A stretch of 64,000 nt of DNA from Aestuariirhabdus litorea (GTDB lineage: Bacteria > Pseudomonadota > Gammaproteobacteria > Pseudomonadales > Aestuariirhabdaceae), in contig NZ_QWEZ01000002.1 of NCBI RefSeq assembly GCF_003864255.1, forward strand, positions 992,001 to 1,056,000, in the 5' to 3' direction. This document shows positions 1 through 64,000 of this stretch, one piece after another; the first letter of the stretch is position 1; the number at the start of each line of letters is the position of its first letter. The notes beneath the pieces were generated by a model. It ran no database searches, was not told the DNA's origin, and saw only the letters and a list, made by a program, of their open reading frames with translations. Both the position numbers and the translations under genes were made by a program.

Positions 1-1113
1 ACGCAAAGGGTTCTGGGGCTTGCCCCGGTAGCGGATCTCGAAATAGAGCCCGTTGGCCGGTTGTCCGCCGCTGTTGCCGGCGGTGGCGATGGTCTCTCCG
101 GCGTCCACCCATTCGCCCAGCTCCTTGAGCAGGCTGCGATTGTGGGCGTAGAGGCTCAGGTAGTCGTTGCCGTGATCGACAATCAACAACAGCCCAAAGC
201 CGCGTAGCCAGTCAGAGAATACCACGCGACCGTGGTGAATAGCGTTAACCGGCGCACCCTCGCTGGCACTGATATAGATGCCGTTCCAGCGCTGTTTGTT
301 CCCCTTGCTGCTACCAAAGCGGTGGCGCAGTTTGCCTTTGACCGGCCAGGCCATCTTGTGCAGCTGTTGTTTGAAGGGCTTGCCCGGTACGCTGAGATTG
401 GCGATGGCGCTCTGCAGCGACTCCAGGATCTGTTGCAGCTCTGCCTGCTGCTGCTGTTTGTCGGCCAGGTCCCGGTCCTTCTGCTGGAGGGTTTGTTGCA
501 GCCGTTGCATCAAACGCTGGCGCTCAGACTGCTGGGTTAACAGGCGGGCGCGCTGCTGCTGGCGCTGGTCGCGTTGCTGGTTGAGCTGCAGCTGGGTTTG
601 GGAGATCTGCTGATCGAGCTGCTGCAGCCGGGCCAGCTGCTGGCGGTAGCGGCGGATCTGCTTCCCGTGGGCGCGGTGAAGATAGTCAAAGTAGTGCAGC
701 ATGCGACCGCTGTGTTGCGGGTCCTGCTGGCTCAGCACCAGTTTCAGGTAAGGCTGCTGGCCGCTACGGTAGAGGGCGCGCAGGGTGTTGGCGATCTGCT
801 GCTGCTGGCCCTGGATTTCACTGACCAGCTGGCGCTGGTCAGTTTGCAGCTTTTTTAGGCGCTGCTGGCCCTCCTGCAACCGTTGCTCAAGCTGTTTGAT
901 CTGCTGGTGGAGGTCACCGATCTCCTGCTCCGAGCGCCCCAGCTGCTGCTCGACGCTGCTGCGTTGGCTGCGGATCTTGTTCAGCAGCGCCTGCATCTGC
1001 TGGATATCCTTCTGCAGCTGCTCGAGCTGCTGGCGGGCCTGGGCCTCATCGGTTTCTGCACCAGCGGCCAGGGGCAGCGTGAGCAGCAGTAAAGTCAGGA
1101 ATAATCTGCGCAT
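1..1113 (-). CDS. envC: Murein hydrolase activator EnvC, 3' end beyond the window
   Basis: Periplasmic coiled-coil/LytM protein that activates cell-wall amidases at the division site. The ATG is at 1113, and 371 codons are visible before the left edge; the last ones (LYFEIRYRGKPQNPLR) are the usual end of a LytM domain, so only a few codons are missing. Residues 1-19 form a signal peptide (MRRLFLTLLLLTLPLAAGA). A long Gln/Leu/Glu-rich coiled coil follows, then the LytM (M23) domain from about residue 265. The first zinc motif of active M23 enzymes (HxxxD) is not present; the matching stretch reads RWNGIYI, near residue 275. HGNDYLSLYAHN near 314 is kept. This degeneracy is typical of EnvC, which activates rather than cuts. 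Its position just downstream of gpmI on the same strand is the usual one. Confidence 0.93.
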   Translation of the reverse strand, partial: MRRLFLTLLLLTLPLAAGAETDEAQARQQLEQLQKDIQQMQALLNKIRSQRSSVEQQLGRSEQEIGDLHQQIKQLEQRLQEGQQRLKKLQTDQRQLVSEIQGQQQQIANTLRALYRSGQQPYLKLVLSQQDPQHSGRMLHYFDYLHRAHGKQIRRYRQQLARLQQLDQQISQTQLQLNQQRDQRQQQRARLLTQQSERQRLMQRLQQTLQQKDRDLADKQQQQAELQQILESLQSAIANLSVPGKPFKQQLHKMAWPVKGKLRHRFGSSKGNKQRWNGIYISASEGAPVNAIHHGRVVFSDWLRGFGLLLIVDHGNDYLSLYAHNRSLLKELGEWVDAGETIATAGNSGGQPANGLYFEIRYRGKPQNPLR

Positions 1114-1132
1114 CGGGGTTCCTAATGATTCG

Positions 1133-2689
1133 CTATCGGGCCGGTTCCTGGCCCAGCAGGCTATGGCCGCTCATCTCGGCGGGTTGCTCCAGCCCCATCA
1201 GTTCAAGCAGGGTGGGAGCGATGTCGGAGAGGATACCACCCTCATTGAGGCTTAGCTTGCGCTCACCCACATAGAGGCAGGGAACCGCCTCGCAGGTATG
1301 CGCTGTGTGGGCCTGACCGGTGCTCTCGTCACGCATCTGTTCAACATTGCCGTGGTCGGCAGTGATCAGGCACTGTCCGCCATTACGTAGCAGGGCGTCG
1401 GTGATCTGGCCAACACACTGGTCGAGGCACTCGACCGCCTTGACCGCGGCATCGAAGTTACCGGTATGGCCCACCATATCGCCGTTGGCGTAGTTGCAGA
1501 CCACCAGGTCGAAGGCGCGGCTGTCGATCGCCGCCACCAGCTTTTCGGTCACCTCGGGTGCGCTCATCTCGGGTTGCTGATCGTAGGTGGCCACCTGGGG
1601 AGAGGCCACCAGGATACGGGTCTCCCCTTCGAAGGGTGCTTCCCGTCCGCCGCTGAAGAAAAAGGTGACGTGGGCGTACTTCTCGGTCTCGGCGATGCGC
1701 AGCTGGGTCTTGCCTTGCGTCTGAATCACCTCCCCCAGGGTGTTGGTCAAGCGCTCGGAGGGGTAGGCGCAAAGGGTGTCGATGTCATCTGCGTACTGGG
1801 TCAGCATGACCATGCCCGCCAGCCGGGGCTGTTGGTTGCGCACAAAGCCGTCGAAACTGGGGTCGACAAAGGCGCGGGTCAGTTGGCGGGCGCGGTCGGC
1901 GCGGAAGTTCATAAAGATGAGGGCATCGCCCTCCTCAAGGGCCGCGTCCGACTCGCCGGCGCCCTGGATGCGGGTGGCGGCCACGAACTCGTCGCTTTCT
2001 TCCCGGGCATAGGCCTGCTGCAGCCCCTCGGTGGCGCTGTCGGCACGATGCTCAGCCTGGGCTTCGGTGATCAGGGCGTAGGCCTGGCTGACCCGCTCCC
2101 AACGCTGGTCACGGTCCATGGCGTAGTAGCGGCCGATAAGACTGGCGATGCGTCCCAGCTTCTGCTCCCGCAGCTGCTGGTCGAGGCGAGCCAGAGAGGG
2201 CTCGGCGCTGCGGGGGGGCGTGTCGCGACCATCGAGGAACGCGTGAAGATAGACCCTCTGCGCCCCTTCGCGCCGGGCCAGCTCGATCATGGCACTGATG
2301 TGATCTTCGTGGCTATGAACGCCACCGGGAGAGACCAGCCCCATGATGTGAACTGCCTTACCGCCGCGAACAGCACCCCGCACCGCCTCCAACAGGGCCG
2401 GGTTCTGGTAGAAACTGCCCTCTTCAATCGCCTTGCTGATGCGGGTCAGCTCCTGATAGACGATGCGCCCTGCCCCCAGGTTCATGTGGCCCACTTCGGA
2501 GTTACCCATCTGCCCTCCGGGCAGGCCCACATCCTCCCCGGAGCCGGAGACCAGGGTGTGGGGATACTGCTGGCAGAGCCGGTCCCAGACAGGTGTGTGG
2601 GCGGCGGCAATGGCATTGGAGTCGGAGGTCTCGCTGTGGCCAAAGCCGTCGAGAATGATCAGTGCAGTGGTGGTTTTAGGGGTGTTCAT
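1133..2689 (-). CDS. gpmI: 2,3-bisphosphoglycerate-independent phosphoglycerate mutase
   Basis: Manganese-dependent glycolytic enzyme that interconverts 3- and 2-phosphoglycerate in the cytoplasm. 518 aa from the ATG at 2689, close to the usual 510-515. LDGFG (about residues 13-17) carries the first metal Asp. MGNSEVGH (61-68) carries the catalytic Ser64 of the alkaline-phosphatase-type domain. VHSHEDH and [10 protein letters not shown] supply the remaining metal ligands. The frame also opens at a TTG at 2701, but the family begins near the ATG and neither start has a strong ribosome site. envC starts 20 nt after the stop, so the two are probably one transcript. The yibN-like gene diverges upstream. 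Confidence 0.97.
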
Positions 2690-2823
2690 GAGGTTATTCA
2701 AATCGCCCGGGGAGAGGAGGCGGAATTTTACCCCGTTGTGCCGACGATGGCTATTGGGCCTCGTGTCACTGCAGAGGTGGGGTTTTGTGCGCCTTCCATA
2801 TTCAGCCTATGCCCCGAACCCTG

Positions 2824-2829
2824 TATACT
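2824..2829 (+). promoter_or_regulatory. Possible -10 element for the yibN-grxC-secB group
   Basis: TATACT lies 37 nt before the rhodanese start in the divergent gap with gpmI. The best -35 at 17-bp spacing is a poor TTCAGC (2801-2806). Inferred from sequence only. Confidence 0.4.
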
Positions 2830-2866
2830 CCCCCGCTTTGTGACCAAACGAGTGTGCGAAAGCGAG

Positions 2867-3286
2867 ATGGAGAAGCTGTTAGATTTTATTGCCAATAACC
2901 CGATCCTGGTATCGACCTTCCTCGGCCTGTTGACCCTGTTGCTGTGGACCGAAAGCCGCAAGGGCGGCAAGACGGTAACCACCCAGCAGGCGACCCGTTT
3001 GATCAACAACGACAATGCCCTGGTGCTGGATGTGCGCGAGAAAAAAGAGTTCTCGAACGGACATATTGTGGAGTCCATGAACATTCCCTACGCCAAACTG
3101 GGTGAGCGAATCTCTGAGCTTGGCAGTGACAAGAGCCGCCCAGTGATCGTCGTCGACGCCGCCGGCCAGCACGCAGGTATTGCCGGTAAGACCCTGGTGG
3201 CCGGCGGCTTTACCCGCGTGGTGCGCCTGGGTGGCGGGCTCAATGCCTGGAAAGGCGAGAACCTGCCGCTGGTCAAGAAGGGCTAG
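2867..3286 (+). CDS. Membrane-anchored rhodanese-like protein (YibN family), no active-site Cys
   Basis: 139 aa, the length of E. coli YibN. One N-terminal membrane helix (about residues 11-28, ILVSTFLGLLTLLLW) is followed by a rhodanese fold with VLDVREKKEFSNGHI and GGLNAWKGENLPLVKKG. Active rhodaneses carry a cysteine at the start of the active-site loop. Here the loop reads VVDAAGQHAGIAG and the domain has no cysteine, so sulfur transfer by the usual route looks impossible. It is followed at once by grxC and then secB, the same order as in Pseudomonas, which suggests a link with the envelope or protein export. The ATG at 2867 fits the family start, with GCGAAAGCGAG ahead of it. Confidence 0.88.
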   Translation: MEKLLDFIANNPILVSTFLGLLTLLLWTESRKGGKTVTTQQATRLINNDNALVLDVREKKEFSNGHIVESMNIPYAKLGERISELGSDKSRPVIVVDAAGQHAGIAGKTLVAGGFTRVVRLGGGLNAWKGENLPLVKKG

Positions 3287-3293
3287 TTCCATC

Positions 3294-3560
3294 ATGGGTC
3301 GTGTACTGATCTACAGCTCAAGTTACTGTCCCTACTGCATTCGGGCGCTGCAGTTGCTGCAGAGCAAACGGGCGGAGTGCGGTATAGAGGTGGAGGTGAT
3401 ATCGGTCGATGGCCGGCCTGAATTGCGCCAGGAGATGGCCCACAAGGCAGGGCGCACCTCGGTGCCGCAGATCTGGATCGGGGATCAGCACATCGGCGGT
3501 TGCGACGAGCTCTATGCGCTCGAGCGTCAGGGAGCACTGGACTCCCTGCTGGCCGCCTGA
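3294..3560 (+). CDS. grxC: Glutaredoxin 3
   Basis: 88-aa dithiol glutaredoxin, a cytoplasmic reductant of mixed disulfides that is recharged by glutathione. The redox motif CPYC is at residues 12-15 after the first strand (VLIYSSSY). TSVPQIWIG carries the cis-proline, and GGCDELYAL is the usual glutathione-contact segment. The ATG at 3294 lies 7 nt after the stop of the rhodanese gene, and secB follows 84 nt downstream, so the three are probably cotranscribed. The frame is open further upstream, but that part overlaps the rhodanese gene and has no glutaredoxin similarity. Confidence 0.96.
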   Translation: MGRVLIYSSSYCPYCIRALQLLQSKRAECGIEVEVISVDGRPELRQEMAHKAGRTSVPQIWIGDQHIGGCDELYALERQGALDSLLAA

Positions 3561-3644
3561 CCCGCAATCCGTATACACCGCAGGTTTCCCCTGGGGACCC
3601 GCTTTCAATGACAGACAATAAATCGATAACAAAGGAGCCGATCA

Positions 3645-4130
3645 ATGGCCGAAGAACAGCAGAACACAGCCGCGGACAACAGCAAGCAGCCCCAGTTTTC
3701 CCTGCAGCGGATCTACGTTAAGGATATCTCCTTCGAGTCCCCCAAATCCCCGGAGATGTTTCGTAAAGAGTGGCGCCCCAAGGTCAACCTTGACCTCAAC
3801 ACCCGTAACAGCAAGCTCGATGAGGGTGTGTTCGAGGTGGTTCTGGCGTTGACCGTCACCGTCGAGAATGGCGAGGAAACCGCCTTTGTGGCCGAGGTTC
3901 AGCAGGCGGGTATTTTCGCGGCCCTGAACCTGGAGGAGAGTGCGCTGCACCACACCCTGGGTAGCTTCTGCCCCAACATCCTCTTTCCCTACGCCCGCGA
4001 GGCGGTCGATAACCTGGTGACCCGGGGCAGCTTCCCTCCCATCATGCTGGCGCCAGTGAACTTTGACGCCCTCTATGCCCAGGCGGTTGCCCAGAAGCAG
4101 GCCGAGCAGCAACAGGCCGCGGCTGAGTAA
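3645..4130 (+). CDS. secB: Protein-export chaperone SecB
   Basis: 161-aa cytosolic chaperone that keeps preproteins unfolded and hands them to SecA. The family core is plain: [16 protein letters not shown] near residue 18, [28 protein letters not shown], the [17 protein letters not shown] helix, and [10 protein letters not shown] at the end. The C-terminus is Gln/Ala-rich. The start is preceded by AAAGGAG at a good distance (3630-3636). A strong intrinsic terminator follows at 4157-4180, closing the yibN-grxC-secB group. Confidence 0.97.
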
Positions 4131-4156
4131 AAAAATATTGCTCAGTGCAGGTACCC

Positions 4157-4180
4157 AAGGAGGCGAAAGCCTCCTTTTTT
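4157..4180 (+). terminator. Intrinsic terminator after secB
   Basis: An 8-bp perfect stem (AAGGAGGC/GCCTCCTT) with a GAAA tetraloop is followed by a T run, 27 nt after the secB stop. Confidence 0.92.
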
Positions 4181-4195
4181 ATGCCCAGGGATGGG

Positions 4196-4300
4196 CGGTA
4201 GATCGTGGGAGCCAGGGATGGCGGGAGCGATCAAGCGGGCCGGTAGCTGCGCTCCTGCGCAACCGGCACTCCCGACGTCCCTGTCGGTCGTATGCTGCGG
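4196..4300. repeat. Intergenic repeat, copy 1 (105 bp)
   Basis: This copy is about 96% identical (4 differences by eye) to 4428-4532, in direct orientation with a 232-bp offset. Each copy can fold: GCCGGT (4239-4244) pairs with ACCGGC (4262-4267), enclosing TGCGC-TCCT-GCGCA (4248-4261). CGGGAG and CTCCCG flank this as outer arms. Several frames across it are open, but none looks like a protein. It resembles a REP/MITE-type genome repeat; I cannot tell its copy number outside this window. Confidence 0.85.
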
Positions 4301-4309
4301 CCGTTTTTT

Positions 4310-4350
4310 GCTCCTGCAAAAACGGCACTTCCCACGTCCCTGTGGGGCGG
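4310..4350. repeat. Partial third copy of the intergenic repeat
   Basis: GCTCCTGC...ACGGCACT...ACGTCCCTGT aligns at roughly 80% with 4251-4290 of copy 1. This suggests that the secB-trmL gap (4131-4549) was built by repeated duplication of one element. Confidence 0.6.
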
Positions 4351-4427
4351 GGCCATGGATGGCCAGGAGCGGCGTGGTCGAGCGCGCTCAATGTTTGCCT
4401 TATGTGCGGGAGCGATCACAGGATGTA

Positions 4428-4532
4428 CGGTAGATCGCGGGAGCCAGGGATGGCGGGAGCGATCAAGCGGGCCGGTAGCTGCGCTCCTGCGCAACCGGCA
4501 CTCCCGACGCCTCTGTCGGTCGTATGCCGCGG
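4428..4532. repeat. Intergenic repeat, copy 2 (105 bp)
   Basis: Second near-identical copy of 4196-4300, including the nested hairpin (4471-4499). It ends 18 bp from the trmL stop codon, so it would lie in the 3' end of the trmL transcript. No separate T-tailed terminator is seen for trmL. Confidence 0.85.
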
Positions 4533-4549
4533 GAGCGTTTCCCCCGCAC

Positions 4550-5026
4550 TTAGCCCCGGGTGTCGACGGCGCCTGCGAATCCCAGCTGGCGCCAACTTTC
4601 ATAGACGGTAACGGCGACGCTGTTGGAGAGGTTGAGGCTGCGACTGTCGGCCAGCATCGGCAGGCGGATGCGGTCGCTGATGGCGGGGTGCGTGAGAATC
4701 GTATCGGGTAACCCGCGGGTCTCGGGGCCAAACAGCAGGCAGTCGTCGGGCTGGTAGTTCACCGAGCAGTAGTTGCGAGAGCCTTTGGTGGTCATGGCAA
4801 AGAGGCGGCTCGGGGCCAGGGCCTGGGCAAAGGCATCGAAGTTGTCCCAGTGTTGCAGAGCGGCAAACTCGTGGTAGTCGAGGCCGGCCCGGCGCAGGCG
4901 CTTGTCGTCAAATTCGAAAGCCGCCGGACCCACAATGTGCAGGCGATAGCCGGTATTGGCGCAGAGGCGGATGATGTTGCCGGTATTGGGTGGGATTTCC
5001 GGCTCGAACAGGGCGATATGAAGCAT
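4550..5026 (-). CDS. trmL: tRNA (cytidine/uridine-34 2'-O)-methyltransferase TrmL
   Basis: 158-aa SPOUT methyltransferase that methylates the wobble ribose of tRNA-Leu isoacceptors using SAM. Seen: the start [21 protein letters not shown] with the NTGN motif, [11 protein letters not shown] (SPOUT motif 2), and the knot-forming end [13 protein letters not shown]. The length matches E. coli TrmL (157 aa). The ATG at 5026 is chosen because the frame upstream of it shows no similarity to the family. It diverges from the MSHA operon and its 3' end abuts the repeats. Confidence 0.95.
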
Positions 5027-5119
5027 CAATAGGTGGTCGTTGGGCGGAGGAGGGGGGATTATAACGCCTGGGGCCGCAAAGGGGAGGCGGGCGGCGGGCT
5101 CGGCTGGCGTAAAAGAGGT

Positions 5120-5148
5120 GTGACACCTCCGGTGGGCGTTGTTATATT
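5120..5148 (+). promoter_or_regulatory. Sigma70-type promoter of the MSHA operon
   Basis: The -35 GTGACA (5120-5125) and -10 TATATT (5143-5148) each match consensus at 5 of 6 positions, with a 17-bp spacer, about 70 nt before mshI. No second promoter this good was seen inside the operon. Confidence 0.65.
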
Positions 5149-5218
5149 GGCCTCCTAATGGTTTGTTTTTTATGGCGATTGCAACGGGCTGGTCGTCGCT
5201 TGGGGGAGGGATCCGCAC

Positions 5219-6142
5219 GTGTTGTGGCGCAAGAAAAAAAGTGCCGCCGGTGGTCTGTTGGGGGTTGTGCTGGGAAGTCGTTCGTTCGGGCTGGTGGCAA
5301 TGAGCCAGTCCGGGGAAGTGAGTTTCTGCACTGGCGTGGATCTGGGTGGGGGTGAACTGGCGCGTCTGCTCAAGGAGCAGGTCGAGCGCAACCAGCTCCA
5401 TGGTGATGTCAATCTTGTGCTGCTGCCCAGCCAATACCAGATGCTGCTCGCCGAAGCTCCCGATGTGCCGGACGAGGAGCTGGCCGACGCCATGCGCTGG
5501 CGGATCAAGGATCTGATCAGTACGCCCCTTGACCAGGTCGAGGTGGATGCTTTCCTGCTGCCCGATGATGCCTATCGTGGGCGTGTTCGTATGTGCTATG
5601 CCGCGGCAGTGCGTCGAGACTTGATCGAGAGCCTGACCGCAACCATCAAAGGGGCGGGCCTGGGCTTACGTTATATAGACCTCGCTGACCTGGCCATGCG
5701 AAACCTGGCGCTGCAGCAGTCGCTGGGGGAGCAGTCGGTAGCGACCGTCAACCTTCGAGACCGGGGCGGGCTGGTCACCGTCACCCAGGGGGGGCAGCTC
5801 TACATGAGCCGCTCGCTGCAGGTGGGCTTTGACCATATTAACCAGCAGGGCTATGGCGTGGTGGATGAACTGGTGCTGGATATGCAGCGCTCGCTCGACT
5901 ACTACGAGAGCCAGCAAAATAAAGGTTCGGTAGCCACCATACTGGTCAGCGGCAAGCATCAGATCGAGGATCAGTTGATCGAAGAGCTTGACCGCCGGCT
6001 GGCGGCCCGGGTGGTCAAACTCGACGCATCGGCCGGGCTCCGGCTGGCGGAGGGTGTTGATCCGGCGCAGCTGTCGCGGGTGGCACTTTCTCTGGGTGGA
6101 GCGTTAAGGGAAAGGGGGGAGCATGTCGCTGCAGCAGGTTAA
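5219..6142 (+). CDS. mshI: MSHA biogenesis protein MshI (PilM-like)
   Basis: 307 aa, first gene of the MSHA (mannose-sensitive haemagglutinin) type IV pilus operon. It has an actin/FtsA-like PilM-type fold, expected to sit on the cytoplasmic side of the inner membrane and dock the PilN-like partner encoded next. No membrane helix is seen. Features include [11 protein letters not shown] at the N-terminus, the [19 protein letters not shown] segment typical of PilM/MshI, and AILVSGK-like nucleotide-fold strands ([13 protein letters not shown]). The start is a GTG at 5219 behind GGGGGAGGGA. The 3' end overlaps the next gene by 20 bp. Confidence 0.9.
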
Positions 6143-6731
6143 TTTTTATCGCGCAGAGCAGCAGCGACAGCACCCTCGCTTCGGTGCCCTTCGGTCGCTG
6201 CAAATCTGCCTGCTAATGCTGGTGGGGATGGCGGTTCTTGGCGCCATCGAATATTCCGCTCTCAAGAAGGCGCAGGGGGTGGAAGCGCGCCAGGAGAGGG
6301 TTGTGGAGCAGCTCCTGCTCAGTCGCAACCAGGTCACGGCCGAACTGTTAAAGACGCGCCAGGACAGCGCGGCCGTTGAGGAGATAAAGCGGCTGGAGAC
6401 GGAACTGGGGGATAAGCAGCAGCTCACCTATTATCTGGATCTGGCGCTAAAGCTCAGGGGTGGGGGCTTCACCCAGATGATGGCGGGACTTTCGGAGCAT
6501 CATCTGGAGGGGGTCTGGTTAACCGGCTTTCACTTCACCGCCGGTGGTGAGGGGCTATCTTTGCAGGGTAAAACGCGTCAACCCGAGCTGGTTGCCCACT
6601 ACCTGCAAAAATTGCAGGCCGCGTCCGTTTTTTACGGTAAGGGGTTTGAAGTGTTTGAGATGAAGCGGGATGAGCCATCCAACCGCCAGATCGCCTTCGA
6701 ACTCAAGGCTCATCGGGAGGCGCAGCCATGA
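6123..6731 (+). CDS. PilN-like MSHA biogenesis protein (MshI2-type)
   Basis: 202 aa. A short cytoplasmic N-terminus opens [10 protein letters not shown], the NLYR-type motif by which PilN proteins bind the PilM groove. One membrane helix follows (about 26-45), then a periplasmic coiled coil (about 47-105) and a small alpha/beta domain. It overlaps mshI by 20 bp and mshJ by 4 bp (ATGA), so translation is probably coupled. Inner-membrane part of the alignment complex. The assignment rests on layout and the PilN-like motif rather than on strong sequence identity. Confidence 0.85.
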   Translation: MSLQQVNFYRAEQQRQHPRFGALRSLQICLLMLVGMAVLGAIEYSALKKAQGVEARQERVVEQLLLSRNQVTAELLKTRQDSAAVEEIKRLETELGDKQQLTYYLDLALKLRGGGFTQMMAGLSEHHLEGVWLTGFHFTAGGEGLSLQGKTRQPELVAHYLQKLQAASVFYGKGFEVFEMKRDEPSNRQIAFELKAHREAQP

Positions 6732-7429
6732 GTGCTTGGAGCCGTTACTGCGATCTCGTTGACCAGCGTAATGAGCGCGAGCGGCTGCTGATCACCGTAG
6801 CCATGGTACTGCTGTTGGGCTTTCTGTTCGTGATCCTGGTGTCAGACCCCCTTAGCAATGAGAGGAAAAAGTCGCAGCAGAAGCAGCAGCAGAACCTGCA
6901 GCAGATGGCCACCCTGCAGGCCGAGATCGATACCGCCCAGCTGGCCTTAAAGCAGTTGCGGCAAACCACGGGGGAGGAGCGGCTCGCTGAGCTGCATCGG
7001 GGCATCGCCCATTACGACCGTGTTCTCCGGGATGCCACTCTCGACCTGATCACCCCACGCCAGATGTCCGACCTGTTGCAGGTGATGCTCCAGCGTCAGC
7101 AAGGCGTGCGCCTGCTGGAGATGACCAGCTACAGCGAACCTCTGCAGTTGCAGGGGTTAAAGGAGGCGACGCAAACGGAGGTGGCCCCGCCCCCTGCCGA
7201 TCCGGCGGCCAGGGTTCTCTTCTATCGTCATGGAATGCAGCTCGAGCTGGAGGGGAACTTCTTTGCTATCCAGGCTTATCTCAAGAGCGTGGAGCAGAGC
7301 CCCTGGAACCTGTTTTGGGAAGGGATGGAGTATCAGGTGCAGAAGGCGCCCCTTGCGAGGACACGGCTCAATGTCTTTACCCTGAGCCGGGATCCCCGCT
7401 GGCTGGGGATGGGGGAACGCGAAGGATGA
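6728..7429 (+). CDS. mshJ: MSHA biogenesis protein MshJ (PilO-like)
   Basis: 233 aa. One membrane helix near residues 21-41 (LITVAMVLLLGFLFVILV), a Gln-rich coiled coil (about 48-90), then a ferredoxin-like periplasmic domain ending in LNVFTLSRDPRWLGM. This is the PilO/GspM layout; the protein would pair with the PilN-like product in the inner membrane. The start overlaps the previous stop (ATGA), and the stop overlaps the mshK start. High Gln content in the coiled coil is the only compositional oddity. Confidence 0.88.
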   Translation: MSAWSRYCDLVDQRNERERLLITVAMVLLLGFLFVILVSDPLSNERKKSQQKQQQNLQQMATLQAEIDTAQLALKQLRQTTGEERLAELHRGIAHYDRVLRDATLDLITPRQMSDLLQVMLQRQQGVRLLEMTSYSEPLQLQGLKEATQTEVAPPPADPAARVLFYRHGMQLELEGNFFAIQAYLKSVEQSPWNLFWEGMEYQVQKAPLARTRLNVFTLSRDPRWLGMGEREG

Positions 7430-7740
7430 GAGGGCTTATGTTGGGCTTGTTGTTGGTTCCCCTGCTCGGCAGTGCAGCGGTTGACCCGACACGGCCGCCG
7501 GCTGCGGAGACCCCGACAGTGAATCGCCCCCAGGTAACCCTGCAACTACAGTCGGTGATGATCCGTGGTCAGGATCGCACGGCGGTGATCGGAGGGCGGC
7601 TCTACCGAGAAGGTGAGCAGGTTGCGGGGGCGAGGATTATCAGGATCGAACAGTGGCGGGTTGTGCTGGAGACTGGCGCAGGCCCTAGGGTATTGGAAAT
7701 GGCTGGTCAGACAGTCGTGAAAAAAGGTTCTTCAAAATGA
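7426..7740 (+). CDS. mshK: MSHA biogenesis protein MshK (PilP-like)
   Basis: 104 aa. A hydrophobic signal segment (MRGLMLGLLLVPLLGSAA) is followed by DPTRPP and a small beta domain (LQLQSVMIRGQDRTAVIGG, then GARIIRIEQWRVVLE). This is the GspC-homology/PilP type of fold that contacts the secretin. The ATG at 7426 overlaps the mshJ stop by 4 bp. The stop overlaps mshL by 4 bp. The frame is open further upstream, but that stretch lies within mshJ. Confidence 0.88.
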   Translation: MRGLMLGLLLVPLLGSAAVDPTRPPAAETPTVNRPQVTLQLQSVMIRGQDRTAVIGGRLYREGEQVAGARIIRIEQWRVVLETGAGPRVLEMAGQTVVKKGSSK

Positions 7741-9383
7741 GTGGCAGACTGCGATGGGGCGCGTTTGGAGTGCTAATGGTGTTGTTGGCGGGGTGCGCCA
7801 ACCTGCAAAATTCGGCGTACACCAAGCAGGAGACCGAGCGCCAGATGAGCGAGGTCCGTGCTGACTCCGACGCCTATGTTGACACCCGCCTGCGACCGCC
7901 CGAACCGCCGGCGGAGGTTCGAAATGCCTTGCTGCCGGAGCTGGACATTCCGTTGGGGGAGGCGGGTGACCGTTTTGATATCGCGGTGAAAAATATGCCC
8001 GCCAGGGATTTTTTCATGGGGCTGATGGAGGGCAGCCAGCAGAATATTGTGGTCAGCCCTCTGCTGGAGGGCGAGGTCAGCCTGATGCTCAGCGACGTCT
8101 CACTGGAGCAGGTGTTATCGGCGGTACGAGACACCTATGGCTACGATTACCGTCGCAATGATTACGGTTACCAGGTGTTGCCGGCCCAGGTGCAGACGCG
8201 GATCTATCGGCTCGATTACCTGAATATCAAGCGTGCGGGCTCCTCAACCACCTCGGTCAGCAGTGGACAGGTGTCCAATGCCAGCAACCGCAACAGCGAA
8301 AATGCCAGCAACAACAACGCCAGCAACACCATCTCCCGAGATAACCGCGGCGACACCATCAACAGCGCCGAGATCAAAACCACCTCCAATACCGACCTCT
8401 GGAGCGAAATGACGGCTATGGTGCAGATGATTATCGGTGACCACCCGGAGCACCGGGTGGTGACCAACCCCCAGGCCGGTGTGCTGGTGGTGCGGGCGGG
8501 GAGCCAGGAGTTGAGGGGGGTGGAGGCCTTTCTTAACGTGGCAGAAGACAGCCTTCAGCGCCAGGTGCTGCTGGAAGCCAAAATTATCGAAGTGGAGTTG
8601 AACGACGGCTTCCGTTCCGGCATCGAATGGAACGCAGTCTTCACGCCGGGCAGCAAGGATATCTCCTTCGGCCAGGGGGCGGTCCCTTTCAGTAATACCG
8701 ATATCTCCAGAGGCGGGAACGGCCTGGGAGGGGTGTTTTCCGGTGTGTTGGATCTGGGCGACTTTACGGCGGCCATTGACCTGCTGGAAACCCAGGGCAA
8801 TGTCGACGTGCTCTCCAGCCCGCGCATCTCCACCGTCAACAACCAGAAGGCCGTCATCAAGGTGGGCAACGATGAGTTCTTCGTCACCGACTTTTCCACC
8901 ACCACCTCGACCACCAGCGCCGGCAGTACCACGGTGCCGGATGTCACCCTGACCCCCTTCTTCTCTGGTATTGCGCTGGATGTGACACCGCAGATCGCCG
9001 AGGACCAGGAGGTGATTTTGCATATCCACCCTTCGGTCTCCGATGTGGTGGACCAGAACAAGACCATCTCGGTGGGTGATGCCTCGGTCACCCTGCCCCT
9101 GGCCTTTAGCACCATTCGTGAATCCGACAGTATTGTGCGTGCCGAAAGCGGGCAGGTGGTAGTGATCGGTGGGTTAATGAAAACCTATGAGAAAACCGAT
9201 GTGGCTAAAACGCCGGTGCTGGGAGACCTCCCCGGTATCGGATACCTGTTCCAGCAGCGCCAGTCATCCTTTGTGAAGAGCGAGCTGGTGATTTTGCTTA
9301 AGCCGCAGGTGGTTGAAATCGGTACCTTCAACCGTGACCTGAGGAGAAGCAATGCCCGCGTGAACAAGTTGCTTAAATTCTAG
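7737..9383 (+). CDS. mshL: MSHA secretin MshL
   Basis: 548-aa outer-membrane secretin through which the MSHA pilus exits. The signal peptide has a lipobox ending LLAGC (Cys20), so this secretin is probably a lipoprotein that reaches the outer membrane without a separate pilotin. Order: STN-like domain (about 75-135), a low-complexity Asn/Ser-rich linker (about 170-205), an N1-like domain, then the secretin barrel (about 270-540) with VEVELNDGFRSGIEW, VDVLSSPRISTVNNQKA and the closing VPVLGDLPGIGYLFQ-type motif (here TPVLGDLPGIGYLF). A second secretin, PilQ, is at 54972. Confidence 0.95.
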   Translation: MSGRLRWGAFGVLMVLLAGCANLQNSAYTKQETERQMSEVRADSDAYVDTRLRPPEPPAEVRNALLPELDIPLGEAGDRFDIAVKNMPARDFFMGLMEGSQQNIVVSPLLEGEVSLMLSDVSLEQVLSAVRDTYGYDYRRNDYGYQVLPAQVQTRIYRLDYLNIKRAGSSTTSVSSGQVSNASNRNSENASNNNASNTISRDNRGDTINSAEIKTTSNTDLWSEMTAMVQMIIGDHPEHRVVTNPQAGVLVVRAGSQELRGVEAFLNVAEDSLQRQVLLEAKIIEVELNDGFRSGIEWNAVFTPGSKDISFGQGAVPFSNTDISRGGNGLGGVFSGVLDLGDFTAAIDLLETQGNVDVLSSPRISTVNNQKAVIKVGNDEFFVTDFSTTTSTTSAGSTTVPDVTLTPFFSGIALDVTPQIAEDQEVILHIHPSVSDVVDQNKTISVGDASVTLPLAFSTIRESDSIVRAESGQVVVIGGLMKTYEKTDVAKTPVLGDLPGIGYLFQQRQSSFVKSELVILLKPQVVEIGTFNRDLRRSNARVNKLLKF

Positions 9384-9385
9384 TC

Positions 9386-10288
9386 ATGTACCAGCAATTT
9401 TTCGGGCTCCGCGAACAGCCTTTTGCCCTCACCCCCAACACCGATTTTATGGTGAACCTGAGCAGTCATCAGGAGTGCATGAACCTGCTCCAGGTTGCTC
9501 TCTCCCAGGGAGAGGGGTTTGTAAAGATTGTGGGTGAGGTGGGCACCGGGAAGACGCTGATCTGTCGCCAGCTGATGAAGGAGCTCGATTCACAGGGTTT
9601 TGTCGTGGCCTATTTACCGAGCCCTGAGCTGAACGGTCGTGAGCTGCTCATGGCGTTGGCTAAGGAACTGGGGCTGAATAACCTGAAGCTGGATAATCCC
9701 CACGACCTTAGGGAGCGCATCTTTTATCGGTTGATTGAGCTTGCCCGTGGCAATCAGCGGGTAGTGCTGCTGGTGGATGAAGCCCAAAGTATGGGACGCG
9801 ACACCCTGGAGTCGCTGCGCCTGATCACCAACCTGGAAACGGAGAAGCGCAAGCTGTTACAGGTGGTGCTGTTCGGGCAGCCCGAGCTGGATGAACTGCT
9901 GCAGGGCAAGGAGATGCGCCAGTTGCGCCAGCGTATCACCTTCAGCTACCGGCTAATGCCCATTGTTCAGGGCAACATCGGCCACTATGTTAACCACCGT
10001 TTGACCGTAGCCGGGTATAACGGAGAGGGGCTGTTTGAGCCGGCGGCCCTGAAGCGGATTTATCGCGCCTCCTCCGGCATTCCCCGCCTGGTTAATATCC
10101 TCTGCAACAAGTCGATGATGGCGGCCTATGGCAAGGGGGACCGAAAGATCGCCGTGCGCCATGTGAGCCGCGCCATTAAGGATACCGAGGAGGCCGTCAG
10201 GCAGGGCACTGGCATACTGTGGCTGGCGGGGGGAGTGACCCTGGCGCTGGCACTGCTGGCCGGCGTTTTATACCGGGGGATGCTATGA
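9386..10288 (+). CDS. mshM: MSHA biogenesis ATPase MshM (ExeA-like AAA)
   Basis: 300-aa AAA ATPase of the ExeA/GspA class. Opens MYQQFFGLREQPFALTPNTD, the family signature. Walker A is GEVGTGKT (50-57) and Walker B is VVLLVDEAQ. R-rich sensor segments and GIPRLVNILCNKSM follow. A C-terminal membrane helix (about 276-296) would anchor it in the inner membrane. ExeA-type proteins help the secretin cross or insert at the peptidoglycan; that role here is inferred. The start is 2 nt after the mshL stop, and the 3' end overlaps mshN (ATGA). Confidence 0.92.
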   Translation: MYQQFFGLREQPFALTPNTDFMVNLSSHQECMNLLQVALSQGEGFVKIVGEVGTGKTLICRQLMKELDSQGFVVAYLPSPELNGRELLMALAKELGLNNLKLDNPHDLRERIFYRLIELARGNQRVVLLVDEAQSMGRDTLESLRLITNLETEKRKLLQVVLFGQPELDELLQGKEMRQLRQRITFSYRLMPIVQGNIGHYVNHRLTVAGYNGEGLFEPAALKRIYRASSGIPRLVNILCNKSMMAAYGKGDRKIAVRHVSRAIKDTEEAVRQGTGILWLAGGVTLALALLAGVLYRGML

Positions 10289-11499
10289 GCCTGATCAACG
10301 ATATGTTGCGGGACCTGGATGAACGCAACGCCGCGGCCGATAGCCCGGCCCGTGATCGGGTCGGGCAGCTGTTTGAATCCCCCGCCAGCCATCGGCGCTG
10401 GTACCAGCGCCCGGGCTACTGGGGGCTGGGTGCGCTTGGGGTCGCCCTGGTTGGTGCTGCGCTGTATGGGCTGTCGCTGACTCAAACGGCAACCTTCGAT
10501 GCCGGGGCGCGGGTGGCGGCACCGGCCTCGGCGCCGCCCCAACTTCAGCCCCAGGATCGGCCAGCGGCTGAGCCCGAGGCCGTGGCAGACCTGCCGGAAG
10601 CCTCGAAGGAAAGAGTGGCGGGGCCCGCGCAGGCGCCGACACAAGAGTCCCCACCTCAGGCCGAAACTATTGAAAACCCTACGGCCAATGCGCCCGTGCC
10701 GAGCCCCGCACCGCCTCCCCAGGCACCGCAGGTGGCAGAGGCCCCCAGCGAACCGGTAGCCAAGGCTGCCGCGCCCGCGTTAGCCACCCTGACCCCTGAG
10801 TCAACAACGCCCGCAGCGGTGGCGGGTAAAGCCACGACGGCGACGCCGAAAGCAACAGCGCCGCGCCCGGCCCCGGCTCAAGAGGAACTCCCTCGCTCGA
10901 CCATCGTTAACGCCCGCCGCTCTGAGGAGCAGTTACTGGTGGCGGCACGAGCGTTACTGGAGGCCGGCCGCCAGCAGGAAGCAGAACGCGCAATGCAGCG
11001 CGAGCTGGAGGCGGATCCGGGGCGGCACCGGTTGCGCTTGATGCTGGCTAAAAGCCTGCTTTCCCATGACCCGGTTGCCGCCCGCATCCTGATGGAGCAG
11101 GGGTTGGCGCTGCTACCCAACCACCACCCCTATCGGCTGGCGTTAGCCTATAGCTTTATGCGCGCAGGGGACTATACCGAAGCAGCTCGGGTGTTGGCGG
11201 CCCAGCGTCCCACCATGGCCGATGCCCTCGATTACTACACCACCGAGGCGGCGGTACAACAGTTTCTCGGTGACTATGCCGCCAGCGAACAGACCTACCA
11301 GCAGCTGCTTCGTTTGCAGGGTGCCAATGGGCGCTGGCTACTGGGGCTGGCGATTGCCCAGGATCACAGGGGTAATTACCAACAGGCGCGAATCAATTAC
11401 CAGAAAACGCTGGTGATGACCGATGTGGATCCGCAGGGCCGTGACTACGCGCGGCAACAGCTTGAGAGGCTGCAACGGATGGAGGTGGAATCATGGTAG
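10285..11499 (+). CDS. mshN: MSHA biogenesis protein MshN (TPR protein)
   Basis: 404 aa. The N-terminal segment MSLINDMLRDLDER is typical of GspB/MshN proteins. A membrane helix lies near residues 44-65. It is followed by a long Pro/Ala/Glu-rich spacer (about 70-215), then TPR-like repeats (about 220-400) with LVAARALLEAGRQQEAE and YRLALAYSFMRAGDYTEAAR. Probably spans the periplasm and works with MshM. The ATG at 10285 is chosen because it overlaps the mshM stop by 4 bp and begins the conserved segment. The 3' end overlaps mshE by 7 bp. Confidence 0.88.
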   Translation: MSLINDMLRDLDERNAAADSPARDRVGQLFESPASHRRWYQRPGYWGLGALGVALVGAALYGLSLTQTATFDAGARVAAPASAPPQLQPQDRPAAEPEAVADLPEASKERVAGPAQAPTQESPPQAETIENPTANAPVPSPAPPPQAPQVAEAPSEPVAKAAAPALATLTPESTTPAAVAGKATTATPKATAPRPAPAQEELPRSTIVNARRSEEQLLVAARALLEAGRQQEAERAMQRELEADPGRHRLRLMLAKSLLSHDPVAARILMEQGLALLPNHHPYRLALAYSFMRAGDYTEAARVLAAQRPTMADALDYYTTEAAVQQFLGDYAASEQTYQQLLRLQGANGRWLLGLAIAQDHRGNYQQARINYQKTLVMTDVDPQGRDYARQQLERLQRMEVESW

Positions 11500-13253
11500 A
11501 GCAGGGCGCACCAGCGGCTCGACGGCTGCGTTTGGGTGACCTTCTGGTTCAGCACCAGCTGATCAGTGAGGCCCAGCTGGAGCTGGCGCTGCAACAGCAG
11601 AAGCGCACCGGAATCAAACTGGGTCGAACCATAGTAGACATGGGCTTTATCGAAGAGGAGAAGCTGCTCAAGGTGTTTTCCGAGCAGCTGCAGATACCCT
11701 TTGTGGACCTGCGTTTCTTCAAGTTTGACAACGCCTTGATTCAGCGGCTGCCGGAGGTGCATGCCCGCCGTTACCGAGCCCTGGTGCTCTCCGATAACCC
11801 CGATGGCCTGTTGGTGGGTATGGCCGATCCGCTGGACCTGTTCGCGCAGGATGAGCTGCGCCGGATTCTGGGGGGCAATATCAAACTAGCGGTGGTGCGT
11901 GAGTCGGAGGTGTTGCAGGCGCTCGATGCGGCCTATCGTAAAAGTGGTGAGATCGCCTCCCTGGCGGGTGAGATTGAAGATGACCTGCAGGATGGTGATT
12001 TTGATCTCAGCCAGATGGGGATTACGGATAACGCCGGTGATGCGCCGGTGGTGCGCTTGCTGCAGACCCTTTTTGAGGACGCCATACAGGTTCACGCCTC
12101 GGACATTCATATCGAGCCCGATGAAAATGTGGTGCGGATACGCCAGCGGATTGATGGCGTGCTGGATGAACAGGTGATGAAAGAGAAACGGGTGGCATCG
12201 GCGCTGGTGTTGCGATTAAAGGTGATGTCGGGGCTCGATATTTCGGAAAAGCGTTTACCCCAGGATGGGCGCTTCAACATTCGCGTCAAGGGGAGAAATA
12301 TCGACGTCCGCTTGTCCACCATGCCGGTCCAGCATGGTGAGTCGGTTGTTATGCGGCTGCTGGATCAGAGTGAAGGGGTCTTTTCCATGGAAAAGCTGGG
12401 CATGCCTAACGCCATGCTTCGTCGCTTCAGGACCCTGCTGACCCGTCCCTACGGTATGGTGCTGGTGACCGGACCTACCGGTAGCGGAAAAACCACTTCA
12501 CTCTATGCGGGCATCAGTGAGCTCAATACCCCCGATAAAAAAATCATCACGGTTGAAGACCCGGTTGAGTACAGGCTTCCACGGATCAACCAGGTTCAGG
12601 TTAATGAGCAGATAGGCTTGAGCTTTTCTCGTGTTTTGCGCAGTGCCCTGCGGCAGGATCCTGACATCGTGTTGGTGGGTGAGATCCGGGATCAGGATAC
12701 CGCCGAAATTGCCCTGCGTGCTGCGATGACAGGCCACCTGGTGCTGTCTACCTTGCACACCAACGATGCCCTGACCAGTGCCTTGCGCCTGATTGACATG
12801 GGGGTGGAGCCCTTTCTGGTGGCGACGGCACTGAATGCTGTGCTCGCCCAGCGCCTGGTGCGACGGCTGTGCGCTAACTGTAAGGAACCTGCCAGCCTCT
12901 CCCCTCGCGAGCAGCGGCAGCTGCAGGCGGTCGCGGGCGAGATTGATATCACCCATGCGACCCTTTACAAGGGGCGCGGCTGCCATCATTGCAACAACAG
13001 CGGCTATCGTGGACGGGTCGGTATCTACGAATTGCTGGAGCTGGACTACCGAATGGTTGATGCGCTGCGAGGCAATGACCAGAATGCTTTCATTGCTGCC
13101 GCCTCAGCGGCGCCGGAGTATCGGCCGCTGGTGCTGGGAGCGCTGGATTACGCCCTTGAAGGGGTGACCAGTGCCGAGGAGGTGTTCCGGGTGTCCGCCA
13201 CCCTGGCCGATGATGTGGGGCTGGGAGATCTGGCCTTGGCCGGGGAGGAATAA
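11493..13253 (+). CDS. mshE: MSHA pilus extension ATPase MshE
   Basis: 586-aa GspE/PilB-family ATPase that drives pilin polymerisation. The N-terminus carries a tandem MshEN motif: RLGDLLV... (13-36) and KLGRTIV... (42-65), 24 residues each with a 5-residue spacer. This is the published c-di-GMP-binding layout. The usual Gly at position 10 of the first motif is Gln. The catalytic core has GPTGSGKTT (Walker A), VEDPVEYRLP (Asp box), DIVLVGEIRD (Walker B) and GHLVLSTLHTND (His box). The zinc pairs are CANC and CHHC. Expect control of MSHA assembly by c-di-GMP. Confidence 0.95.
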   Translation: MVEQGAPAARRLRLGDLLVQHQLISEAQLELALQQQKRTGIKLGRTIVDMGFIEEEKLLKVFSEQLQIPFVDLRFFKFDNALIQRLPEVHARRYRALVLSDNPDGLLVGMADPLDLFAQDELRRILGGNIKLAVVRESEVLQALDAAYRKSGEIASLAGEIEDDLQDGDFDLSQMGITDNAGDAPVVRLLQTLFEDAIQVHASDIHIEPDENVVRIRQRIDGVLDEQVMKEKRVASALVLRLKVMSGLDISEKRLPQDGRFNIRVKGRNIDVRLSTMPVQHGESVVMRLLDQSEGVFSMEKLGMPNAMLRRFRTLLTRPYGMVLVTGPTGSGKTTSLYAGISELNTPDKKIITVEDPVEYRLPRINQVQVNEQIGLSFSRVLRSALRQDPDIVLVGEIRDQDTAEIALRAAMTGHLVLSTLHTNDALTSALRLIDMGVEPFLVATALNAVLAQRLVRRLCANCKEPASLSPREQRQLQAVAGEIDITHATLYKGRGCHHCNNSGYRGRVGIYELLELDYRMVDALRGNDQNAFIAAASAAPEYRPLVLGALDYALEGVTSAEEVFRVSATLADDVGLGDLALAGEE

Positions 13254-13256
13254 AGG

Positions 13257-14480
13257 GTGGCGAACTTTAGCTGGCGAGGCCGGGATGCCCAGGGAGCTGA
13301 GGTCAGCGGAGAGCGGGAAGCGCCTTCGGCAGATGTGGTCGCCCGGCAGCTGGGTGCGGAGCAGATCGTTCCCCTCGCCATTGTTGAGGTGGCGTCCTCG
13401 TCGGGGGGCGGGATTCGCCTTGAGCAGCTGTTTGCCAAGCGCCGGGTAGAGCTGGATGAGCTGGTGATCTTCAGTCGCCAGATGTACAGCCTGACCAAGG
13501 CAGGGGTGCCGATTATCCGTGCAATGAGAGGGCTGCAGAACTCGGCTCGATCCCCCTTGCTGGCCGAGGTGCTTGGAAGGGTGGCGGATGACCTGGAGTC
13601 GGGGATGTCTCTGGCCGGGGCGTTGCAGCAGCATCCGCGGGTGTTCAGTCCCATGTTCATCAACATGATCCATGTTGGTGAAAATACCGGTCGGCTCGAC
13701 CGCGCGTTTCACCAGCTCTCGGAATACCTGGAGATGGAGCGCGAAACCCGCAAGCGCATCAAGCAGGCCACCCGTTATCCCATGCTGGTGGTGGTTGCGA
13801 TGGCGGTGGCCCTGGCTGTGGTCAATTTTCTGGTGATCCCCTCCTTCTCATCGGTGTTTGCAAAGCTGGGTGCGGACCTGCCCTGGCCAACCCTGGTGCT
13901 GATTGCTACCTCCAATTTTTTTGTCCACTACTGGTGGCTGATGTTGCTGGTGATGGCGGCGGCGGGGGTGGCAGGTTGGCGCTACCTGCAGACCGAGGCG
14001 GGGGCATTACGCTGGGATCGCTATCGGTTGCGGCTGCCACTGGTGGGGCCCATCTTTGAGCGTATCGCCCTCGGCCGTTTTGCGCGCACCTTCTCGATGA
14101 TGGTGAGCGCGGGGGTGCCGATGATGCAGGTGCTGGGTATCGTGGCGCGTACGGTGGGCAATAAACATATAGGGGCCGGTATCGAAAGTATGCGCAACGG
14201 GGTTGAGCGGGGGGAGTCGCTGCTCCGGACCGCCGCCAATACCCAGCTGTTTAGCCCGCTGGTACTGCAGATGCTGGCGGTGGGAGAGGAGACCGGTGCC
14301 ATTGATGAGTTGTTTGAGGAGGTGGCGGACTTTTATGACCAGGAGGTGGATTATGATCTGCGCCGCCTGGCCGATGCCATCGAGCCGATCCTGATCGTCG
14401 CCCTGGGGGTGATGGTGCTGATTTTGGCGCTGGGCGTCTTCCTGCCGGTATGGGAGTTGGGGGCAGTGGTCAGAAACTAA
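13257..14480 (+). CDS. mshG: MSHA platform protein MshG (PilC/GspF family)
   Basis: 407-aa polytopic inner-membrane protein that couples the ATPase to pilin extraction. Two GspF domains are recognisable: the first around 70-190 (LVIFSRQMYSLTKAGVPI, MFINMIHVGENTGRLD) and the second around 270-395 (ARTFSMMVSAGVPMMQVL, QMLAVGEETGAIDELF). Membrane helices lie near 170-190, 220-240 and 375-400. The start is a GTG at 13257, 3 nt after the mshE stop, behind AAAGG. A 132-bp gap with no mshF follows. Confidence 0.94.
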   Translation: MANFSWRGRDAQGAEVSGEREAPSADVVARQLGAEQIVPLAIVEVASSSGGGIRLEQLFAKRRVELDELVIFSRQMYSLTKAGVPIIRAMRGLQNSARSPLLAEVLGRVADDLESGMSLAGALQQHPRVFSPMFINMIHVGENTGRLDRAFHQLSEYLEMERETRKRIKQATRYPMLVVVAMAVALAVVNFLVIPSFSSVFAKLGADLPWPTLVLIATSNFFVHYWWLMLLVMAAAGVAGWRYLQTEAGALRWDRYRLRLPLVGPIFERIALGRFARTFSMMVSAGVPMMQVLGIVARTVGNKHIGAGIESMRNGVERGESLLRTAANTQLFSPLVLQMLAVGEETGAIDELFEEVADFYDQEVDYDLRRLADAIEPILIVALGVMVLILALGVFLPVWELGAVVRN

Positions 14481-14612
14481 CAGGTGCCCGCCTTTTTTTG
14501 CTATACGCTTTATGACATAGTTCAGGTAATACAGAGGGTTGGGTGATTTAGTTAAAAATGAGTCTGAGTCCTGGTGGCGGTTTAGCCCGGGAGTACGGGC
14601 TCGGGAGAGCGA

Positions 14613-15131
14613 ATGGATAGGGACTGTTCAGGCGGGCGAGCGCTACCGGGTCAGCGGGGGTTTACCCTGATCGAGCTGATCGTGGTGGTCACCATTTTAG
14701 GCATTCTTGCCGCGGTTGCCCTGCCACGCTTTATTGAGGTCGCCGATTCCGCCCACGAAAACGCCGTGCGGGGCACCGGCGGTGCCCTCGCTTCTGCGGT
14801 ACTGCTGGTGCGTGCCCAGTGGATGACCAACCAGACCCAGGGGGCAGTCTGCAATCTCAAAGGCTTTGGCGCCGGCAACGTCTGCACCAACACCAGTGGC
14901 TGGCCGGTCTCCACCGACGGTAACAATGGGGATCCCGATGCCAATCGGTGCATCCAGGTGTGGCAATCGGTATTGCAGGGCTCGGCGCCCACGGTATCAA
15001 CCGGCGCCGGAACCGATTATCTGGTGACGGCCGCCGGCGGTCAGTGCACCTTTACCTATCAACCGGATAATCGTAACCACACCATTATCTACAACTCACT
15101 GAATGGGTCGGTGGTGACCACCATCAACTAG
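14613..15131 (+). CDS. mshB: MSHA prepilin MshB-like
   Basis: 172-aa type IV prepilin. The leader of 16 residues ends in Gly; the mature protein starts FTLIELIVVVTILGILAA with Glu5. The length, and its place directly before the major pilin, fit MshB. The globular part has cysteines at several positions (NLKG, VCTN, RCIQ, QCTF contexts) that could form disulfides. The upstream gap holds a small hairpin (AGCCCG...CGGGCT, 14584-14601) close to the start; a separate promoter for the pilin genes could lie there but I found no convincing one. Confidence 0.87.
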   Translation: MDRDCSGGRALPGQRGFTLIELIVVVTILGILAAVALPRFIEVADSAHENAVRGTGGALASAVLLVRAQWMTNQTQGAVCNLKGFGAGNVCTNTSGWPVSTDGNNGDPDANRCIQVWQSVLQGSAPTVSTGAGTDYLVTAAGGQCTFTYQPDNRNHTIIYNSLNGSVVTTIN

Positions 15132-15171
15132 CTCTAACTATTTTATTTCCTAAGAGAAGGCGGAAGAAACC

Positions 15172-15630
15172 ATGAAACAAGTGAATACCCAACAGCAGGG
15201 TTTTACCCTGATCGAGCTGATCATCGTGATCGTGATCCTCGGTATCCTGTCGGCCTTTGCCTTGCCGCGCTTTGCGGACCTGGGTGGGGATGCACGAGCG
15301 GCCTCTATGAACGGTGCTCTGGGTGCAGTGCGTTCAGCCGCGGCGATTGCCCACTCGGCCTATCTTGCCGATGGCAATAATCCCGCTTCGGTCACGCTGG
15401 AAGGTACTGCAATCGCTATTACCAATGGTTATCCGACCGAGGCTTCTATCCTCCTGGCGGCCCAGATTGATGCTTCGGACTATAGTATCAAACCGGCAAC
15501 CCCTGCAGCGGGCACGGTAACCATTCAGGCAAATGGAGCCACTACGCCGGCCACCTGCCAGTTTACCTATCAGGAAGCGGCTGCAGGCGCTGCGCCTACG
15601 GTGGTTGCAACACTGACCAATTGTGATTAA
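15172..15630 (+). CDS. mshA: MSHA major pilin MshA-like
   Basis: 152-aa prepilin. A 10-residue leader (MKQVNTQQQG) is cleaved by PilD-type peptidase before FTLIELIIVIVILGIL, with Glu5. The body is Ala-rich. A Cys pair (ATCQF and TNCD) at the C-terminus would close the D-loop. Its place after mshB, strong ribosome site (GAGAAGG) and simple, low-charge sequence favour the major subunit. No terminator is seen after it, so the downstream minor pilins are probably on the same message. Confidence 0.88.
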   Translation: MKQVNTQQQGFTLIELIIVIVILGILSAFALPRFADLGGDARAASMNGALGAVRSAAAIAHSAYLADGNNPASVTLEGTAIAITNGYPTEASILLAAQIDASDYSIKPATPAAGTVTIQANGATTPATCQFTYQEAAAGAAPTVVATLTNCD

Positions 15631-15656
15631 CCGCCTGGTTAGTTAGGGGGGCTTGC

Positions 15657-16160
15657 ATGAGGCAGCGACCGGGGCACAACCAGGGGTCCCGGCCTGTCGG
15701 GGGCTATACCCTGATTGAACTCACGATGGTGGTCGTGATTCTGGGCGTGGTGGCAGCGATTGCCCTGCCGCGCTTTTTTACCACCAGCGTTTACCAGCAA
15801 CGCTTTTTTGCCGACGACCTGCTGTCCGGCCTGCGTTATGGCCAGAAGCTGGCGTTGGCATCCGGTTGCCGGGTACAGGTGAGTGTCGGTGCGGGCGGCT
15901 TTGCCCTGCGCAAGGACAGCAACTGCCTCTCGGGGGGGGCTACCAGCTACCCCGCGACCAGCAACGTGCTGCACCCCTCCACCTATGATGCCTTTACTAA
16001 CAGCAACCCCGATGGTGTGACGGTCACGGCCGCCACTCTTGAGTTCACCAGTGTCGGGGGGCTGAGCGGTTGCAGCAGTGGTGACCAGGTGATTACGGTG
16101 GGCAGTGGGGCGGACCTGCGCACCTTAAGGGTCGACTGCACGACCGGCTTTGCGCGATGA
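15657..16160 (+). CDS. mshC: MSHA minor prepilin MshC-like
   Basis: 167 aa. Prepilin signal with a 16-residue leader (ending VGG), then YTLIELTMVVVILGVVAA; the mature residue 1 is Tyr instead of Phe. The region after the helix is of the GspH/FimT type (RFFADDLLSGLRYGQKLALASGCRVQVS). Probably a minor pilin at the tip or in initiation. It overlaps mshD by 4 bp (ATGA). Confidence 0.85.
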   Translation: MRQRPGHNQGSRPVGGYTLIELTMVVVILGVVAAIALPRFFTTSVYQQRFFADDLLSGLRYGQKLALASGCRVQVSVGAGGFALRKDSNCLSGGATSYPATSNVLHPSTYDAFTNSNPDGVTVTAATLEFTSVGGLSGCSSGDQVITVGSGADLRTLRVDCTTGFAR

Positions 16161-16636
16161 GGAGCTTTCGACAGCAACAGGGGCTGACCCTGATCGAGTT
16201 GGTGATCAGCATCGTCATCGGGGGTATTGCCGCGGCGGCGCTGCTGGGGGCCATGGCCACCATCGGTGGGCGCAACGCCGACCCCATGCTGCGCCAGCAG
16301 GCACAGGCCATTGCAACCGCTTATATGGATGAAATCTATCTCCAGCCCTTTGTCGATCCCGGCCTGGCTCCTTCGGCCAGTCCCTGTGCCGGTCCTCCGG
16401 CCGCGAGCAGAACGCTGTTTGATAATGTCTGCGATTACGATGGCCTGCTCGATACGGGCGCGGTCGATGCCAATGGCAATGCCATTGCATTACTGGGGCT
16501 CTACCGGATTTCAGTAAGGGTTACCCCCACCCCCTGGCAGGGTCTGGCGGCCAGCGATGTGCTACGGGTTGAGGTGGAGGTGACACCACCGGATGGTACG
16601 GCGGTGTTACTCACTGGCTACAGGACACGCTACTGA
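16157..16636 (+). CDS. mshD: MSHA minor prepilin MshD-like
   Basis: 159 aa. Leader MRSFRQQQG, then LTLIELVISIVIGGIAAAAL with Glu5; mature residue 1 is Leu. The QAQAIATAYMDEI segment after the helix is of the GspI/PilV type. It is coupled to both neighbours by short overlaps (ATGA with mshC, TGATG with mshO). Minor pilin of the MSHA set, assigned mainly by order and prepilin signal. Confidence 0.85.
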   Translation: MRSFRQQQGLTLIELVISIVIGGIAAAALLGAMATIGGRNADPMLRQQAQAIATAYMDEIYLQPFVDPGLAPSASPCAGPPAASRTLFDNVCDYDGLLDTGAVDANGNAIALLGLYRISVRVTPTPWQGLAASDVLRVEVEVTPPDGTAVLLTGYRTRY

Positions 16637-17505
16637 TGCAGGGCCCTGGACTGACGCTTCCAAGGGGCTTCACCCTGATTGAGATGGTGATGGTGATCGC
16701 CCTCAGTGGTGCCGTGTTAGCCCTGGTCTCTACGGTGTTGACCCGCCCCATGGAGCACTATGTCGATAGCGCACGGCGGGCGGAACTGGTGGATGTGGCG
16801 GAGTCGGCACTGCAGATCATGGCTCGCGATGTGCGCAGCGCGCTACCCAATAGCCTGCGGGTGAGTAGCGGTCGGGCGCTGGAGATGGTGAATGTGGTGG
16901 CTGGCGCGCGCTACCGTGCGGAGCCGGACGGCTCCGGTGGTGGCGACCCCCTCGATTTTGCTGCCCCCGATGGCGGCTTCGATGTGTTGGGAACCCTGTC
17001 AGTCCCCCCCGGAGGGCGGCTGGTGATCTACAATCTGGGGGCCCGGGACGCGGGCGGGAACCCCTTGCCCGGGGCCAACGTGTATGCGGGTCCGAGTCCG
17101 GGGCCTTTACCGGTCGCGGGCAGCCATGTGATCTCCCCCTCCGGGGCGACCCTCAGTGGAGGGGCCCTGGTGACCATCAATCCCCCCTTTCAATTTGCCC
17201 TCCCCTCCCCGCAGCGGCGTGTCTACGTCGTGGACCAGCCGATCAGCTATCTCTGCGAGGGGGGGCAGATTCGACGCTACACGGGGTATGGCTTACAGCC
17301 ATCGCAGCCGGTGAGCGGATCACTCCCCCCTTTGTCGGCGGCCAGTGAGGCGCTATTGACCCAGCATGTGACAGGGTGCAGTTTTACCTATGATGCGGGC
17401 TTGAGTAATCAGGGGCGGGGCCTGCTGACCCTTTCATTAACACTCTCGCTGGGTGGGGAAAGTATCTCGTTGCTGCACCAGGTACACGTGGATAATTCGC
17501 CATGA
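16636..17505 (+). CDS. mshO: MSHA minor prepilin MshO-like
   Basis: 289 aa. Leader MQGPGLTLPRG, then FTLIEMVMVIALSGAVLAL with Glu5. The larger globular domain is of the GspJ/PilW type (SARRAELVDVAESALQIMARDVRSALPNS). The C-terminal half holds the conserved QPISYLCEGGQIRRYTGYG stretch typical of MshO. It starts within the mshD stop (TGATG) and overlaps mshP by 4 bp. Confidence 0.87.
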   Translation: MQGPGLTLPRGFTLIEMVMVIALSGAVLALVSTVLTRPMEHYVDSARRAELVDVAESALQIMARDVRSALPNSLRVSSGRALEMVNVVAGARYRAEPDGSGGGDPLDFAAPDGGFDVLGTLSVPPGGRLVIYNLGARDAGGNPLPGANVYAGPSPGPLPVAGSHVISPSGATLSGGALVTINPPFQFALPSPQRRVYVVDQPISYLCEGGQIRRYTGYGLQPSQPVSGSLPPLSAASEALLTQHVTGCSFTYDAGLSNQGRGLLTLSLTLSLGGESISLLHQVHVDNSP

Positions 17506-17912
17506 TAGCCCATCACAAGGAGCGAGGATTTTCACTGGTGGCTATGATGTTTCTGGTCATTGTGGTGGCCTTGGCGATCACCTTTATGGCGCGGCTGATG
17601 GGGGTGCAGGCCGCAACGACCGATATGGGACTGTTGAGTGCCCGGGCCTTTCAGGCCGCGCGAGCCGGTATCGAGTTTCAGGCTCACCGGGTGCTGGGTG
17701 CCAACAGTTGCAGCAACGCCAACCTGGCGCTGACCGCCGCGGGCTTGAATGGCTTCAGCGTTCAAAGCCGGTGTATATTGCAGGGGACTTTTCAGGAAGG
17801 GACTCGTCAGGTGAGGGTGTATCGCATCGTTTCCGAAGCCAGCTATGGCAGCTATACCAGCTCTCCCGACTATGTCTACCGGCAGATTGAAGCGATCATT
17901 ACTCGGGATTGA
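17502..17912 (+). CDS. mshP: MSHA minor prepilin MshP-like (PilX/GspK type)
   Basis: 136 aa. Leader MIAHHKERG, then FSLVAMMFLVIVVALAITF. Residue 5 of the mature form is Ala, not the near-universal Glu, as in GspK/PilX-type tip pilins that need no salt bridge to a subunit above them. RAFQAARAGIEFQAHRVL resembles the SARAGIEWA-like stretch of PilX. Cysteines in ANSCSN and QSRCIL could pair. A tip position is an inference. Confidence 0.84.
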   Translation: MIAHHKERGFSLVAMMFLVIVVALAITFMARLMGVQAATTDMGLLSARAFQAARAGIEFQAHRVLGANSCSNANLALTAAGLNGFSVQSRCILQGTFQEGTRQVRVYRIVSEASYGSYTSSPDYVYRQIEAIITRD

Positions 17913-17914
17913 CG

Positions 17915-20900
17915 ATGAAGCTATGCGCGCAACCCCATAAATTTTGTGCTGGCAAGCGATGGTTGCTGCTGTGCCTGTGGCTGCTTTCCTCAATGGTTTC
18001 GGGGGCGGATAACCGTTATCAATGGACTGCTGGGATGGTCGGCGCTGCCAGTGGAAACCTCGGATCCAGCCTGCTATCGATGATGGCCTCGACAGCACCT
18101 TTGCTTGTCTCCCAGTGTGCTGCGAGCTTCCCCAATGCCATGCAGGCCCACACGCTGGGCAATGGTAGCGTAGGGCGCATTATGTTTGGGCGTGATGCGC
18201 GCCTGACCAACCCCAGCGACCCCTTTCTCTTCGCCCGTAGGATTCAGGTTCAAAACCAGTCGACCGAGCTGAGTTGCACGACCCAGCACTGCCAGCCGAA
18301 TAACCAGGCGGTTGCGCAGCTGGATCCCGGACCGTTTGACGATCACCGAAGTTCGGGCGCAGGCGGTAATCTCAGTGTTGCCGCCGGGAGCAATGGGATC
18401 CTCGGCAGCGGCAGTGATTTTCAGTTCGACCGGGTAGTGGTGGGGGCGGGGGCCACTCTCAACCTGAGCCCGAATCACACCGAGTACCGGATCAACCTGC
18501 TGGATCTCCAGGCGGGTGCCCGCTTGAATCTGGTGGCAGGCGACTACTGGATCAGCGACTGGCTGGTGGCCGAGGATGTTGAACTCAATGTGATCGGCTC
18601 AGGTACCGCTCGCCTGTTTGTTGAAAACGACCTGGCCATCGGCGATAGAACGCGGTTCAACTCGCCGGCGATGGGTAGCGGCGGCGATGCCAGCCAGCTA
18701 CTGCTTTATGGCTATGGTGATATCAGCTCGGGGCGGGAGACGACCCTGAGCGGAATTCTCTATGCGCAGGGGACCGCCAGTCTTGGTGGCGGCAGCGTTA
18801 ATGTTGGCGCCATAGCGGGTGCCGGTTTAACTCTCCAGCGTGAGGGTCTCTATACCTACGACGCCGCGGCGCTGGGTCGTATTGACTGGGGAGCGCTTTG
18901 TCCCGGGGTGGGCTCCGCCGTCGATCACTTTAAGCTGCAGCATGTTACCAGTGCCATCTTCTGTGACAGTGGCGGGGTGAACGTAACCGTCAGTGCCCGA
19001 GACCTGCTGGACGATCTGGTGGATGATTATACCGGCAGCATCACCCTCGATACCCAGAGTGGACGGGGTGAGTGGAGCCTGCTGGCGGGGGGAGGCAGTT
19101 TTGCCAACGGAGCCGCCGATAATGGGGTCGCCACCTACCAGTTCGTGGCCGCTGACCTCGGCGTCGCCGAGTTCAGATTGACCTACAATGACGGCACCCC
19201 CCTGTTGCCGTTAGCGGCCAGTGTAACGCTGCTGGTTTACCAGAGCGATGATACGGGTATCCGTGATGATGCCAGCTCCGGGGCGATCGACTTCTCGCCG
19301 AACGGTTTTACCCTCACCGCGACCGCCCTGCCCAACCCGCCGTCGGCACCCATCGATAAACGGATTCCGACCCAGGTAGCGGCGGTTGATTTCGAGCTCC
19401 ACATCGCCGCTTTCGGGCAAACTGAAGAGGACCCCCGGTGTGGTGTGATCGAGTCCTATGAGGGGATAAAAAACCTGAACCTGTGGATCGAGCGGGTAGT
19501 CCCCGTGGCCGGACCACGGCGGGTGACCCTGGATGGAACTCCCTTAGGTGATGGCGAGCCATCCGCCACCGTGCATGGCATCGAATTTACCCGGGGTCAG
19601 GCCAGGCTGGTTAACCTCAATTACAAGGATGTGGGCGAACTGCGTATCGGAGCCCGTGAGGGCACCTTACCGATTCGGGGGGAGACAGAGGGCGTTGTGG
19701 TTCGTCCCTATGAGCTGCGGCTGACCCGGGTGGCAGAAGCGGCCAATGGGGCTAATCTCAATCCCGCCCCCCAGCCCCCGACCCTGGTATCCCCCGCTGA
19801 TCCCCTGTTTCTTGCTGCGGGTGAGCCCATGGCGCTGGAGGTGCAGTCGCTGGATGCCGAGGGTGACATGACCCCGAGTTTTGGTGGTGAAGGAGAGGGG
19901 GTTGGCTTTGATACTGCGCTATTACAGCCTTTAGGTGGTGTCGATCCCGGGCTGGTCAGTCTCTCCGGGGCGGTCAGTGGAGGACTCTACAGCGGACAGC
20001 AACGCTGGGATGAGGTGGGCTCCATTTCGCTGCAGGCGCGTATTGAGGATGGTGACTACCTGGGTATCGGCACGTTGGAAACCGCAGCCATTGTACGCAG
20101 CCCCGTGGCGGTTGGCCGGTTTGTGCCCGCCTATTACGGGCTCGGCAGCAATGTACCGGTGCTCCGCAACGGAGACGGGGGCTGGGCCTGCGCTTTTACT
20201 TACCAGGGACAGCCGTTTGGCTTTCAGACGGACCCAGAGATCACCCTGACCGCATTCAGCCGGGTGAACTCGATTACCCGCAATTACGGCAATGAACTGT
20301 GGAAGTTGGCCGGTACGCTGGCGGCGAGAACTTATAGTGATGAAGCGGGGCAGGGAGGGGACCTGCAGGTCGACAGCAGTGGAGCGATGGTGACCCTGGC
20401 CGGTGATAACGACCTCGACGGTATCGGTAGCCTCAGCATCAGTGGGGAGCGGCTCAGTTACGATAAGCGTTCCCTTCGCCCCGGCGCCAGCGATATCCCC
20501 TTCTCGGCACGCCTGGCGCTGGAGCTGGCGGCCAGCGACCTGACGGATGCGGATGGCACCTGCTACCGGGGTGTCGCCGGTGCGGGGGCGAGCTGTGAGG
20601 GGTTCAGTCTCAGCGCTATCACGGGCACCCAGATCCGCTTTGGTCGCCTGGTCATAGAGCCGGCCTATGGCCCGGAAATTTTGCCAGTCAATCTGCCGGT
20701 GAGGGTGGAGCAATGGGATCAGGTGGCTGGCCAGTATGGCTTTGTCACCAATGCGGCGGATGGCTGCACCGAGCTGTCCGTCGCCCCGGCGGCAGGGGTG
20801 TATAGCATTAGCCTGTCGGACTACAGCGGTAATCTGGTCAGTGGTGAAACCGCACCGGCCTGGCCCGGGCTTGTTGCGGGCGTGGGTGCGCTGAACCTGA

Positions 20901-21082
20901 GTGCGCCGGGTATAGGTAACGAGGGCTCGGTGCGGGTGACCCTGCAGGCCCCGCCAGCGAGCGACTGGTTGTTGTACGACTGGTTTACCCTGGGGGTAGC
21001 GGCTAATCCCAGCGCAACGGCGACCTTTGGCATCTTTAGGGGAGAGGAGCCAGTGATCTACCGCCGGGAGGTCTACCGCTAA
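17915..21082 (+). CDS. mshQ: MSHA biogenesis protein MshQ (large secreted adhesin-like)
   Basis: 1055 aa from ATG 17915; a TTG at 17909 overlapping the mshP stop is the alternative. A signal peptide (WLLLCLWLLSSMVSGA) is followed by about 300 residues of repetitive beta structure (VVVGAGATLNLSP, LLDLQAGARLNLVAGDYWISDW, TTLSGILYAQGTASLGGGSVN). An invasin-like segment comes next (FKLQHVTSAIFCDSGGVNVTVSARD), and the second half is of the DUF6701 type usual in MshQ. No LamG/concanavalin domain was recognised. Probably tip-associated or surface-exposed. It converges on ntrC, and the two stop codons overlap. Confidence 0.85.
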   Translation: MKLCAQPHKFCAGKRWLLLCLWLLSSMVSGADNRYQWTAGMVGAASGNLGSSLLSMMASTAPLLVSQCAASFPNAMQAHTLGNGSVGRIMFGRDARLTNPSDPFLFARRIQVQNQSTELSCTTQHCQPNNQAVAQLDPGPFDDHRSSGAGGNLSVAAGSNGILGSGSDFQFDRVVVGAGATLNLSPNHTEYRINLLDLQAGARLNLVAGDYWISDWLVAEDVELNVIGSGTARLFVENDLAIGDRTRFNSPAMGSGGDASQLLLYGYGDISSGRETTLSGILYAQGTASLGGGSVNVGAIAGAGLTLQREGLYTYDAAALGRIDWGALCPGVGSAVDHFKLQHVTSAIFCDSGGVNVTVSARDLLDDLVDDYTGSITLDTQSGRGEWSLLAGGGSFANGAADNGVATYQFVAADLGVAEFRLTYNDGTPLLPLAASVTLLVYQSDDTGIRDDASSGAIDFSPNGFTLTATALPNPPSAPIDKRIPTQVAAVDFELHIAAFGQTEEDPRCGVIESYEGIKNLNLWIERVVPVAGPRRVTLDGTPLGDGEPSATVHGIEFTRGQARLVNLNYKDVGELRIGAREGTLPIRGETEGVVVRPYELRLTRVAEAANGANLNPAPQPPTLVSPADPLFLAAGEPMALEVQSLDAEGDMTPSFGGEGEGVGFDTALLQPLGGVDPGLVSLSGAVSGGLYSGQQRWDEVGSISLQARIEDGDYLGIGTLETAAIVRSPVAVGRFVPAYYGLGSNVPVLRNGDGGWACAFTYQGQPFGFQTDPEITLTAFSRVNSITRNYGNELWKLAGTLAARTYSDEAGQGGDLQVDSSGAMVTLAGDNDLDGIGSLSISGERLSYDKRSLRPGASDIPFSARLALELAASDLTDADGTCYRGVAGAGASCEGFSLSAITGTQIRFGRLVIEPAYGPEILPVNLPVRVEQWDQVAGQYGFVTNAADGCTELSVAPAAGVYSISLSDYSGNLVSGETAPAWPGLVAGVGALNLSAPGIGNEGSVRVTLQAPPASDWLLYDWFTLGVAANPSATATFGIFRGEEPVIYRREVYR

Positions 21083-22512
21083 AGTTCGGCCTCGCTATCG
21101 CTGTCCACCTCGGCCCCGTTCATGCCCAGCTCCTTGATCTTGCGGGTCAGGGTGTTTCGCCCCCAGCCCAGCAGCAGGGCAGCGTCCCGGCGTCGGCCCG
21201 CCGTGTGGCGCAGGGCGGCGTCGATCATAATGCGTTCAAAACTGGGAACGGCGCTGTCGAGCAGGCCGCTGTTGCCCTTGCTGAGCTCCTGGTCGGCCCA
21301 GTTGCGCAGGGCCTGTTCCCAGTTGTTGGTGGTGGTGGACTGCTCCCCCTGCTCAGTCAGCTCCGGCGGCAGGTCGGAAATCAGCACCTCGCGACCGGAG
21401 GCCATCACGGTGATCCAGCGGCAGGTGTTTTCGAGCTGGCGCACGTTACCGGGCCAGGCCAGGTTACGAAGGTACTCCTCGGTTTCCGGTTTCAGTAGCT
21501 TGGGTTCAACCGCCAGCTCCTTGGCTGCTCGGTTAAGAAAGTGACGCATCAGCAAGGGGATATCCTCACGCCGGTCACTGAGTTTTGGAATATGAACTCT
21601 GATCACATTGAGGCGATGGAACAGATCCTCCCTGAAGCTTCCCTCCTTAACCAGCGACTCAAGGTTCTGGTGAGTGGCGGCAATGATGCGAACATCCACC
21701 TTGACCGGCGTATGGCCACCCACCCGATAGAACTCGCCGTCTGCCAGAACGCGCAGCAGGCGGGTCTGGGTCTCGGCCGGCATATCACCAATCTCATCGA
21801 GGAAAAGCGTACCGCCATCGGCCTGTTCGAAACGCCCCTGGCGCTGTCCGGCCGCTCCTGTAAATGACCCTTTTTCATGTCCAAAGAGCTCTGATTCCAT
21901 CAGGTCCTTGGGGATGGCTGCCATGTTGAGAGCAATAAAGGGCTTTTCCCTGCGTGGGCTGTGACGGTGAAGGGCGTGGGCAACCAGCTCCTTACCGGTG
22001 CCCGATTCACCGTTGATCAAGACGGTGATGTTGGACTGGGAAAGCCGTCCGATGGCTCGAAACACCTCCTGCATCGCCGGTGCTTCACCAATGATTTCCG
22101 GGGTCGCCATTGCCTGTGGCTCAGCCTGTTGAGCCTGGTTTTCCCGGGCATGGGTGAGCGCTCGCTTGACCAGACTGGTGGCTTCATCGACGTCGAAGGG
22201 TTTGGGCAGGTACTCGAAGGCGCCCCCCTGGTAGGAGGCGACCGCGCTATCAAGATCGGAATGGGCCGTCATGATGATCACCGGAAGCTCAGGAAACTGC
22301 TCCTTGATCTGGGTGAGTAGCGCGAGCCCGTCGATGCCTGGCATGCGGATGTCACTGATGATCACTTCGGGCTGGGTCTGGCTGATCTTCTGCATCACCT
22401 GGTCGCCACTCTCAAAGCTGGAGGTGGTGATCGCTTCCTGCTGCAGTGCTTTTTCCAGCACCCAGCGTATGGATCGGTCATCGTCGATAATCCATACCTT
22501 GCTTTGGTTCAT
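21079..22512 (-). CDS. glnG: Nitrogen regulator NtrC (NRI)
   Basis: 477-aa sigma54 enhancer-binding protein, phosphorylated by NtrB. The receiver domain carries Asp54 (IISDIRMPG), the same number as in E. coli. The AAA+ domain has GESGTGKE (Walker A) and a GSFTGA loop, in which Ser replaces the usual Ala of GAFTGA. GGTLFLDEIGDMP carries Walker B. The C-terminal Fis-type helix-turn-helix is ALLLGWGRNTLTRKIKEL. The ATG at 22512 matches the family start. It lies 16 nt after ntrB on the same strand. Likely target sites lie before glnA and ntrB. Confidence 0.97.
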   Translation of the reverse strand: MNQSKVWIIDDDRSIRWVLEKALQQEAITTSSFESGDQVMQKISQTQPEVIISDIRMPGIDGLALLTQIKEQFPELPVIIMTAHSDLDSAVASYQGGAFEYLPKPFDVDEATSLVKRALTHARENQAQQAEPQAMATPEIIGEAPAMQEVFRAIGRLSQSNITVLINGESGTGKELVAHALHRHSPRREKPFIALNMAAIPKDLMESELFGHEKGSFTGAAGQRQGRFEQADGGTLFLDEIGDMPAETQTRLLRVLADGEFYRVGGHTPVKVDVRIIAATHQNLESLVKEGSFREDLFHRLNVIRVHIPKLSDRREDIPLLMRHFLNRAAKELAVEPKLLKPETEEYLRNLAWPGNVRQLENTCRWITVMASGREVLISDLPPELTEQGEQSTTTNNWEQALRNWADQELSKGNSGLLDSAVPSFERIMIDAALRHTAGRRRDAALLLGWGRNTLTRKIKELGMNGAEVDSDSEAEL

Positions 22513-22528
22513 ATTCCGCTCCGAAAAT

Positions 22529-23590
22529 CTAACAGGAAATGGGGAGGTAAATGGTGAAACAGGTGTGGCCCGGTTCCGACTGGCACTCCAGCACCCCCTG
22601 GTGGCGTGTAATAATGGAGTGGGCGATGCTGAGTCCGAGGCCGGTGCCGTTAGCACGCCCGCTGATCATGGGGTAGAAGATCTGGTCTTTGATCGTCTCG
22701 GGTATGCCGGGGCCGTTATCAATCAGGTCGATGCGTGCGACCAGCCGGTGGCGCTGGTTACCAATGGTAAGCTGGCGCTGGGTGCGGGTACGCAGGGTCA
22801 GGCAGGCGCTGGCCAGGCCGTCCTCCCGGGTCTCCATGGCCTGCATGGCATTGCGGGCAATGTTGAGGAGCACCTGCATAAGCTGCTCGCGGTCGGCACC
22901 GAGATCGGGAATGCTGGGGTCGTAGTCGCGCTCTATGCGCAGGTTGCCCTGCACCTCGGCGCTGATCAGTTGGCACACTCGCTCCAGCAGCTCGTGGATA
23001 TTGAGCTCCTGGATGTTGGGGGGCTTGACGGGGCCCAGCATCTTGTCGACCAGGTTGCTGAGGCGGTCGGCCTCCTCAATGATGATGTTGGTGTAGTCCT
23101 GCTGTTCGGGGTTCTCAAGCTCCCGTGCAAGCAGTTGCGCTGCGCCGCGAATACCACCCAGCGGGTTCTTGATCTCGTGGGCCAGTCCGCGCACCAGGGT
23201 TCGGGTAGTCTCCTGCTTGGAGAGCATCTCCTCTTCGCGGCTGATGCGTTTGAGGCGGTCACGGGGTTGTAGCTCTATCACCAGCGTGGTGTTGGCGCCG
23301 TTGAGGGGGGTGACTACGTAATCCACCTCCAGCTGCGCGCCCGTGTGCAGGTAGAGCACCGCTTCCCACTTGGTAAAGGGGTTAGCGTCGCGGATCGCCT
23401 GCAGCAGGGCATCGGTGGAGGAGGGGTTTTCGACGAACAGATCGGATAGGGGTTGGCCGTGGAGGCGGGTATCGCTGGCCTCCATCATCGCTTCGGCTGC
23501 CGGGTTCATGTAGATCACGCAGAGGCGGTCATCAACCACCACCACGGCGGTGGAAAGGTTTTCCAGGAGTTGTTGATGCAGGCCGGACAT
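22529..23590 (-). CDS. glnL: Nitrogen sensor kinase NtrB (NRII)
   Basis: 353-aa cytoplasmic histidine kinase/phosphatase that phosphorylates NtrC and is normally controlled by PII. PAS domain (about 8-110, VVVVDDRLCVIYMNPAAEAM). The H-box is RGLAHEIKNPLGGIRGAAQLL around residues 134-154. The ATPase domain has NIARNAMQAM (N box), IDNGPGIP (G1) and NGTGLGLSIAHSI (G2). No membrane segment, as expected. An NtrC-type palindrome lies about 170 bp before the start. Confidence 0.97.
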   Translation of the reverse strand: MSGLHQQLLENLSTAVVVVDDRLCVIYMNPAAEAMMEASDTRLHGQPLSDLFVENPSSTDALLQAIRDANPFTKWEAVLYLHTGAQLEVDYVVTPLNGANTTLVIELQPRDRLKRISREEEMLSKQETTRTLVRGLAHEIKNPLGGIRGAAQLLARELENPEQQDYTNIIIEEADRLSNLVDKMLGPVKPPNIQELNIHELLERVCQLISAEVQGNLRIERDYDPSIPDLGADREQLMQVLLNIARNAMQAMETREDGLASACLTLRTRTQRQLTIGNQRHRLVARIDLIDNGPGIPETIKDQIFYPMISGRANGTGLGLSIAHSIITRHQGVLECQSEPGHTCFTIYLPISC

Positions 23591-23735
23591 GAATCCTCAG
23601 AGAAGCAGCGGTGACTGCCTCTGTAAATGCAAAAGGTGAGCCAAAATATGGCGCGTGCCCTCTTTTGAACCCATCGGGTGGGAGGCCCCGCCAAGCGGGG
23701 CTCCAGTATGAGGCAGAGGCGCACGGGCTGGTCTC

Positions 23736-23741
23736 AGTATA
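23736..23741 (-). promoter_or_regulatory. Probable -10 of the ntrBC promoter
   Basis: TATACT read on the minus strand. At 17-bp spacing the -35 (23759-23764) would fall inside the NtrC palindrome, a layout suited to repression. The leader between here and ntrB is about 140 nt and holds hairpins at 23670-23704. Confidence 0.45.
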
Positions 23742-23759
23742 GAGGCAGATTAACGCCAA

Positions 23760-23776
23760 TGCACCATTATGGTGCG
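23760..23776. promoter_or_regulatory. NtrC-binding palindrome upstream of ntrBC
   Basis: The core GCACCATTATGGTGC (23761-23775) is a perfect palindrome and fits the known NtrC site (TGCACC-N5-GGTGCA, one end base off). It is next to the predicted ntrB promoter, so negative autoregulation of ntrBC is likely, as at E. coli glnLp. Confidence 0.75.
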
Positions 23777-23803
23777 GAGCTTGGGGGGCTGCCTTCTACT
23801 GGG

Positions 23804-24361
23804 TCAGTTGCGGGGGGTGGGGCGTGGTGGCGTGCCCAGGGCGGCGCGATGCACGAACACTTCTACACGGCTGCTGATCAGGGTGTTGCCCCGGGCGTCC
23901 ACTACCTGTACCTCCAGGGTGTGGGCACCGCGATCGACGTTCTTGAGGGCGAAGCTGAGGCTCTTCTGGCGGCTATCGAATGGTTTTCCATCGATCAGCA
24001 GGCGGGCGCTGTCGCTTTCGCGCATCTCGGGCTCGGTGGCCGCAATCACCTGCAAGTCCCCCGCGCCGCGGATGGTTTCACCGGGTTCGGGAGAGAGAAT
24101 ACGCAGGGCGTCGTACTTGAAGGGCTGGTCCTTTGGCTTGTCGTTATCGTTGCTGGTTGAGGCGGGCAGCGGTTTGACGGCGGGCGGTGAGACGGTGGTC
24201 ATCGGCTTCAGCTTGACCGCTTCCGCGGCCTGCCCTTCGGGGGGGTTATCCGTGAAGGTGACGTTACCCGCCGGATCGACGGTGCGATAGATCTGCGCGC
24301 CCAGGGTCGGTGTGGACACTAATGTGCCGGCCATTATCAAAACCACCAGTCGCTTCATCAT
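23804..24361 (-). CDS. DUF4124-domain periplasmic protein
   Basis: 185 aa. A signal peptide (MMKRLVVLIMAGTLVSTPTLGA) is followed at once by the short DUF4124 domain (QIYRTVDPAGNVTFTDNPP, about 23-60). A Pro/Lys-rich linker leads to a beta-sandwich-like domain (ALRILSPEPGETIRG... DRGAHTLEVQVVDARGN) that resembles the Ig-like folds of cell-surface proteins. Function unknown. It sits between glnA and ntrB, a position also seen in Pseudomonas, but nothing in it points to nitrogen metabolism. A TATACT (-10 like, 24390-24395) lies just upstream, after the glnA terminator. Confidence 0.85.
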   Translation of the reverse strand: MMKRLVVLIMAGTLVSTPTLGAQIYRTVDPAGNVTFTDNPPEGQAAEAVKLKPMTTVSPPAVKPLPASTSNDNDKPKDQPFKYDALRILSPEPGETIRGAGDLQVIAATEPEMRESDSARLLIDGKPFDSRQKSLSFALKNVDRGAHTLEVQVVDARGNTLISSRVEVFVHRAALGTPPRPTPRN

Positions 24362-24411
24362 GAGCAGGTCTCCGCTACCGTCTGGCTAGAGTATAAGTCA
24401 TTACACCAGGA

Positions 24412-24440
24412 AACAAAAAAGCCCCGACAGGCGGGGCTTT
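24412..24440 (-). terminator. Intrinsic terminator after glnA
   Basis: Read on the minus strand: an AAAGCCCC...GGGGCTTT stem followed by TTTTTTG, 30 nt after the glnA stop. It separates glnA from the DUF4124-ntrBC genes. Confidence 0.92.
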
Positions 24441-24469
24441 CAGGGAAACCAAAGGCTTCGAGCGTGGTG

Positions 24470-25876
24470 TTATACGCTGTAGTACAGGTCGAACTCAACC
24501 GGGTGAGTGGTCTGGCTGACGCGGATGCACTCCTCCTTCTTGAGGGCGATGTAACCGTCGATCATGTCGTCGGTGAACACGCCGCCGGCTGTCAGGAACT
24601 CACGGTCGGCATCCAGTTCGGCCAGGGCTTCTTCCAGGCTGGCAGACACGGTGGGGATCTCAGCGGCTTCCTCGGCCGGCAGGTCGTACAGATCCTTGTC
24701 GGCGGCGTCGCCGGGGTGGATCTTGTTCTTGATGCCGTCCAGACCGGCCATCAGCAGAGCGGCGAAGGTCAGGTAGGGGTTACCGGATGGGTCGGGGAAA
24801 CGCACTTCGATACGACGCGCCTTGGGGCTGCTGACGTAAGGGATACGGATGGAAGCGGAACGGTTACGGGCGGAGTAAGCCAGCATCACCGGAGCTTCGA
24901 AGCCGGGCACCAGGCGCTTGTAGGAGTTGGTGGAAGCGTTGGCGAAGGCGTTGATCGCCTTGGCGTGCTTGATCACACCGCCGATGTAGTACAGCGCAGT
25001 GTCGGACAGGCCGGCATAGCCGTCGCCAGAGAAGGTGTTGTCGCCACCCTTGGAGATAGACATGTGCACGTGCATACCGCTGCCGTTGTCACCAACCAGG
25101 GGCTTGGGCATAAAGGTGGCGGTCTTGCCGTAGGCGTGTGCCACGTTGTGTACGCAGTACTTCAGGATCTGAACTTCGTCGGCCTTCTTCACCAGGGTGT
25201 TGAACTTGACGCCGATCTCGTTCTGGCCAGCAGTACCCACCTCGTGGTGGTGTACTTCGACCTCAAGGCCCATAGCGGTCATGGCGTTGCACATGGCGCC
25301 GCGCAGGTCGTGCATGGAGTCGACCGGAGGAACGGGGAAGTAGCCGCCCTTGATACCGGGACGGTGGCCGGTGTTGCCGCCTTCAAATTGCGCGTTGGAG
25401 GCCCAGGCCGCCTCTTCGGAGTTGATCTCATAAGAGCAGCCGGAGATATCAAATTTCCACTTCACGTCGTCGAATACGAAAAACTCGGGCTCGGGACCGA
25501 AGAAGGCGGTGTCACCGACACCGGTGGACTTCAGGAACTCCTCGGCGCGCTTGGCAACGGAGCGGGGGTCACGCTCGTAGCCCTGCATGGTAGAGGGTTC
25601 AACGATGTCGCAGCGCACGATCAGGGTGCTCTCGTCGGTGAAGGGGTCCATTACGGAGGCGATGTCGTCGGGCATGAGGATCATGTCGGACTCGTTGATG
25701 CCCTTCCAGCCTTCAATGGAGGAACCGTCGAACATCTTGCCCTCTTCGAAGAAGTCATCGTTGACCTCGCCGACCGGGATGGTGACGTGCTGCTCTTTAC
25801 CGCTGCTATCGGTAAAGCGCAGGTCGACCCACTTAACATCATTATCTTTAATCAGTTTCAGAGTGTGCTCTGACAT
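24470..25876 (-). CDS. glnA: Glutamine synthetase type I
   Basis: 468 aa; ATP-dependent synthesis of glutamine from glutamate and ammonia, a cytoplasmic dodecamer. Seen: [13 protein letters not shown] in the beta-grasp domain, [21 protein letters not shown] with the metal Glu, [10 protein letters not shown], and the adenylylation-site segment [10 protein letters not shown], so GlnE control is likely. The length equals the E. coli enzyme. The ribosome site is GGAGGAAACGAG just before the ATG. The upstream region has a sigma54 promoter and two NtrC sites. Confidence 0.98.
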
Positions 25877-25986
25877 CTCGTTTCCTCCAAAAAGGCATTA
25901 TGTGTGGTGGTTGTCCCACCTATTACGCTGATCTGTCCGTTGCCAGGTTGATGACAATGCAGAACCAAAATCGTGACCCAAGATAA

Positions 25987-26002
25987 AGCAAAGTGTATGC
26001 CA
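25987..26002 (-). promoter_or_regulatory. Sigma54 (-24/-12) promoter of glnA
   Basis: Minus-strand TGGCATACACTTTGCT fits TGGCAC-N5-TTGCW with the required GG-N10-GC spacing; only one conserved base differs. Transcription would start near 25976, about 100 nt before the glnA ATG. Confidence 0.8.
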
Positions 26003-26076
26003 TGCCGCTGTTTTGCCTCTGGAGGGCGCAGCCAGCGGGCTCTACCGGAGTGTAGTCGCAATATTCTGACCGTCAA

Positions 26077-26093
26077 CGCACCATGATGGTGCT
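26077..26093. promoter_or_regulatory. NtrC enhancer site, promoter-proximal
   Basis: The core GCACCATGATGGTGC is a perfect arm palindrome, centred about 109 bp upstream of the predicted glnA start. This nearly matches E. coli, where one glnA enhancer site is at about -108. Confidence 0.8.
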
Positions 26094-26107
26094 CGCATCC
26101 GTGTTTG

Positions 26108-26124
26108 TGCACTCATCTGGTGCT
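26108..26124. promoter_or_regulatory. NtrC enhancer site, distal
   Basis: TGCACT-N5-GGTGCT, slightly degenerate, is centred 31 bp (three helical turns) from the first site and about 140 bp from the predicted start. The pair would bind NtrC dimers cooperatively. The rest of the glnA-thiI gap (25877-26252) holds the sigma54 promoter and the thiI -10. Confidence 0.7.
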
Positions 26125-26210
26125 TTTTTTGTCGGTGCGTGCTTCAGGTTGGGGAGCAATCTTTGTCGATCAATCCGCCCCCAAGCAGTGCCGAGTCTAC
26201 CCGCTTTTTG

Positions 26211-26216
26211 TATAAT
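26211..26216 (+). promoter_or_regulatory. -10 element for thiI
   Basis: A perfect TATAAT lies 37 nt before the thiI start; no good -35 was seen at 16-18 bp. Confidence 0.55.
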
Positions 26217-26252
26217 GTACCGCCTATTTTTCCCTCCCAGATGACCCATTTA

Positions 26253-27710
26253 ATGAAATTTATCGTAAAGCTGTTTCCCGAGATCACCATCAAGAGCAAG
26301 CCGGTGCGCACCCAGTTTGTGAAGAAGCTGCGCCGCAACATTCGTACCCTGCTGAGGGTCATTGATCCGGAGCTTGAGGTGGAGGGTGGCTGGGACCGGG
26401 TCGAGGTGGTCCCCTCCACCGAGGATCCCCAGCTCTGCGCCCAGTTAGTGGAGCGGCTGATGAACACGCCGGGCATTGCTCACATCCTCGAAGTGAGCCA
26501 GCACCGCTTCGAGACCCTGCACGACCTGTTCGAGATCACCCGCGCTGAGGTGGGGGAGTCGCTGGCCGGTAAGACCTTCTGCGTGCGCGCCAGCCGCAGC
26601 GGCGAGCACGAGTTTACCTCCCATGAAGCCGAGCGTTATATCGGAGGCGGACTGAACCAGCATACCGACGCGCTGGGGGTGCGGCTGAAGGATCCTGACA
26701 CCACGGTGCGCCTCGAGATTCGCAACAAGACCCTGTCGATCGTCCGCCGCCGTTATGAAGGCTTGGGGGGCTTCCCCCTGGGCACCCAGGACCCCGTATT
26801 GTCGCTGATCTCCGGTGGCTTCGACTCCACCGTCTCCAGCTTCCTGATGACCAAGCGTGGAGTGAATACCCACTTCTGCTTCTTTAATTTGGGGGGCAAG
26901 GCCCACGAGGTGGGGGTCAAGGAGGTGGCTTACTACCTCTGGAGCAAGTTTGGCGCCTCCCATCGGGTGATGTTTGTATCGGTCCCCTTCGAGGAGGTGG
27001 TCGCCGAGATCCTTACCCGGGTGGATAACTCGCAGATGGGGGTGGTGCTCAAGCGCATGATGCTGCGCGCCGCCAGCCAGATCGCCGAGGAGATGGAGAT
27101 TGGCGCGCTGGTCACCGGCGAGGCGATCGCCCAGGTGTCGAGCCAGACCCTGCCCAACCTGGCGGTGATCGACGCCGTCACCGATACCCTGGTCCTGCGC
27201 CCGCTGATCGCCATGGACAAGCAGGATATTATCAATATCTCCCGTCGTATCGGCACCGAGGAGTTTGCCAGCCACATGCCCGAGTACTGCGGAGTGATCT
27301 CGGTAAACCCCACCACCCGTGCGCGCAAGCACCGGGTTGAGCGGGAGGAGGAGCGTTTCGATATGGCGGTGCTGGAGCGGGCCATCAAGGGACGCCAGGC
27401 GATGCCCATCAACCACATTCTGGGCCAGCTTGAAGCCCAGGAGCGGGCGGCCGAGACCGCTGAGGTAGCCAGCGGGGAGGTGGTGATTGATATTCGCCAC
27501 CCCACCGAGCAGGAGATAAAGCCCCTCGAACTGGAGGGGGTAGAGGTGATCGAGGTGCCTTTTTACGCCCTTCACAGTCGTTTCGCGGAGCTCGATCCCG
27601 GCCGTCAGTACCTGCTTTTTTGCGAGAAAGGGGTGATGAGTCAACTGCACGCCATGCACCTGCGTGACGAGGGTTTCAGTAACGTGCGGGTATATCGCCC
27701 TTCGGTCTAG
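26253..27710 (+). CDS. thiI: tRNA 4-thiouridine synthase / thiamine sulfurtransferase ThiI
   Basis: 485 aa; makes 4-thiouridine at tRNA position 8 and passes sulfur to ThiS for thiazole synthesis. Order: NFLD and THUMP domains (about 1-165), a PP-loop adenylation domain with SGGFDST near 187, and a C-terminal rhodanese domain with the active Cys457 in LLFCEKGVMS. The partner cysteine of EYCGVIS is also present. This is the long E. coli-type form with rhodanese domain. MKFIVKLFPEITIK at 26253 matches the family start; an in-frame ATG at 26241 is the alternative. Confidence 0.96.
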   Translation: MKFIVKLFPEITIKSKPVRTQFVKKLRRNIRTLLRVIDPELEVEGGWDRVEVVPSTEDPQLCAQLVERLMNTPGIAHILEVSQHRFETLHDLFEITRAEVGESLAGKTFCVRASRSGEHEFTSHEAERYIGGGLNQHTDALGVRLKDPDTTVRLEIRNKTLSIVRRRYEGLGGFPLGTQDPVLSLISGGFDSTVSSFLMTKRGVNTHFCFFNLGGKAHEVGVKEVAYYLWSKFGASHRVMFVSVPFEEVVAEILTRVDNSQMGVVLKRMMLRAASQIAEEMEIGALVTGEAIAQVSSQTLPNLAVIDAVTDTLVLRPLIAMDKQDIINISRRIGTEEFASHMPEYCGVISVNPTTRARKHRVEREEERFDMAVLERAIKGRQAMPINHILGQLEAQERAAETAEVASGEVVIDIRHPTEQEIKPLELEGVEVIEVPFYALHSRFAELDPGRQYLLFCEKGVMSQLHAMHLRDEGFSNVRVYRPSV

Positions 27711-27714
27711 ATCC

Positions 27715-27735
27715 ATTGCACGCAAACCGTGCAAT
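27715..27735. repeat. Perfect inverted repeat between thiI and bipA
   Basis: ATTGCACG and CGTGCAAT are separated by CAAAC. It begins 5 nt after the thiI stop and lies where the bipA -35 would be. No T run follows, so it is not a standard terminator; an operator or an RNA hairpin is possible. Confidence 0.6.
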
Positions 27736-27750
27736 TGCGCGGCGCTGCTG

Positions 27751-27756
27751 TATAAT
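27751..27756 (+). promoter_or_regulatory. -10 element for bipA
   Basis: A perfect TATAAT lies 31 nt before the bipA GTG. The -35 region is poor and overlaps the inverted repeat at 27715-27735. Confidence 0.55.
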
Positions 27757-27786
27757 TCGCGCTCTTTTTTCGTTGAGGTCCCGACT

Positions 27787-29604
27787 GTGATCGACAAGTT
27801 ACGTAATATCGCCATCATCGCCCACGTTGATCATGGCAAAACCACACTGGTGGATAAGCTGCTGCAGCAGTCTGGAACGCTGGAGCGGCGCGATCAGGGC
27901 GTCGAGCGCATCATGGACTCCAACGACCAGGAGAAGGAGCGCGGCATCACCATTCTTGCCAAGAATACGGCGATCGAGTGGAACGGCCACCACATCAACA
28001 TCGTGGACACTCCCGGGCACGCCGACTTCGGTGGCGAGGTGGAGCGGGTTATGTCGATGGTCGACTCGGTGCTGCTGCTGGTGGACGCCGTCGACGGCCC
28101 TATGCCCCAGACCCGGTTCGTGACCCAGAAAGCCTTCGAGCGTGGCCTCAAGCCGATTGTGGTGATCAACAAGGTTGACCGCCCCGGCGCCCGTCCCGAC
28201 TGGGTGATGGACGAGGTATTCGAACTGTTTGACCGCCTCGGTGCTACCGATGAGCAGCTGGACTTCCCGGTGATCTACGCCTCAGCCCTTAACGGGGTTG
28301 CCGGTGATGATCCCGATAACCTGGCTGAGGATATGACACCCCTGTTGCAGATGATCTGCGACAAGGTGCCGGCTCCCGATGTCAGTGTTGAGGGACCCCT
28401 GCAGATGCAGATTTCTGCCCTCGACTACAACAGCTACGTTGGCGTTATCGGTGTGGGCCGTGTTACCCGGGGTAAGGTCAAGCCGGGTTCCCAGGTGGTG
28501 GTCGTGGGTGCCGATGGATCGACCCGCAAGTCCAAGCTCCTCGGAGTCATGGGTTACCTGGGGCTGGAGCGGGTTGAGACCGAAGAGGCGCAGGCCGGTG
28601 ACATCATCTGTATCACCGGTATCGACAAGCTCAATATCTCCGATACGGTCTGCAGTCCCGAGGCCCCCGAGGCCCTGCCTCCGCTGACCGTGGATGAGCC
28701 TACGGTGAGTATGACCTTCCAGGTGAATGACTCCCCCTTCGCGGGCCAGGACGGCAAGTTCGTCACCTCCCGCAACATCAGCGAGCGCCTTGAGCGCGAG
28801 CTGATCCACAACGTGGCCCTGCGGGTTGAGCGGGGTGATACCGCAGACAAGTTCAAGGTCTCCGGTCGGGGTGAACTGCACTTGTCGGTGCTGATCGAAA
28901 CCATGCGTCGTGAAGGCTTCGAGATGGGGGTTTCCCGTCCCGAGGTGGTCAAGAAGGAGATTGACGGTGTCATGCACGAGCCCTTCGAGCACGTGGTGAT
29001 CGACGTCGAGGAGGCCCACCAGGGCTCCATCATGGAGGAGATGGGTCTGCGCAAGGCCGAGATGACCAACATGGAGCCTGATGGCAAGGGGCGGGTCAAG
29101 CTGGAGTTTATTGTTCCGGCCCGTGGCCTGATCGGATTCCGCGGTCACTTCCTGACCCTGACCTCCGGCTCCGGCATCATGACCAGCATCTTCGACCATT
29201 ACGGCGAAGTTAAGGAGGGTGAAGTCTCCTCCCGCCAGAACGGCGTGCTGGTCAGCATGCTCAAGGGCAAGACCGCGGCCTATGCGCTCTTCAATCTGCA
29301 GAGCCGTGGCCGCCTGTTCCTGGGCCATGCGGTGGATGTCTATGAGGGGCAGATCATCGGTCTGCATTCGCGCAGCAACGACCTCGCGGTTAACCCGGTC
29401 AAGGGCAAGCAGCTGACCAATGTTCGCGCCTCCGGTACTGATGAAGCGCTGACCCTGACCCCGCCGGTGACCCATACCCTGGAGCAGGCGCTGGAGTTTA
29501 TCGAAGATGACGAACTGGTCGAAGTGACACCTAATCACATTCGTCTGCGCAAGAAACTGCTTACCGAAAACGAGCGTAAGCGCGCATCCCGTAGCAAGGA
29601 CTAA
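27787..29604 (+). CDS. typA: Ribosome-associated GTPase BipA/TypA
   Basis: 605-aa translational GTPase of the EF-G/LepA class, with a role in 50S assembly at low temperature and under stress. GTPase motifs: [10 protein letters not shown] (G1), RGITI (G2), [14 protein letters not shown] (G3) and [10 protein letters not shown] (G4). EF-G-like domains follow, then the BipA-specific C-terminal domain ([22 protein letters not shown]). The start is a GTG (VIDKLRN...), matching the family start, behind TTGAGG. Two hairpins follow the stop. Confidence 0.97.
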
Positions 29605-29606
29605 AC

Positions 29607-29627
29607 GGGGGCCCGCAAGGGGCCCCC
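29607..29627 (+). terminator. GC-rich hairpin after bipA
   Basis: GGGGGCCC-GCAAG-GGGCCCCC, an 8-bp perfect stem 3 nt after the stop, without a T run. Probably a 3'-end stabiliser or pause ahead of the true terminator. Confidence 0.55.
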
Positions 29628-29634
29628 AATCGAC

Positions 29635-29662
29635 GCCCCGCAGCTTTCACTGCGGGGCTTTT
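29635..29662 (+). terminator. Intrinsic terminator after bipA
   Basis: GCCCCGCAG-CTTTCA-CTGCGGGGC followed by TTTT. Confidence 0.85.
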
Positions 29663-29705
29663 CAGAGTAATGTTAGTGCACCCGGTGACTTGCTAAGGAT
29701 GCGCT

Positions 29706-30680
29706 ATGTTTACCCTCTATCCCGCGATTAAACCCCGTCAACGACACAGCCTGAAGGTAGACCCGCCCCACGAGCTTTATGTGGAGGAGAGCGGTAGTCC
29801 CCATGGGATTCCGGTGTTGTTTGTGCATGGGGGGCCGGGCATGGCGTGCGACAAGCACAGCCGCCGTTTCTTTGATCCTGAAGTCTACCGCATCATCCTG
29901 TTTGACCAGCGTGGCACCGGCCGCTCGACTCCCCATGCCGAGCTGGAGGGCAATGACACCGAGGCCATGGTGGCCGATATCGAGCGGGTGCGCGAGTTTA
30001 TGGGGATCGACAAGTGGGTGCTGTTTGGGGGGGCATGGGGGGCCACCCTCAGCTTGCTCTATGCCCAGCGTCACCCCGACCGGGTATTGGGGATGGTTTT
30101 GCGGGGCACCATCCTGTGCCGGGACAAGGATATCCGCTGGATCTTCCAGGAGGGGGCCAGCCGTGTGTTCCCGGACTACTGGCAGGAGTTCTGCGGCCAT
30201 GTGCCGGAAGAGGAGCGGGAGGACCTGCTCGGGGCCTATTATCGGCGCCTGGTTGGCCCTGATGATCTGGCGCGCATGGGGGCTGCCCGGGCCTGGGCGC
30301 AGTGGGAGGGACGCTGTGCCTCCCTGCGACCCAACCAGAACCTGCTGGACACCTACGCTGACCCCCATCGAGCGAAATCGATGGCGCGTATGCAGTCTCA
30401 CTACTTTATCAATCGCGGCTTTATCGACGAGAACCAGATTCTCGATAACATGGACCTGATCGCTGATATCCCCTCCATCCTGGTACACGGTCGCTACGAC
30501 ATGATCAGCCCGCTCGATAACGCCTTCGAGTTGCAAAATCGCTGGCCGATGGCGGACCTGCACATTGTGCGTGATGCCGGCCACTCCTCCATGGAGCCTA
30601 GTATCTCCGACGCGCTGATCCGTGCGACTGACGAGATGGCGCGTCGCCTGCGCCCCGAGCTGGGGCCGAGCGAAGGCTAG
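29706..30680 (+). CDS. Prolyl aminopeptidase homologue with Ser nucleophile replaced by Ala
   Basis: 324-aa alpha/beta hydrolase matching Pip along its length: [50 protein letters not shown] and the Asp/His ends of the triad ([19 protein letters not shown]). The nucleophile elbow, GGSWGS in active enzymes, reads GGAWGA. Codon 110 is GCA, and both sides stay in frame. The product is therefore unlikely to cleave N-terminal proline by the normal mechanism. The oxyanion segment is also altered (GGPGMAC rather than GGPGAGC). dtd follows 4 nt later, the same pairing as in Pseudomonas, so this is the orthologous position. Either a pseudoenzyme or a local sequence error. Confidence 0.9.
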
Positions 30681-30684
30681 TGCG

Positions 30685-31125
30685 ATGAAGGCGCTGATTC
30701 AGAGGGTCAGTTCGGCCAGTGTTTCGGTGGCCGGAGAGTGCGTGGGCGAGATCGGTGCCGGTCTGCTGGTGTTGCTGGGGGTGGAGCGGGAGGACACACG
30801 GGAGATCGCCGATCGTCTGCTCGATCGCCTGCTGCGCTACCGTGTGTTTGCCGATAACGAGGGGCGGATGAACCTGAGCCTGGCCGATACCGGTGGCGGG
30901 CTGTTGCTGGTCTCCCAGTTCACCCTGGTGGCCGACACCCGCAAGGGGCTGCGGCCGGGGTTCAGTGGAGGCGCCTCCCCCCAGCTGGGCGAGGCCCTTT
31001 ATGACTATATGCTGGAGGCTGCCCAGCGTCGCCATGCGCCGGTGGCTGCCGGCCGTTTTGGTGCCGATATGCAGGTGAGCCTGGTCAATGATGGGCCCGT
31101 CACCTTCCTGCTGGAGATGAGCTGA
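30685..31125 (+). CDS. dtd: D-aminoacyl-tRNA deacylase
   Basis: 146 aa; hydrolyses D-aminoacyl-tRNAs (and Gly-tRNA-Ala) to protect translation. Begins [15 protein letters not shown]. The two conserved active-site motifs are [15 protein letters not shown] and [10 protein letters not shown] (the cross-subunit Gly-cisPro motif is within NDGPVT). The length matches E. coli Dtd (145 aa). The ATG at 30685 is 4 nt after the pip-like stop and the two are surely cotranscribed. It converges on rsmE with only 23 bp between stops and no clear terminator. Confidence 0.97.
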
Positions 31126-31148
31126 GGGCGCCTGTTTTCAGGGGCGTG

Positions 31149-31862
31149 TCAGAAATTGTCGTAGAGCTTGCCGACGATCAGGGGGATGGCGTTTTCGACC
31201 CGCTGGATGCGCGGCCCTATGTGGACACCACTGAACCCCGCCTGCTCCAGCTTTTCCACCTCATAGGGGATAAATCCCCCCTCCGGCCCGATCGCCAGGA
31301 GGCTCTCCTCCTGCAGGCGGTGGGGTGCACCCTGATGACTGCCCGGGTGGGCCAGCAGGCAGCGCTTGCCGGCGGCCAGCGCCGGGAGGCGGTCCTCAAC
31401 AAAGGGTTTGAAGCGTTTTTCAAGCACTACTTCGGGCAGTCGGGTGTCCCGCGCCTGCTCCAGTCCCAGTATCAGCTGCTCTCGAATTGCTTCCGGCCGG
31501 AGCCAGGGTGATTGCCAGTAACTCTTTTCGACCCGGTAGCTGTTGATCAGAATAAGACGCTTGATACCCAGGGCGCTGATGCCTTGCAGGATGCGTTTGA
31601 GCATTTTGGGCCGCGGCAGCGCGAGTAGCAGGGTAAGGGGCAGGGGCGGTGGTGGTGGCTGGTCGAGGTCGAGCTCCAGTTCGGCGAGGGCGGGGGTCAG
31701 GCGGGTCAGGGTGCCGCTACCCATGGGACCATCGATCAGCCCCACCCGCAGCAGTTCGCCCTCGGCGGCTCGGTGCACCTCCCGTAGGTGCTGCAGTCGC
31801 CGGTCGCTGAGCTGTACGCGGTTGCCCTGCAGCTCCTCGGCCGATACCAGAATCAGGTTCAT
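31149..31862 (-). CDS. rsmE: 16S rRNA (uracil-1498-N3)-methyltransferase RsmE
   Basis: 237-aa SPOUT methyltransferase acting on the 30S subunit. An N-terminal PUA-like part (MNLILVSAEELQGNRVQL, RLQHLREVHRAAEGE) is followed by the knot domain (about 75-237) with MLKRILQGISALGIKRLILI, LAIGPEGGFIPYEV and GPRIQRVENAIP. The ATG at 31862 is 4 nt after the tatC stop; the longer frame upstream overlaps tatC. Last gene of the ubiE-to-rsmE minus-strand run. Confidence 0.95.
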   Translation of the reverse strand: MNLILVSAEELQGNRVQLSDRRLQHLREVHRAAEGELLRVGLIDGPMGSGTLTRLTPALAELELDLDQPPPPPLPLTLLLALPRPKMLKRILQGISALGIKRLILINSYRVEKSYWQSPWLRPEAIREQLILGLEQARDTRLPEVVLEKRFKPFVEDRLPALAAGKRCLLAHPGSHQGAPHRLQEESLLAIGPEGGFIPYEVEKLEQAGFSGVHIGPRIQRVENAIPLIVGKLYDNF

Positions 31863-31866
31863 GGGG

Positions 31867-32634
31867 CTAGGAGGAGACCTGCTCCTCGTCGCTCTCTTCG
31901 TCATCCTCGCCCTTGGGGAGCATGCGGGCGAACAGGATGCCCACCTCAAACAGGAACCACATGGGGAGCGCCAGCAGGGCCTGGGAGATTACATCGGGAG
32001 GGGTGAGAAGCATGCCCAGCACGAAGCAACCGACCACCACGTAGGGGCGCTTCTCGGCCAGGCTGGACACCGATGAGGCGCCCGACCAGACCAGTAGCAC
32101 GGTGGCGATGGGGATCTCAAAGGCGATGCCGAAGGCAAAAAAGAGCTTAAGGACGAAGTCCAGGTAGCGGTTGATGTCGGTCATGATGGTGACATCGCTG
32201 GGTCCGATACTGGTGAAGAAGCCAAACACCAGCGGGAACACCACGTAGTAGGCGAACGCGATACCGGCGTAGAACAGCAGCACGCTGGAGAACAGCATGG
32301 GTATGGCGATGCGCTTCTCGTGCTGGTAGAGGCCCGGCGCGATGAAGCTCCAGATCTGGTGCAGGATAAAGGGGATCGCCAGGAAGATGGCCAGTACGAT
32401 GGTGAGCTTGAAGGGGGTCAGGAAGGGAGAGGCGACCTCGGTCGCGATCATGGTGGACCCTTCGGGCAAAAAAGCGCGCAGAGGCTCGGAGACAAAGGCG
32501 TAGATTTCGTTGGCGAAATAGAACAGGCCAAGGAAGATCACCAGCACCGCCAGTACGCAGCGCAATATGCGGTCGCGAAGTTCGACCAGGTGAGAGATCA
32601 GGGGCTGTTCGGCACCGCTTTGGGTTTCGCTCAT
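31867..32634 (-). CDS. tatC: Twin-arginine translocase subunit TatC
   Basis: 255-aa polytopic membrane protein, the receptor for twin-arginine signal peptides. Six membrane helices can be drawn. Conserved segments are [12 protein letters not shown] before helix 1, [21 protein letters not shown] in the first periplasmic/cytoplasmic loop, and [25 protein letters not shown] near helix 5. The tail is acidic ([10 protein letters not shown]). The ATG at 32634 is chosen from the family start (MSETQSG...). tatB lies 41 nt upstream. Confidence 0.96.
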
Positions 32635-32675
32635 GATGGTTAGGCTGTCCGGCTGTCGCTCAAGGGCCACTGGCC

Positions 32676-33095
32676 TCAGGCGTTACTCTGGTTGGCGTCG
32701 GGTTTGGCAGCAGGCTTGCTGGCCTCATCGGGGGCGCTGGCGGCGGGTTTGTCCGCCGTTGCCTTTGTCGATGACTGGTAGGGGTTGATATCGCTGTCTA
32801 GGCGCTCGTGGTGCAGGGTTCGGTTAATATCCTGCTGCGCCTTTTTGATATCTCCCTGCAGCTCGCGCCCGGTTTCGCCGAGTTCTTTGAGTACCGACTC
32901 GTTGTGCAGCTGGCGGCGGATCTCATCGGCACCCACTTCGCGTTCGATCTCACTCTTTACGGAGGCGAAGCCCCGCTTGAGTCGACCGATCCAAAGCGCA
33001 ATGGTACGTACTGCCGTTGGCAGTCGCTCGGGGCCCAGCACCAGCAGGGCCACGATTCCGATGATAACCAGTTCAGCAAAGCCGATATCAAACAC
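32676..33095 (-). CDS. tatB: Sec-independent translocase protein TatB
   Basis: 139 aa. The N-terminal helix [26 protein letters not shown] is the TatB signature, with the conserved Glu8 and Gly-Pro hinge. An amphipathic helix and a charged coiled-coil region (about 40-90) follow, with a low-complexity Ala/Lys/Pro tail. It binds TatC in the signal-peptide receptor complex. The start is a GTG at 33095. It is 15 nt from tatA. Confidence 0.95.
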
Positions 33096-33110
33096 GTTGC
33101 GTTATCCTAC

Positions 33111-33347
33111 TCAGGCTTTCTTCTCTTCGGTTTTTTCGGCGGCTTCGCTCTTGGCGGTTGTATCAGCCGGCTTGGGCTCCTCGAGCTGTTTGTTGGCCTC
33201 ATCCTCGGGGGTCATTGCCTTCTTGAAACCCTTGATGGCGCCGCCCAGGTCTCCGCCGAGGTTGCGCAGCTTCTTGGTACCGAACAGCATGATTACAATC
33301 ACCAGAATGATAAGTAGCTGCCAGATACTGATTCCACCAAATCCCAT
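33111..33347 (-). CDS. tatA: Sec-independent translocase protein TatA
   Basis: 78 aa. A short membrane helix ([16 protein letters not shown]) is followed by the TatA hinge [24 protein letters not shown]. An acidic/Lys-rich tail ends in EEKKA. It would form the size-variable pore or membrane-thinning assembly. First of tatABC. The 72-nt gap to hinT contains short tandem repeats (see findings). Confidence 0.96.
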
Positions 33348-33419
33348 AATTAGATCTCCCGAATGGTTTGTACTGTGTCGTTATTGTTGGTTTAGCGCTA
33401 TTGGTTTGAGGCTATTGGT

Positions 33420-33755
33420 TTAGAGCGAATGCAGTGAGCCGCCACCGAGCAGGTGAAAATGGAGGTGGAACACCTCCTGCCCGCCGCCATGGCCAGTGTT
33501 GGTCACGGTGCGGAAACCCTGGTCGAGCCCCTGCTGTCGAGCGATTCTGGGCAGTGTCAGCAGCAGGCGGGACATCAGTTCGGCATCCTCTTCTTTCAAG
33601 TCATAGAGGTTTTCGATGTGCTTGTGGGGGATCACCAGCAGGTGAACCGGTGCCTTAGGGGCGATATCTCGAAAGGCAACGCAATCATCGTCCCGATAGA
33701 TCACCTCGGCCGGAATCTCCCCCGCGCTGATTTTGCAAAATAGACAATCACTCAT
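33420..33755 (-). CDS. hinT: HIT-family purine nucleoside phosphoramidase (HinT-like)
   Basis: 111 aa. N-terminal CLFCKISAGEIPAEVIYRDD with the CxxC pair often seen in HinT; the histidine triad is FHLHFHLLGG near the C-terminus, and PVHLLVIPHKHIENL is conserved. It hydrolyses aminoacyl-AMP and other phosphoramidates; its role in the cell is not settled. Its start overlaps the hisE stop by one base (TAATG), so the two are translationally coupled. Confidence 0.94.
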   Translation of the reverse strand: MSDCLFCKISAGEIPAEVIYRDDDCVAFRDIAPKAPVHLLVIPHKHIENLYDLKEEDAELMSRLLLTLPRIARQQGLDQGFRTVTNTGHGGGQEVFHLHFHLLGGGSLHSL

Positions 33756-34093
33756 TATTTTTTCTCCGTCCGCGATGCTTTCTCTTCCAGTCCGGAGAGG
33801 TCGAACCGCCGTTCCAGCTCCTGCAGGATATCATCAGGCCCCAGCCCCAGATGCGAGAGCATAACCAGGGAATGAAACCATAGATCGGCGGTTTCGTACA
33901 CCAGGTCTTTGGTCTGACCGCTGCGCTGGGCATCTTTTGCGGCGAGCAGGGTTTCGGTGGCCTCTTCGCCCACCTTCTCGAGAATCTTGTTGAGCCCCTT
34001 GGCGTGCAGGCTGGCAACATAGGAGTTGTCCGGGGCCGCCTGCTTACGCTGTTCCAGCACCCTGGCGAGGGCGGAGAGGGTATCGTTGCTCAT
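33755..34093 (-). CDS. hisE: Phosphoribosyl-ATP pyrophosphatase
   Basis: 112 aa; second step of histidine synthesis (PR-ATP to PR-AMP). All-alpha MazG-like fold with [15 protein letters not shown] and [14 protein letters not shown] carrying the metal-binding Glu/Asp residues. It is separate from hisI here, whereas enteric bacteria have a fused HisIE. The neighbouring hisI supplies the third step. This hisI-hisE-hinT-tat order is the same as in Pseudomonas. Confidence 0.96.
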
Positions 34094-34138
34094 AGGAATC
34101 TGTGACTCATCGGTTCGGCTGGCCTCGGCCAGGCGCGG

Positions 34139-34531
34139 TTAATAGATATCTTGCGGGTCTTTTAAAACCGGGGCAACTGTTTTCCAAACGGGTTCTCCTG
34201 TGCTCTCATCCAGTTGGCGGTAAAAGCAGCTGCGCCGTCCGGTATGGCAGGCGATGCCACCGAGCTGCTCCACGGAGAGCAGCAGAACATCGCCATCGCA
34301 GTCGAGGCGGATCTCCCTGAGCTGCTGCACGTGTCCTGAGCTTTCCCCTTTACGCCAGATCGCCTGGCGTGAGCGGGACCAGTAGATGGCGCGCTGCTCC
34401 TTGATCGTCAGCGCCAGCGCCTCGGCGTTCATCCAGGCGACCATCAGCACTTCACCAGTGGCCTGATCCTGGGCGATGGCCGGTACCAGCCCTTTGCTGT
34501 CCCATTTTACCTGATCTAACCAGTCGCTCAT
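34139..34531 (-). CDS. hisI: Phosphoribosyl-AMP cyclohydrolase
   Basis: 130 aa; third step of histidine synthesis. Conserved: [44 protein letters not shown], the metal-binding DCDGD and [10 protein letters not shown] with the zinc cysteines. Standalone monofunctional form. Starts 22 nt after the ubiB stop, and hisE follows after 45 nt. Confidence 0.97.
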
Positions 34532-34553
34532 TCTATCCTCGCTTGGGTTCCGA

Positions 34554-36158
34554 TTACTTGATGACTATCAAGTAGAGGCCGATAGCGGCCAATGCTGCAC
34601 TCTCCCATCCCGCTCCCCGGGTCATCTGCTGCAGCAGTTGCGGGTTGGCCGTGAGCAGGGCGCCGCCAAGGGCGATGAACCCCAGCAGGCGGGTTGGCCA
34701 GCGACGGCGCTCGGGAAGGGGCTTCGGGGGGTGCTGTATTTGGCGGTTGCGCTCTTGCAGCAGGTTAAACACCAGTTGGGGGACATGGGGCGCCTGCTCC
34801 ATCCACTCCGGTGCCTGCTCGCGCAGGGCCTTGAGCACACCGCGAGGGCCGATGCGCTGCTTCATCCAGCGCTCAAGGTAGGGGTAAGCGGTTTGCCAGA
34901 GGTCGAGCTGGGGGTACAGCTGGCGTCCCAACCCCTCGATATTGAGCAGGGTTTTTTCCAGCAGGACCAGCTGCGGCTGCACCTCCATATCGAAACGGCG
35001 CGCGGTCTGGAACAGTTTGAGCAGCAGCTGCCCAAAGGAGATCTCATCCAGTGGCTTGGCAAAAATGGGTTCGCAAACGCCGCGAATCGCGGCCTCCAGC
35101 TCGTTGACCCGGGTATCGGCCGGTACCCAGCCGGAGTCGATGTGGAGCTGGGCGACACGGCGATAATCCTGCTTGAAAAAGGCGAGCAGGTTGCGCGCCA
35201 GGTAGCTCTGGTCGTCGGGGTTCAGTGAGCCAACAATGCCGAAGTCGAGGGCGATGTAGCGCGGGTTTTTGGGGTCGGCGATATCGACAAAAATATTGCC
35301 CGGGTGCATGTCGGCGTGGAAAAAGGCATCGCGGAATACCTGGGTGAAAAAGATTTCCACTCCGTATTCCGCGAGGGTTTTCATGTCGATCCCCAGCTCT
35401 TTCAGGCGCGCTATATCGCCGATGGGAACGCCGTAGATACGCTCAAGTGTGAGTACTCGCTGACCGCAGTAGGACCAGTGCACCTCGGGGACGTAGAGTT
35501 GGTGGGAGCCCTCAAAGTTACGGCGCAGGGCTGAGGCGTTGGCGGCCTCGCGCTGCATATCGAGCTCGTCCATGATGGTGTGCTCGTAGTCGGAGACCAC
35601 CTCCACCGGGCGCAGGCGACGGCCGTCGGCGGAGAGGCGGCTGATCAGTTGGGCGATCAGGTAGAGCAGCTTGAGGTCCTTTCGGATCACCCGCTCGATG
35701 TCGGGGCGTACCACCTTGACCACCACCTCCTCTCCGCTGTGGAGTCGGGCACTGTGCACCTGGGCGACCGAGGCCGAGGCCAGCTCCTCAACGTCAAAGC
35801 GGGCAAACAGCTGGCTGATGGGCTGTCCGAGATCCTGCTCGATGATGCGCTGGGCCTGCTCGGTGCAGAAGGGGGGGACCCGGTCCTGCAGTTTTACCAG
35901 CTCCTCGGCGATATCATCGGCCAGCAGGTCGCGGCGGGTGGAAAGCAGTTGGCCAAACTTGACGAAGATCGGCCCCAGCTCCTCGAGTGCGAGGCGAAGG
36001 CGCTCGCCGCGGCTGCGCTGACTGTTGCTAAAGCGCCAGGGGGAGAGTGCACGCAGCAGTCGCAGGTACCAGGGGAGCTGGATACCCTCCAGCAGGTCGT
36101 CGAGGCGATAACGGCCAATAACCCAGAGAATGCGAATCAGGCGACGCAGTTGTTGCAC
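34554..36158 (-). CDS. ubiB: Ubiquinone biosynthesis kinase-like protein UbiB
   Basis: 534-aa atypical kinase/ATPase of the ADCK family that supports the membrane steps of ubiquinone synthesis. The KxGQ motif ([15 protein letters not shown]) is at about residue 67; the Ala-rich loop [19 protein letters not shown], the catalytic [10 protein letters not shown] and the metal-binding ALDFGIVG are all present. C-terminal membrane helices lie around 490-530. Its neighbours ubiJ and ubiE belong to the same pathway. Length close to E. coli UbiB (546 aa). Confidence 0.97.
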
Positions 36159-36160
36159 GG

Positions 36161-36802
36161 TTAATCCTGTGTGGTGTCGGTGGGGAAAAGACGATCCTGC
36201 AGCTGCTTTATGCGGGCTTCAAGGCGATCGAGGTCGAGTCGGGTCTGCTGCAGCTCATCGGTAAAGCTCTCCACCTCATTGGCCGAGGGGAGCTGCGACA
36301 GCTCCTCCTGCAGGTAATCGGTGAGACTCTGTTGCAGGCTTTGCTGACTACTGGCCAGCCAGCGGCCAGCGCTGTCGAGGCCTCGGCTGATGCTGTGAGC
36401 GGCGACATCGCCGAGGACCTCGGCGATCAGCGCCTCGAGGTCGAACTCGTAGCCGAGGGCGATCTGCTGCAGTTCGATGATAAGCCCGGCATCCCCTTCA
36501 ATGCAGAAGTCGGGATCGTGCAGGCTGTGAGCCGCATCGTCGCTGGCCAGTAGCCTTAGCAGCGCCGCGCTGCTGGCGTGCAGTGCTGCCTGGGGAGGCG
36601 ATTCATCGTAGCCCAACAGGCGTACCCCGGCGCTATCGGGGTGAATAAAGCAGTCGAGCTCCAGGTCGGAAACGCGAACCTGTAGCACCTGCCCCTGCAA
36701 GCGAGCCAGTTTGGCCTGGGTCGGTGGATCGCGCGTCAGCAGGGCGTTAAGGGCCCCCTCCGCGCTGGCCAGCACCGCCATGGTGATCGTTGGATCGATC
36801 AT
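36161..36802 (-). CDS. ubiJ: Ubiquinone biosynthesis accessory factor UbiJ (SCP2 domain)
   Basis: 213 aa. N-terminal SCP2 lipid-binding domain (about 15-110; [32 protein letters not shown]) and a C-terminal coiled coil (about 150-205). Thought to carry ubiquinone intermediates in the soluble Ubi complex together with UbiK. It lies between ubiE and ubiB, its normal place. Its stop is 2 nt from the ubiB start. Confidence 0.93.
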
Positions 36803-36817
36803 CGAGGACGCCCGGGC

Positions 36818-37573
36818 TCAGGGCTTGATGCCGCGGTGCAGGGCAACGATGCCCCCGGTCATGTTGTGGTAGCTGGTGCGCTCGAAGCCTGCGCTGCGCA
36901 TCATCCCCTCGAGGGTCTCCTGGTCGGGGTGCATGCGGATCGACTCGGCCAGGTAGCGATAGCTGTCGGCATCGTCGGCGACCACCTTACCGATCACCGG
37001 CAGCAGGTTGAACGAATAGGTATCGTAGATCTTGCTGAGCAGGGGGTGAGTGGTCTTGGAGAATTCGAGCACCAGCAGGCGGCCGCCCGGCTTGAGAACC
37101 CGCTGCATGGAGCGCAGGGCGGCGTCCTTGTCGGTCACGTTACGCAGGCCGAAGGCGATGGTGACCACGTCAAAACTGTTGTCGGGGAAGGGCAGGCACT
37201 CGGCATTGGCCTGAACGTACTCTACGTTACCGGCAACCCCGCGATCCATCAGGCGGTCGCGGCCGACCTTCAGCATGGACTCGTTGATGTCCGCCAGTAC
37301 CACCCGCCCTTTCTCGCCCACTAGGCGGGAAAACTTGATCGTCAGGTCGCCGGTCCCGCCGGCGATATCCAGTACGCTGTTGCCTGCCCGAACGCCGCTC
37401 ACCTCAATGGTAAAGCGCTTCCACAGACGGTGGACACCACCGGAGAGGAAGTCGTTCATGATGTCGTATTTCTGGGCAACCGAGTGAAACACCTCGGCAA
37501 CGCGCTTCTCTTTATCGGCGGTGGCAACGGTCTCGTAACCGAAGTGGGTGGTAGCGGTACTGCTCTCAGACAT
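36818..37573 (-). CDS. ubiE: Ubiquinone/menaquinone C-methyltransferase UbiE
   Basis: 251-aa SAM-dependent methyltransferase for demethylmenaquinol and the ubiquinone precursor DDMQ. Seen: [36 protein letters not shown] motif [37 protein letters not shown], and the C-terminal [14 protein letters not shown]. coli UbiE is the same length. First of the ubiE-ubiJ-ubiB run. Confidence 0.98.
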
Positions 37574-37655
37574 GGCGTGGTTCCATACCGGTAGGAATAG
37601 ACGAACCGGCTATTCTAGCGGTGTCGGGGAGTGTTGTCTCCTGCGGGGCGGCGGC

Positions 37656-38048
37656 TTAGCCGATTATTTTGACTACGCTCAAGTCCGGGTCTCGTGTGGC
37701 TCCGGCCTGCTCCAGTCGCTCCAGGTACTGCTGCCAGTACTCCTGCTGGTGCTCACCCAGGTCCCGCAGGTAGTTCCAGTCGTAGAGGCCGGAGTCGTGA
37801 CCGTCATCAAACACCAGCTTGAGGGCGTAGTTTCCCACCGGGATCAGCTCCTTGAGGTTGACGTTCAACTTGCCGGTTTGCAGCACCTCCTGCCCCTTGC
37901 CATGACCGCGTACCTCCGCCGAGGGGGAGTAAACCCGCAGGTATTCGCAGCTCAGTTGAAAGCGGCTGCCATCGTCATAGGCGAGTTCCAGGGTGCGGGA
38001 TTTGCGGTGCAGTTTGATATCGACGGGAAGGTTGGCGGGGCGGGTCAT
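37656..38048 (-). CDS. DUF971 / gamma-butyrobetaine hydroxylase-like N-terminal domain protein
   Basis: 130 aa. A single GBBH-like N-terminal domain (DIKLHRKSRTLELAYDDG, YLRVYSPSAEVRGHG, ALKLVFDDGHDSGLYDWNYLRDLG); conserved Cys/His residues of this domain bind metal in some homologues, and Cys34 and His92 may serve here. It is the usual neighbour of hslU in Pseudomonas relatives. No enzymatic function is established; the domain also occurs in Fe-S carrier proteins. 60 nt after hslU, same strand. Confidence 0.85.
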   Translation of the reverse strand: MTRPANLPVDIKLHRKSRTLELAYDDGSRFQLSCEYLRVYSPSAEVRGHGKGQEVLQTGKLNVNLKELIPVGNYALKLVFDDGHDSGLYDWNYLRDLGEHQQEYWQQYLERLEQAGATRDPDLSVVKIIG

Positions 38049-38108
38049 CTCGAGTCTCGTTGAGTGGTTGCAGGGCAGTGTTCTGCCCTGCAGTGTAGCG
38101 CGGTGGGG

Positions 38109-39440
38109 TTAGAGGATATAGCGGCTCAGGTCTTCGTCCTGCGCCAGCTCACCCAGGGCCTGATCGACGTAGTTGGCGTTAATGGTGATCAGCTCGCCGG
38201 CGCTGCCGAGGTCGGCGGCGCTGAAAGAGACCTCCTCCAGCAACCGTTCCATTACGGTGTGCAGGCGACGGGCACCGATGTTTTCGGTGGTCTCGTTGAC
38301 CCGCCAGGCCATCTCTGCGATTCGGTTGATGCCATCTTCGGTGAAGCTCAGCGGCACCCCTTCGGTCTGCATCAGTGCCTGGTACTGCTCGGTCAGGGAG
38401 AAGTCGGGCTCGGTGAGGATGCGTTCAAAGTCGTCGGTGGAGAGGGCGTTCAGCTCGACCCGGATGGGCAGTCGCCCCTGCAGCTCGGGGATCAGGTCGG
38501 AGGGCTTGGCCAGGTGGAAGGCGCCCGAGGCGATGAAGAGGATATGGTCTGTCTTGATCATCCCGAACTTGGTGTTGACGGTGCAGCCCTCGATCAGTGG
38601 CAGCAGGTCGCGTTGCACCCCTTCGCGGGAGACGTCAGCGCTGGCTCCGCTGGAGCGTTTGGCTACCTTGTCGATCTCGTCGATAAAGACAATGCCGTTC
38701 TGCTCCACCGCCTCCAGTGCGCGTCCCTTGAGCTCCTCTTCGTTGATCAGTTTGGCGGCCTCCTCATCCTGCACCTGCTTGAGGGCGTCCCTGATCTTGA
38801 GTTTGCGGGTTTTACTGCGCCCCTTGTTGAGGTTGGAGAACATATTCTGCAGCTGGGAGGTCATCTCCTCCATGCCGGGAGGCGCCATGATCTCGACCCC
38901 AGCAGGACTATCGCTCAATTCCAGCTCGACCTCCTTCTCATCCAGCTCCCCCTCGCGCAGCTTCTTGCGAAACAGCTGGCGGGTAGAGGAGTCGGCCGGT
39001 TTGCTGTTCTCATCGAAGTCACGGGCCGGTGGCAGCAGGGCGTCGAGGATGCGCTCCTCGGCGGCGTCCAGGGCGCGGTGCTGGACCCGCTGCATCTCCT
39101 CTTCGCGCATCATCTTGATGGCGGCGTCCATCAGGTCGCGTACGATCGATTCCACGTCGCGGCCGACGTAGCCCACCTCGGTGAACTTGGTGGCTTCAAC
39201 CTTGATGAAGGGGGCTTTGGCGAGACGGGCCAGGCGGCGCGCGATTTCGGTTTTGCCTACCCCGGTGGGGCCGATCATAAGGATGTTCTTGGGGGTAATC
39301 TCGACACGCTGCTCGGGGCTGAGCTGCATGCGTCGCCAGCGGTTGCGCAGGGCGATCGCCACGGCACGCTTGGCTTCCGATTGGCCGATGATGTGCTTGT
39401 CCAGCTCGTGGACGATTTCACGGGGGGTCATATTGGACAT
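38109..39440 (-). CDS. hslU: ATP-dependent protease ATPase subunit HslU
   Basis: 443-aa AAA+ unfoldase that forms hexamers on Hsl[18 protein letters not shown] at the start, Walker [19 protein letters not shown] pore-loop motif, the inserted I-domain (about 110-240), Walker [13 protein letters not shown], sensor FIASGAFH, and a C-terminus ending in DLSRYIL, the tail that docks into HslV. 18 nt downstream of hslV. Confidence 0.98.
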
Positions 39441-39458
39441 AGTAATTTCCGCTCGGCG

Positions 39459-40001
39459 TTATTCGCAGTCGAGCACCTCAATGGTGCGGTTGTGATTGGT
39501 GTAGATGCAGATGTCAGCGGCGATCTCCAGCCCCTTCTCGACGATGTCGCGTGCTTCCAGCTCGGTGTTGTGGAGCAGGGCGCGGGCTGCAGACTGGGCA
39601 AAGGGGCCGCCGGAGCCGATGGCGATCAGGCTCTCCTCTGGCTCGATCACATCCCCGTTGCCGGTAATGATCAGGGAGGCCTTGGCATCAGCCACGGCGA
39701 GCAGCGCCTCCAGCCGGCGCAGGGCGCGATCGGTACGCCACTCCTTGGCCAGCTCGACGGCGGCTCGCACCAGCTGCCCCTGGTGCTTCTCCAGTTGGGC
39801 CTCGAAGCGCTCGAAGAGGGTGAACGCGTCGGCCGTGCCGCCAGCAAAACCGGCGATCACCTGGTTGTTGTAGAGACGTCGAACTTTGCGGGCGTTGCCC
39901 TTCATCACGGTGTTGCCCAGCGATACCTGGCCGTCGCCACCAATAACGACTTTGCCGTTACGGCGAACCGACAGGATCGTAGTGCCTCGGTACTGTTCCA
40001 C
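39459..40001 (-). CDS. hslV: ATP-dependent protease peptidase subunit HslV
   Basis: 180-aa threonine peptidase. The catalytic Thr lies in [11 protein letters not shown] after a 6-residue stretch (MEQYRG) that must be removed; many relatives have only Met here. [31 protein letters not shown] and [15 protein letters not shown] are conserved. Heat-shock controlled in other bacteria; no clear sigma32 promoter was identified here. Cotranscribed with hslU. Confidence 0.97.
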
Positions 40002-40121
40002 AATTCACTCCTCGAAGGGTCGGCGGCCGACACCCCCGGGGAGAGTTTGCGGGGCGGGCCTGGGTTAGGCGAATATCATCCCAATATGGGGGGCGCTCGC
40101 CAAACTTCAAGCCTTGGCGGG

Positions 40122-40688
40122 CTACTTAAGCTGCAGGGGGAGGGGGTTGATGTTAAGGGCAATCAGGGTCTTGCGTGCCTGGTTGAGGCGCTCGGTATCC
40201 TGGAAGGGGCCGACCTGCACCCGGTACCAGGTTTCGTTACCGCGGATGGTCACCTTCTGGGTTTTGACATCCAGCCCCTCCAGGGTGAGTTGGGCGCGAA
40301 GACGGTCGGCATCCCCCAGGCTGCGGAAAGAGCCGGCCTGCAGCAGGTAGATCCCGGGCTTGGCCGGGTTGGTGGCGGTGGCGGGACGCGAGGCCGGTGG
40401 GGGCGTTGGGCTGGTTTCCGGTACCATCACCTCGCTTTCCGGCAGCAGGGTATAGAAGTCAAACACCGCCCGGGGACGATCCTCGGTGTGGGTGCTGGCG
40501 TCGGTCGCCTCGGTCAGCTCCCGGACGTCGACCGCATTGGGTGCCAGCTTCATCAAAAAAGCGATGAAAAGGCCGGTGACAATACCGGTAAACATCCATA
40601 CCCAGCCGGGCACGTTGGAGCGAGGGCCGGTTTTCTGGGGGGCAGGCTTACGGCTGGCGCCACCCTGTGTTTTGCTGTGTCGGCTCAT
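40122..40688 (-). CDS. SPOR-domain membrane protein (FtsN-like position)
   Basis: 188 aa. A basic cytoplasmic N-terminus (MSRHSKTQGGASRKPAPQK) leads to one membrane helix (about 29-48, VPGWVWMFTGIVTGLFIAFL). A periplasmic Pro-rich linker follows, and a C-terminal SPOR domain (about 110-185; GIYLLQAGSFRSLGDADRLRAQL, WYRVQVGPFQDTERLNQAR) that binds denuded glycan at the septum. It sits upstream of hslVU as ftsN does in E. coli; it may be the functional FtsN, but the essential motif is not evident to me. ATG 40688 chosen; the upstream extension reads into the promoter region. Confidence 0.88.
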   Translation of the reverse strand: MSRHSKTQGGASRKPAPQKTGPRSNVPGWVWMFTGIVTGLFIAFLMKLAPNAVDVRELTEATDASTHTEDRPRAVFDFYTLLPESEVMVPETSPTPPPASRPATATNPAKPGIYLLQAGSFRSLGDADRLRAQLTLEGLDVKTQKVTIRGNETWYRVQVGPFQDTERLNQARKTLIALNINPLPLQLK

Positions 40689-40730
40689 GGAGGGGGGGAG
40701 GGTTCCGCTTGGAAGGCAATCTGGGGGCTC

Positions 40731-40760
40731 ATTATCGCCATTGTTGGCCAGCCAGTACAA
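40731..40760 (-). promoter_or_regulatory. Possible promoter of the SPOR-hslVU group
   Basis: Minus strand: -35 TTGTAC (40755-40760), 18-bp spacer, -10 GATAAT (40731-40736). Confidence 0.4.
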
Positions 40761-40805
40761 GGGCGCCGTTGGGCGCGCCTGAGGGGCGGGTAGGGGATTG
40801 TACTA

Positions 40806-40834
40806 TTGTTATACAGCCCCCTTTTGGGTAGTAT
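40806..40834 (+). promoter_or_regulatory. Possible promoter of the argS leader
   Basis: TTGTTA (40806-40811), 17-bp spacer, TAGTAT (40829-40834). A TATACA at 40810-40815 is an alternative -10 without a good -35. With the first choice the transcript would begin almost at the leader ATG; with the second the 5' end is about 20 nt longer. Confidence 0.35.
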
Positions 40835-40842
40835 CCGCGCCT

Positions 40843-40968
40843 ATGAAATCTGTATTCGCCCGCACCACTTCAGCTGCTGACTTTAACCTCCGGGTTGAGG
40901 GTTCTGCTGTGGGTGCTGCGGTGGTGACAATGGGGCGACGACGCTCCAGCTTGTCCCTATTCCGTTAG
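40843..40968 (+). CDS. Putative argS leader peptide (Arg-codon attenuator)
   Basis: 41 codons, ATG 40843 to TAG 40968, ending in TMGRRRSSLSLFR. Six Arg codons, three of them in a row (CGA CGA CGC, 40936-40944), lie just ahead of a strong terminator and then argS. A shorter version could start at ATG 40930 (12 residues). The ribosome site is weak for both. The Arg codons pair with 40973-40980, which in turn can pair with the 5' arm of the terminator. This is the layout of ribosome-mediated attenuation with arginine as the sensed amino acid. Function is inferred from position and structure; I know of no described argS leader peptide of this kind. Confidence 0.6.
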   Translation: MKSVFARTTSAADFNLRVEGSAVGAAVVTMGRRRSSLSLFR

Positions 40969-40991
40969 GCCGGTCGGCGCAGATCTACTCC

Positions 40992-41024
40992 AAACCCGAT
41001 CAGTGCTACTGGTCGGGTTTTTTT
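40992..41024 (+). terminator. Intrinsic terminator in the argS leader (attenuator)
   Basis: AAACCCGATCAG-TGCTA-CTGGTCGGGTTT, a 12-bp stem with one G-U pair and a run of seven T, lies 52 nt before the argS start. No gene ends just upstream on this strand except the 41-codon leader, so it acts within the argS message. An upstream copy of its 3' arm core (GGTCGG, 40972-40977) could form the competing antiterminator. Confidence 0.85.
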
Positions 41025-41076
41025 ATTTGGCTTGCCGCTCTAGCCCTCCACTTCTGCTCAACGTTAAGGATGTTAC

Positions 41077-42825
41077 ATGAATATTCGCCAGTTTCTTGAT
41101 GCCAAGGTTGCCCATGCTCTCCACATGGCCGGTGCCCCCGAGGGCAGTGCCGGTATGGTCCGCCCCAGCGCTCGAGCCAACTTTGGCGATTACCAGGCCA
41201 ACGGCGTGATGGCGGTGGCCAAAAGCCAGGGGCTTAACCCCCGTGAACTGGCCCTCAAGGTGCAGAGGCTGCTGGAGGCGGAGCTGGGCGATGTGGTGGA
41301 GAAGTTTGAGGTGGCCGGCCCCGGCTTTATCAATATCTTCCTTAACCCCCAGTGGGTGGCCGGGCAGCTGGAACAGGCCTATGGCAGCGAGCGTGCCGGC
41401 GTCAGCCAGGCGCAACCGCCGCAGACCGTGGTGGTGGACCTGTCTGCCCCCAATGTGGCCAAAGAGATGCACGTGGGACATCTGCGCTCCACCGTGATCG
41501 GTGACGCCGTCTCCCGTACCCTGGAGTTTCTCGGCCATAAGGTGATCCGGGCTAACCATATCGGGGACTGGGGAACCCAGTTCGGTATGTTGATTGCTCA
41601 CCTCGAGGAGCTGCAGAAGGAAAATCCGGCCATCATGGAAGCGGAGTTGGGGGACCTCGAACAGTTTTACCGCGAGTCCAAGACCCACTACGATGAAAAT
41701 CCCGATTTTGCCGAGCGTGCCCGTGGCTATGTGGTCAAGCTGCAGGGGGGGGATCCCTGGTGCCTGCAGATGTGGCGCAAGCTGGTGGATGTGACCATGG
41801 TGCAGAACCAGCGCACCTACGATCGGCTCAACGTCAAGATTCGTCCCGAAGACACCATGGGCGAGAGCATGTACAACGATATGCTGCCCGCCATCGTGGC
41901 AGACCTGAAAACCAAGGGGCTGGCGGTCGAGGATGAGGGAGCCCTGGTGGTCTACCTTGATGAGTTCAAGGGCAAGGATGGTGAGCCGATGGGGGTGATC
42001 GTGCAGAAGCGTGATGGCGGCTTCCTCTACACCACCACTGACATCGCCTGTGCCAAGTACCGTTACGAAACCCTGGGTGCCGATCGCGTGCTCTACTACA
42101 TCGATGCGCGCCAGGCGCAGCACCTTCAGCACGCCTGGACCATCGTTCGCAAGGCCGGCTATGTGCCCGACACGGTGCCGCTGGAGCACCATGCCTTTGG
42201 CGTGATGCTGGGCAAGGATGGCAAACCCTTCAAAACCCGCAGCGGTGGCACCGTTAAACTGTCGGACCTGCTGGACGAAGCATTGAGCCGGGCCACCGCC
42301 CTGATTGCCAGCAAGAGCCCCGATATGGACGCGGCGCAGCAGGCCGAGGTGGCCAATGCGGTGGCCATCGGTGCGGTCAAGTACGCCGACCTCTCCAAGA
42401 ACCGGACCACCGACTACGTTTTCGACTGGGACAACATGCTCTCCTTCGAGGGCAACACCGCCCCCTACCTGCAGTACGCCGTGACCCGTATTCGCTCTAT
42501 CTTCCGCAAGGCGGGGGTCGAGGTGACCGGGCTCCAGGGAGCGCTGGTGATTAATGAAGCGGAGGAGCGCGCCCTGGCCACCAAGCTGGTGCAGTTCAAT
42601 GAGGTGGTCGACAACCTGGCCCGTGAGGGTTGCCCCCACCTGTTGTGCACCTATCTGTACGAGCTGGCCGGCGCCTTTATGACCTTCTACGAAGCCTGCC
42701 CGGTCAACAAGGATGGGGTCGATGTCGCCGTGCGTGATAGTCGTCTCAAGCTCTGTGCGCTGGTGGCTCGCGAGCTGGAGTTGGGGCTGGGGCTGCTGGG
42801 TATCGACACCGTCGAGCAGATGTAA
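41077..42825 (+). CDS. argS: Arginyl-tRNA synthetase
   Basis: 582-aa class I synthetase. N-terminal Add1 domain (about 1-110; [18 protein letters not shown]), HIGH-type motif [12 protein letters not shown] ([15 protein letters not shown]), [11 protein letters not shown], and the KMSKS-equivalent [18 protein letters not shown]. The C-terminal DALR anticodon-binding domain (from about 470) has [14 protein letters not shown]. Similar in length to the E. coli enzyme (577 aa). The SD is AAGGATG-like, 8 nt before ATG. It lies behind the attenuator at 40992. Confidence 0.98.
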
Positions 42826-42826
42826 T

Positions 42827-42840
42827 CCCCGCCGGCGGGG
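42827..42840 (+). other. Hairpin after argS
   Basis: CCCCGCCGGCGGGG directly follows the stop; there is no T run, so its role as a terminator is doubtful. The rest of the argS-priA gap (to 43083) shows no gene; it contains a run of nine C at 42962-42970. Confidence 0.4.
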
Positions 42841-43083
42841 TAGCTACTGCCCATTGGCCCCTGTGACCCGCTGCAGGTAGTGGCGCAGCTGTGCGCGCCA
42901 CCCGATCTGCCCTGTTTTTTTGTTCGGCCCGGGCCTGCGGCTCGGGCGAACCGGCTCGCCGCCCCCCCCCTTGTCATTGAGTCAGCGACGCTTGCAGAAA
43001 GGCCAGTTGGACGCTATTGGGGCCCTGGCTGAAGGGCGCCCATAAGCTGCCCGGTACCATCAAAGGGCGGGGCGGCGCATTAC

Positions 43084-45309
43084 CTACAGCATCTCCTGGG
43101 GGTCCACATCCACCGACCAGCGAACCTTGCGGCCGAGAGGGTGTGCCTCCATTACCGGCACCAGCACCTGCAGTAGCTGGTGGAGGTCGCGGCGGGAGTG
43201 GCTCTGCAGCAGCAGTTGGCTGCGGTAGCGCCCCTGCCGGCGCTCCATGGGCGCGGCGATGGGGCCCAGCAGGCTGACTTTGAGCCCTGCCGTCTGCACC
43301 TGTGCCTCTCCCGCCTGGCGGGTATCGGCCAGTAGCTGCTGGCTTAGCGCCATGGCAGGTGCCTCCCCCCGAAGTAGCACCAGGTATTGGAAGGGGGGCA
43401 GTCCCAGTAGCTGTCGCTCCTGCAGCAGGGTACGGGCAAAGGGCTCGTAGCCCTGGTGGATCAGTTGCAGCAGAGCCGGGTGTTCAGGGTTGTGGGTCTG
43501 GATCGCCACCGAGCCCTGGCGGTCGGCGCGTCCGGCGCGTCCGGCCACCTGCAGCAATAGTTGGCCCATCCGCTCAAGGCCGCGAAAGTCAGTGCTGAAC
43601 AGGCCGCCGTCGATATCGAGGATGGCAACCAGGGTGACGGCGGGAAAGTGGTGCCCTTTGGCCAGCATCTGGGTGCCCAGCAGTATCGCTGGCTCTCCCC
43701 GCTGGATCTGTTTGAGTAACTTGCCCATGGCATCCTTGCGGCGGGTACTGTCGCGGTCGATGCGCAGGATGGATCGCTTGGGAAAGCGTTGTTGCAGCTC
43801 CTCTTCGCTGCGCTCGGTTCCCTGGCCGACCGGATAGAGTTCCTCGCTCTGGCACTGGGGGCAGCGGAAGGGGACCGGCGCCTGGCTGTCGCAGTGATGG
43901 CAATGCAGGTGCGGAGGTGAGCGGTGCAGGGTCATGCGTGAGTCACAGAGCCGGCACTCTGCTACCCAGCCGCACTGGTGGCATAGCAGGGTAGGGGCGT
44001 ATCCCCGTCGGTTGAGGAACAGCAGCACCTGGTTCCCCTGGGCCAGGTGCTGCTCCACCTGACCTTGCAGTGCCGGGGTCATGCCCGCCACCAGCGGCTG
44101 GCCGCGCAGGTCGATCAGCTCGTAGTGGGGGTGGCTGGCGGCGGCTCGCTGGGGCAGCAACAGCTGGCTGTAGCGCTGCTGCAGGGCGTTGTGGAGTGAT
44201 TCCAGGCTGGGGGTGGCGGATCCCAGCACGATGGGGATGTTCTCCAGCTTGGCGCGGTAGATCGCCAGGTCGCGGGCGTTGTAGCGTAACCCCTCCTGCT
44301 GTTTATAGGAGGCGTCGTGCTCCTCATCCACAATGATGATGCCGGGACGCAGCAGCGGGGTAAACAGGCTGCTGCGGGTGCCGATCAGAATCCCGGCCCG
44401 GCCGCTGCGGGCATCGAGCCAGGCTTTGAGGCGCTCGCGGTCATTGAGGCCCGAGTGCATCGCCGCCGTGGGTACATTAAAGCGCTGGCGAAAACGTTGC
44501 AGGGTTTGCGGTGTGAGCCCGATCTCCGGCACCAGCACCAGCGCCTGCTTGCCCTGCAGCAGTACCTGTTCGATGCAGCGCAGGTAGACCTCGGTTTTGC
44601 CGCTGCCCGTTACCCCCTGCAGCAGGTGGCAGTGAAAGCGGTCAAGATCGCACTCGATGCGATCCAGTGCACCTTGCTGGTCGGCATTGAGGGGAAGGGG
44701 GGCTTCATGAAGCAGGGGGCTGGGCCAGTGCACCGGCTCCTCCCTCTGTTCGCACACCAGCAGCTGTTTTTCCCGCAGTGTCTTGAGAGTGGGGGTGGAG
44801 ATCCCGAGGCTGGCGAGCAAAGGCTGGCTGACCCCCTTGGGGTGGCGGGCCAGCTCCTCCATGGCCTGCAACTGCCTGGGTGCCCGTTGTAACTGCTGGC
44901 GCAGCTTGTCATCCAGTGGTTGCAGGCAACGCCAGTGGGGCTCGGCCAGGCTGGTGGCGTGACCCTGGCGCAGCAGGGCAGGCAGCGCGACGCTGAGGGT
45001 ATCTCCCAGACTGTGGTGGTAGTAGTCGGCACACCAGCGGCACAGCTCCAGCAGTGCGTCGGGGAGCAGAGGGGTGCTATCGATCAGCTCGATGGCGGTT
45101 TTCAGCTGTTCGGGGGCCAGCTCGCTGTTATCGGTTTGCTCGACCAGCAGGCCGATCAGGGTGCGATTGCCAAAGGGCACGCTGATGCGTACCCCCGGCA
45201 CCAGTGTGGCCTGGGACCAGGACTCGGGAACTCGGTAGTCGAACAGGCGCCGCAGGGGGGAGGGAAGCGCCATACGCAGGATCCTTCCAGGGTGTTCGCT
45301 AGCGTGCAT
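43084..45309 (-). CDS. priA: Primosomal helicase PriA
   Basis: 741-aa superfamily 2 helicase that restarts stalled forks. An N-terminal DNA-binding domain opens ILRMALPSPLRRLFDYRVPE. Walker A is GVTGSGKTEVYL, the DEEH box VDEEHDASYKQ. The zinc module has four Cys pairs (CHQC, CRLC, CHHC, CPQC). LGTQMLAKGHHFPAVTLV and QVAGRAGRADRQG are helicase motifs V-VI. The ATG at 45309 is kept because the Pseudomonas protein also has a short extension before LALPSPLRR; ATG 45273 is possible. Confidence 0.97.
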   Translation of the reverse strand: MHASEHPGRILRMALPSPLRRLFDYRVPESWSQATLVPGVRISVPFGNRTLIGLLVEQTDNSELAPEQLKTAIELIDSTPLLPDALLELCRWCADYYHHSLGDTLSVALPALLRQGHATSLAEPHWRCLQPLDDKLRQQLQRAPRQLQAMEELARHPKGVSQPLLASLGISTPTLKTLREKQLLVCEQREEPVHWPSPLLHEAPLPLNADQQGALDRIECDLDRFHCHLLQGVTGSGKTEVYLRCIEQVLLQGKQALVLVPEIGLTPQTLQRFRQRFNVPTAAMHSGLNDRERLKAWLDARSGRAGILIGTRSSLFTPLLRPGIIIVDEEHDASYKQQEGLRYNARDLAIYRAKLENIPIVLGSATPSLESLHNALQQRYSQLLLPQRAAASHPHYELIDLRGQPLVAGMTPALQGQVEQHLAQGNQVLLFLNRRGYAPTLLCHQCGWVAECRLCDSRMTLHRSPPHLHCHHCDSQAPVPFRCPQCQSEELYPVGQGTERSEEELQQRFPKRSILRIDRDSTRRKDAMGKLLKQIQRGEPAILLGTQMLAKGHHFPAVTLVAILDIDGGLFSTDFRGLERMGQLLLQVAGRAGRADRQGSVAIQTHNPEHPALLQLIHQGYEPFARTLLQERQLLGLPPFQYLVLLRGEAPAMALSQQLLADTRQAGEAQVQTAGLKVSLLGPIAAPMERRQGRYRSQLLLQSHSRRDLHQLLQVLVPVMEAHPLGRKVRWSVDVDPQEML

Positions 45310-45400
45310 CGAGTGGGGGTGCCTTCATGGGTGGTTGGGCCGATTCGCTATGGTATCACCCTGCGCGGTAGGGGGAAGTTTTTAGGCGGGCTGGGCGGGC

Positions 45401-45428
45401 TTGCTTATTGATCAAAATCTGGTAGGAT
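45401..45428 (+). promoter_or_regulatory. Possible rpmE promoter
   Basis: -35 TTGCTT (45401-45406), 16-bp spacer, -10 TAGGAT (45423-45428). The leader is about 100 nt and contains the hairpin CCAGGC...GCCTGG (45483-45499). rpmE leaders bind L31 in E. coli; whether this one does is unknown. Confidence 0.45.
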
Positions 45429-45533
45429 GCGCGATCTCAATTTTTGCCTCGCCGTTGGTGGAGCAAAACTTCGGATGCGGTGCCAGGCAACGGGCCTGGT
45501 GGCGGCATTCAGCTACTCTCAGAGGAATACACC

Positions 45534-45749
45534 ATGAAGCCCGAAATTCATCCCGCTTACGAAGAGATCGAAGCGACCTGCAGCTGCGGTAATGTGATCA
45601 AAACCCGCTCTACCCTGTGCAAGCCCATTCACCTGGACGTTTGCTCAGCCTGCCACCCGTTCTATACCGGTAAGCAGAAGGTCCTCGACAGCGGCGGCCG
45701 TATCGAGCGCTTCAAGCAGCGCTTCGGTGCTCGCACTACCCGCAAGTAA
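45534..45749 (+). CDS. rpmE: 50S ribosomal protein L31, zinc-binding form
   Basis: 71 aa. [20 protein letters not shown] with Cys16 and Cys18, and [16 protein letters not shown] with Cys37 and Cys40, make the four-Cys zinc form (C+). The C-terminal basic tail ([12 protein letters not shown]) reaches the 30S side of the ribosome. The ATG at 45534 follows AGAGGAA. Its terminator lies inside the next gene. Confidence 0.97.
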
Positions 45750-45762
45750 GGGGTTCTCCCTG

Positions 45763-46548
45763 ATGGGAGTCTGGAAAAAGGCGCTTGTTGCAAGCGCCTT
45801 TTTTATTGCCTGGAATTTGGCCCAGGCCCAGTCCTGTGGCCCCGAGGGGACGCTGGAACGCGTCGAGTGGCAACGGGTGTTCGATGGCGATACCTTGCTG
45901 CTGAGGGATGGTCGTCGCGTCAGGCTGGTGGGGGTCAACACGCCGGAGCTGGGGCGCGATGGGCGGTCGGACGGGGTGGGGGCGCGGGCGGCTAAAGCCT
46001 TTGTCGAACAGCGGTTGCGAGGGGGCGAACCCTTGCTGATCGAGCCGGCGGAGCAGCCTCGGGATCGCTATGGGCGACTGCTGGCGCGCGTGTATCTGGG
46101 GCAGGAGCGGCGCAGTCTGTCCGAGCTGCTGCTGGAGCAGGGGTTGGGGGTGCTGGTGGTCGTGCCTCCCAACGAGCGGGGATGGGGCTGCCTGGCCCAG
46201 GCGGAGGCGCGTGCCCGTGCACGCCGGTTAGGTGTGTGGAGGTCACTTCCCTCATCGCTTTCCGGCCTCACACACAGTGGTTTTTACCTGCTGGAGGGGC
46301 GGGTCACCGGAGTTAATGAGGGCGGTGACGCGCTGTGGGTGGCATTGGGCGAGCGGCTGGTGTTGCGGTTCTCCCGTCACGACCTTGCGCGCTTTCCGGC
46401 CCTTGAACGGCGGCTGCTTAAGGGACAGCGGCTGGAGGTGCGAGGCTGGGTTATTGACCGCCAAGCGCGAGGGGGTAAACTGAAACCAGGCCATAGGCGC
46501 TGGATGCTGCCGGTACGCCATCCGGCGATGGTACGCTTTATTGATTAA
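45763..46548 (+). CDS. Secreted thermonuclease-family (SNase-like) protein
   Basis: 261 aa. A signal peptide (MGVWKKALVASAFFIAWNLAQA) precedes an OB-fold SNase domain (about 35-150). Active-site residues can be placed: FDGDTLLL (metal Asp), RRVRLVGVNTPE (first Arg and catalytic Glu), DRYGRLLARVYL (second Arg). The C-terminal half (about 170-261; GFYLLEGRVTGVNEGGD... LEVRGWVIDRQAR) looks like a second OB-type domain. Probably a periplasmic or secreted nuclease. Found after rpmE in Pseudomonas too. The terminator hairpin of rpmE covers codons 5-14, so expression needs read-through or an unseen promoter. Confidence 0.87.
   Translation: MGVWKKALVASAFFIAWNLAQAQSCGPEGTLERVEWQRVFDGDTLLLRDGRRVRLVGVNTPELGRDGRSDGVGARAAKAFVEQRLRGGEPLLIEPAEQPRDRYGRLLARVYLGQERRSLSELLLEQGLGVLVVVPPNERGWGCLAQAEARARARRLGVWRSLPSSLSGLTHSGFYLLEGRVTGVNEGGDALWVALGERLVLRFSRHDLARFPALERRLLKGQRLEVRGWVIDRQARGGKLKPGHRRWMLPVRHPAMVRFID
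45775..45804 (+). terminator. Perfect intrinsic terminator of rpmE, inside the nuclease gene
   Basis: AAAAAGGCGCTTG-TTG-CAAGCGCCTTTTT, a 13-bp perfect stem with a 3-nt loop and T6 tail (45799-45804), lies 26 nt after the rpmE stop. It is in the codons for KKALVASAFF of the nuclease signal peptide. Confidence 0.88.
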
Positions 46549-46572
46549 TGGTTGAGGCTAGGGAGAGGTCAG

Positions 46573-48039
46573 GTGTTAGCGAGCTTGCGCAGGGGGTCCG
46601 GAAGCGGTGGTCTGCTGGGTCCGGTAATAATGCTGTTGCTACTGGCCAGTCTGCAGGGGTGTGCGCGTAACCCGGCAACGGGGAATCATGATTTTGTGCT
46701 GATCTCCGAGGCGGACGAGATCAGCATGGGGCGCCAATACAGCCAGGATATTCGCAAGCAGTACCCCTTCTACGAGGACCAGAGACTGCAGCAGTATGTG
46801 CAGTCGGTGGGGCGCAAGGTGGCAGCCAATAGCCATCGCAGCGAACTCGAATATCAGTTCACCGTGATCGACACCCCCGATATCAACGCCTTCGCGCTGC
46901 CCGGAGGCTTCATCTATATTCACCGCGGGCTGATGGCCTACCTCAACTCCGAGGCGGAGCTGGCGGCGGTGCTGGCCCACGAGGTAGGGCACGTGACCGC
47001 GCGCCACAGCGTGCAGCAGCAAAGCATGGCGATGGCGGGCAATGTGCTCAGCCAGGTGGTGGCCGTCTACGCCGGCGGTGCGGTGGGAGACCTGAGTAAT
47101 ATCGCCAGTACGGCGCTGGTGCGGGGCTACGGTCGTGATCATGAGCTGGAGGCCGATGGTTTCGGTGCCCAGTACCTCGCCAACGCCGGCTATGACCCCC
47201 AGGCCATGATTGAAGTGATAGAGGTACTGAAAAACCAGGAAACCTTTGCTCGCTTGCGGGCCAAGGAGAGTGGTCAGGAGGTGGTTGGCTATCACGGTCT
47301 TTTTTCAACCCATCCCGCCAATGATGAGCGCCTGCAGGGCGTAGTGGGTCAGGTGCCCGCAGTGGTCAATGGGCGGGTGGGACGCGAGGCGTACCTGAAG
47401 GCGATAGAGGGGATGGCCTTTGGCAACAGCGCTTCCCAGGGGATTGTGGACGGACGTTACTTCCTGCATAAGCCGATGAACCTGAAAGTCAGCTTTCCCG
47501 AGGGGTGGAAGTTGCAAAACCAGCCCCAGCAACTGGTCGCGATTGCACCCGATGAGCAGGCCTTTTTACTGCTGCAGCTGGGAGAGATCAAGGATGGCTA
47601 TACCCCAGCGGAATACTTGCGCGAACGCATTGGCCGAAGTGAATTCAGGGCGGGAGAGGAGATATCGGGTAAAGGCTATCGTGGCTACAGTGCGGTGGTT
47701 GACCCCAGGGGTAAGCCGCTTCACCGTATCGCGGTTATCTACTATCAAGGCAAGGTGTTCGAGCTGATCGGGTCGGTCAAAAACGAGCGTGAGTTTGATG
47801 CTTTTGATGAAAAGATGCGCGCGGCAATCACCAGCTTTCAGTCCCTGCCCAAGGCGGACTATGACAAGGCGGACGGGTTGCATATCAAGGCTGTGCGCGC
47901 AAGGAAGGGGGATCGATTTGCCCTGCTGGCTCGCCGTAGCCCGCTATCCCGCTACGGAGAGGAGCAGCTTCGGCTCATTAACGATCGGTACCCGGAGGGG
48001 GAGCCGGCGCCCGGGCAGTGGCTCAAGCTAATCTATTGA
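46573..48039 (+). CDS. M48-family lipoprotein metalloprotease
   Basis: 488 aa from GTG 46573, which has GGGAGAGG ahead of it; a TTG at 46552 in the same frame is the alternative. Signal peptide with lipobox LASLQGC. Zinc motif AAVLAHEVGHVTARHS, with the third ligand in HELEADGFGAQYLANAGYDP. This is the BepA/LoiP class of outer-membrane quality-control proteases. The C-terminal part (about 310-480; MNLKVSFPEGWKLQNQP) is a domain often found attached in marine gammaproteobacteria and has no assigned function. E. coli BepA has TPR repeats here instead; I see none. Confidence 0.9.
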   Translation: MLASLRRGSGSGGLLGPVIMLLLLASLQGCARNPATGNHDFVLISEADEISMGRQYSQDIRKQYPFYEDQRLQQYVQSVGRKVAANSHRSELEYQFTVIDTPDINAFALPGGFIYIHRGLMAYLNSEAELAAVLAHEVGHVTARHSVQQQSMAMAGNVLSQVVAVYAGGAVGDLSNIASTALVRGYGRDHELEADGFGAQYLANAGYDPQAMIEVIEVLKNQETFARLRAKESGQEVVGYHGLFSTHPANDERLQGVVGQVPAVVNGRVGREAYLKAIEGMAFGNSASQGIVDGRYFLHKPMNLKVSFPEGWKLQNQPQQLVAIAPDEQAFLLLQLGEIKDGYTPAEYLRERIGRSEFRAGEEISGKGYRGYSAVVDPRGKPLHRIAVIYYQGKVFELIGSVKNEREFDAFDEKMRAAITSFQSLPKADYDKADGLHIKAVRARKGDRFALLARRSPLSRYGEEQLRLINDRYPEGEPAPGQWLKLIY

Positions 48040-48137
48040 TCAGGGTGATGTTCACTATAAGGCCCGTCCGCTTGTGAGGGGAATCGGTTTTCTATATCCT
48101 TTGGCTCCCCATAATTCACTAGATCGGGACATACGCC

Positions 48138-49400
48138 ATGTCTGAGGATATGAAACAAGCGGCACTTGATTATCATGCCAACCCCAAGCCGGGCAAGATC
48201 AGCGTAGAACTGACTACCCCTGCCGGATCTCAGCGCGACCTGTCGCTGGCCTACAGCCCAGGTGTGGCTGAGCCAGTGCGGGAGATCGCCAAAGACCCCG
48301 AAAACGCCTACAAATACACCGCCAAGGGTAACCTGGTAGCGGTCATCAGTAACGGTAGCGCGATTCTTGGTTTGGGCAACCTGGGCTCTCTGGCCAGCAA
48401 GCCTGTAATGGAGGGTAAAGCCCTGCTGTTCAAGAAGTTCGCCGGCATCGATTCCATCGATATCGAGGTGGATACCCAGGATCCCCAGGAGATCATTGAT
48501 ACCGTGAAGCTGATCGCCAACACCTTTGGAGGCATCAACCTCGAGGATATCAAGGCTCCCGAGTGTTTTGAGGTTGAACGGGTGCTGATTGAGCAGTGCG
48601 ATATCCCGGTATTCCACGATGACCAGCACGGTACTGCCATTGTAACGGCGGCCGGCATGCTGAATGCGCTGGAGATTGCGGGTAAAACCATCGACCAGGC
48701 CAAAATGGTGGTGTTGGGTGCCGGTGCGGCCGCAATCGCCTGTACCAAGCTGCTGGTCAGCTGCGGTATGAAGCCTGAGCATATCTACATGCTCGATCGC
48801 AAAGGGGTGATTCATTCCGGGCGTGACGACCTTAATGAGTATAAGGCTGAGTTTGCCATCGAAACCGACAAGCGCACCCTGGATGATGCCATTGACGGTG
48901 CCGATGTGTTCCTGGGTTTGTCCGGTCCTGACCTGCTGTCGGGTGACCAGCTGGCTAAAATGGCAAAGGATCCCATCGTCTTTGCCTGCTCGAACCCGGA
49001 TCCCGAGATCAAGCCCGAGTTGGCGCTGGCCACCCGTAGCGATGTCATCATGGCGACCGGTCGTTCCGACTATCCCAACCAGGTGAACAACGTGCTGGGC
49101 TTCCCCTTCATTTTCCGCGGTGCGCTGGATGTACGCGCCTCAGCGATCAATGAGGAGATGAAAGTGGCAGCGGCTTATGCCATCAAGGATCTCGCCAAGG
49201 AGCCGGCCACCGATGAGGTGCTGAAGGCTTACGGTGTGGACAGCCTGGTGTTTGGGCGTGATTACATCATTCCCAAGCCGATGGATTCCCGACTGCTGGG
49301 AGCGGTATCGGGTGCGGTTGCCAAGGCGGCCGTGGATAGCGGTGTTGCCCGCTTACCCTACCCAAGCAACTATCCGCTGAACTCGATGGACGACATCTGA
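48138..49400 (+). CDS. NAD(P)-dependent malic enzyme, short form
   Basis: 420 aa; oxidative decarboxylation of malate to pyruvate. SLAYSPGVAEPVREI, NGSAILGLGNLGSLASKPVMEGKALLFKKFAGID, FHDDQHGTAIVTAAGMLNAL (metal/substrate site), and the Rossmann motif VVLGAGAAAIACTKLL. It lacks the phosphotransacetylase-like domain of MaeB, so it is the short MaeB-type form. The cofactor cannot be decided by eye. A bidirectional terminator follows. Confidence 0.93.
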   Translation: MSEDMKQAALDYHANPKPGKISVELTTPAGSQRDLSLAYSPGVAEPVREIAKDPENAYKYTAKGNLVAVISNGSAILGLGNLGSLASKPVMEGKALLFKKFAGIDSIDIEVDTQDPQEIIDTVKLIANTFGGINLEDIKAPECFEVERVLIEQCDIPVFHDDQHGTAIVTAAGMLNALEIAGKTIDQAKMVVLGAGAAAIACTKLLVSCGMKPEHIYMLDRKGVIHSGRDDLNEYKAEFAIETDKRTLDDAIDGADVFLGLSGPDLLSGDQLAKMAKDPIVFACSNPDPEIKPELALATRSDVIMATGRSDYPNQVNNVLGFPFIFRGALDVRASAINEEMKVAAAYAIKDLAKEPATDEVLKAYGVDSLVFGRDYIIPKPMDSRLLGAVSGAVAKAAVDSGVARLPYPSNYPLNSMDDI

Positions 49401-49412
49401 GGATAGCCGGAT

Positions 49413-49448
49413 AAAAAAACGCCCCGTTCATCGGGGCGTTTTTTTTTG
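49413..49448. terminator. Bidirectional terminator between malic enzyme and mrcA
   Basis: An A-run, the CGCCCCG-TTCAT-CGGGGCG stem, and a T-run; it works in both directions for the two converging genes. Confidence 0.92.
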
Positions 49449-49465
49449 CTCGCTAGGCGGGCGTA

Positions 49466-51937
49466 CTAGAACAGCTCTTGTGGAAGCGTGCCGGGGCTCT
49501 CCTCCAGCTCCAGGCGAGGGGCAGGGGTAGCGCTGGCGACCGGTGCGAATTCGCGCCGGAACACTTCAAAGATCGCGCCGGGGCTGCCGCTGGCTGCCGG
49601 TGTTCCATCCTCCGCATTGATGCGCATGGTGATAATGCCTTCGGGTTGCGCGAGGGGCTGTTCGGGGGTCTCTTTCAGGGCCTGCGTCATGTAGTCGACC
49701 CAGATCGGCAGGGCGGCTGTGCCCCCATACTCCCGTCGGCCAAGAGTCACCGGCTGGTCGAAGCCGACCCACACGGTGGTGTGTACCTCGGGGTTGAAGC
49801 CGGAAAACCAGGCATCTTTCTGATCGTTGGTGGTGCCGGTCTTGCCGCCGATATCCTTGCGCCCCAGTGCGCGGGCGCGACGCCCTGTGCCCGACTGTAT
49901 GACGTCGCGCAGCATGGTGGTCATGATGTAGTTAACCCGCTCATCCATAATGCGCTGTGCCGGGATTGGCGTGATGGAAGCCTGTTCGATTTCCATGCTT
50001 GCCGCCTCGCTGGCGAGGGGGGTGGCGGTATCCAACGGGGCTGGGGCAGCGAGGGCGCTGAGAGAGGCGGTTTCGGCTTCAGGGGTGCACTCGCTGCGGC
50101 AGACTCGGTGAGGCTGCATCTCGAATCGGGTCTCATCCAGCAGGTCAATGCGCTGGATAAAGTGGGGGATGACTCGGTACCCGCCATTGGCGATCGCCAT
50201 GTAGCCGGCGGCCAGGTCGTAGGGGGGCATGGTGGCGCTCCCCAGGGCCAGCGAGAGGTCTTTAGGGAGGCGCTCAGGGTCAAACCCGAAGCGCTGCACA
50301 TAGGCGCGCGCCTTGGCGATGCCGATCTCCTGCAGCAGGCGAATGGAGACCAGGTTGCGGGAGTTGTAGAGCGCTGTTCTCAACCGGGTAGGGCCGTAGA
50401 ATCGACCGCTGTCGTTCTGTGGACGCCAGGTGTCTTCCAGGCTTTGATCCTCAAACACCACGGGGGCATCATTAATGATGGAGGCGGCGGTAAATCCGTT
50501 TTCCAGCGCAGCGCTATAGATGAAGGGCTTGATATTGGAGCCTACCTCTCGCTCCGCCTGAGTGGCCCGGTTGAATTTGCTGGAGTGGAAATTAAACCCT
50601 CCTACCAGGGCCAGGAGGGCGCCGTCGTCAGGACGGAAGGATACGAGAGCACCTTGCACCACGGGCTGTTGGGCAAGCCAGTAGCTGCCATCGGCTTGCC
50701 GCTCAACTCGAACCAGGTCTCCCCGAGTGACAACATCAGAGGCCTGTTCTGGCTTCTCTCCCAGTGTGTTGACGTCAATATAACGCCTGGCCCAGGCCAG
50801 TCCCTCCCAGGGGATGGTGGCTACTCCGTCCCGCAGCATCACTTCGGCTTGCTGCCCCTCGGTGCGGATCACCAGGGCCGGCAGCAGGGGGCCGACCGCC
50901 GGAGTGGCTTTCAGGCTGTCCAGGGCGGGCTCAAGGGCATTATCGTCCGTAAGGGGGAGCTGGCTTTCCGGGCCGCGGTAACCGTGGCGGCGGTCATATT
51001 CCATTAAGCCTTGTTGTGTGGCGCGGGTGGCGGCTTGCTGGAGGCTGCTGTCGATGGTTGTAATGACGCGGTAGCCGTCGGTGTAGATATCGCTGCCATA
51101 ACGTTCGAGCAGATCGGCACGGACCATCTCGGCGATGTAAGGCGCATCGACCTCGTTTTGGAGTCCGTGATAGCTGGCAGTGACCGGCTCGGTGACGGCT
51201 GCATCGTGGGCGCTTTGGTCAATATGCCCCAGCTCCAGCATGCGCCCCAGGATCCAGTTACGCCGAATGATGGCGCGCTGGGGGTTGACGATCGGGTTGT
51301 AGCGCGATGGCGCTTTGGGCAGGCCGGCGATCATCGCCAGCTGGGCGAGTGAAAGCTGTTCTATGGGCTGGCCATAATAGACCTGTGCGGCGGCCTCGAT
51401 GCCGTAGGCGCGATTGCCCAGATAGATCTTGTTGAGGTAGAGCTCCAGTATCTGCTCTTTGGTGAGTTCGCTTTCGATATCAAGCGCCAGAAGTATCTCG
51501 TTGAATTTTCTTGAAAAAACACGCTTATTGGAGAGGAAGAAGTTTTTCGCGACCTGCATGGTGATGGTGCTGCCGCCGCTCTGGATCTGGCCGCTCTGGA
51601 TCAGTTGGGCGGCCGCACGCAACAGCCCCCTGATATCCACTCCGTGGTGCTCATAAAAGCGGTCATCCTCGGCGGACAAAACGGCTTGAATCATGGCGGA
51701 GGGTATTTGTTGAAAATGCAAAGGGGTGCGCCGTTTTTCACCGAACTCTGCTATAAGTTTAGAGTCGCTGGTGTAGATTCTCAGGGGAGTCTGCAGGCGA
51801 ACGTCCTTCAGGCTCTCTACGGTAGGTAATCCGGGGCTCAGGTAGAGATAGGCGCTGGCAAAAATGAGCACCGAGCCACAGATTAAGAGAAAAGTCGCCC
51901 AGCACAGGAGTCGGGCAAGACGCAGAGTGCTTTTCAT
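49466..51937 (-). CDS. mrcA: Penicillin-binding protein 1A
   Basis: 823-aa bifunctional peptidoglycan glycosyltransferase/transpeptidase. Membrane anchor about 9-33. The GT51 domain has the catalytic Glu90 in SAEDDRFYEHHGVD, and GGSTITMQVAKNFF and KEQILELYLNKIYLGNRAYG are conserved. An OB-like insertion lies around 330-420. The transpeptidase domain has SNIK (Ser near 466), YNSRN and GGKTGTTND near 697. It diverges from pilM, as ponA does in Pseudomonas. Confidence 0.97.
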   Translation of the reverse strand: MKSTLRLARLLCWATFLLICGSVLIFASAYLYLSPGLPTVESLKDVRLQTPLRIYTSDSKLIAEFGEKRRTPLHFQQIPSAMIQAVLSAEDDRFYEHHGVDIRGLLRAAAQLIQSGQIQSGGSTITMQVAKNFFLSNKRVFSRKFNEILLALDIESELTKEQILELYLNKIYLGNRAYGIEAAAQVYYGQPIEQLSLAQLAMIAGLPKAPSRYNPIVNPQRAIIRRNWILGRMLELGHIDQSAHDAAVTEPVTASYHGLQNEVDAPYIAEMVRADLLERYGSDIYTDGYRVITTIDSSLQQAATRATQQGLMEYDRRHGYRGPESQLPLTDDNALEPALDSLKATPAVGPLLPALVIRTEGQQAEVMLRDGVATIPWEGLAWARRYIDVNTLGEKPEQASDVVTRGDLVRVERQADGSYWLAQQPVVQGALVSFRPDDGALLALVGGFNFHSSKFNRATQAEREVGSNIKPFIYSAALENGFTAASIINDAPVVFEDQSLEDTWRPQNDSGRFYGPTRLRTALYNSRNLVSIRLLQEIGIAKARAYVQRFGFDPERLPKDLSLALGSATMPPYDLAAGYMAIANGGYRVIPHFIQRIDLLDETRFEMQPHRVCRSECTPEAETASLSALAAPAPLDTATPLASEAASMEIEQASITPIPAQRIMDERVNYIMTTMLRDVIQSGTGRRARALGRKDIGGKTGTTNDQKDAWFSGFNPEVHTTVWVGFDQPVTLGRREYGGTAALPIWVDYMTQALKETPEQPLAQPEGIITMRINAEDGTPAASGSPGAIFEVFRREFAPVASATPAPRLELEESPGTLPQELF

Positions 51938-51999
51938 GAAATTCCAAACAAATTAAGGGGTTAGGGTGATGCAGGTGTCATCGGGTGTGTCTGGTGTTC

Positions 52000-52005
52000 A
52001 TTATA
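52000..52005 (-). promoter_or_regulatory. -10 element for mrcA
   Basis: A perfect TATAAT on the minus strand, 63 nt before the mrcA ATG; the -35 (CTATCA at 17 bp) is weak. Confidence 0.5.
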
Positions 52006-52030
52006 AAGAGTTTTTTTTCATTTGATAGAT

Positions 52031-52059
52031 TTGCGCTGTGACAGAGTCTGTTATTTAAT
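52031..52059 (+). promoter_or_regulatory. Promoter of the pilMNOPQ-aroKB run
   Basis: -35 TTGCGC (52031-52036), 17-bp spacer, -10 TTTAAT (52054-52059). Confidence 0.55.
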
Positions 52060-52084
52060 GTAGAAATACACAAATCGTCCGTAA

Positions 52085-53181
<1,097 letters not shown>

Positions 53182-53182
<1 letters not shown>

Positions 53183-53754
53183 TGGCTCGTATTAACCTGC
53201 TGCCGTGGCGGGAAGAGCTGCGGGAAGAGAAGAAGAAGCAGTTTTTCATGACGTTGGCCGGTGTGGCCATCATCGCTGCGGGTGTTGTGTTTTTGGTCGG
53301 GCGTGAGGTCGAGGGGATGATTGATCACCAGATCGCCCGCAATGACTACATCACCAAAGAGATCAAGGTGCTGGATCAAAAAATCAAGGAGATCAGCGAG
53401 CTGCGCAAGAAGCGAGAGGAGCTGCTGGCACGGATGAAGGTGATTCAGGATCTTCAGGGTACCCGGCCGGTGATTGTGCGGGTGTTTGATGAGGTGGCTC
53501 GCTCGGTTCCCGATGGGGTGTTTTTCTCGTCGCTGACGCTCAGGGGGAATAACCTTGCGGTGCAGGGGGTGGCCGAGTCCAATAATCGGGTATCAAGCTT
53601 GATGCGTGACTTTGACCAGTCAGAGTGGTTCCAGAACCCCAATCTGCAGGCGGTTAACAAAACCAAGGCAGGCTCCGGAAGTGACTTTTCCATGACGGTG
53701 ACCCAGGTCAACCCGAACCAGCCGGAGAGCGCTAAGAAAGGAGCTACAAAATGA
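53182..53754 (+). CDS. pilN: Type IV pilus assembly protein PilN
   Basis: 190 aa. ARINLLPWREE at the N-terminus is the motif that lies in the PilM groove. One membrane helix (about 24-42, LAGVAIIAAGVVFLVG), a coiled coil (about 50-90), then a periplasmic ferredoxin-like domain (VFDEVARSVPDGVFFSSL). Partner of PilO in the inner-membrane alignment complex. 4-bp overlap with pilO. Confidence 0.95.
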
Positions 53755-54410
53755 GCTTCGCTGATTCCCTGCAAAAACTCAATGAGCTAGATATCAACGA
53801 TCTGGACCTCGATAATATTGGTAGCTGGCCCGCCGCGATCAAGGCGATTGTCTGTGTGCTGCTTCTCTCGGGGCTGCTCTATGCGGGCTACGTTTTTTAC
53901 GTACAGGACATGCTGGTCCAGCTGGAGCGAGTGGAGGCGGAAGAGGTAACGCTGAAGGAGCAGTTTACCAAAAAGGCTTTTCAGGCCGCCAACCTTGATG
54001 CCTACCGCGAACAGATGGTGGAGATGGAGAAGTCCTTTGGCGCCTTGGTAAAGCAGCTTCCAAGTGAGACCGAAGTGGCCGGACTGCTTGAGGATATCAC
54101 CCATGCCGGTATGGGGAGCGGGTTGGTATTCAGTTCCATCAAGCTGGACAAGGAGCAGGCCAGGGGGTTCTACATTGAGCTACCGATTCAGATTCAGGTG
54201 CAGGGCAACTACCATGATCTTGGCAGCTTTGTCAGTGCGGTGGCGGCCCTCCCCCGGATTGTGACCCTGCATGACTTTTCGATTAAGCCGGCCGGTAAGG
54301 GGAATAACGAGATACTGCAGATGGGTATCACCGCCAAAACCTATCGTTACAACGAAAAGGGCAGTGGTGGGCAAGGTGCTAACAAACGTGCCAACAAGAA
54401 AAAGAAGTGA
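53751..54410 (+). CDS. pilO: Type IV pilus assembly protein PilO
   Basis: 219 aa. Cytoplasmic stretch with LNELDINDLDLDNIGSWP, one membrane helix (about 27-48), a coiled coil (about 55-95) and a ferredoxin-like periplasmic domain (LPSETEVAGLLEDITHAG, GNYHDLGSFVSAVAALPRIVTL). The Lys-rich end (RANKKKK) is typical. It pairs with PilN and links to PilP. The start overlaps the pilN stop. Confidence 0.95.
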   Translation: MSFADSLQKLNELDINDLDLDNIGSWPAAIKAIVCVLLLSGLLYAGYVFYVQDMLVQLERVEAEEVTLKEQFTKKAFQAANLDAYREQMVEMEKSFGALVKQLPSETEVAGLLEDITHAGMGSGLVFSSIKLDKEQARGFYIELPIQIQVQGNYHDLGSFVSAVAALPRIVTLHDFSIKPAGKGNNEILQMGITAKTYRYNEKGSGGQGANKRANKKKK

Positions 54411-54423
54411 GTAGGAGCCAGTG

Positions 54424-54954
54424 ATGATGCAAAACATGCGTAATACGGGTCTGGTTCTGCTGGTGTCGCTGCTGGCCGGTTGTCAGTCGGGGAATGAGTT
54501 TGCTGACCTGCAAGCCTTTATGGATGAGCAGCGGGCGAGGCCCAAGGGGCAGATACAGCCACTGCCAAAGTTTACCGCCTATGAAGCGTTCACCTACAGT
54601 GCTGCAGGGTTGCGTAGCCCTTTCCAGCCTCCGGTGGCTATTGCTGTCGATGACACGCTGGCGCCGCCTGAATCCACTATCAGGCCTGACCCGAATCGGG
54701 TAAAACAGTATCTGGAATCCTTCGATGTGGCGAGCTTTTCCATGGTGGGTAGCATGAGTAATGAGGCCGGTATGTGGGCGTTGCTCAGGGGCTCTGATGG
54801 AGTACACCGGGTGAAGGTAGGCGATTACCTCGGGCGTAATCACGGGCGTATCGTGTCGATTGATGAAAACGAAATTAAGCTGGTCGAGATTGTTCCAAGC
54901 GGAAAGGATGTGTGGGTTGAACGCCCGCGCACCATTGAGCTGCGGGAAGGATAG
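54424..54954 (+). CDS. pilP: Type IV pilus lipoprotein PilP
   Basis: 176 aa. Lipobox LLAGC with Cys20. A long unstructured stretch is followed by the GspC-homology beta domain (about 95-170; FSMVGSMSNEAGMWALLRGSDGVHRVKVGDYLG). It connects the PilN/PilO pair to the PilQ secretin. ATG 54424 is at the better distance from TAGGAG; a GTG at 54421 and ATG 54427 are also in frame. Confidence 0.94.
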   Translation: MMQNMRNTGLVLLVSLLAGCQSGNEFADLQAFMDEQRARPKGQIQPLPKFTAYEAFTYSAAGLRSPFQPPVAIAVDDTLAPPESTIRPDPNRVKQYLESFDVASFSMVGSMSNEAGMWALLRGSDGVHRVKVGDYLGRNHGRIVSIDENEIKLVEIVPSGKDVWVERPRTIELREG

Positions 54955-54971
54955 CGCTCGAGGGGGGTTGC

Positions 54972-57119
54972 ATGAATAACTTACAATACAATGACAGCTG
55001 GTGGCTGAACATGAAGTCGAAACTATTTTCAAAGATTGCTCTCTCTGCTGCGACCTTATCGCTTGCACTGGTGGCACCTGTTTCTTTTGCTGCTGCAATA
55101 AAAAGCCTGGATGCGGCCTCACTGCCGGGGGAGAAAGTAGAGCTCGCGCTGGAGTTTGATGGTGAGGTGCCAACCCCTAAGGGTTACACCATTGAGCAGC
55201 CGGCGCGTATCTCCATCGACCTTCCTGGTGCGACCAGCGATTTGGGTAGCAAATACAACGAGATCGGGTTTGGTAATGCTCGCAGTGTCACTGTTATCGA
55301 AGCCAAGGATCGAACCCGGCTGGTTGTCAATCTCGATACGCCTTCCAACTACACCACTCGCACGGTTGGCAATCGCCTTTACATCCTGATTGGGGCAGAG
55401 GTCGCCGCGTCAAAAGGGCTGACAGCCGTCCCGTCGAGTGATGATGGCGCTGTTGCTGAGAAGCGCGTTGCAGCAAACTTGGACAGCATTACCAATATCG
55501 ACTTCCAGCGCGGAGAAGGCGGTGAGGGGAACGTCATCGTTAGCCTTTCCAACGCCAATGTTGCTTTGGATATGAATGAGCGCGCAGGCCGGATTGAGCT
55601 GCGTTTTCCGGGTACTGAGCTGCCCAAAAACCTGCAAAACCGCCTGGATGTGATCGACTTTGCCACTCCGGTTAGCTTTATTGATGCCAGCTCGGAAAAA
55701 GATGGGGCGGTTATTATTGTAGAGCCTAAAGGGAGCTACGATTACCTCGCCTACCAGACCGATAACACCTTGACGGTGAGCGTTAAGCCCCTGAGTGTGG
55801 ATGAGCTTGAGAAAATGCAAAAAGAGCGTTTCTCCTTTACAGGTGAGAAGCTGTCACTTAATTTCCAGGATATCGATGTACGCTCAGTCCTGCAGCTGAT
55901 TGCTGACTTTACCGATCTCAATCTGGTGGCCAGTGATACGGTTGGCGGTAACATTACGCTGCGCCTGCAAAATGTTCCCTGGGATCAGGCGCTCGACCTG
56001 GTTCTTAAGGCCAAGGGCCTGGATAAACGCAAGGTGGGTAATGTGCTGATGGTTGCACCTGCCGAAGAGATTGCGGCTCGAGAGAAGCAGGAGCTGGAGA
56101 ATTCCCAGCAGATCTCCGAGCTGGCTCCGACCTTTTCCGAGTTGATGGAGGTCAACTACGCGGATGCCAACGAAGTGGCAGCCATCCTCAAGGGGTCTGG
56201 TGATAGTGGAGTGCTCTCGGATCGTGGCTCCGTGCAGGTGGTACAGCGTACCAACAGCCTGTTGCTGAATGACACCCAGGCCAAGCTGGACGAGTTGCGC
56301 GACCTGGTTAAGCGGATTGATATTCCTGTTAAGCAGGTAATGATTGAGGCTCGTATTGTGAATGCGGAGACTCAGTTTGGTCTCAATCTCGGAGTTAAGT
56401 GGTCCGGTGGTAAGGTGGGCTCTACGAACTCCTCGGGCAAGAACACCGTAATTGGCGGTAGTGGCACCACGGCCACCTCTCCACCCAGTGCGGCTTCCCC
56501 CAATCCTGCTGACAACAGCTTCCTTGACCTGGGGGCGGCGGGTTTTGCTGATGGCCAGTCTGCAGCCGCTCTTGCAATTGGCTTTGCCACCAACAGCACC
56601 CTGATCAATCTTGAGTTGTCGGCTCTGGAAAGCTCTGGCAAGGGAGAGGTTATTTCCCAGCCGAAGGTCTTTACCGCGGACAAAACCACTGCCCGGATCG
56701 AGTCGGGTACTGAGATTCCCTACCAGGAAGCCAGTTCTAGTGGTGCTACCTCAACTTCATTCAAGAAGGCGGTGCTTTCCCTGGAGGTTACTCCGCAGAT
56801 CACCCCGGACGGCAATATCATCATGGATATTGCGGTTAATAACGATTCGCCCGATGTGTCCAACTCCCCAGCCAATGGTGAGATTGCGATTCGGACCCAG
56901 AAGATCGAGACCCAGGTGCTGGTTGCTGATGGAACAACCATCGTGTTGGGTGGTATTTTCCAGAACAACAATACGACACAGGTGACTAAGGTGCCTTTCC
57001 TGGGTGATGTCCCCTATCTGGGTCAGCTGTTCCGCAGCACCAGTGATTCGGTGACCAAAAGTGAGCTGTTGGTATTCATCACTCCGAAAATCATCGATAA
57101 TGGACTGACTTTGCGGTAG
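54972..57119 (+). CDS. pilQ: Type IV pilus secretin PilQ
   Basis: 715-aa outer-membrane secretin. ATG 54972 follows AGGGGGG; ATG 55011 (MKSKLFSK) would give a tidier signal peptide ([12 protein letters not shown]). Two AMIN domains (about 40-290) bind peptidoglycan. Then an STN domain (about 295-365; [21 protein letters not shown] type), an N1 domain, and the secretin barrel (about 450-712) with [34 protein letters not shown] and [15 protein letters not shown]. Confidence 0.96.
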
Positions 57120-57136
57120 CCGAAAGCTATGACTCG

Positions 57137-57670
57137 ATGACACAGCCCGTTATTTTTCTTGTAGGCCCGATGGGTGCTGGTAAAAGCACCATCGGGCGTT
57201 TGCTTTCCAAAGAACTCTCTATACCTTTTAAAGACTCGGATCATGAGATAGAAGCCCGCAGTGGGGCCGATATCCCTTGGATATTCGATGTCGAAGGCGA
57301 GGAGGGGTTTCGTAGGCGTGAATCTGCAGTTATACAGCAGCTGGTTGAGGCGGGCCCCCTGGTGATTGCGACCGGTGGTGGAGCAATTCTGCTGGAGGAA
57401 AACCGGCGGCTGATGGTTGGCTCTGGCACGGTTGTGTATCTGGAGACCTCCGTTGAGCAACAGTTGTCTCGAACGGCTCGGGATCGCAAGCGTCCTTTGC
57501 TTCAAACAGCGGACCCTCGTAAGACGCTGACCGACCTGATGGGGATAAGGGAGCCCCTGTATCAGCAGATAGCCGATATCACGGTGAGCACCGAAAATAG
57601 CAATCCGCGGATGGTCGTCCAGGAGATCGTTGACCAATTACGCGCCACGGTTCTTAAGAAGCCTGACTAA
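57137..57670 (+). CDS. aroK: Shikimate kinase
   Basis: 177 aa; phosphorylates shikimate, fifth step of the chorismate pathway. Walker [10 protein letters not shown] (10-18), the shikimate-binding [24 protein letters not shown], and [14 protein letters not shown]. The lid Arg is in RDRKRPLL. It starts 17 nt after pilQ, and aroB follows, as in most gammaproteobacteria. Confidence 0.97.
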
Positions 57671-57679
57671 GGCAGTTCT

Positions 57680-58771
57680 ATGCAAACACTAAAGGTTGAA
57701 CTGGGGGAGAGAAGTTACCCTATCCACATTGGGCAGAGGTTGCTGGAGCAGCCAAAGCTTCTGACGGAGCATATAGCCGGCCGTCAGGTGATGGTGGTCA
57801 CTAATGATACGGTGGCACCTCTTTATCTGCAGAGCCTGCTTGCTTGTCTGGAAGGCTATCAGGTGTCGACCGCTGTACTCCCGGATGGGGAGCAGTATAA
57901 AACACTCGATAGCGTTTCCCGTGTCTATGATCAGCTGTTAAAGGACCGGCATAACCGAACCACCACCCTTATTGCGCTCGGCGGTGGTGTGATCGGGGAT
58001 ATGACCGGCTTTGCAGCGGCCAGTTATCAGCGTGGCGTCCACTTTATCCAGCTACCCACCACGCTGCTGTCCCAGGTGGACTCATCGGTCGGGGGTAAGA
58101 CCGGAGTGAATCATCCCCTGGGGAAAAACATGATAGGGGCTTTTCATCAGCCCCAGGTTGTATTGATCGATACGGATACCCTGTCGACCTTGCCGGACCG
58201 GGAGCTGTCTGCCGGTATTGCCGAGGTGGTTAAGTATGGCTTGCTGTACGATGCAGAGTTTTACCGCTGGCTCGATCAGTCGATGGACGCACTGATGGCG
58301 CGGGATGTGACCGCACTGGAGCGGGCAATCTACCGTTCCTGCGAAATCAAGGCGCAGATTGTAGCCCGTGACGAGCGTGAATCGGGGATGCGGGCATTGC
58401 TTAACCTGGGTCATACCTTCGGTCATGCAATTGAGACCCACCAGGGCTATGGCAACTGGTTGCATGGCGAGGCGGTAGCGGTTGGCATGCTGATGGCAGC
58501 CGACCTCTCGGCGCGTCTGGGGTGGTTGTCAGCTGCCGACGTAGCCGGGATAAAGTCCCTGTTGTTAAGGGCAGGGCTGCCGGTTTACCCTCCCGAAGAT
58601 ATGTCGCCCGAGGAGTTTCTGGCGCTGATGGCGGTGGATAAAAAAGTGACTGACGGTACTATTCGGTTGGTGCTGCTGAACTCAATAGGCAGCGCATTAA
58701 TGTCGTCCGACTTTCCCATGAGCGCATTAATGGCGACGCTCAAAGCGGGTGAGGATCTGGGCAGGTTTTGA
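57680..58771 (+). CDS. aroB: 3-dehydroquinate synthase
   Basis: 363-aa NAD- and zinc-dependent cyclase, second step of the shikimate pathway. [55 protein letters not shown], and zinc/substrate residues in [11 protein letters not shown]. Length as in E. coli (362 aa). 9 nt after aroK. Confidence 0.98.
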
Positions 58772-58780
58772 GGGGGTAAC

Positions 58781-60334
58781 GTGTCGCAGGACGGGGATCT
58801 TCAGGTGGATGGCAAGCTGTTCCGGCAGCGTCTTGAGGATGCGCTGCAGGACACAGGCCCTCTTCGCGAACCTTTTTTTTCCGGTGCAGGCCGCGCAGAA
58901 GTGCTGGGGAAACTGGATCACCTAATCCAGTTCAGTGACCTGATTCTGGTGGTGAGTGCCCCCTTGGGTGGTGGTAAAAGCCGCCTCTACCGGGAGTTTA
59001 TTGAACGCCAGGATAAACGGACCCCCCTGATCCGGTGCGATCAGGCGTTAACCGCGACCCCGCAAGAGTTGGCGGCGCTTCTACAGGGTTCGGCCGGTTT
59101 GCAAGAGTTACCACCGGCACGAGAGGTGAGCCAGCTGCTGGAGCGATTACAGCAACACCTGCGCCAGCCGCTCCTGATGGTGATTGATGATGCGCAAGAG
59201 TTGCCCCAGGAGAGCTGGCAGTTTCTGCTCAGCCTGGTCAAAGGCGCCCGCGAGGTGGGTGTCCATATCCGTGTGGTGGTGTTTGCGGATACCTCGGTAA
59301 GCGCGATGCTGGATCTCTATGGTGAGGGTCAGCCCTTGCATGAGCTGGAACTTCCCCTGCTCGATAGACGCTCCCTCAAGGAGTATCTGGATACCATGCA
59401 GTCCGCCGGGCGATGGCCGGAGCTCGGGCGCCTCTCGAACGCTGAGCTGGGTGCGATTCTGAAACGCTCCGGTGGGCTGATTGGGGTAGTGGAGCAGCTG
59501 CTTGAAAGGCGAAACGAAGTGCGCTCGAGCGGGTCTCGCCGCAGGCTGGGTTTACCCAAGGCGCATATGTGGGCGTTGGTTGCGGTGGTGGCCCTACTGG
59601 TTATCTCCTATCTGCTGCAGGGGGTGTTTGAGCCTGAGAAGACCCGGGTGCCCCTGGAGCCGGACGTGCTCTCCTCTGCCGATGGTGCAACCGGTAGTGC
59701 CTCAGCGATGCCAGCCCCGGCTAATCCGGCGGCGGATATGGCTCGGCAGCGTTTGCTGGAGGCGGCAAGGAAGGTGATGGAGACAGAGGCGGCGTTACCG
59801 GAGGAAGAGCCCTCGGTGACGGCTGTTGAGACAGAGCTTCCTGAAGCGACTGCTCCTGGGGGTGAGTCGGCCGTACCCGTTGAGGAAACCCGTATCGCCC
59901 CCCTCGCCCAAGCTGTTCAGGTGCCCGCCAAACCCTCCGGTGTTGAGATTAACGGGGCGGCTGGCGACGAGCCCGGCGAACAGGAGACGTCACTGCCGGA
60001 GCCAAAGGCGAGTGCGGTGGTCTCTGCGGAGAGAGAGTCCACTGCACCTGGCCCTGGGCGTCAGTGGTTGCTGGCGCAGCCTGCGACCGCCTATAGTCTG
60101 CAGATGCTGGGGAGCCATCAGCGTGAGGCGGTAGAAAGCTTTATTGCCCGCATGGGTAGCGGGTCGAATTGGCACCTGATTGAAACCCGCCACCAGAATC
60201 GTCCCTGGTTTATTGCCCTGTACGGTAGTTACCCAACCCGGGATGCTGCGCTGGCTGCGCTCAAGTCAATGTCTTCCACCCTGCAGGCACAAAAGCCCTG
60301 GGCGCGTGCGTTGGCCCCGCTGCAGGGCGAATGA
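58781..60334 (+). CDS. DamX-like ATPase/SPOR-domain division protein
   Basis: 517 aa. N-terminal AAA-type domain with Walker A APLGGGKSR (60-68) and Walker B LLMVIDDAQELP, of the ExeA-like kind. One membrane helix (about 262-282), then a low-complexity Pro/Glu/Ala spacer (about 290-425), then a C-terminal SPOR domain (about 430-510; TAYSLQMLGSHQREAVESFI, WFIALYGSYPTRDAALAAL). In E. coli the DamX gene is in the same place after aroB. It would bind septal glycan. GTG start at 58781 after AGGGGG. Confidence 0.9.
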   Translation: MSQDGDLQVDGKLFRQRLEDALQDTGPLREPFFSGAGRAEVLGKLDHLIQFSDLILVVSAPLGGGKSRLYREFIERQDKRTPLIRCDQALTATPQELAALLQGSAGLQELPPAREVSQLLERLQQHLRQPLLMVIDDAQELPQESWQFLLSLVKGAREVGVHIRVVVFADTSVSAMLDLYGEGQPLHELELPLLDRRSLKEYLDTMQSAGRWPELGRLSNAELGAILKRSGGLIGVVEQLLERRNEVRSSGSRRRLGLPKAHMWALVAVVALLVISYLLQGVFEPEKTRVPLEPDVLSSADGATGSASAMPAPANPAADMARQRLLEAARKVMETEAALPEEEPSVTAVETELPEATAPGGESAVPVEETRIAPLAQAVQVPAKPSGVEINGAAGDEPGEQETSLPEPKASAVVSAERESTAPGPGRQWLLAQPATAYSLQMLGSHQREAVESFIARMGSGSNWHLIETRHQNRPWFIALYGSYPTRDAALAALKSMSSTLQAQKPWARALAPLQGE

Positions 60335-60425
60335 GCGGAAGCAGCCGGTTTAAAACCCCCGCCAGGTCGATCAATTAGTCCATTTTGTAATAACGTTAGA
60401 TTGCAGCCCAAAAGTGTGAATGGGT

Positions 60426-60454
60426 TTGTGGCAATGGCGTTCGGTGTGTAAAAT
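60426..60454 (+). promoter_or_regulatory. Promoter of gltB
   Basis: -35 TTGTGG (60426-60431), 17-bp spacer, -10 TAAAAT (60449-60454). It is flanked by the inverted arms AATGGGT (60419-60425) and ACCCATT (60460-60466). The predicted leader is about 90 nt. Confidence 0.55.
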
Positions 60455-60549
60455 GGCTGACCCATTTTTTCCTGTGGTCCCACCAATAAAATCACAAAAA
60501 GGGACTAACCAACTGATTATTCTATAAATTATACGTTGGGAGTGTGCCT

Positions 60550-63500
60550 ATGAGTTCAGGTTTGTACCATCCTGGGCAGTTTAAAGACAACTGCGGTTTT
60601 GGGCTGATTGCCCATACCGAGGGAGAGAAAAGTCATCACCTGTTGCAGACAGCGATTCAAGCGCTGACCTGCATGACCCATCGTGGTGGTATCGCAGCGG
60701 ACGGTAAAACCGGAGACGGTTGTGGTCTGCTTATCCAGAAGCCTGACTCCTTCTTCCGTGAAGTGACCCGCGGCCAGTATGACCAGGAGCTGAAACAGCA
60801 GTACGCCGTCGGTATGGTCTTTCTCAGTGCTGATGAGGCGCGGGCCGAGCTGGGTCGCCAGGCGCTGAATCGCGAGATCGAGGCGGAGGGGATGGAGCTC
60901 GTTGGCTGGCGTAACGTTCCCACCAACAACGACTGCCTGGGGCCTATCGCTCTCGACCAGGAGCCCACCATCGACCAGGTGTTTATCAACTGCCCGGACG
61001 ATGTGGATGAGGCGCATTTTGCGGTTAAGTTGTTCATGGCGCGGCGCAAAGCGGGGCTGGCCATGGCCGATGACCCCGATTTTTACATCTGCTCCATGTC
61101 TGACCGGGTGATCTCCTATAAGGGATTGATGATGCCCGTCGACCTGCCCGGCTACTACACTGACCTCGGCGATCCCCGCTTCGAAACCGCGATCTGTGTG
61201 TTCCACCAGCGCTTCTCCACCAACACCATGCCTCGCTGGCGACTGGCCCAGCCCTTCCGCATGTTGGCCCATAACGGTGAGATCAACACCATCACCGCCA
61301 ACCGTAACTGGGCGGAGGCGCGCTCCAGCAAGTTCCACTCCGAACTGCTCCCCAACCTGGATGCTGTCAAGCCGCTGGTCAACCGCACCGGCTCGGACTC
61401 CTCCAGCATGGACAATATGCTGGAGGTGCTGGTCACCGGCGGGGTTGAGCTGTATCGCGCCATTCGCATGATGGTGCCGCCCGCCTGGCAAAATGTGGAT
61501 ACCATGGACCCCGACCTGCGGGCGTTCTATGAGTACAACTCCATGCACATGGAGCCCTGGGATGGCCCGGCAGGCCTGGTGATTACCGATGGTCGTTACG
61601 CGCTCTGCGCGCTGGATCGTAACGGCCTGCGCCCTTCGCGCTGGGTGCGTACCAGTAATGGCTACCTGACCGTCGCCTCCGAGATCGGGGTGTTCGACTA
61701 CAAGCCCGAGGATGTGATCGCCAAAGGGCGTGTCGGCCCCGGTGAGATCCTTGCGATCGATACCGAAACCGGCGAGCTGTTGCAGGCCCACGATATCGAT
61801 AACAAGCTCAAGACCCAGCAGCCCTACAAGCAGTGGCTCAAGTCCCAGGCCCGGCGTATTCCTTCGAAGTACATTGAGGAGCTGCACCGCATCGAGCATT
61901 TCGATAAGGACACCCTCAATAGCCATATGAAGATGTTCCAGATCACCTTTGAAGAGCGTGATCAGGTGCTACGCCCCCTGGCCGAAAGCGGCGCAGAGGC
62001 GGTCGGCTCGATGGGCGACGATACCCCGATGGCGGTACTCTCCGGCCGGGTACGGCCGGTGTACGACTACTTCCGGCAGATGTTTGCCCAGGTCACCAAC
62101 CCCCCCATCGATCCGCTGCGTGAAGCCATTGTTATGTCGCTCGAGACCTGCATTGGTGCAGAACAGAACGTGTTCGCGGAGACGCCTGGCCACGCGGCGC
62201 GCATTATCCTGGGCTCGCCGGTGCTCTCGACCACCAAGTTCCTTAACATTACCAATGAGGACGAACTGGGCATCGGTGTGGCGCGGATCAGCCTCAATTA
62301 CGATGAGTCTGAGCCGTTAGAGCAGGCGATCCAGCGTGTCTGCGCTGAGGCGGAAGCGGCGGTTCGGGCCGGCAAGGTGATCATGCACCTGACCGACCGT
62401 GACCTGAAGCCCGGCAAGCTGCCAATCCATGCCGCTATGGCCACCGGTGCGGTGCACCACCACCTGATCAAGCAGGGGCTGCGTTGCGAGGCCAATATTC
62501 TGGTGGAGACCGGCACTGCGCGCGACTCTCACCACTTTGCTGTGCTGATCGGCTTTGGCGCAACCGCTGTCTACCCCTACCTTAGCTATGAGGTGTTGGA
62601 GGACCTGATCCACACCGGCGAGCTCCTGAGTGATCCGATCTCGGCTCACAAGGCCTACCGTAAGGGGATCAATAAGGGCCTGCTGAAGATCCTCTCCAAG
62701 ATGGGGATCTCGACCATCGCCTCCTACCGGGGCTCGCAGCTGTTTGAAGCCATCGGCCTCAGCGACGAGATCGTGGATCTTTGCTTCTGTGGTGTTAGCA
62801 GCCGCCTGCAGGGCGCTCGCTTCGAGGATCTGCACAAAGAGCAGGCGTTGCTGGCCAAGGAGGCCTGGACGCTGCGCAAGAAGATTCTCCAGGGTGGTCT
62901 GCTCAAGTATGTCCACGACAGCGAATACCATGCCTTCAACCCGGATGTGGTAAGTACTATTCAAAAGGCGGTGCGCACCGGAGATTACAGTGCCTACCGT
63001 GATTATGCGGCATTGGTCAACGAACGTCCGGTAGCGACATTGCGGGACCTGCTGGGGATCCGCAAAGATCTCACGGCAGTCGATATTGATGAGGTGGAAC
63101 CGGCCGAGTCGATCCTGCGTCGCTTCGACAGCGCCGCCATGTCGCTGGGTGCGCTCTCTCCTGAGGCCCACGAGGCGCTGGCGCAGGCAATGAATCGCCT
63201 GGGCGGCCGTTCGAACTCCGGCGAGGGTGGCGAGGACCCGGCCCGCTTCGGTACCGATAAGGTGTCCAAGATCAAGCAGATCGCTTCCGGTCGCTTTGGG
63301 GTAACCCCCCATTACCTGGTCAATGCTGAAGTACTGCAGATCAAAGTGGCGCAGGGCGCCAAGCCCGGCGAGGGCGGACAGCTCCCCGGAGGAAAGGTGA
63401 ACGGCCTGATCGCCAGGCTGCGTTACTCGGTGCCGGGCGTAACCCTGATCTCTCCGCCTCCGCATCATGATATCTACTCCATTGAGGACCTGGCTCAGCT

Positions 63501-64000
63501 GATCTTCGATCTCAAGCAGGTGAACCCTCAGGCGCAGGTTTCTGTGAAACTGGTCTCCGAGCCCGGGGTGGGTACCATTGCCGCCGGTGTCGCCAAGGCC
63601 TATGCGGACCTGATCACCATCTCCGGCTACGACGGCGGTACTGCGGCGAGTCCGCTGACCTCGATTCGCTACGCGGGCTCTCCCTGGGAGCTGGGGTTGA
63701 GCGAGGCGCAACAGGCGCTGCGTGCCAATGACCTGCGCGGCAAGGTGCGCCTGCAGACCGACGGCGGACTCAAGACCGGACTGGATGTCGTCAAGGCGGC
63801 CATCCTGGGAGCCGAGAGCTTTGGCTTCGGTACCACGCCGATGGTGGCGATGGGCTGCAAGTATCTGCGTATCTGCCATCTCAACAACTGTGCGACCGGC
63901 GTGGCCACCCAGAACGACGAGCTGCGTGAAAAGTACTTCATCGGCGATGTGGAGATGGTGATGAACTTCTTCCGCTTCGTTGCTGCTGAGACCCGTGAAT
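60550..64000 (+). CDS. gltB: Glutamate synthase (NADPH) large subunit, 3' end beyond the window
   Basis: 1150 codons are visible of an expected about 1480. It converts glutamine plus 2-oxoglutarate to two glutamates. A 14-residue propeptide ([14 protein letters not shown]) precedes Cys15 of CGFGLIAH, the N-terminal nucleophile of the class II amidotransferase domain (about 15-430). The central domain follows, then the FMN-binding synthase domain with [28 protein letters not shown] and [15 protein letters not shown]. The 3Fe-4S cysteines are Cys1103, Cys1109 and Cys1114. The C-terminal gltB domain and gltD are outside the window. Confidence 0.97.

Follow-up and report, generated by a model that had tools for sequence, protein, structure and literature searches.

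A putative leader-peptide attenuator with tandem CGA codons upstream of argS in Aestuariirhabdus litorea and its relatives

Results

Organization of the argS locus

The window analysed here is a 64,000-nt (64-kb) stretch of the Aestuariirhabdus litorea genome. It contains argS (41077-42825, + strand), which encodes an arginyl-tRNA synthetase of 582 aa; this identity, proposed in a first-pass annotation made from the letters of the DNA, agrees with the Pfam domains tRNA-synt_1d, DALR_1 and Arg_tRNA_synt_N. The gene is single-copy, with one match in a genome search. Its neighbours look like hslV, hslU and priA, names assigned from Pfam family and position, and a divergent gene with a SPOR domain (Pfam) lies upstream (40122-40760, minus strand). 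On the + strand, an open frame of 909 codons (38064-40793) covers the antisense side of hslU, of hslV and of the SPOR gene and is probably a by-product of G+C-rich codon bias.

From the SPOR gene to argS, the order of elements is a promoter-like site, a leader ORF, the motif GGTCGG and an intrinsic terminator. The leader ORF (40843-40968, + strand; MKSVFARTTSAADFNLRVEGSAVGAAVVTMGRRRSSLSLFR) comprises 41 codons, starts at ATG 40843, ends at TAG 40966-40968 and carries the tandem arginine codons CGA CGA CGC at 40936-40944. GGTCGG is found at 40972-40977 and again at 41011-41016, with CCGATC at 40996-41001. These positions, like every other coordinate of the first-pass annotation, were verified.

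Conservation of the leader upstream of argS

We searched argS upstream regions for leaders of the same arrangement, defined by a TANNNT box 5-10 nt before an ATG, an ORF of 15-70 codons within 450 nt before argS and two or more consecutive Arg codons no further than 8 codons from the stop. Such a leader was present in 22 of 44 regions, our own included, related rows in this count not being independent: 3/3 in family f1, 5/5 in f34, which includes Zooshikella and has the leader before argS in all five main copies, and 14/36 in f7, which we take to be Endozoicomonadaceae, within what is presumably the Pseudomonadales of GTDB. The count excludes L075 and L079, copies of two Zooshikella regions that look the same as L126 and L128, and L159, the second, divergent argS of one genome; the 36 do not include the f7 genome G395, in which argS was not matched. 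Among 165 control regions the same definition selected 3, all of them lacking CGA CGA; the controls were 78 named loci, 55 stretches and 32 other loci, with a few genomes in both collections and with some loci that have a divergent ArgRS and an extrapolated start. It selected none of the 44 reverse complements, and 1.0% and 1.1% of dinucleotide shuffles of the 44 regions and of the controls, respectively.

All 22 leaders contain an in-frame tandem CGA 0-7 codons before the stop, as counted in runs taken from per-leader codon lists, and the codon after CGA CGA is variable (CGA, CGC, CGT, GGC, TGC or stop). Within 400 nt of the 44 argS genes there are 25 CGACGA clusters, 22 of them preceded at 15-200 nt by a box-plus-ATG. 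In every one of these 22, the closest ATG of this kind reads into CGACGA through an open frame, with 11 different spacings; rows L003, L126 and L007 also have a more distant, out-of-frame box-plus-ATG. Three of the 25 clusters are without any box-plus-ATG. Among the controls, CGACGA occurs at all in that stretch in 12 of 165.

In the two other genomes of the genus (G001 and G002), whose argS is 88% and 82% identical to that of A. litorea, the -35 box, the spacing, the -10 box, the ATG 8 nt on, the open frame, GGTCGGC and the terminator are all kept, and the three arginine codons read CGA CGA CGT in one and CGA CGA CGA in the other. The core of the original proposal, an arginine-codon leader peptide ahead of a terminator, is thus supported at the level of sequence, since the frame and the codons persist in relatives and the terminator persists in the genus. 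This conservation answers the sequence-based objection named in the first-pass annotation, that relatives might keep the terminator and lose the frame or the Arg codons. When the leader DNA itself was searched across the order, 6 of 390 genomes matched, our own included, and the three matches outside the genus were fragments of 29-39 nt; phage records gave no match.

The peptide evolves differently from its codons. Across the 22 leaders, length ranges from 25 to 59 codons, and the body of the peptide is not conserved across relatives, the N- and C-ends often being alike within a genus. The A. litorea and G001 peptides share 13 of 38 aligned residues, non-synonymous codon differences exceed synonymous ones in 6 of 8 leader pairs compared, and the A. 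litorea peptide (40843-40968) has no Pfam match at E up to 0.001.

Promoter and start of the leader

A predicted sigma-70 promoter occupies 40806-40834 (+ strand), with a -35 box TTGTTA (40806-40811), a 17-nt spacer and a -10 box TAGTAT (40829-40834), and the leader ATG follows 8 nt downstream of the -10 box. TTGTTA-N17-TAGTAT is identical in G001 and G002. More widely, TTGNNN stands exactly 17 nt upstream of the -10 box in 17 of the 22 leaders, being absent in the five g7 rows, and a -10-like box precedes the ATG by 6-9 nt in 22/22, the finder having required a box at 5-10 nt. Because each ATG lies so close to such a box, we consider the leader ORF to be probably leaderless, with the 5′ end of the transcript predicted at or near the ATG. 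Scored with an ad hoc matrix, the leader promoter ranked first among promoter-like sites in all three genomes of the genus and second in Zooshikella. A standard promoter scan at a threshold of 9/12 matches gave no site, the leader promoter reaching 8/12. The pattern TTGNNN-N16..18-TANNNT-N5..9-ATG occurs at four sites on the two strands of the 64-kb window, the leader ORF among them.

Between the terminator and argS, promoter-like sites in this genus scored at most 3.8 with the ad hoc matrix, versus 9.4 for the leader promoter. Given these low scores, the divergent neighbour and the single argS copy, transcription of argS most likely passes through the terminator. In three regions of f34 (L007, L130 and L131, group g34), a second -10-like box, TAGAAT or TAGTAT, follows the leader about 55-60 nt before argS; promoter scoring covered L007 among them, and argS may have two promoters in the g34 genomes.

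Control codons and tRNA supply

CGA is known to be read only by inosine-type tRNA-Arg(ACG), and poorly. The 57 tRNA gene matches in the A. litorea genome include tRNA-Arg genes with anticodons ACG (four genes), TCT, CCG and CCT, and none of the 57 is a tRNA-Arg(TCG), so that decoding of CGA should fall to the inosine-bearing ACG tRNA. CGA accounts for 45 of 624 Arg codons (7%) in argS of the 22 leader-bearing regions and, in five genes of the window, for 13 of 162. High de-attenuation was obtained in the Salmonella his leader with Arg-Arg pairs containing CGA (PMC4046918), a result that would fit the choice of the codon most sensitive to charging. The speF leader speaks against such a choice: rare and frequent Arg codons were equally effective there (PMC6386406), which indicates that a tandem CGA is not required in every arginine leader.

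The terminator and the alternative helices

The intrinsic terminator (40992-41024, + strand; regions 3 and 4 plus a T-run), detected by scan and by comparative pairing, consists of 13 pairs at 40992-41020 and a T-run at 41018-41024. Four terminator-like sites lie in 40001-43500, a number that is not unusual (2.9 expected), and this one is the richest in pairs. Relative to shuffles, the 70 nt that follow the leader stop have a folding z of -4.7. In an alignment of five sequences, 96.9% of the cells of the terminator helix are paired and three pairs are changed on both sides, all of these changes falling between this genus and two near-identical Zooshikella rows; three two-sided pairs were reached by 177 of 500 shuffles and the covariation score by 1 of 500. 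These data bear out the strong intrinsic terminator that had been proposed before argS.

Region 2 (GGTCGGCGC, 40972-40980, + strand) is the proposed antiterminator arm and is partly complementary to the Arg codons (region 1). It is conserved: CGGTCGGC is identical in A. litorea, G001 and G002, and in Zooshikella an aligned CGGTC is retained within an otherwise diverged spacer. The antiterminator helix 2:3 has 6 bp, including one G-U pair, and 93.3% of its cells are paired, compared with 71.4% for helix 1:2. Among the five sequences, helix 2:3 has no two-sided change, and no covariation was found for helix 1:2. The 2:3 duplex energy was equalled by 53 of 500 shuffles in A. litorea, 63 in G001, 59 in G002 and 190 and 90 in the two Zooshikella rows, the corresponding figures for 1:2 being 218, 183, 291, 34 and 2. 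Neither helix is individually above chance in this genome.

Folding gave the same picture. With the 5′ part masked as by a ribosome, the prediction remained the terminator for each of the six loci and whichever stall state was modelled; a switch would therefore have to be kinetic. Under a 12-nt rule, GGTCGG is covered in A. litorea when a ribosome stands at the stop and is left free in G001, G002 and Zooshikella (TGTCGG), and the off state in these relatives would therefore need the 1:2 pairing, which is strong only in Zooshikella and weak in this genus. For a transcript starting upstream of the ATG, at 40820, the most favourable structure is one in which 40824-40841 pairs with the sequence preceding the terminator. 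Overall, the detailed three-helix switch of the first-pass annotation is weakly supported. Its terminator stands, with three two-sided pairs, and its helices 1:2 and 2:3 do not exceed shuffles in this genome and do not covary. The 6-bp antiterminator, already named as a weak point, was indeed one, never winning in folding.

Other elements near argS

Sequestration of the argS ribosome site was also considered and rejected, the best duplex not going beyond shuffles in most rows (12 of 300 shuffles as good in the best case, L146). No convincing second copy of the element emerged either. A model spanning the Arg codons to the terminator (R1), on which the five training loci score 74-95 bits, was searched in 17 genomes with at most 150 candidates scored per genome, and the next best hit among the matches listed had 37 bits. 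In the genome of the window (G000), four equally weak R1 hits of 20.6 bits lie at contig ends (C1:24-112, C1:2189581-2189669, C5:2-90 and C6:3151-3239), perhaps a shared repeat that breaks the assembly.

Six enterobacterial rows (L043, L048, L052, L057, L066 and L094, from Erwinia, Pantoea and Enterobacter) have an ORF of 40-42 aa ending in an Arg-rich tail (RRR) before argS. These ORFs have a hydrophobic start, a conserved body, AAGGA before the ATG and mostly common Arg codons. The AAGGA, the common codons and the conserved body led us to set them apart from the leader described here; they look like a small protein.

Leaders lacking a detected terminator, and leader loss

An intrinsic terminator was detected in 6 of the 22 leader-bearing regions: three of this genus, two of Zooshikella and one of g130 (L118). 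The expectation of a conserved terminator thus holds for this genus and Zooshikella and is not borne out by the scan for most of the other leaders. Since the leaders kept in related families are mostly ones for which no intrinsic terminator was detected, the output there must differ and may perhaps involve Rho. Several of the post-stop regions are C-rich and G-poor (L145: C 0.30, G 0.11).

In f7, 22 of the 36 regions have either no leader or a decayed one, and it is thus dispensable there. In L129 the ORF is reduced to its start, with no CGACGA, and L156, L157, L160 and L161 lack an ATG after the box, as judged by reading the sequences. In L129, a 16-nt unit (GCAGCCTTGAGCGAAA) is tandemly repeated about 45-190 nt before argS, between the decayed leader and argS. 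On an ArgRS tree with 36 of 52 inner branches strongly supported, which leaves out five f7 regions, rows with the leader are spread over several groups, and these groups also contain sequences of Enterobacteriaceae, Vibrionaceae and Aeromonadaceae that lack it. This scatter suggests that the leader is an old element that was lost more than once.

The arginine repressor (PF01316) was matched in 9 of 25 genomes, including seven leader-bearing f7 genomes, so that leader and repressor are not mutually exclusive. It was matched in none of the three genomes of this genus, one of which is 87% complete, and in none of the five of f34.

Discussion

The promoter-like sequence, the frame, the codons and the terminator upstream of argS are conserved and arranged as attenuation requires. 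We propose that they probably form an attenuator of the leader-peptide type, which acts in cis and ties transcription of argS to the availability of charged tRNA-Arg. Comparative sequence data make an Arg-tRNA leader-peptide sensor for argS a well-supported prediction; an intrinsic-terminator switch is likely in this genome, and the best reading of the other lineages is that the leader has other outputs there. Three features go beyond the first-pass annotation: the probably leaderless ORF, the choice of tandem CGA in particular, and the presence of the element in three families or more, mostly with no intrinsic terminator detected. In the proposed mechanism, transcription would start at or next to ATG 40843 and the first ribosome would load on the 5′ AUG. 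With enough Arg-tRNA, the ribosome would translate CGA CGA CGC through to the stop at 40966 and would then either cover region 2 or depart, allowing the Arg-codon stretch to pair with region 2. Region 2 being occupied in this way, the terminator at 40992-41024 would form and argS would be off. When Arg-tRNA is scarce, the ribosome would wait at the tandem CGA codons, and region 2, left free, could pair with 40996-41001 and hold this pairing until RNA polymerase has gone by.

The likeliest alternative also has the leader sense Arg-tRNA and places the output elsewhere: translation of the leader would control Rho access or RNA stability, the intrinsic terminator being an addition in this genus. 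We regard it as possible though the less likely account. In its favour, the scan found no intrinsic terminator in 16 of the 22 leaders, post-stop regions such as that of L145 have the C-rich, G-poor composition noted above, and the Salmonella speF arginine leader acts via Rho, ribosome-site release and RNase G (PMC6386406). The terminator, however, is strong and conserved in this genome and in Zooshikella, where CGGTC is also kept. We think it unlikely that the tandem CGA reports inosine modification or general CGA elongation (tRNA-Arg(ACG), TadA) instead of arginine charging. Conservation of the codon itself in 22/22 leaders and the lack of a tRNA-Arg(TCG) match in this genome would suit such a role, but the identity of the downstream gene, that of the cognate synthetase, argues for charging, and CGA would also be the most charge-sensitive choice. 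It is very improbable that a spurious ORF stands by chance beside an ordinary terminator that ends some unrelated small transcript, with argS using another promoter: although in this genome helices 1:2 and 2:3 do not stand out clearly from shuffles in energy, the control counts and the CGACGA frame test largely refute this reading, frame, codons and promoter spacing being conserved in 22 regions as against 3/165 controls, and only low-scoring sites separate the terminator from argS in this genus. Least credible of all is a small functional protein acting in trans: the two ends of the peptide are often alike among members of a genus, but its body diverges fast, with an excess of non-synonymous changes in 6/8 pairs, lengths of 25-59 codons and no Pfam family for the A. 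litorea peptide.

With the attenuator as the preferred reading, a broader one can be advanced tentatively, at somewhat less than even confidence: the leaderless mini-ORF with tandem CGA would be an old modular sensor of charged tRNA-Arg(ICG) in front of argS whose output has been exchanged and which has been lost as a whole several times. The sensor half, made up of a promoter that starts the transcript at the AUG and of CGA CGA close to the stop, would be kept in at least three families, and the output half would be an intrinsic terminator in this genus and Zooshikella and something else elsewhere, perhaps Rho.

If the proposed attenuation is true, arginine and argS join the synthetases under leader-peptide control, and a leaderless version of such a leader exists in gammaproteobacteria. 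It would also provide a natural case in which an inosine-read control codon, CGA, is conserved while the peptide is not, and this conservation makes it testable whether attenuators choose the codon most sensitive to charging. In this genus and f34, where the arginine repressor was not matched, control by the leader may matter more.

Comparison with known systems

The first-pass annotation knew of no described attenuator of this kind for argS, and we found none in the open-access literature searched, subscription papers being mostly outside that search. Attenuation of pheST in gammaproteobacteria, trpS and leuS attenuators in Streptomyces and arginine T-boxes have been described (PMC1262725); argS is not named in the available text of PMC2659441, on Shewanella with aspS and glnS leaders, nor in that of PMC2965389, on hisS. 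The arginine-gene T-boxes share with the present leader an RNA-level control by charging of the cognate tRNA (PMC1262725). No T-box, and no other family, was matched at gathering level by Rfam in the window, and at E up to 1 the region 40761-41100 gave only two weak, unrelated, chance-like sRNA hits.

The Salmonella speF leader orf34 is also named SpeFL. Like the argS leader, it is a leader ORF in which two consecutive Arg codons sense arginine; it differs in controlling polyamine synthesis, in having a Shine-Dalgarno sequence and a start at +32, and in its DUF2618 domain (PF10940) (PMC6386406), of which the A. litorea peptide shows no Pfam match. The position predicted for the ORF, at or near the 5′ end of the transcript, would be shared with Sinorhizobium trpL, whose transcript begins with the ATG (PMC7298713), and with the leaderless mycobacterial polycysteine ORFs (Canestrari 2020, as described in PMC9031893), both of which concern other amino acids, other genes and other bacterial classes or phyla.

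The closest likeness is to pheST and the trp, his and leu attenuators, in which a short ORF with a run of cognate codons and a terminator precede a synthetase or biosynthetic gene (PMC1262725 for pheST). The cognate run is present here (RRR in A. litorea), as is a terminator between leader and gene in this genome, its genus and Zooshikella, and in 6/22 leaders overall. Unlike in those systems, the amino acid is arginine and the gene argS, the leader is probably leaderless with its control codons 0-7 codons from the stop, the antiterminator is very weak, and most leader-bearing relatives have no detected intrinsic terminator. Attenuation of argS by a leader peptide, as proposed here, would be a variant of a known mechanism, with arginine as the amino acid and argS as the gene.
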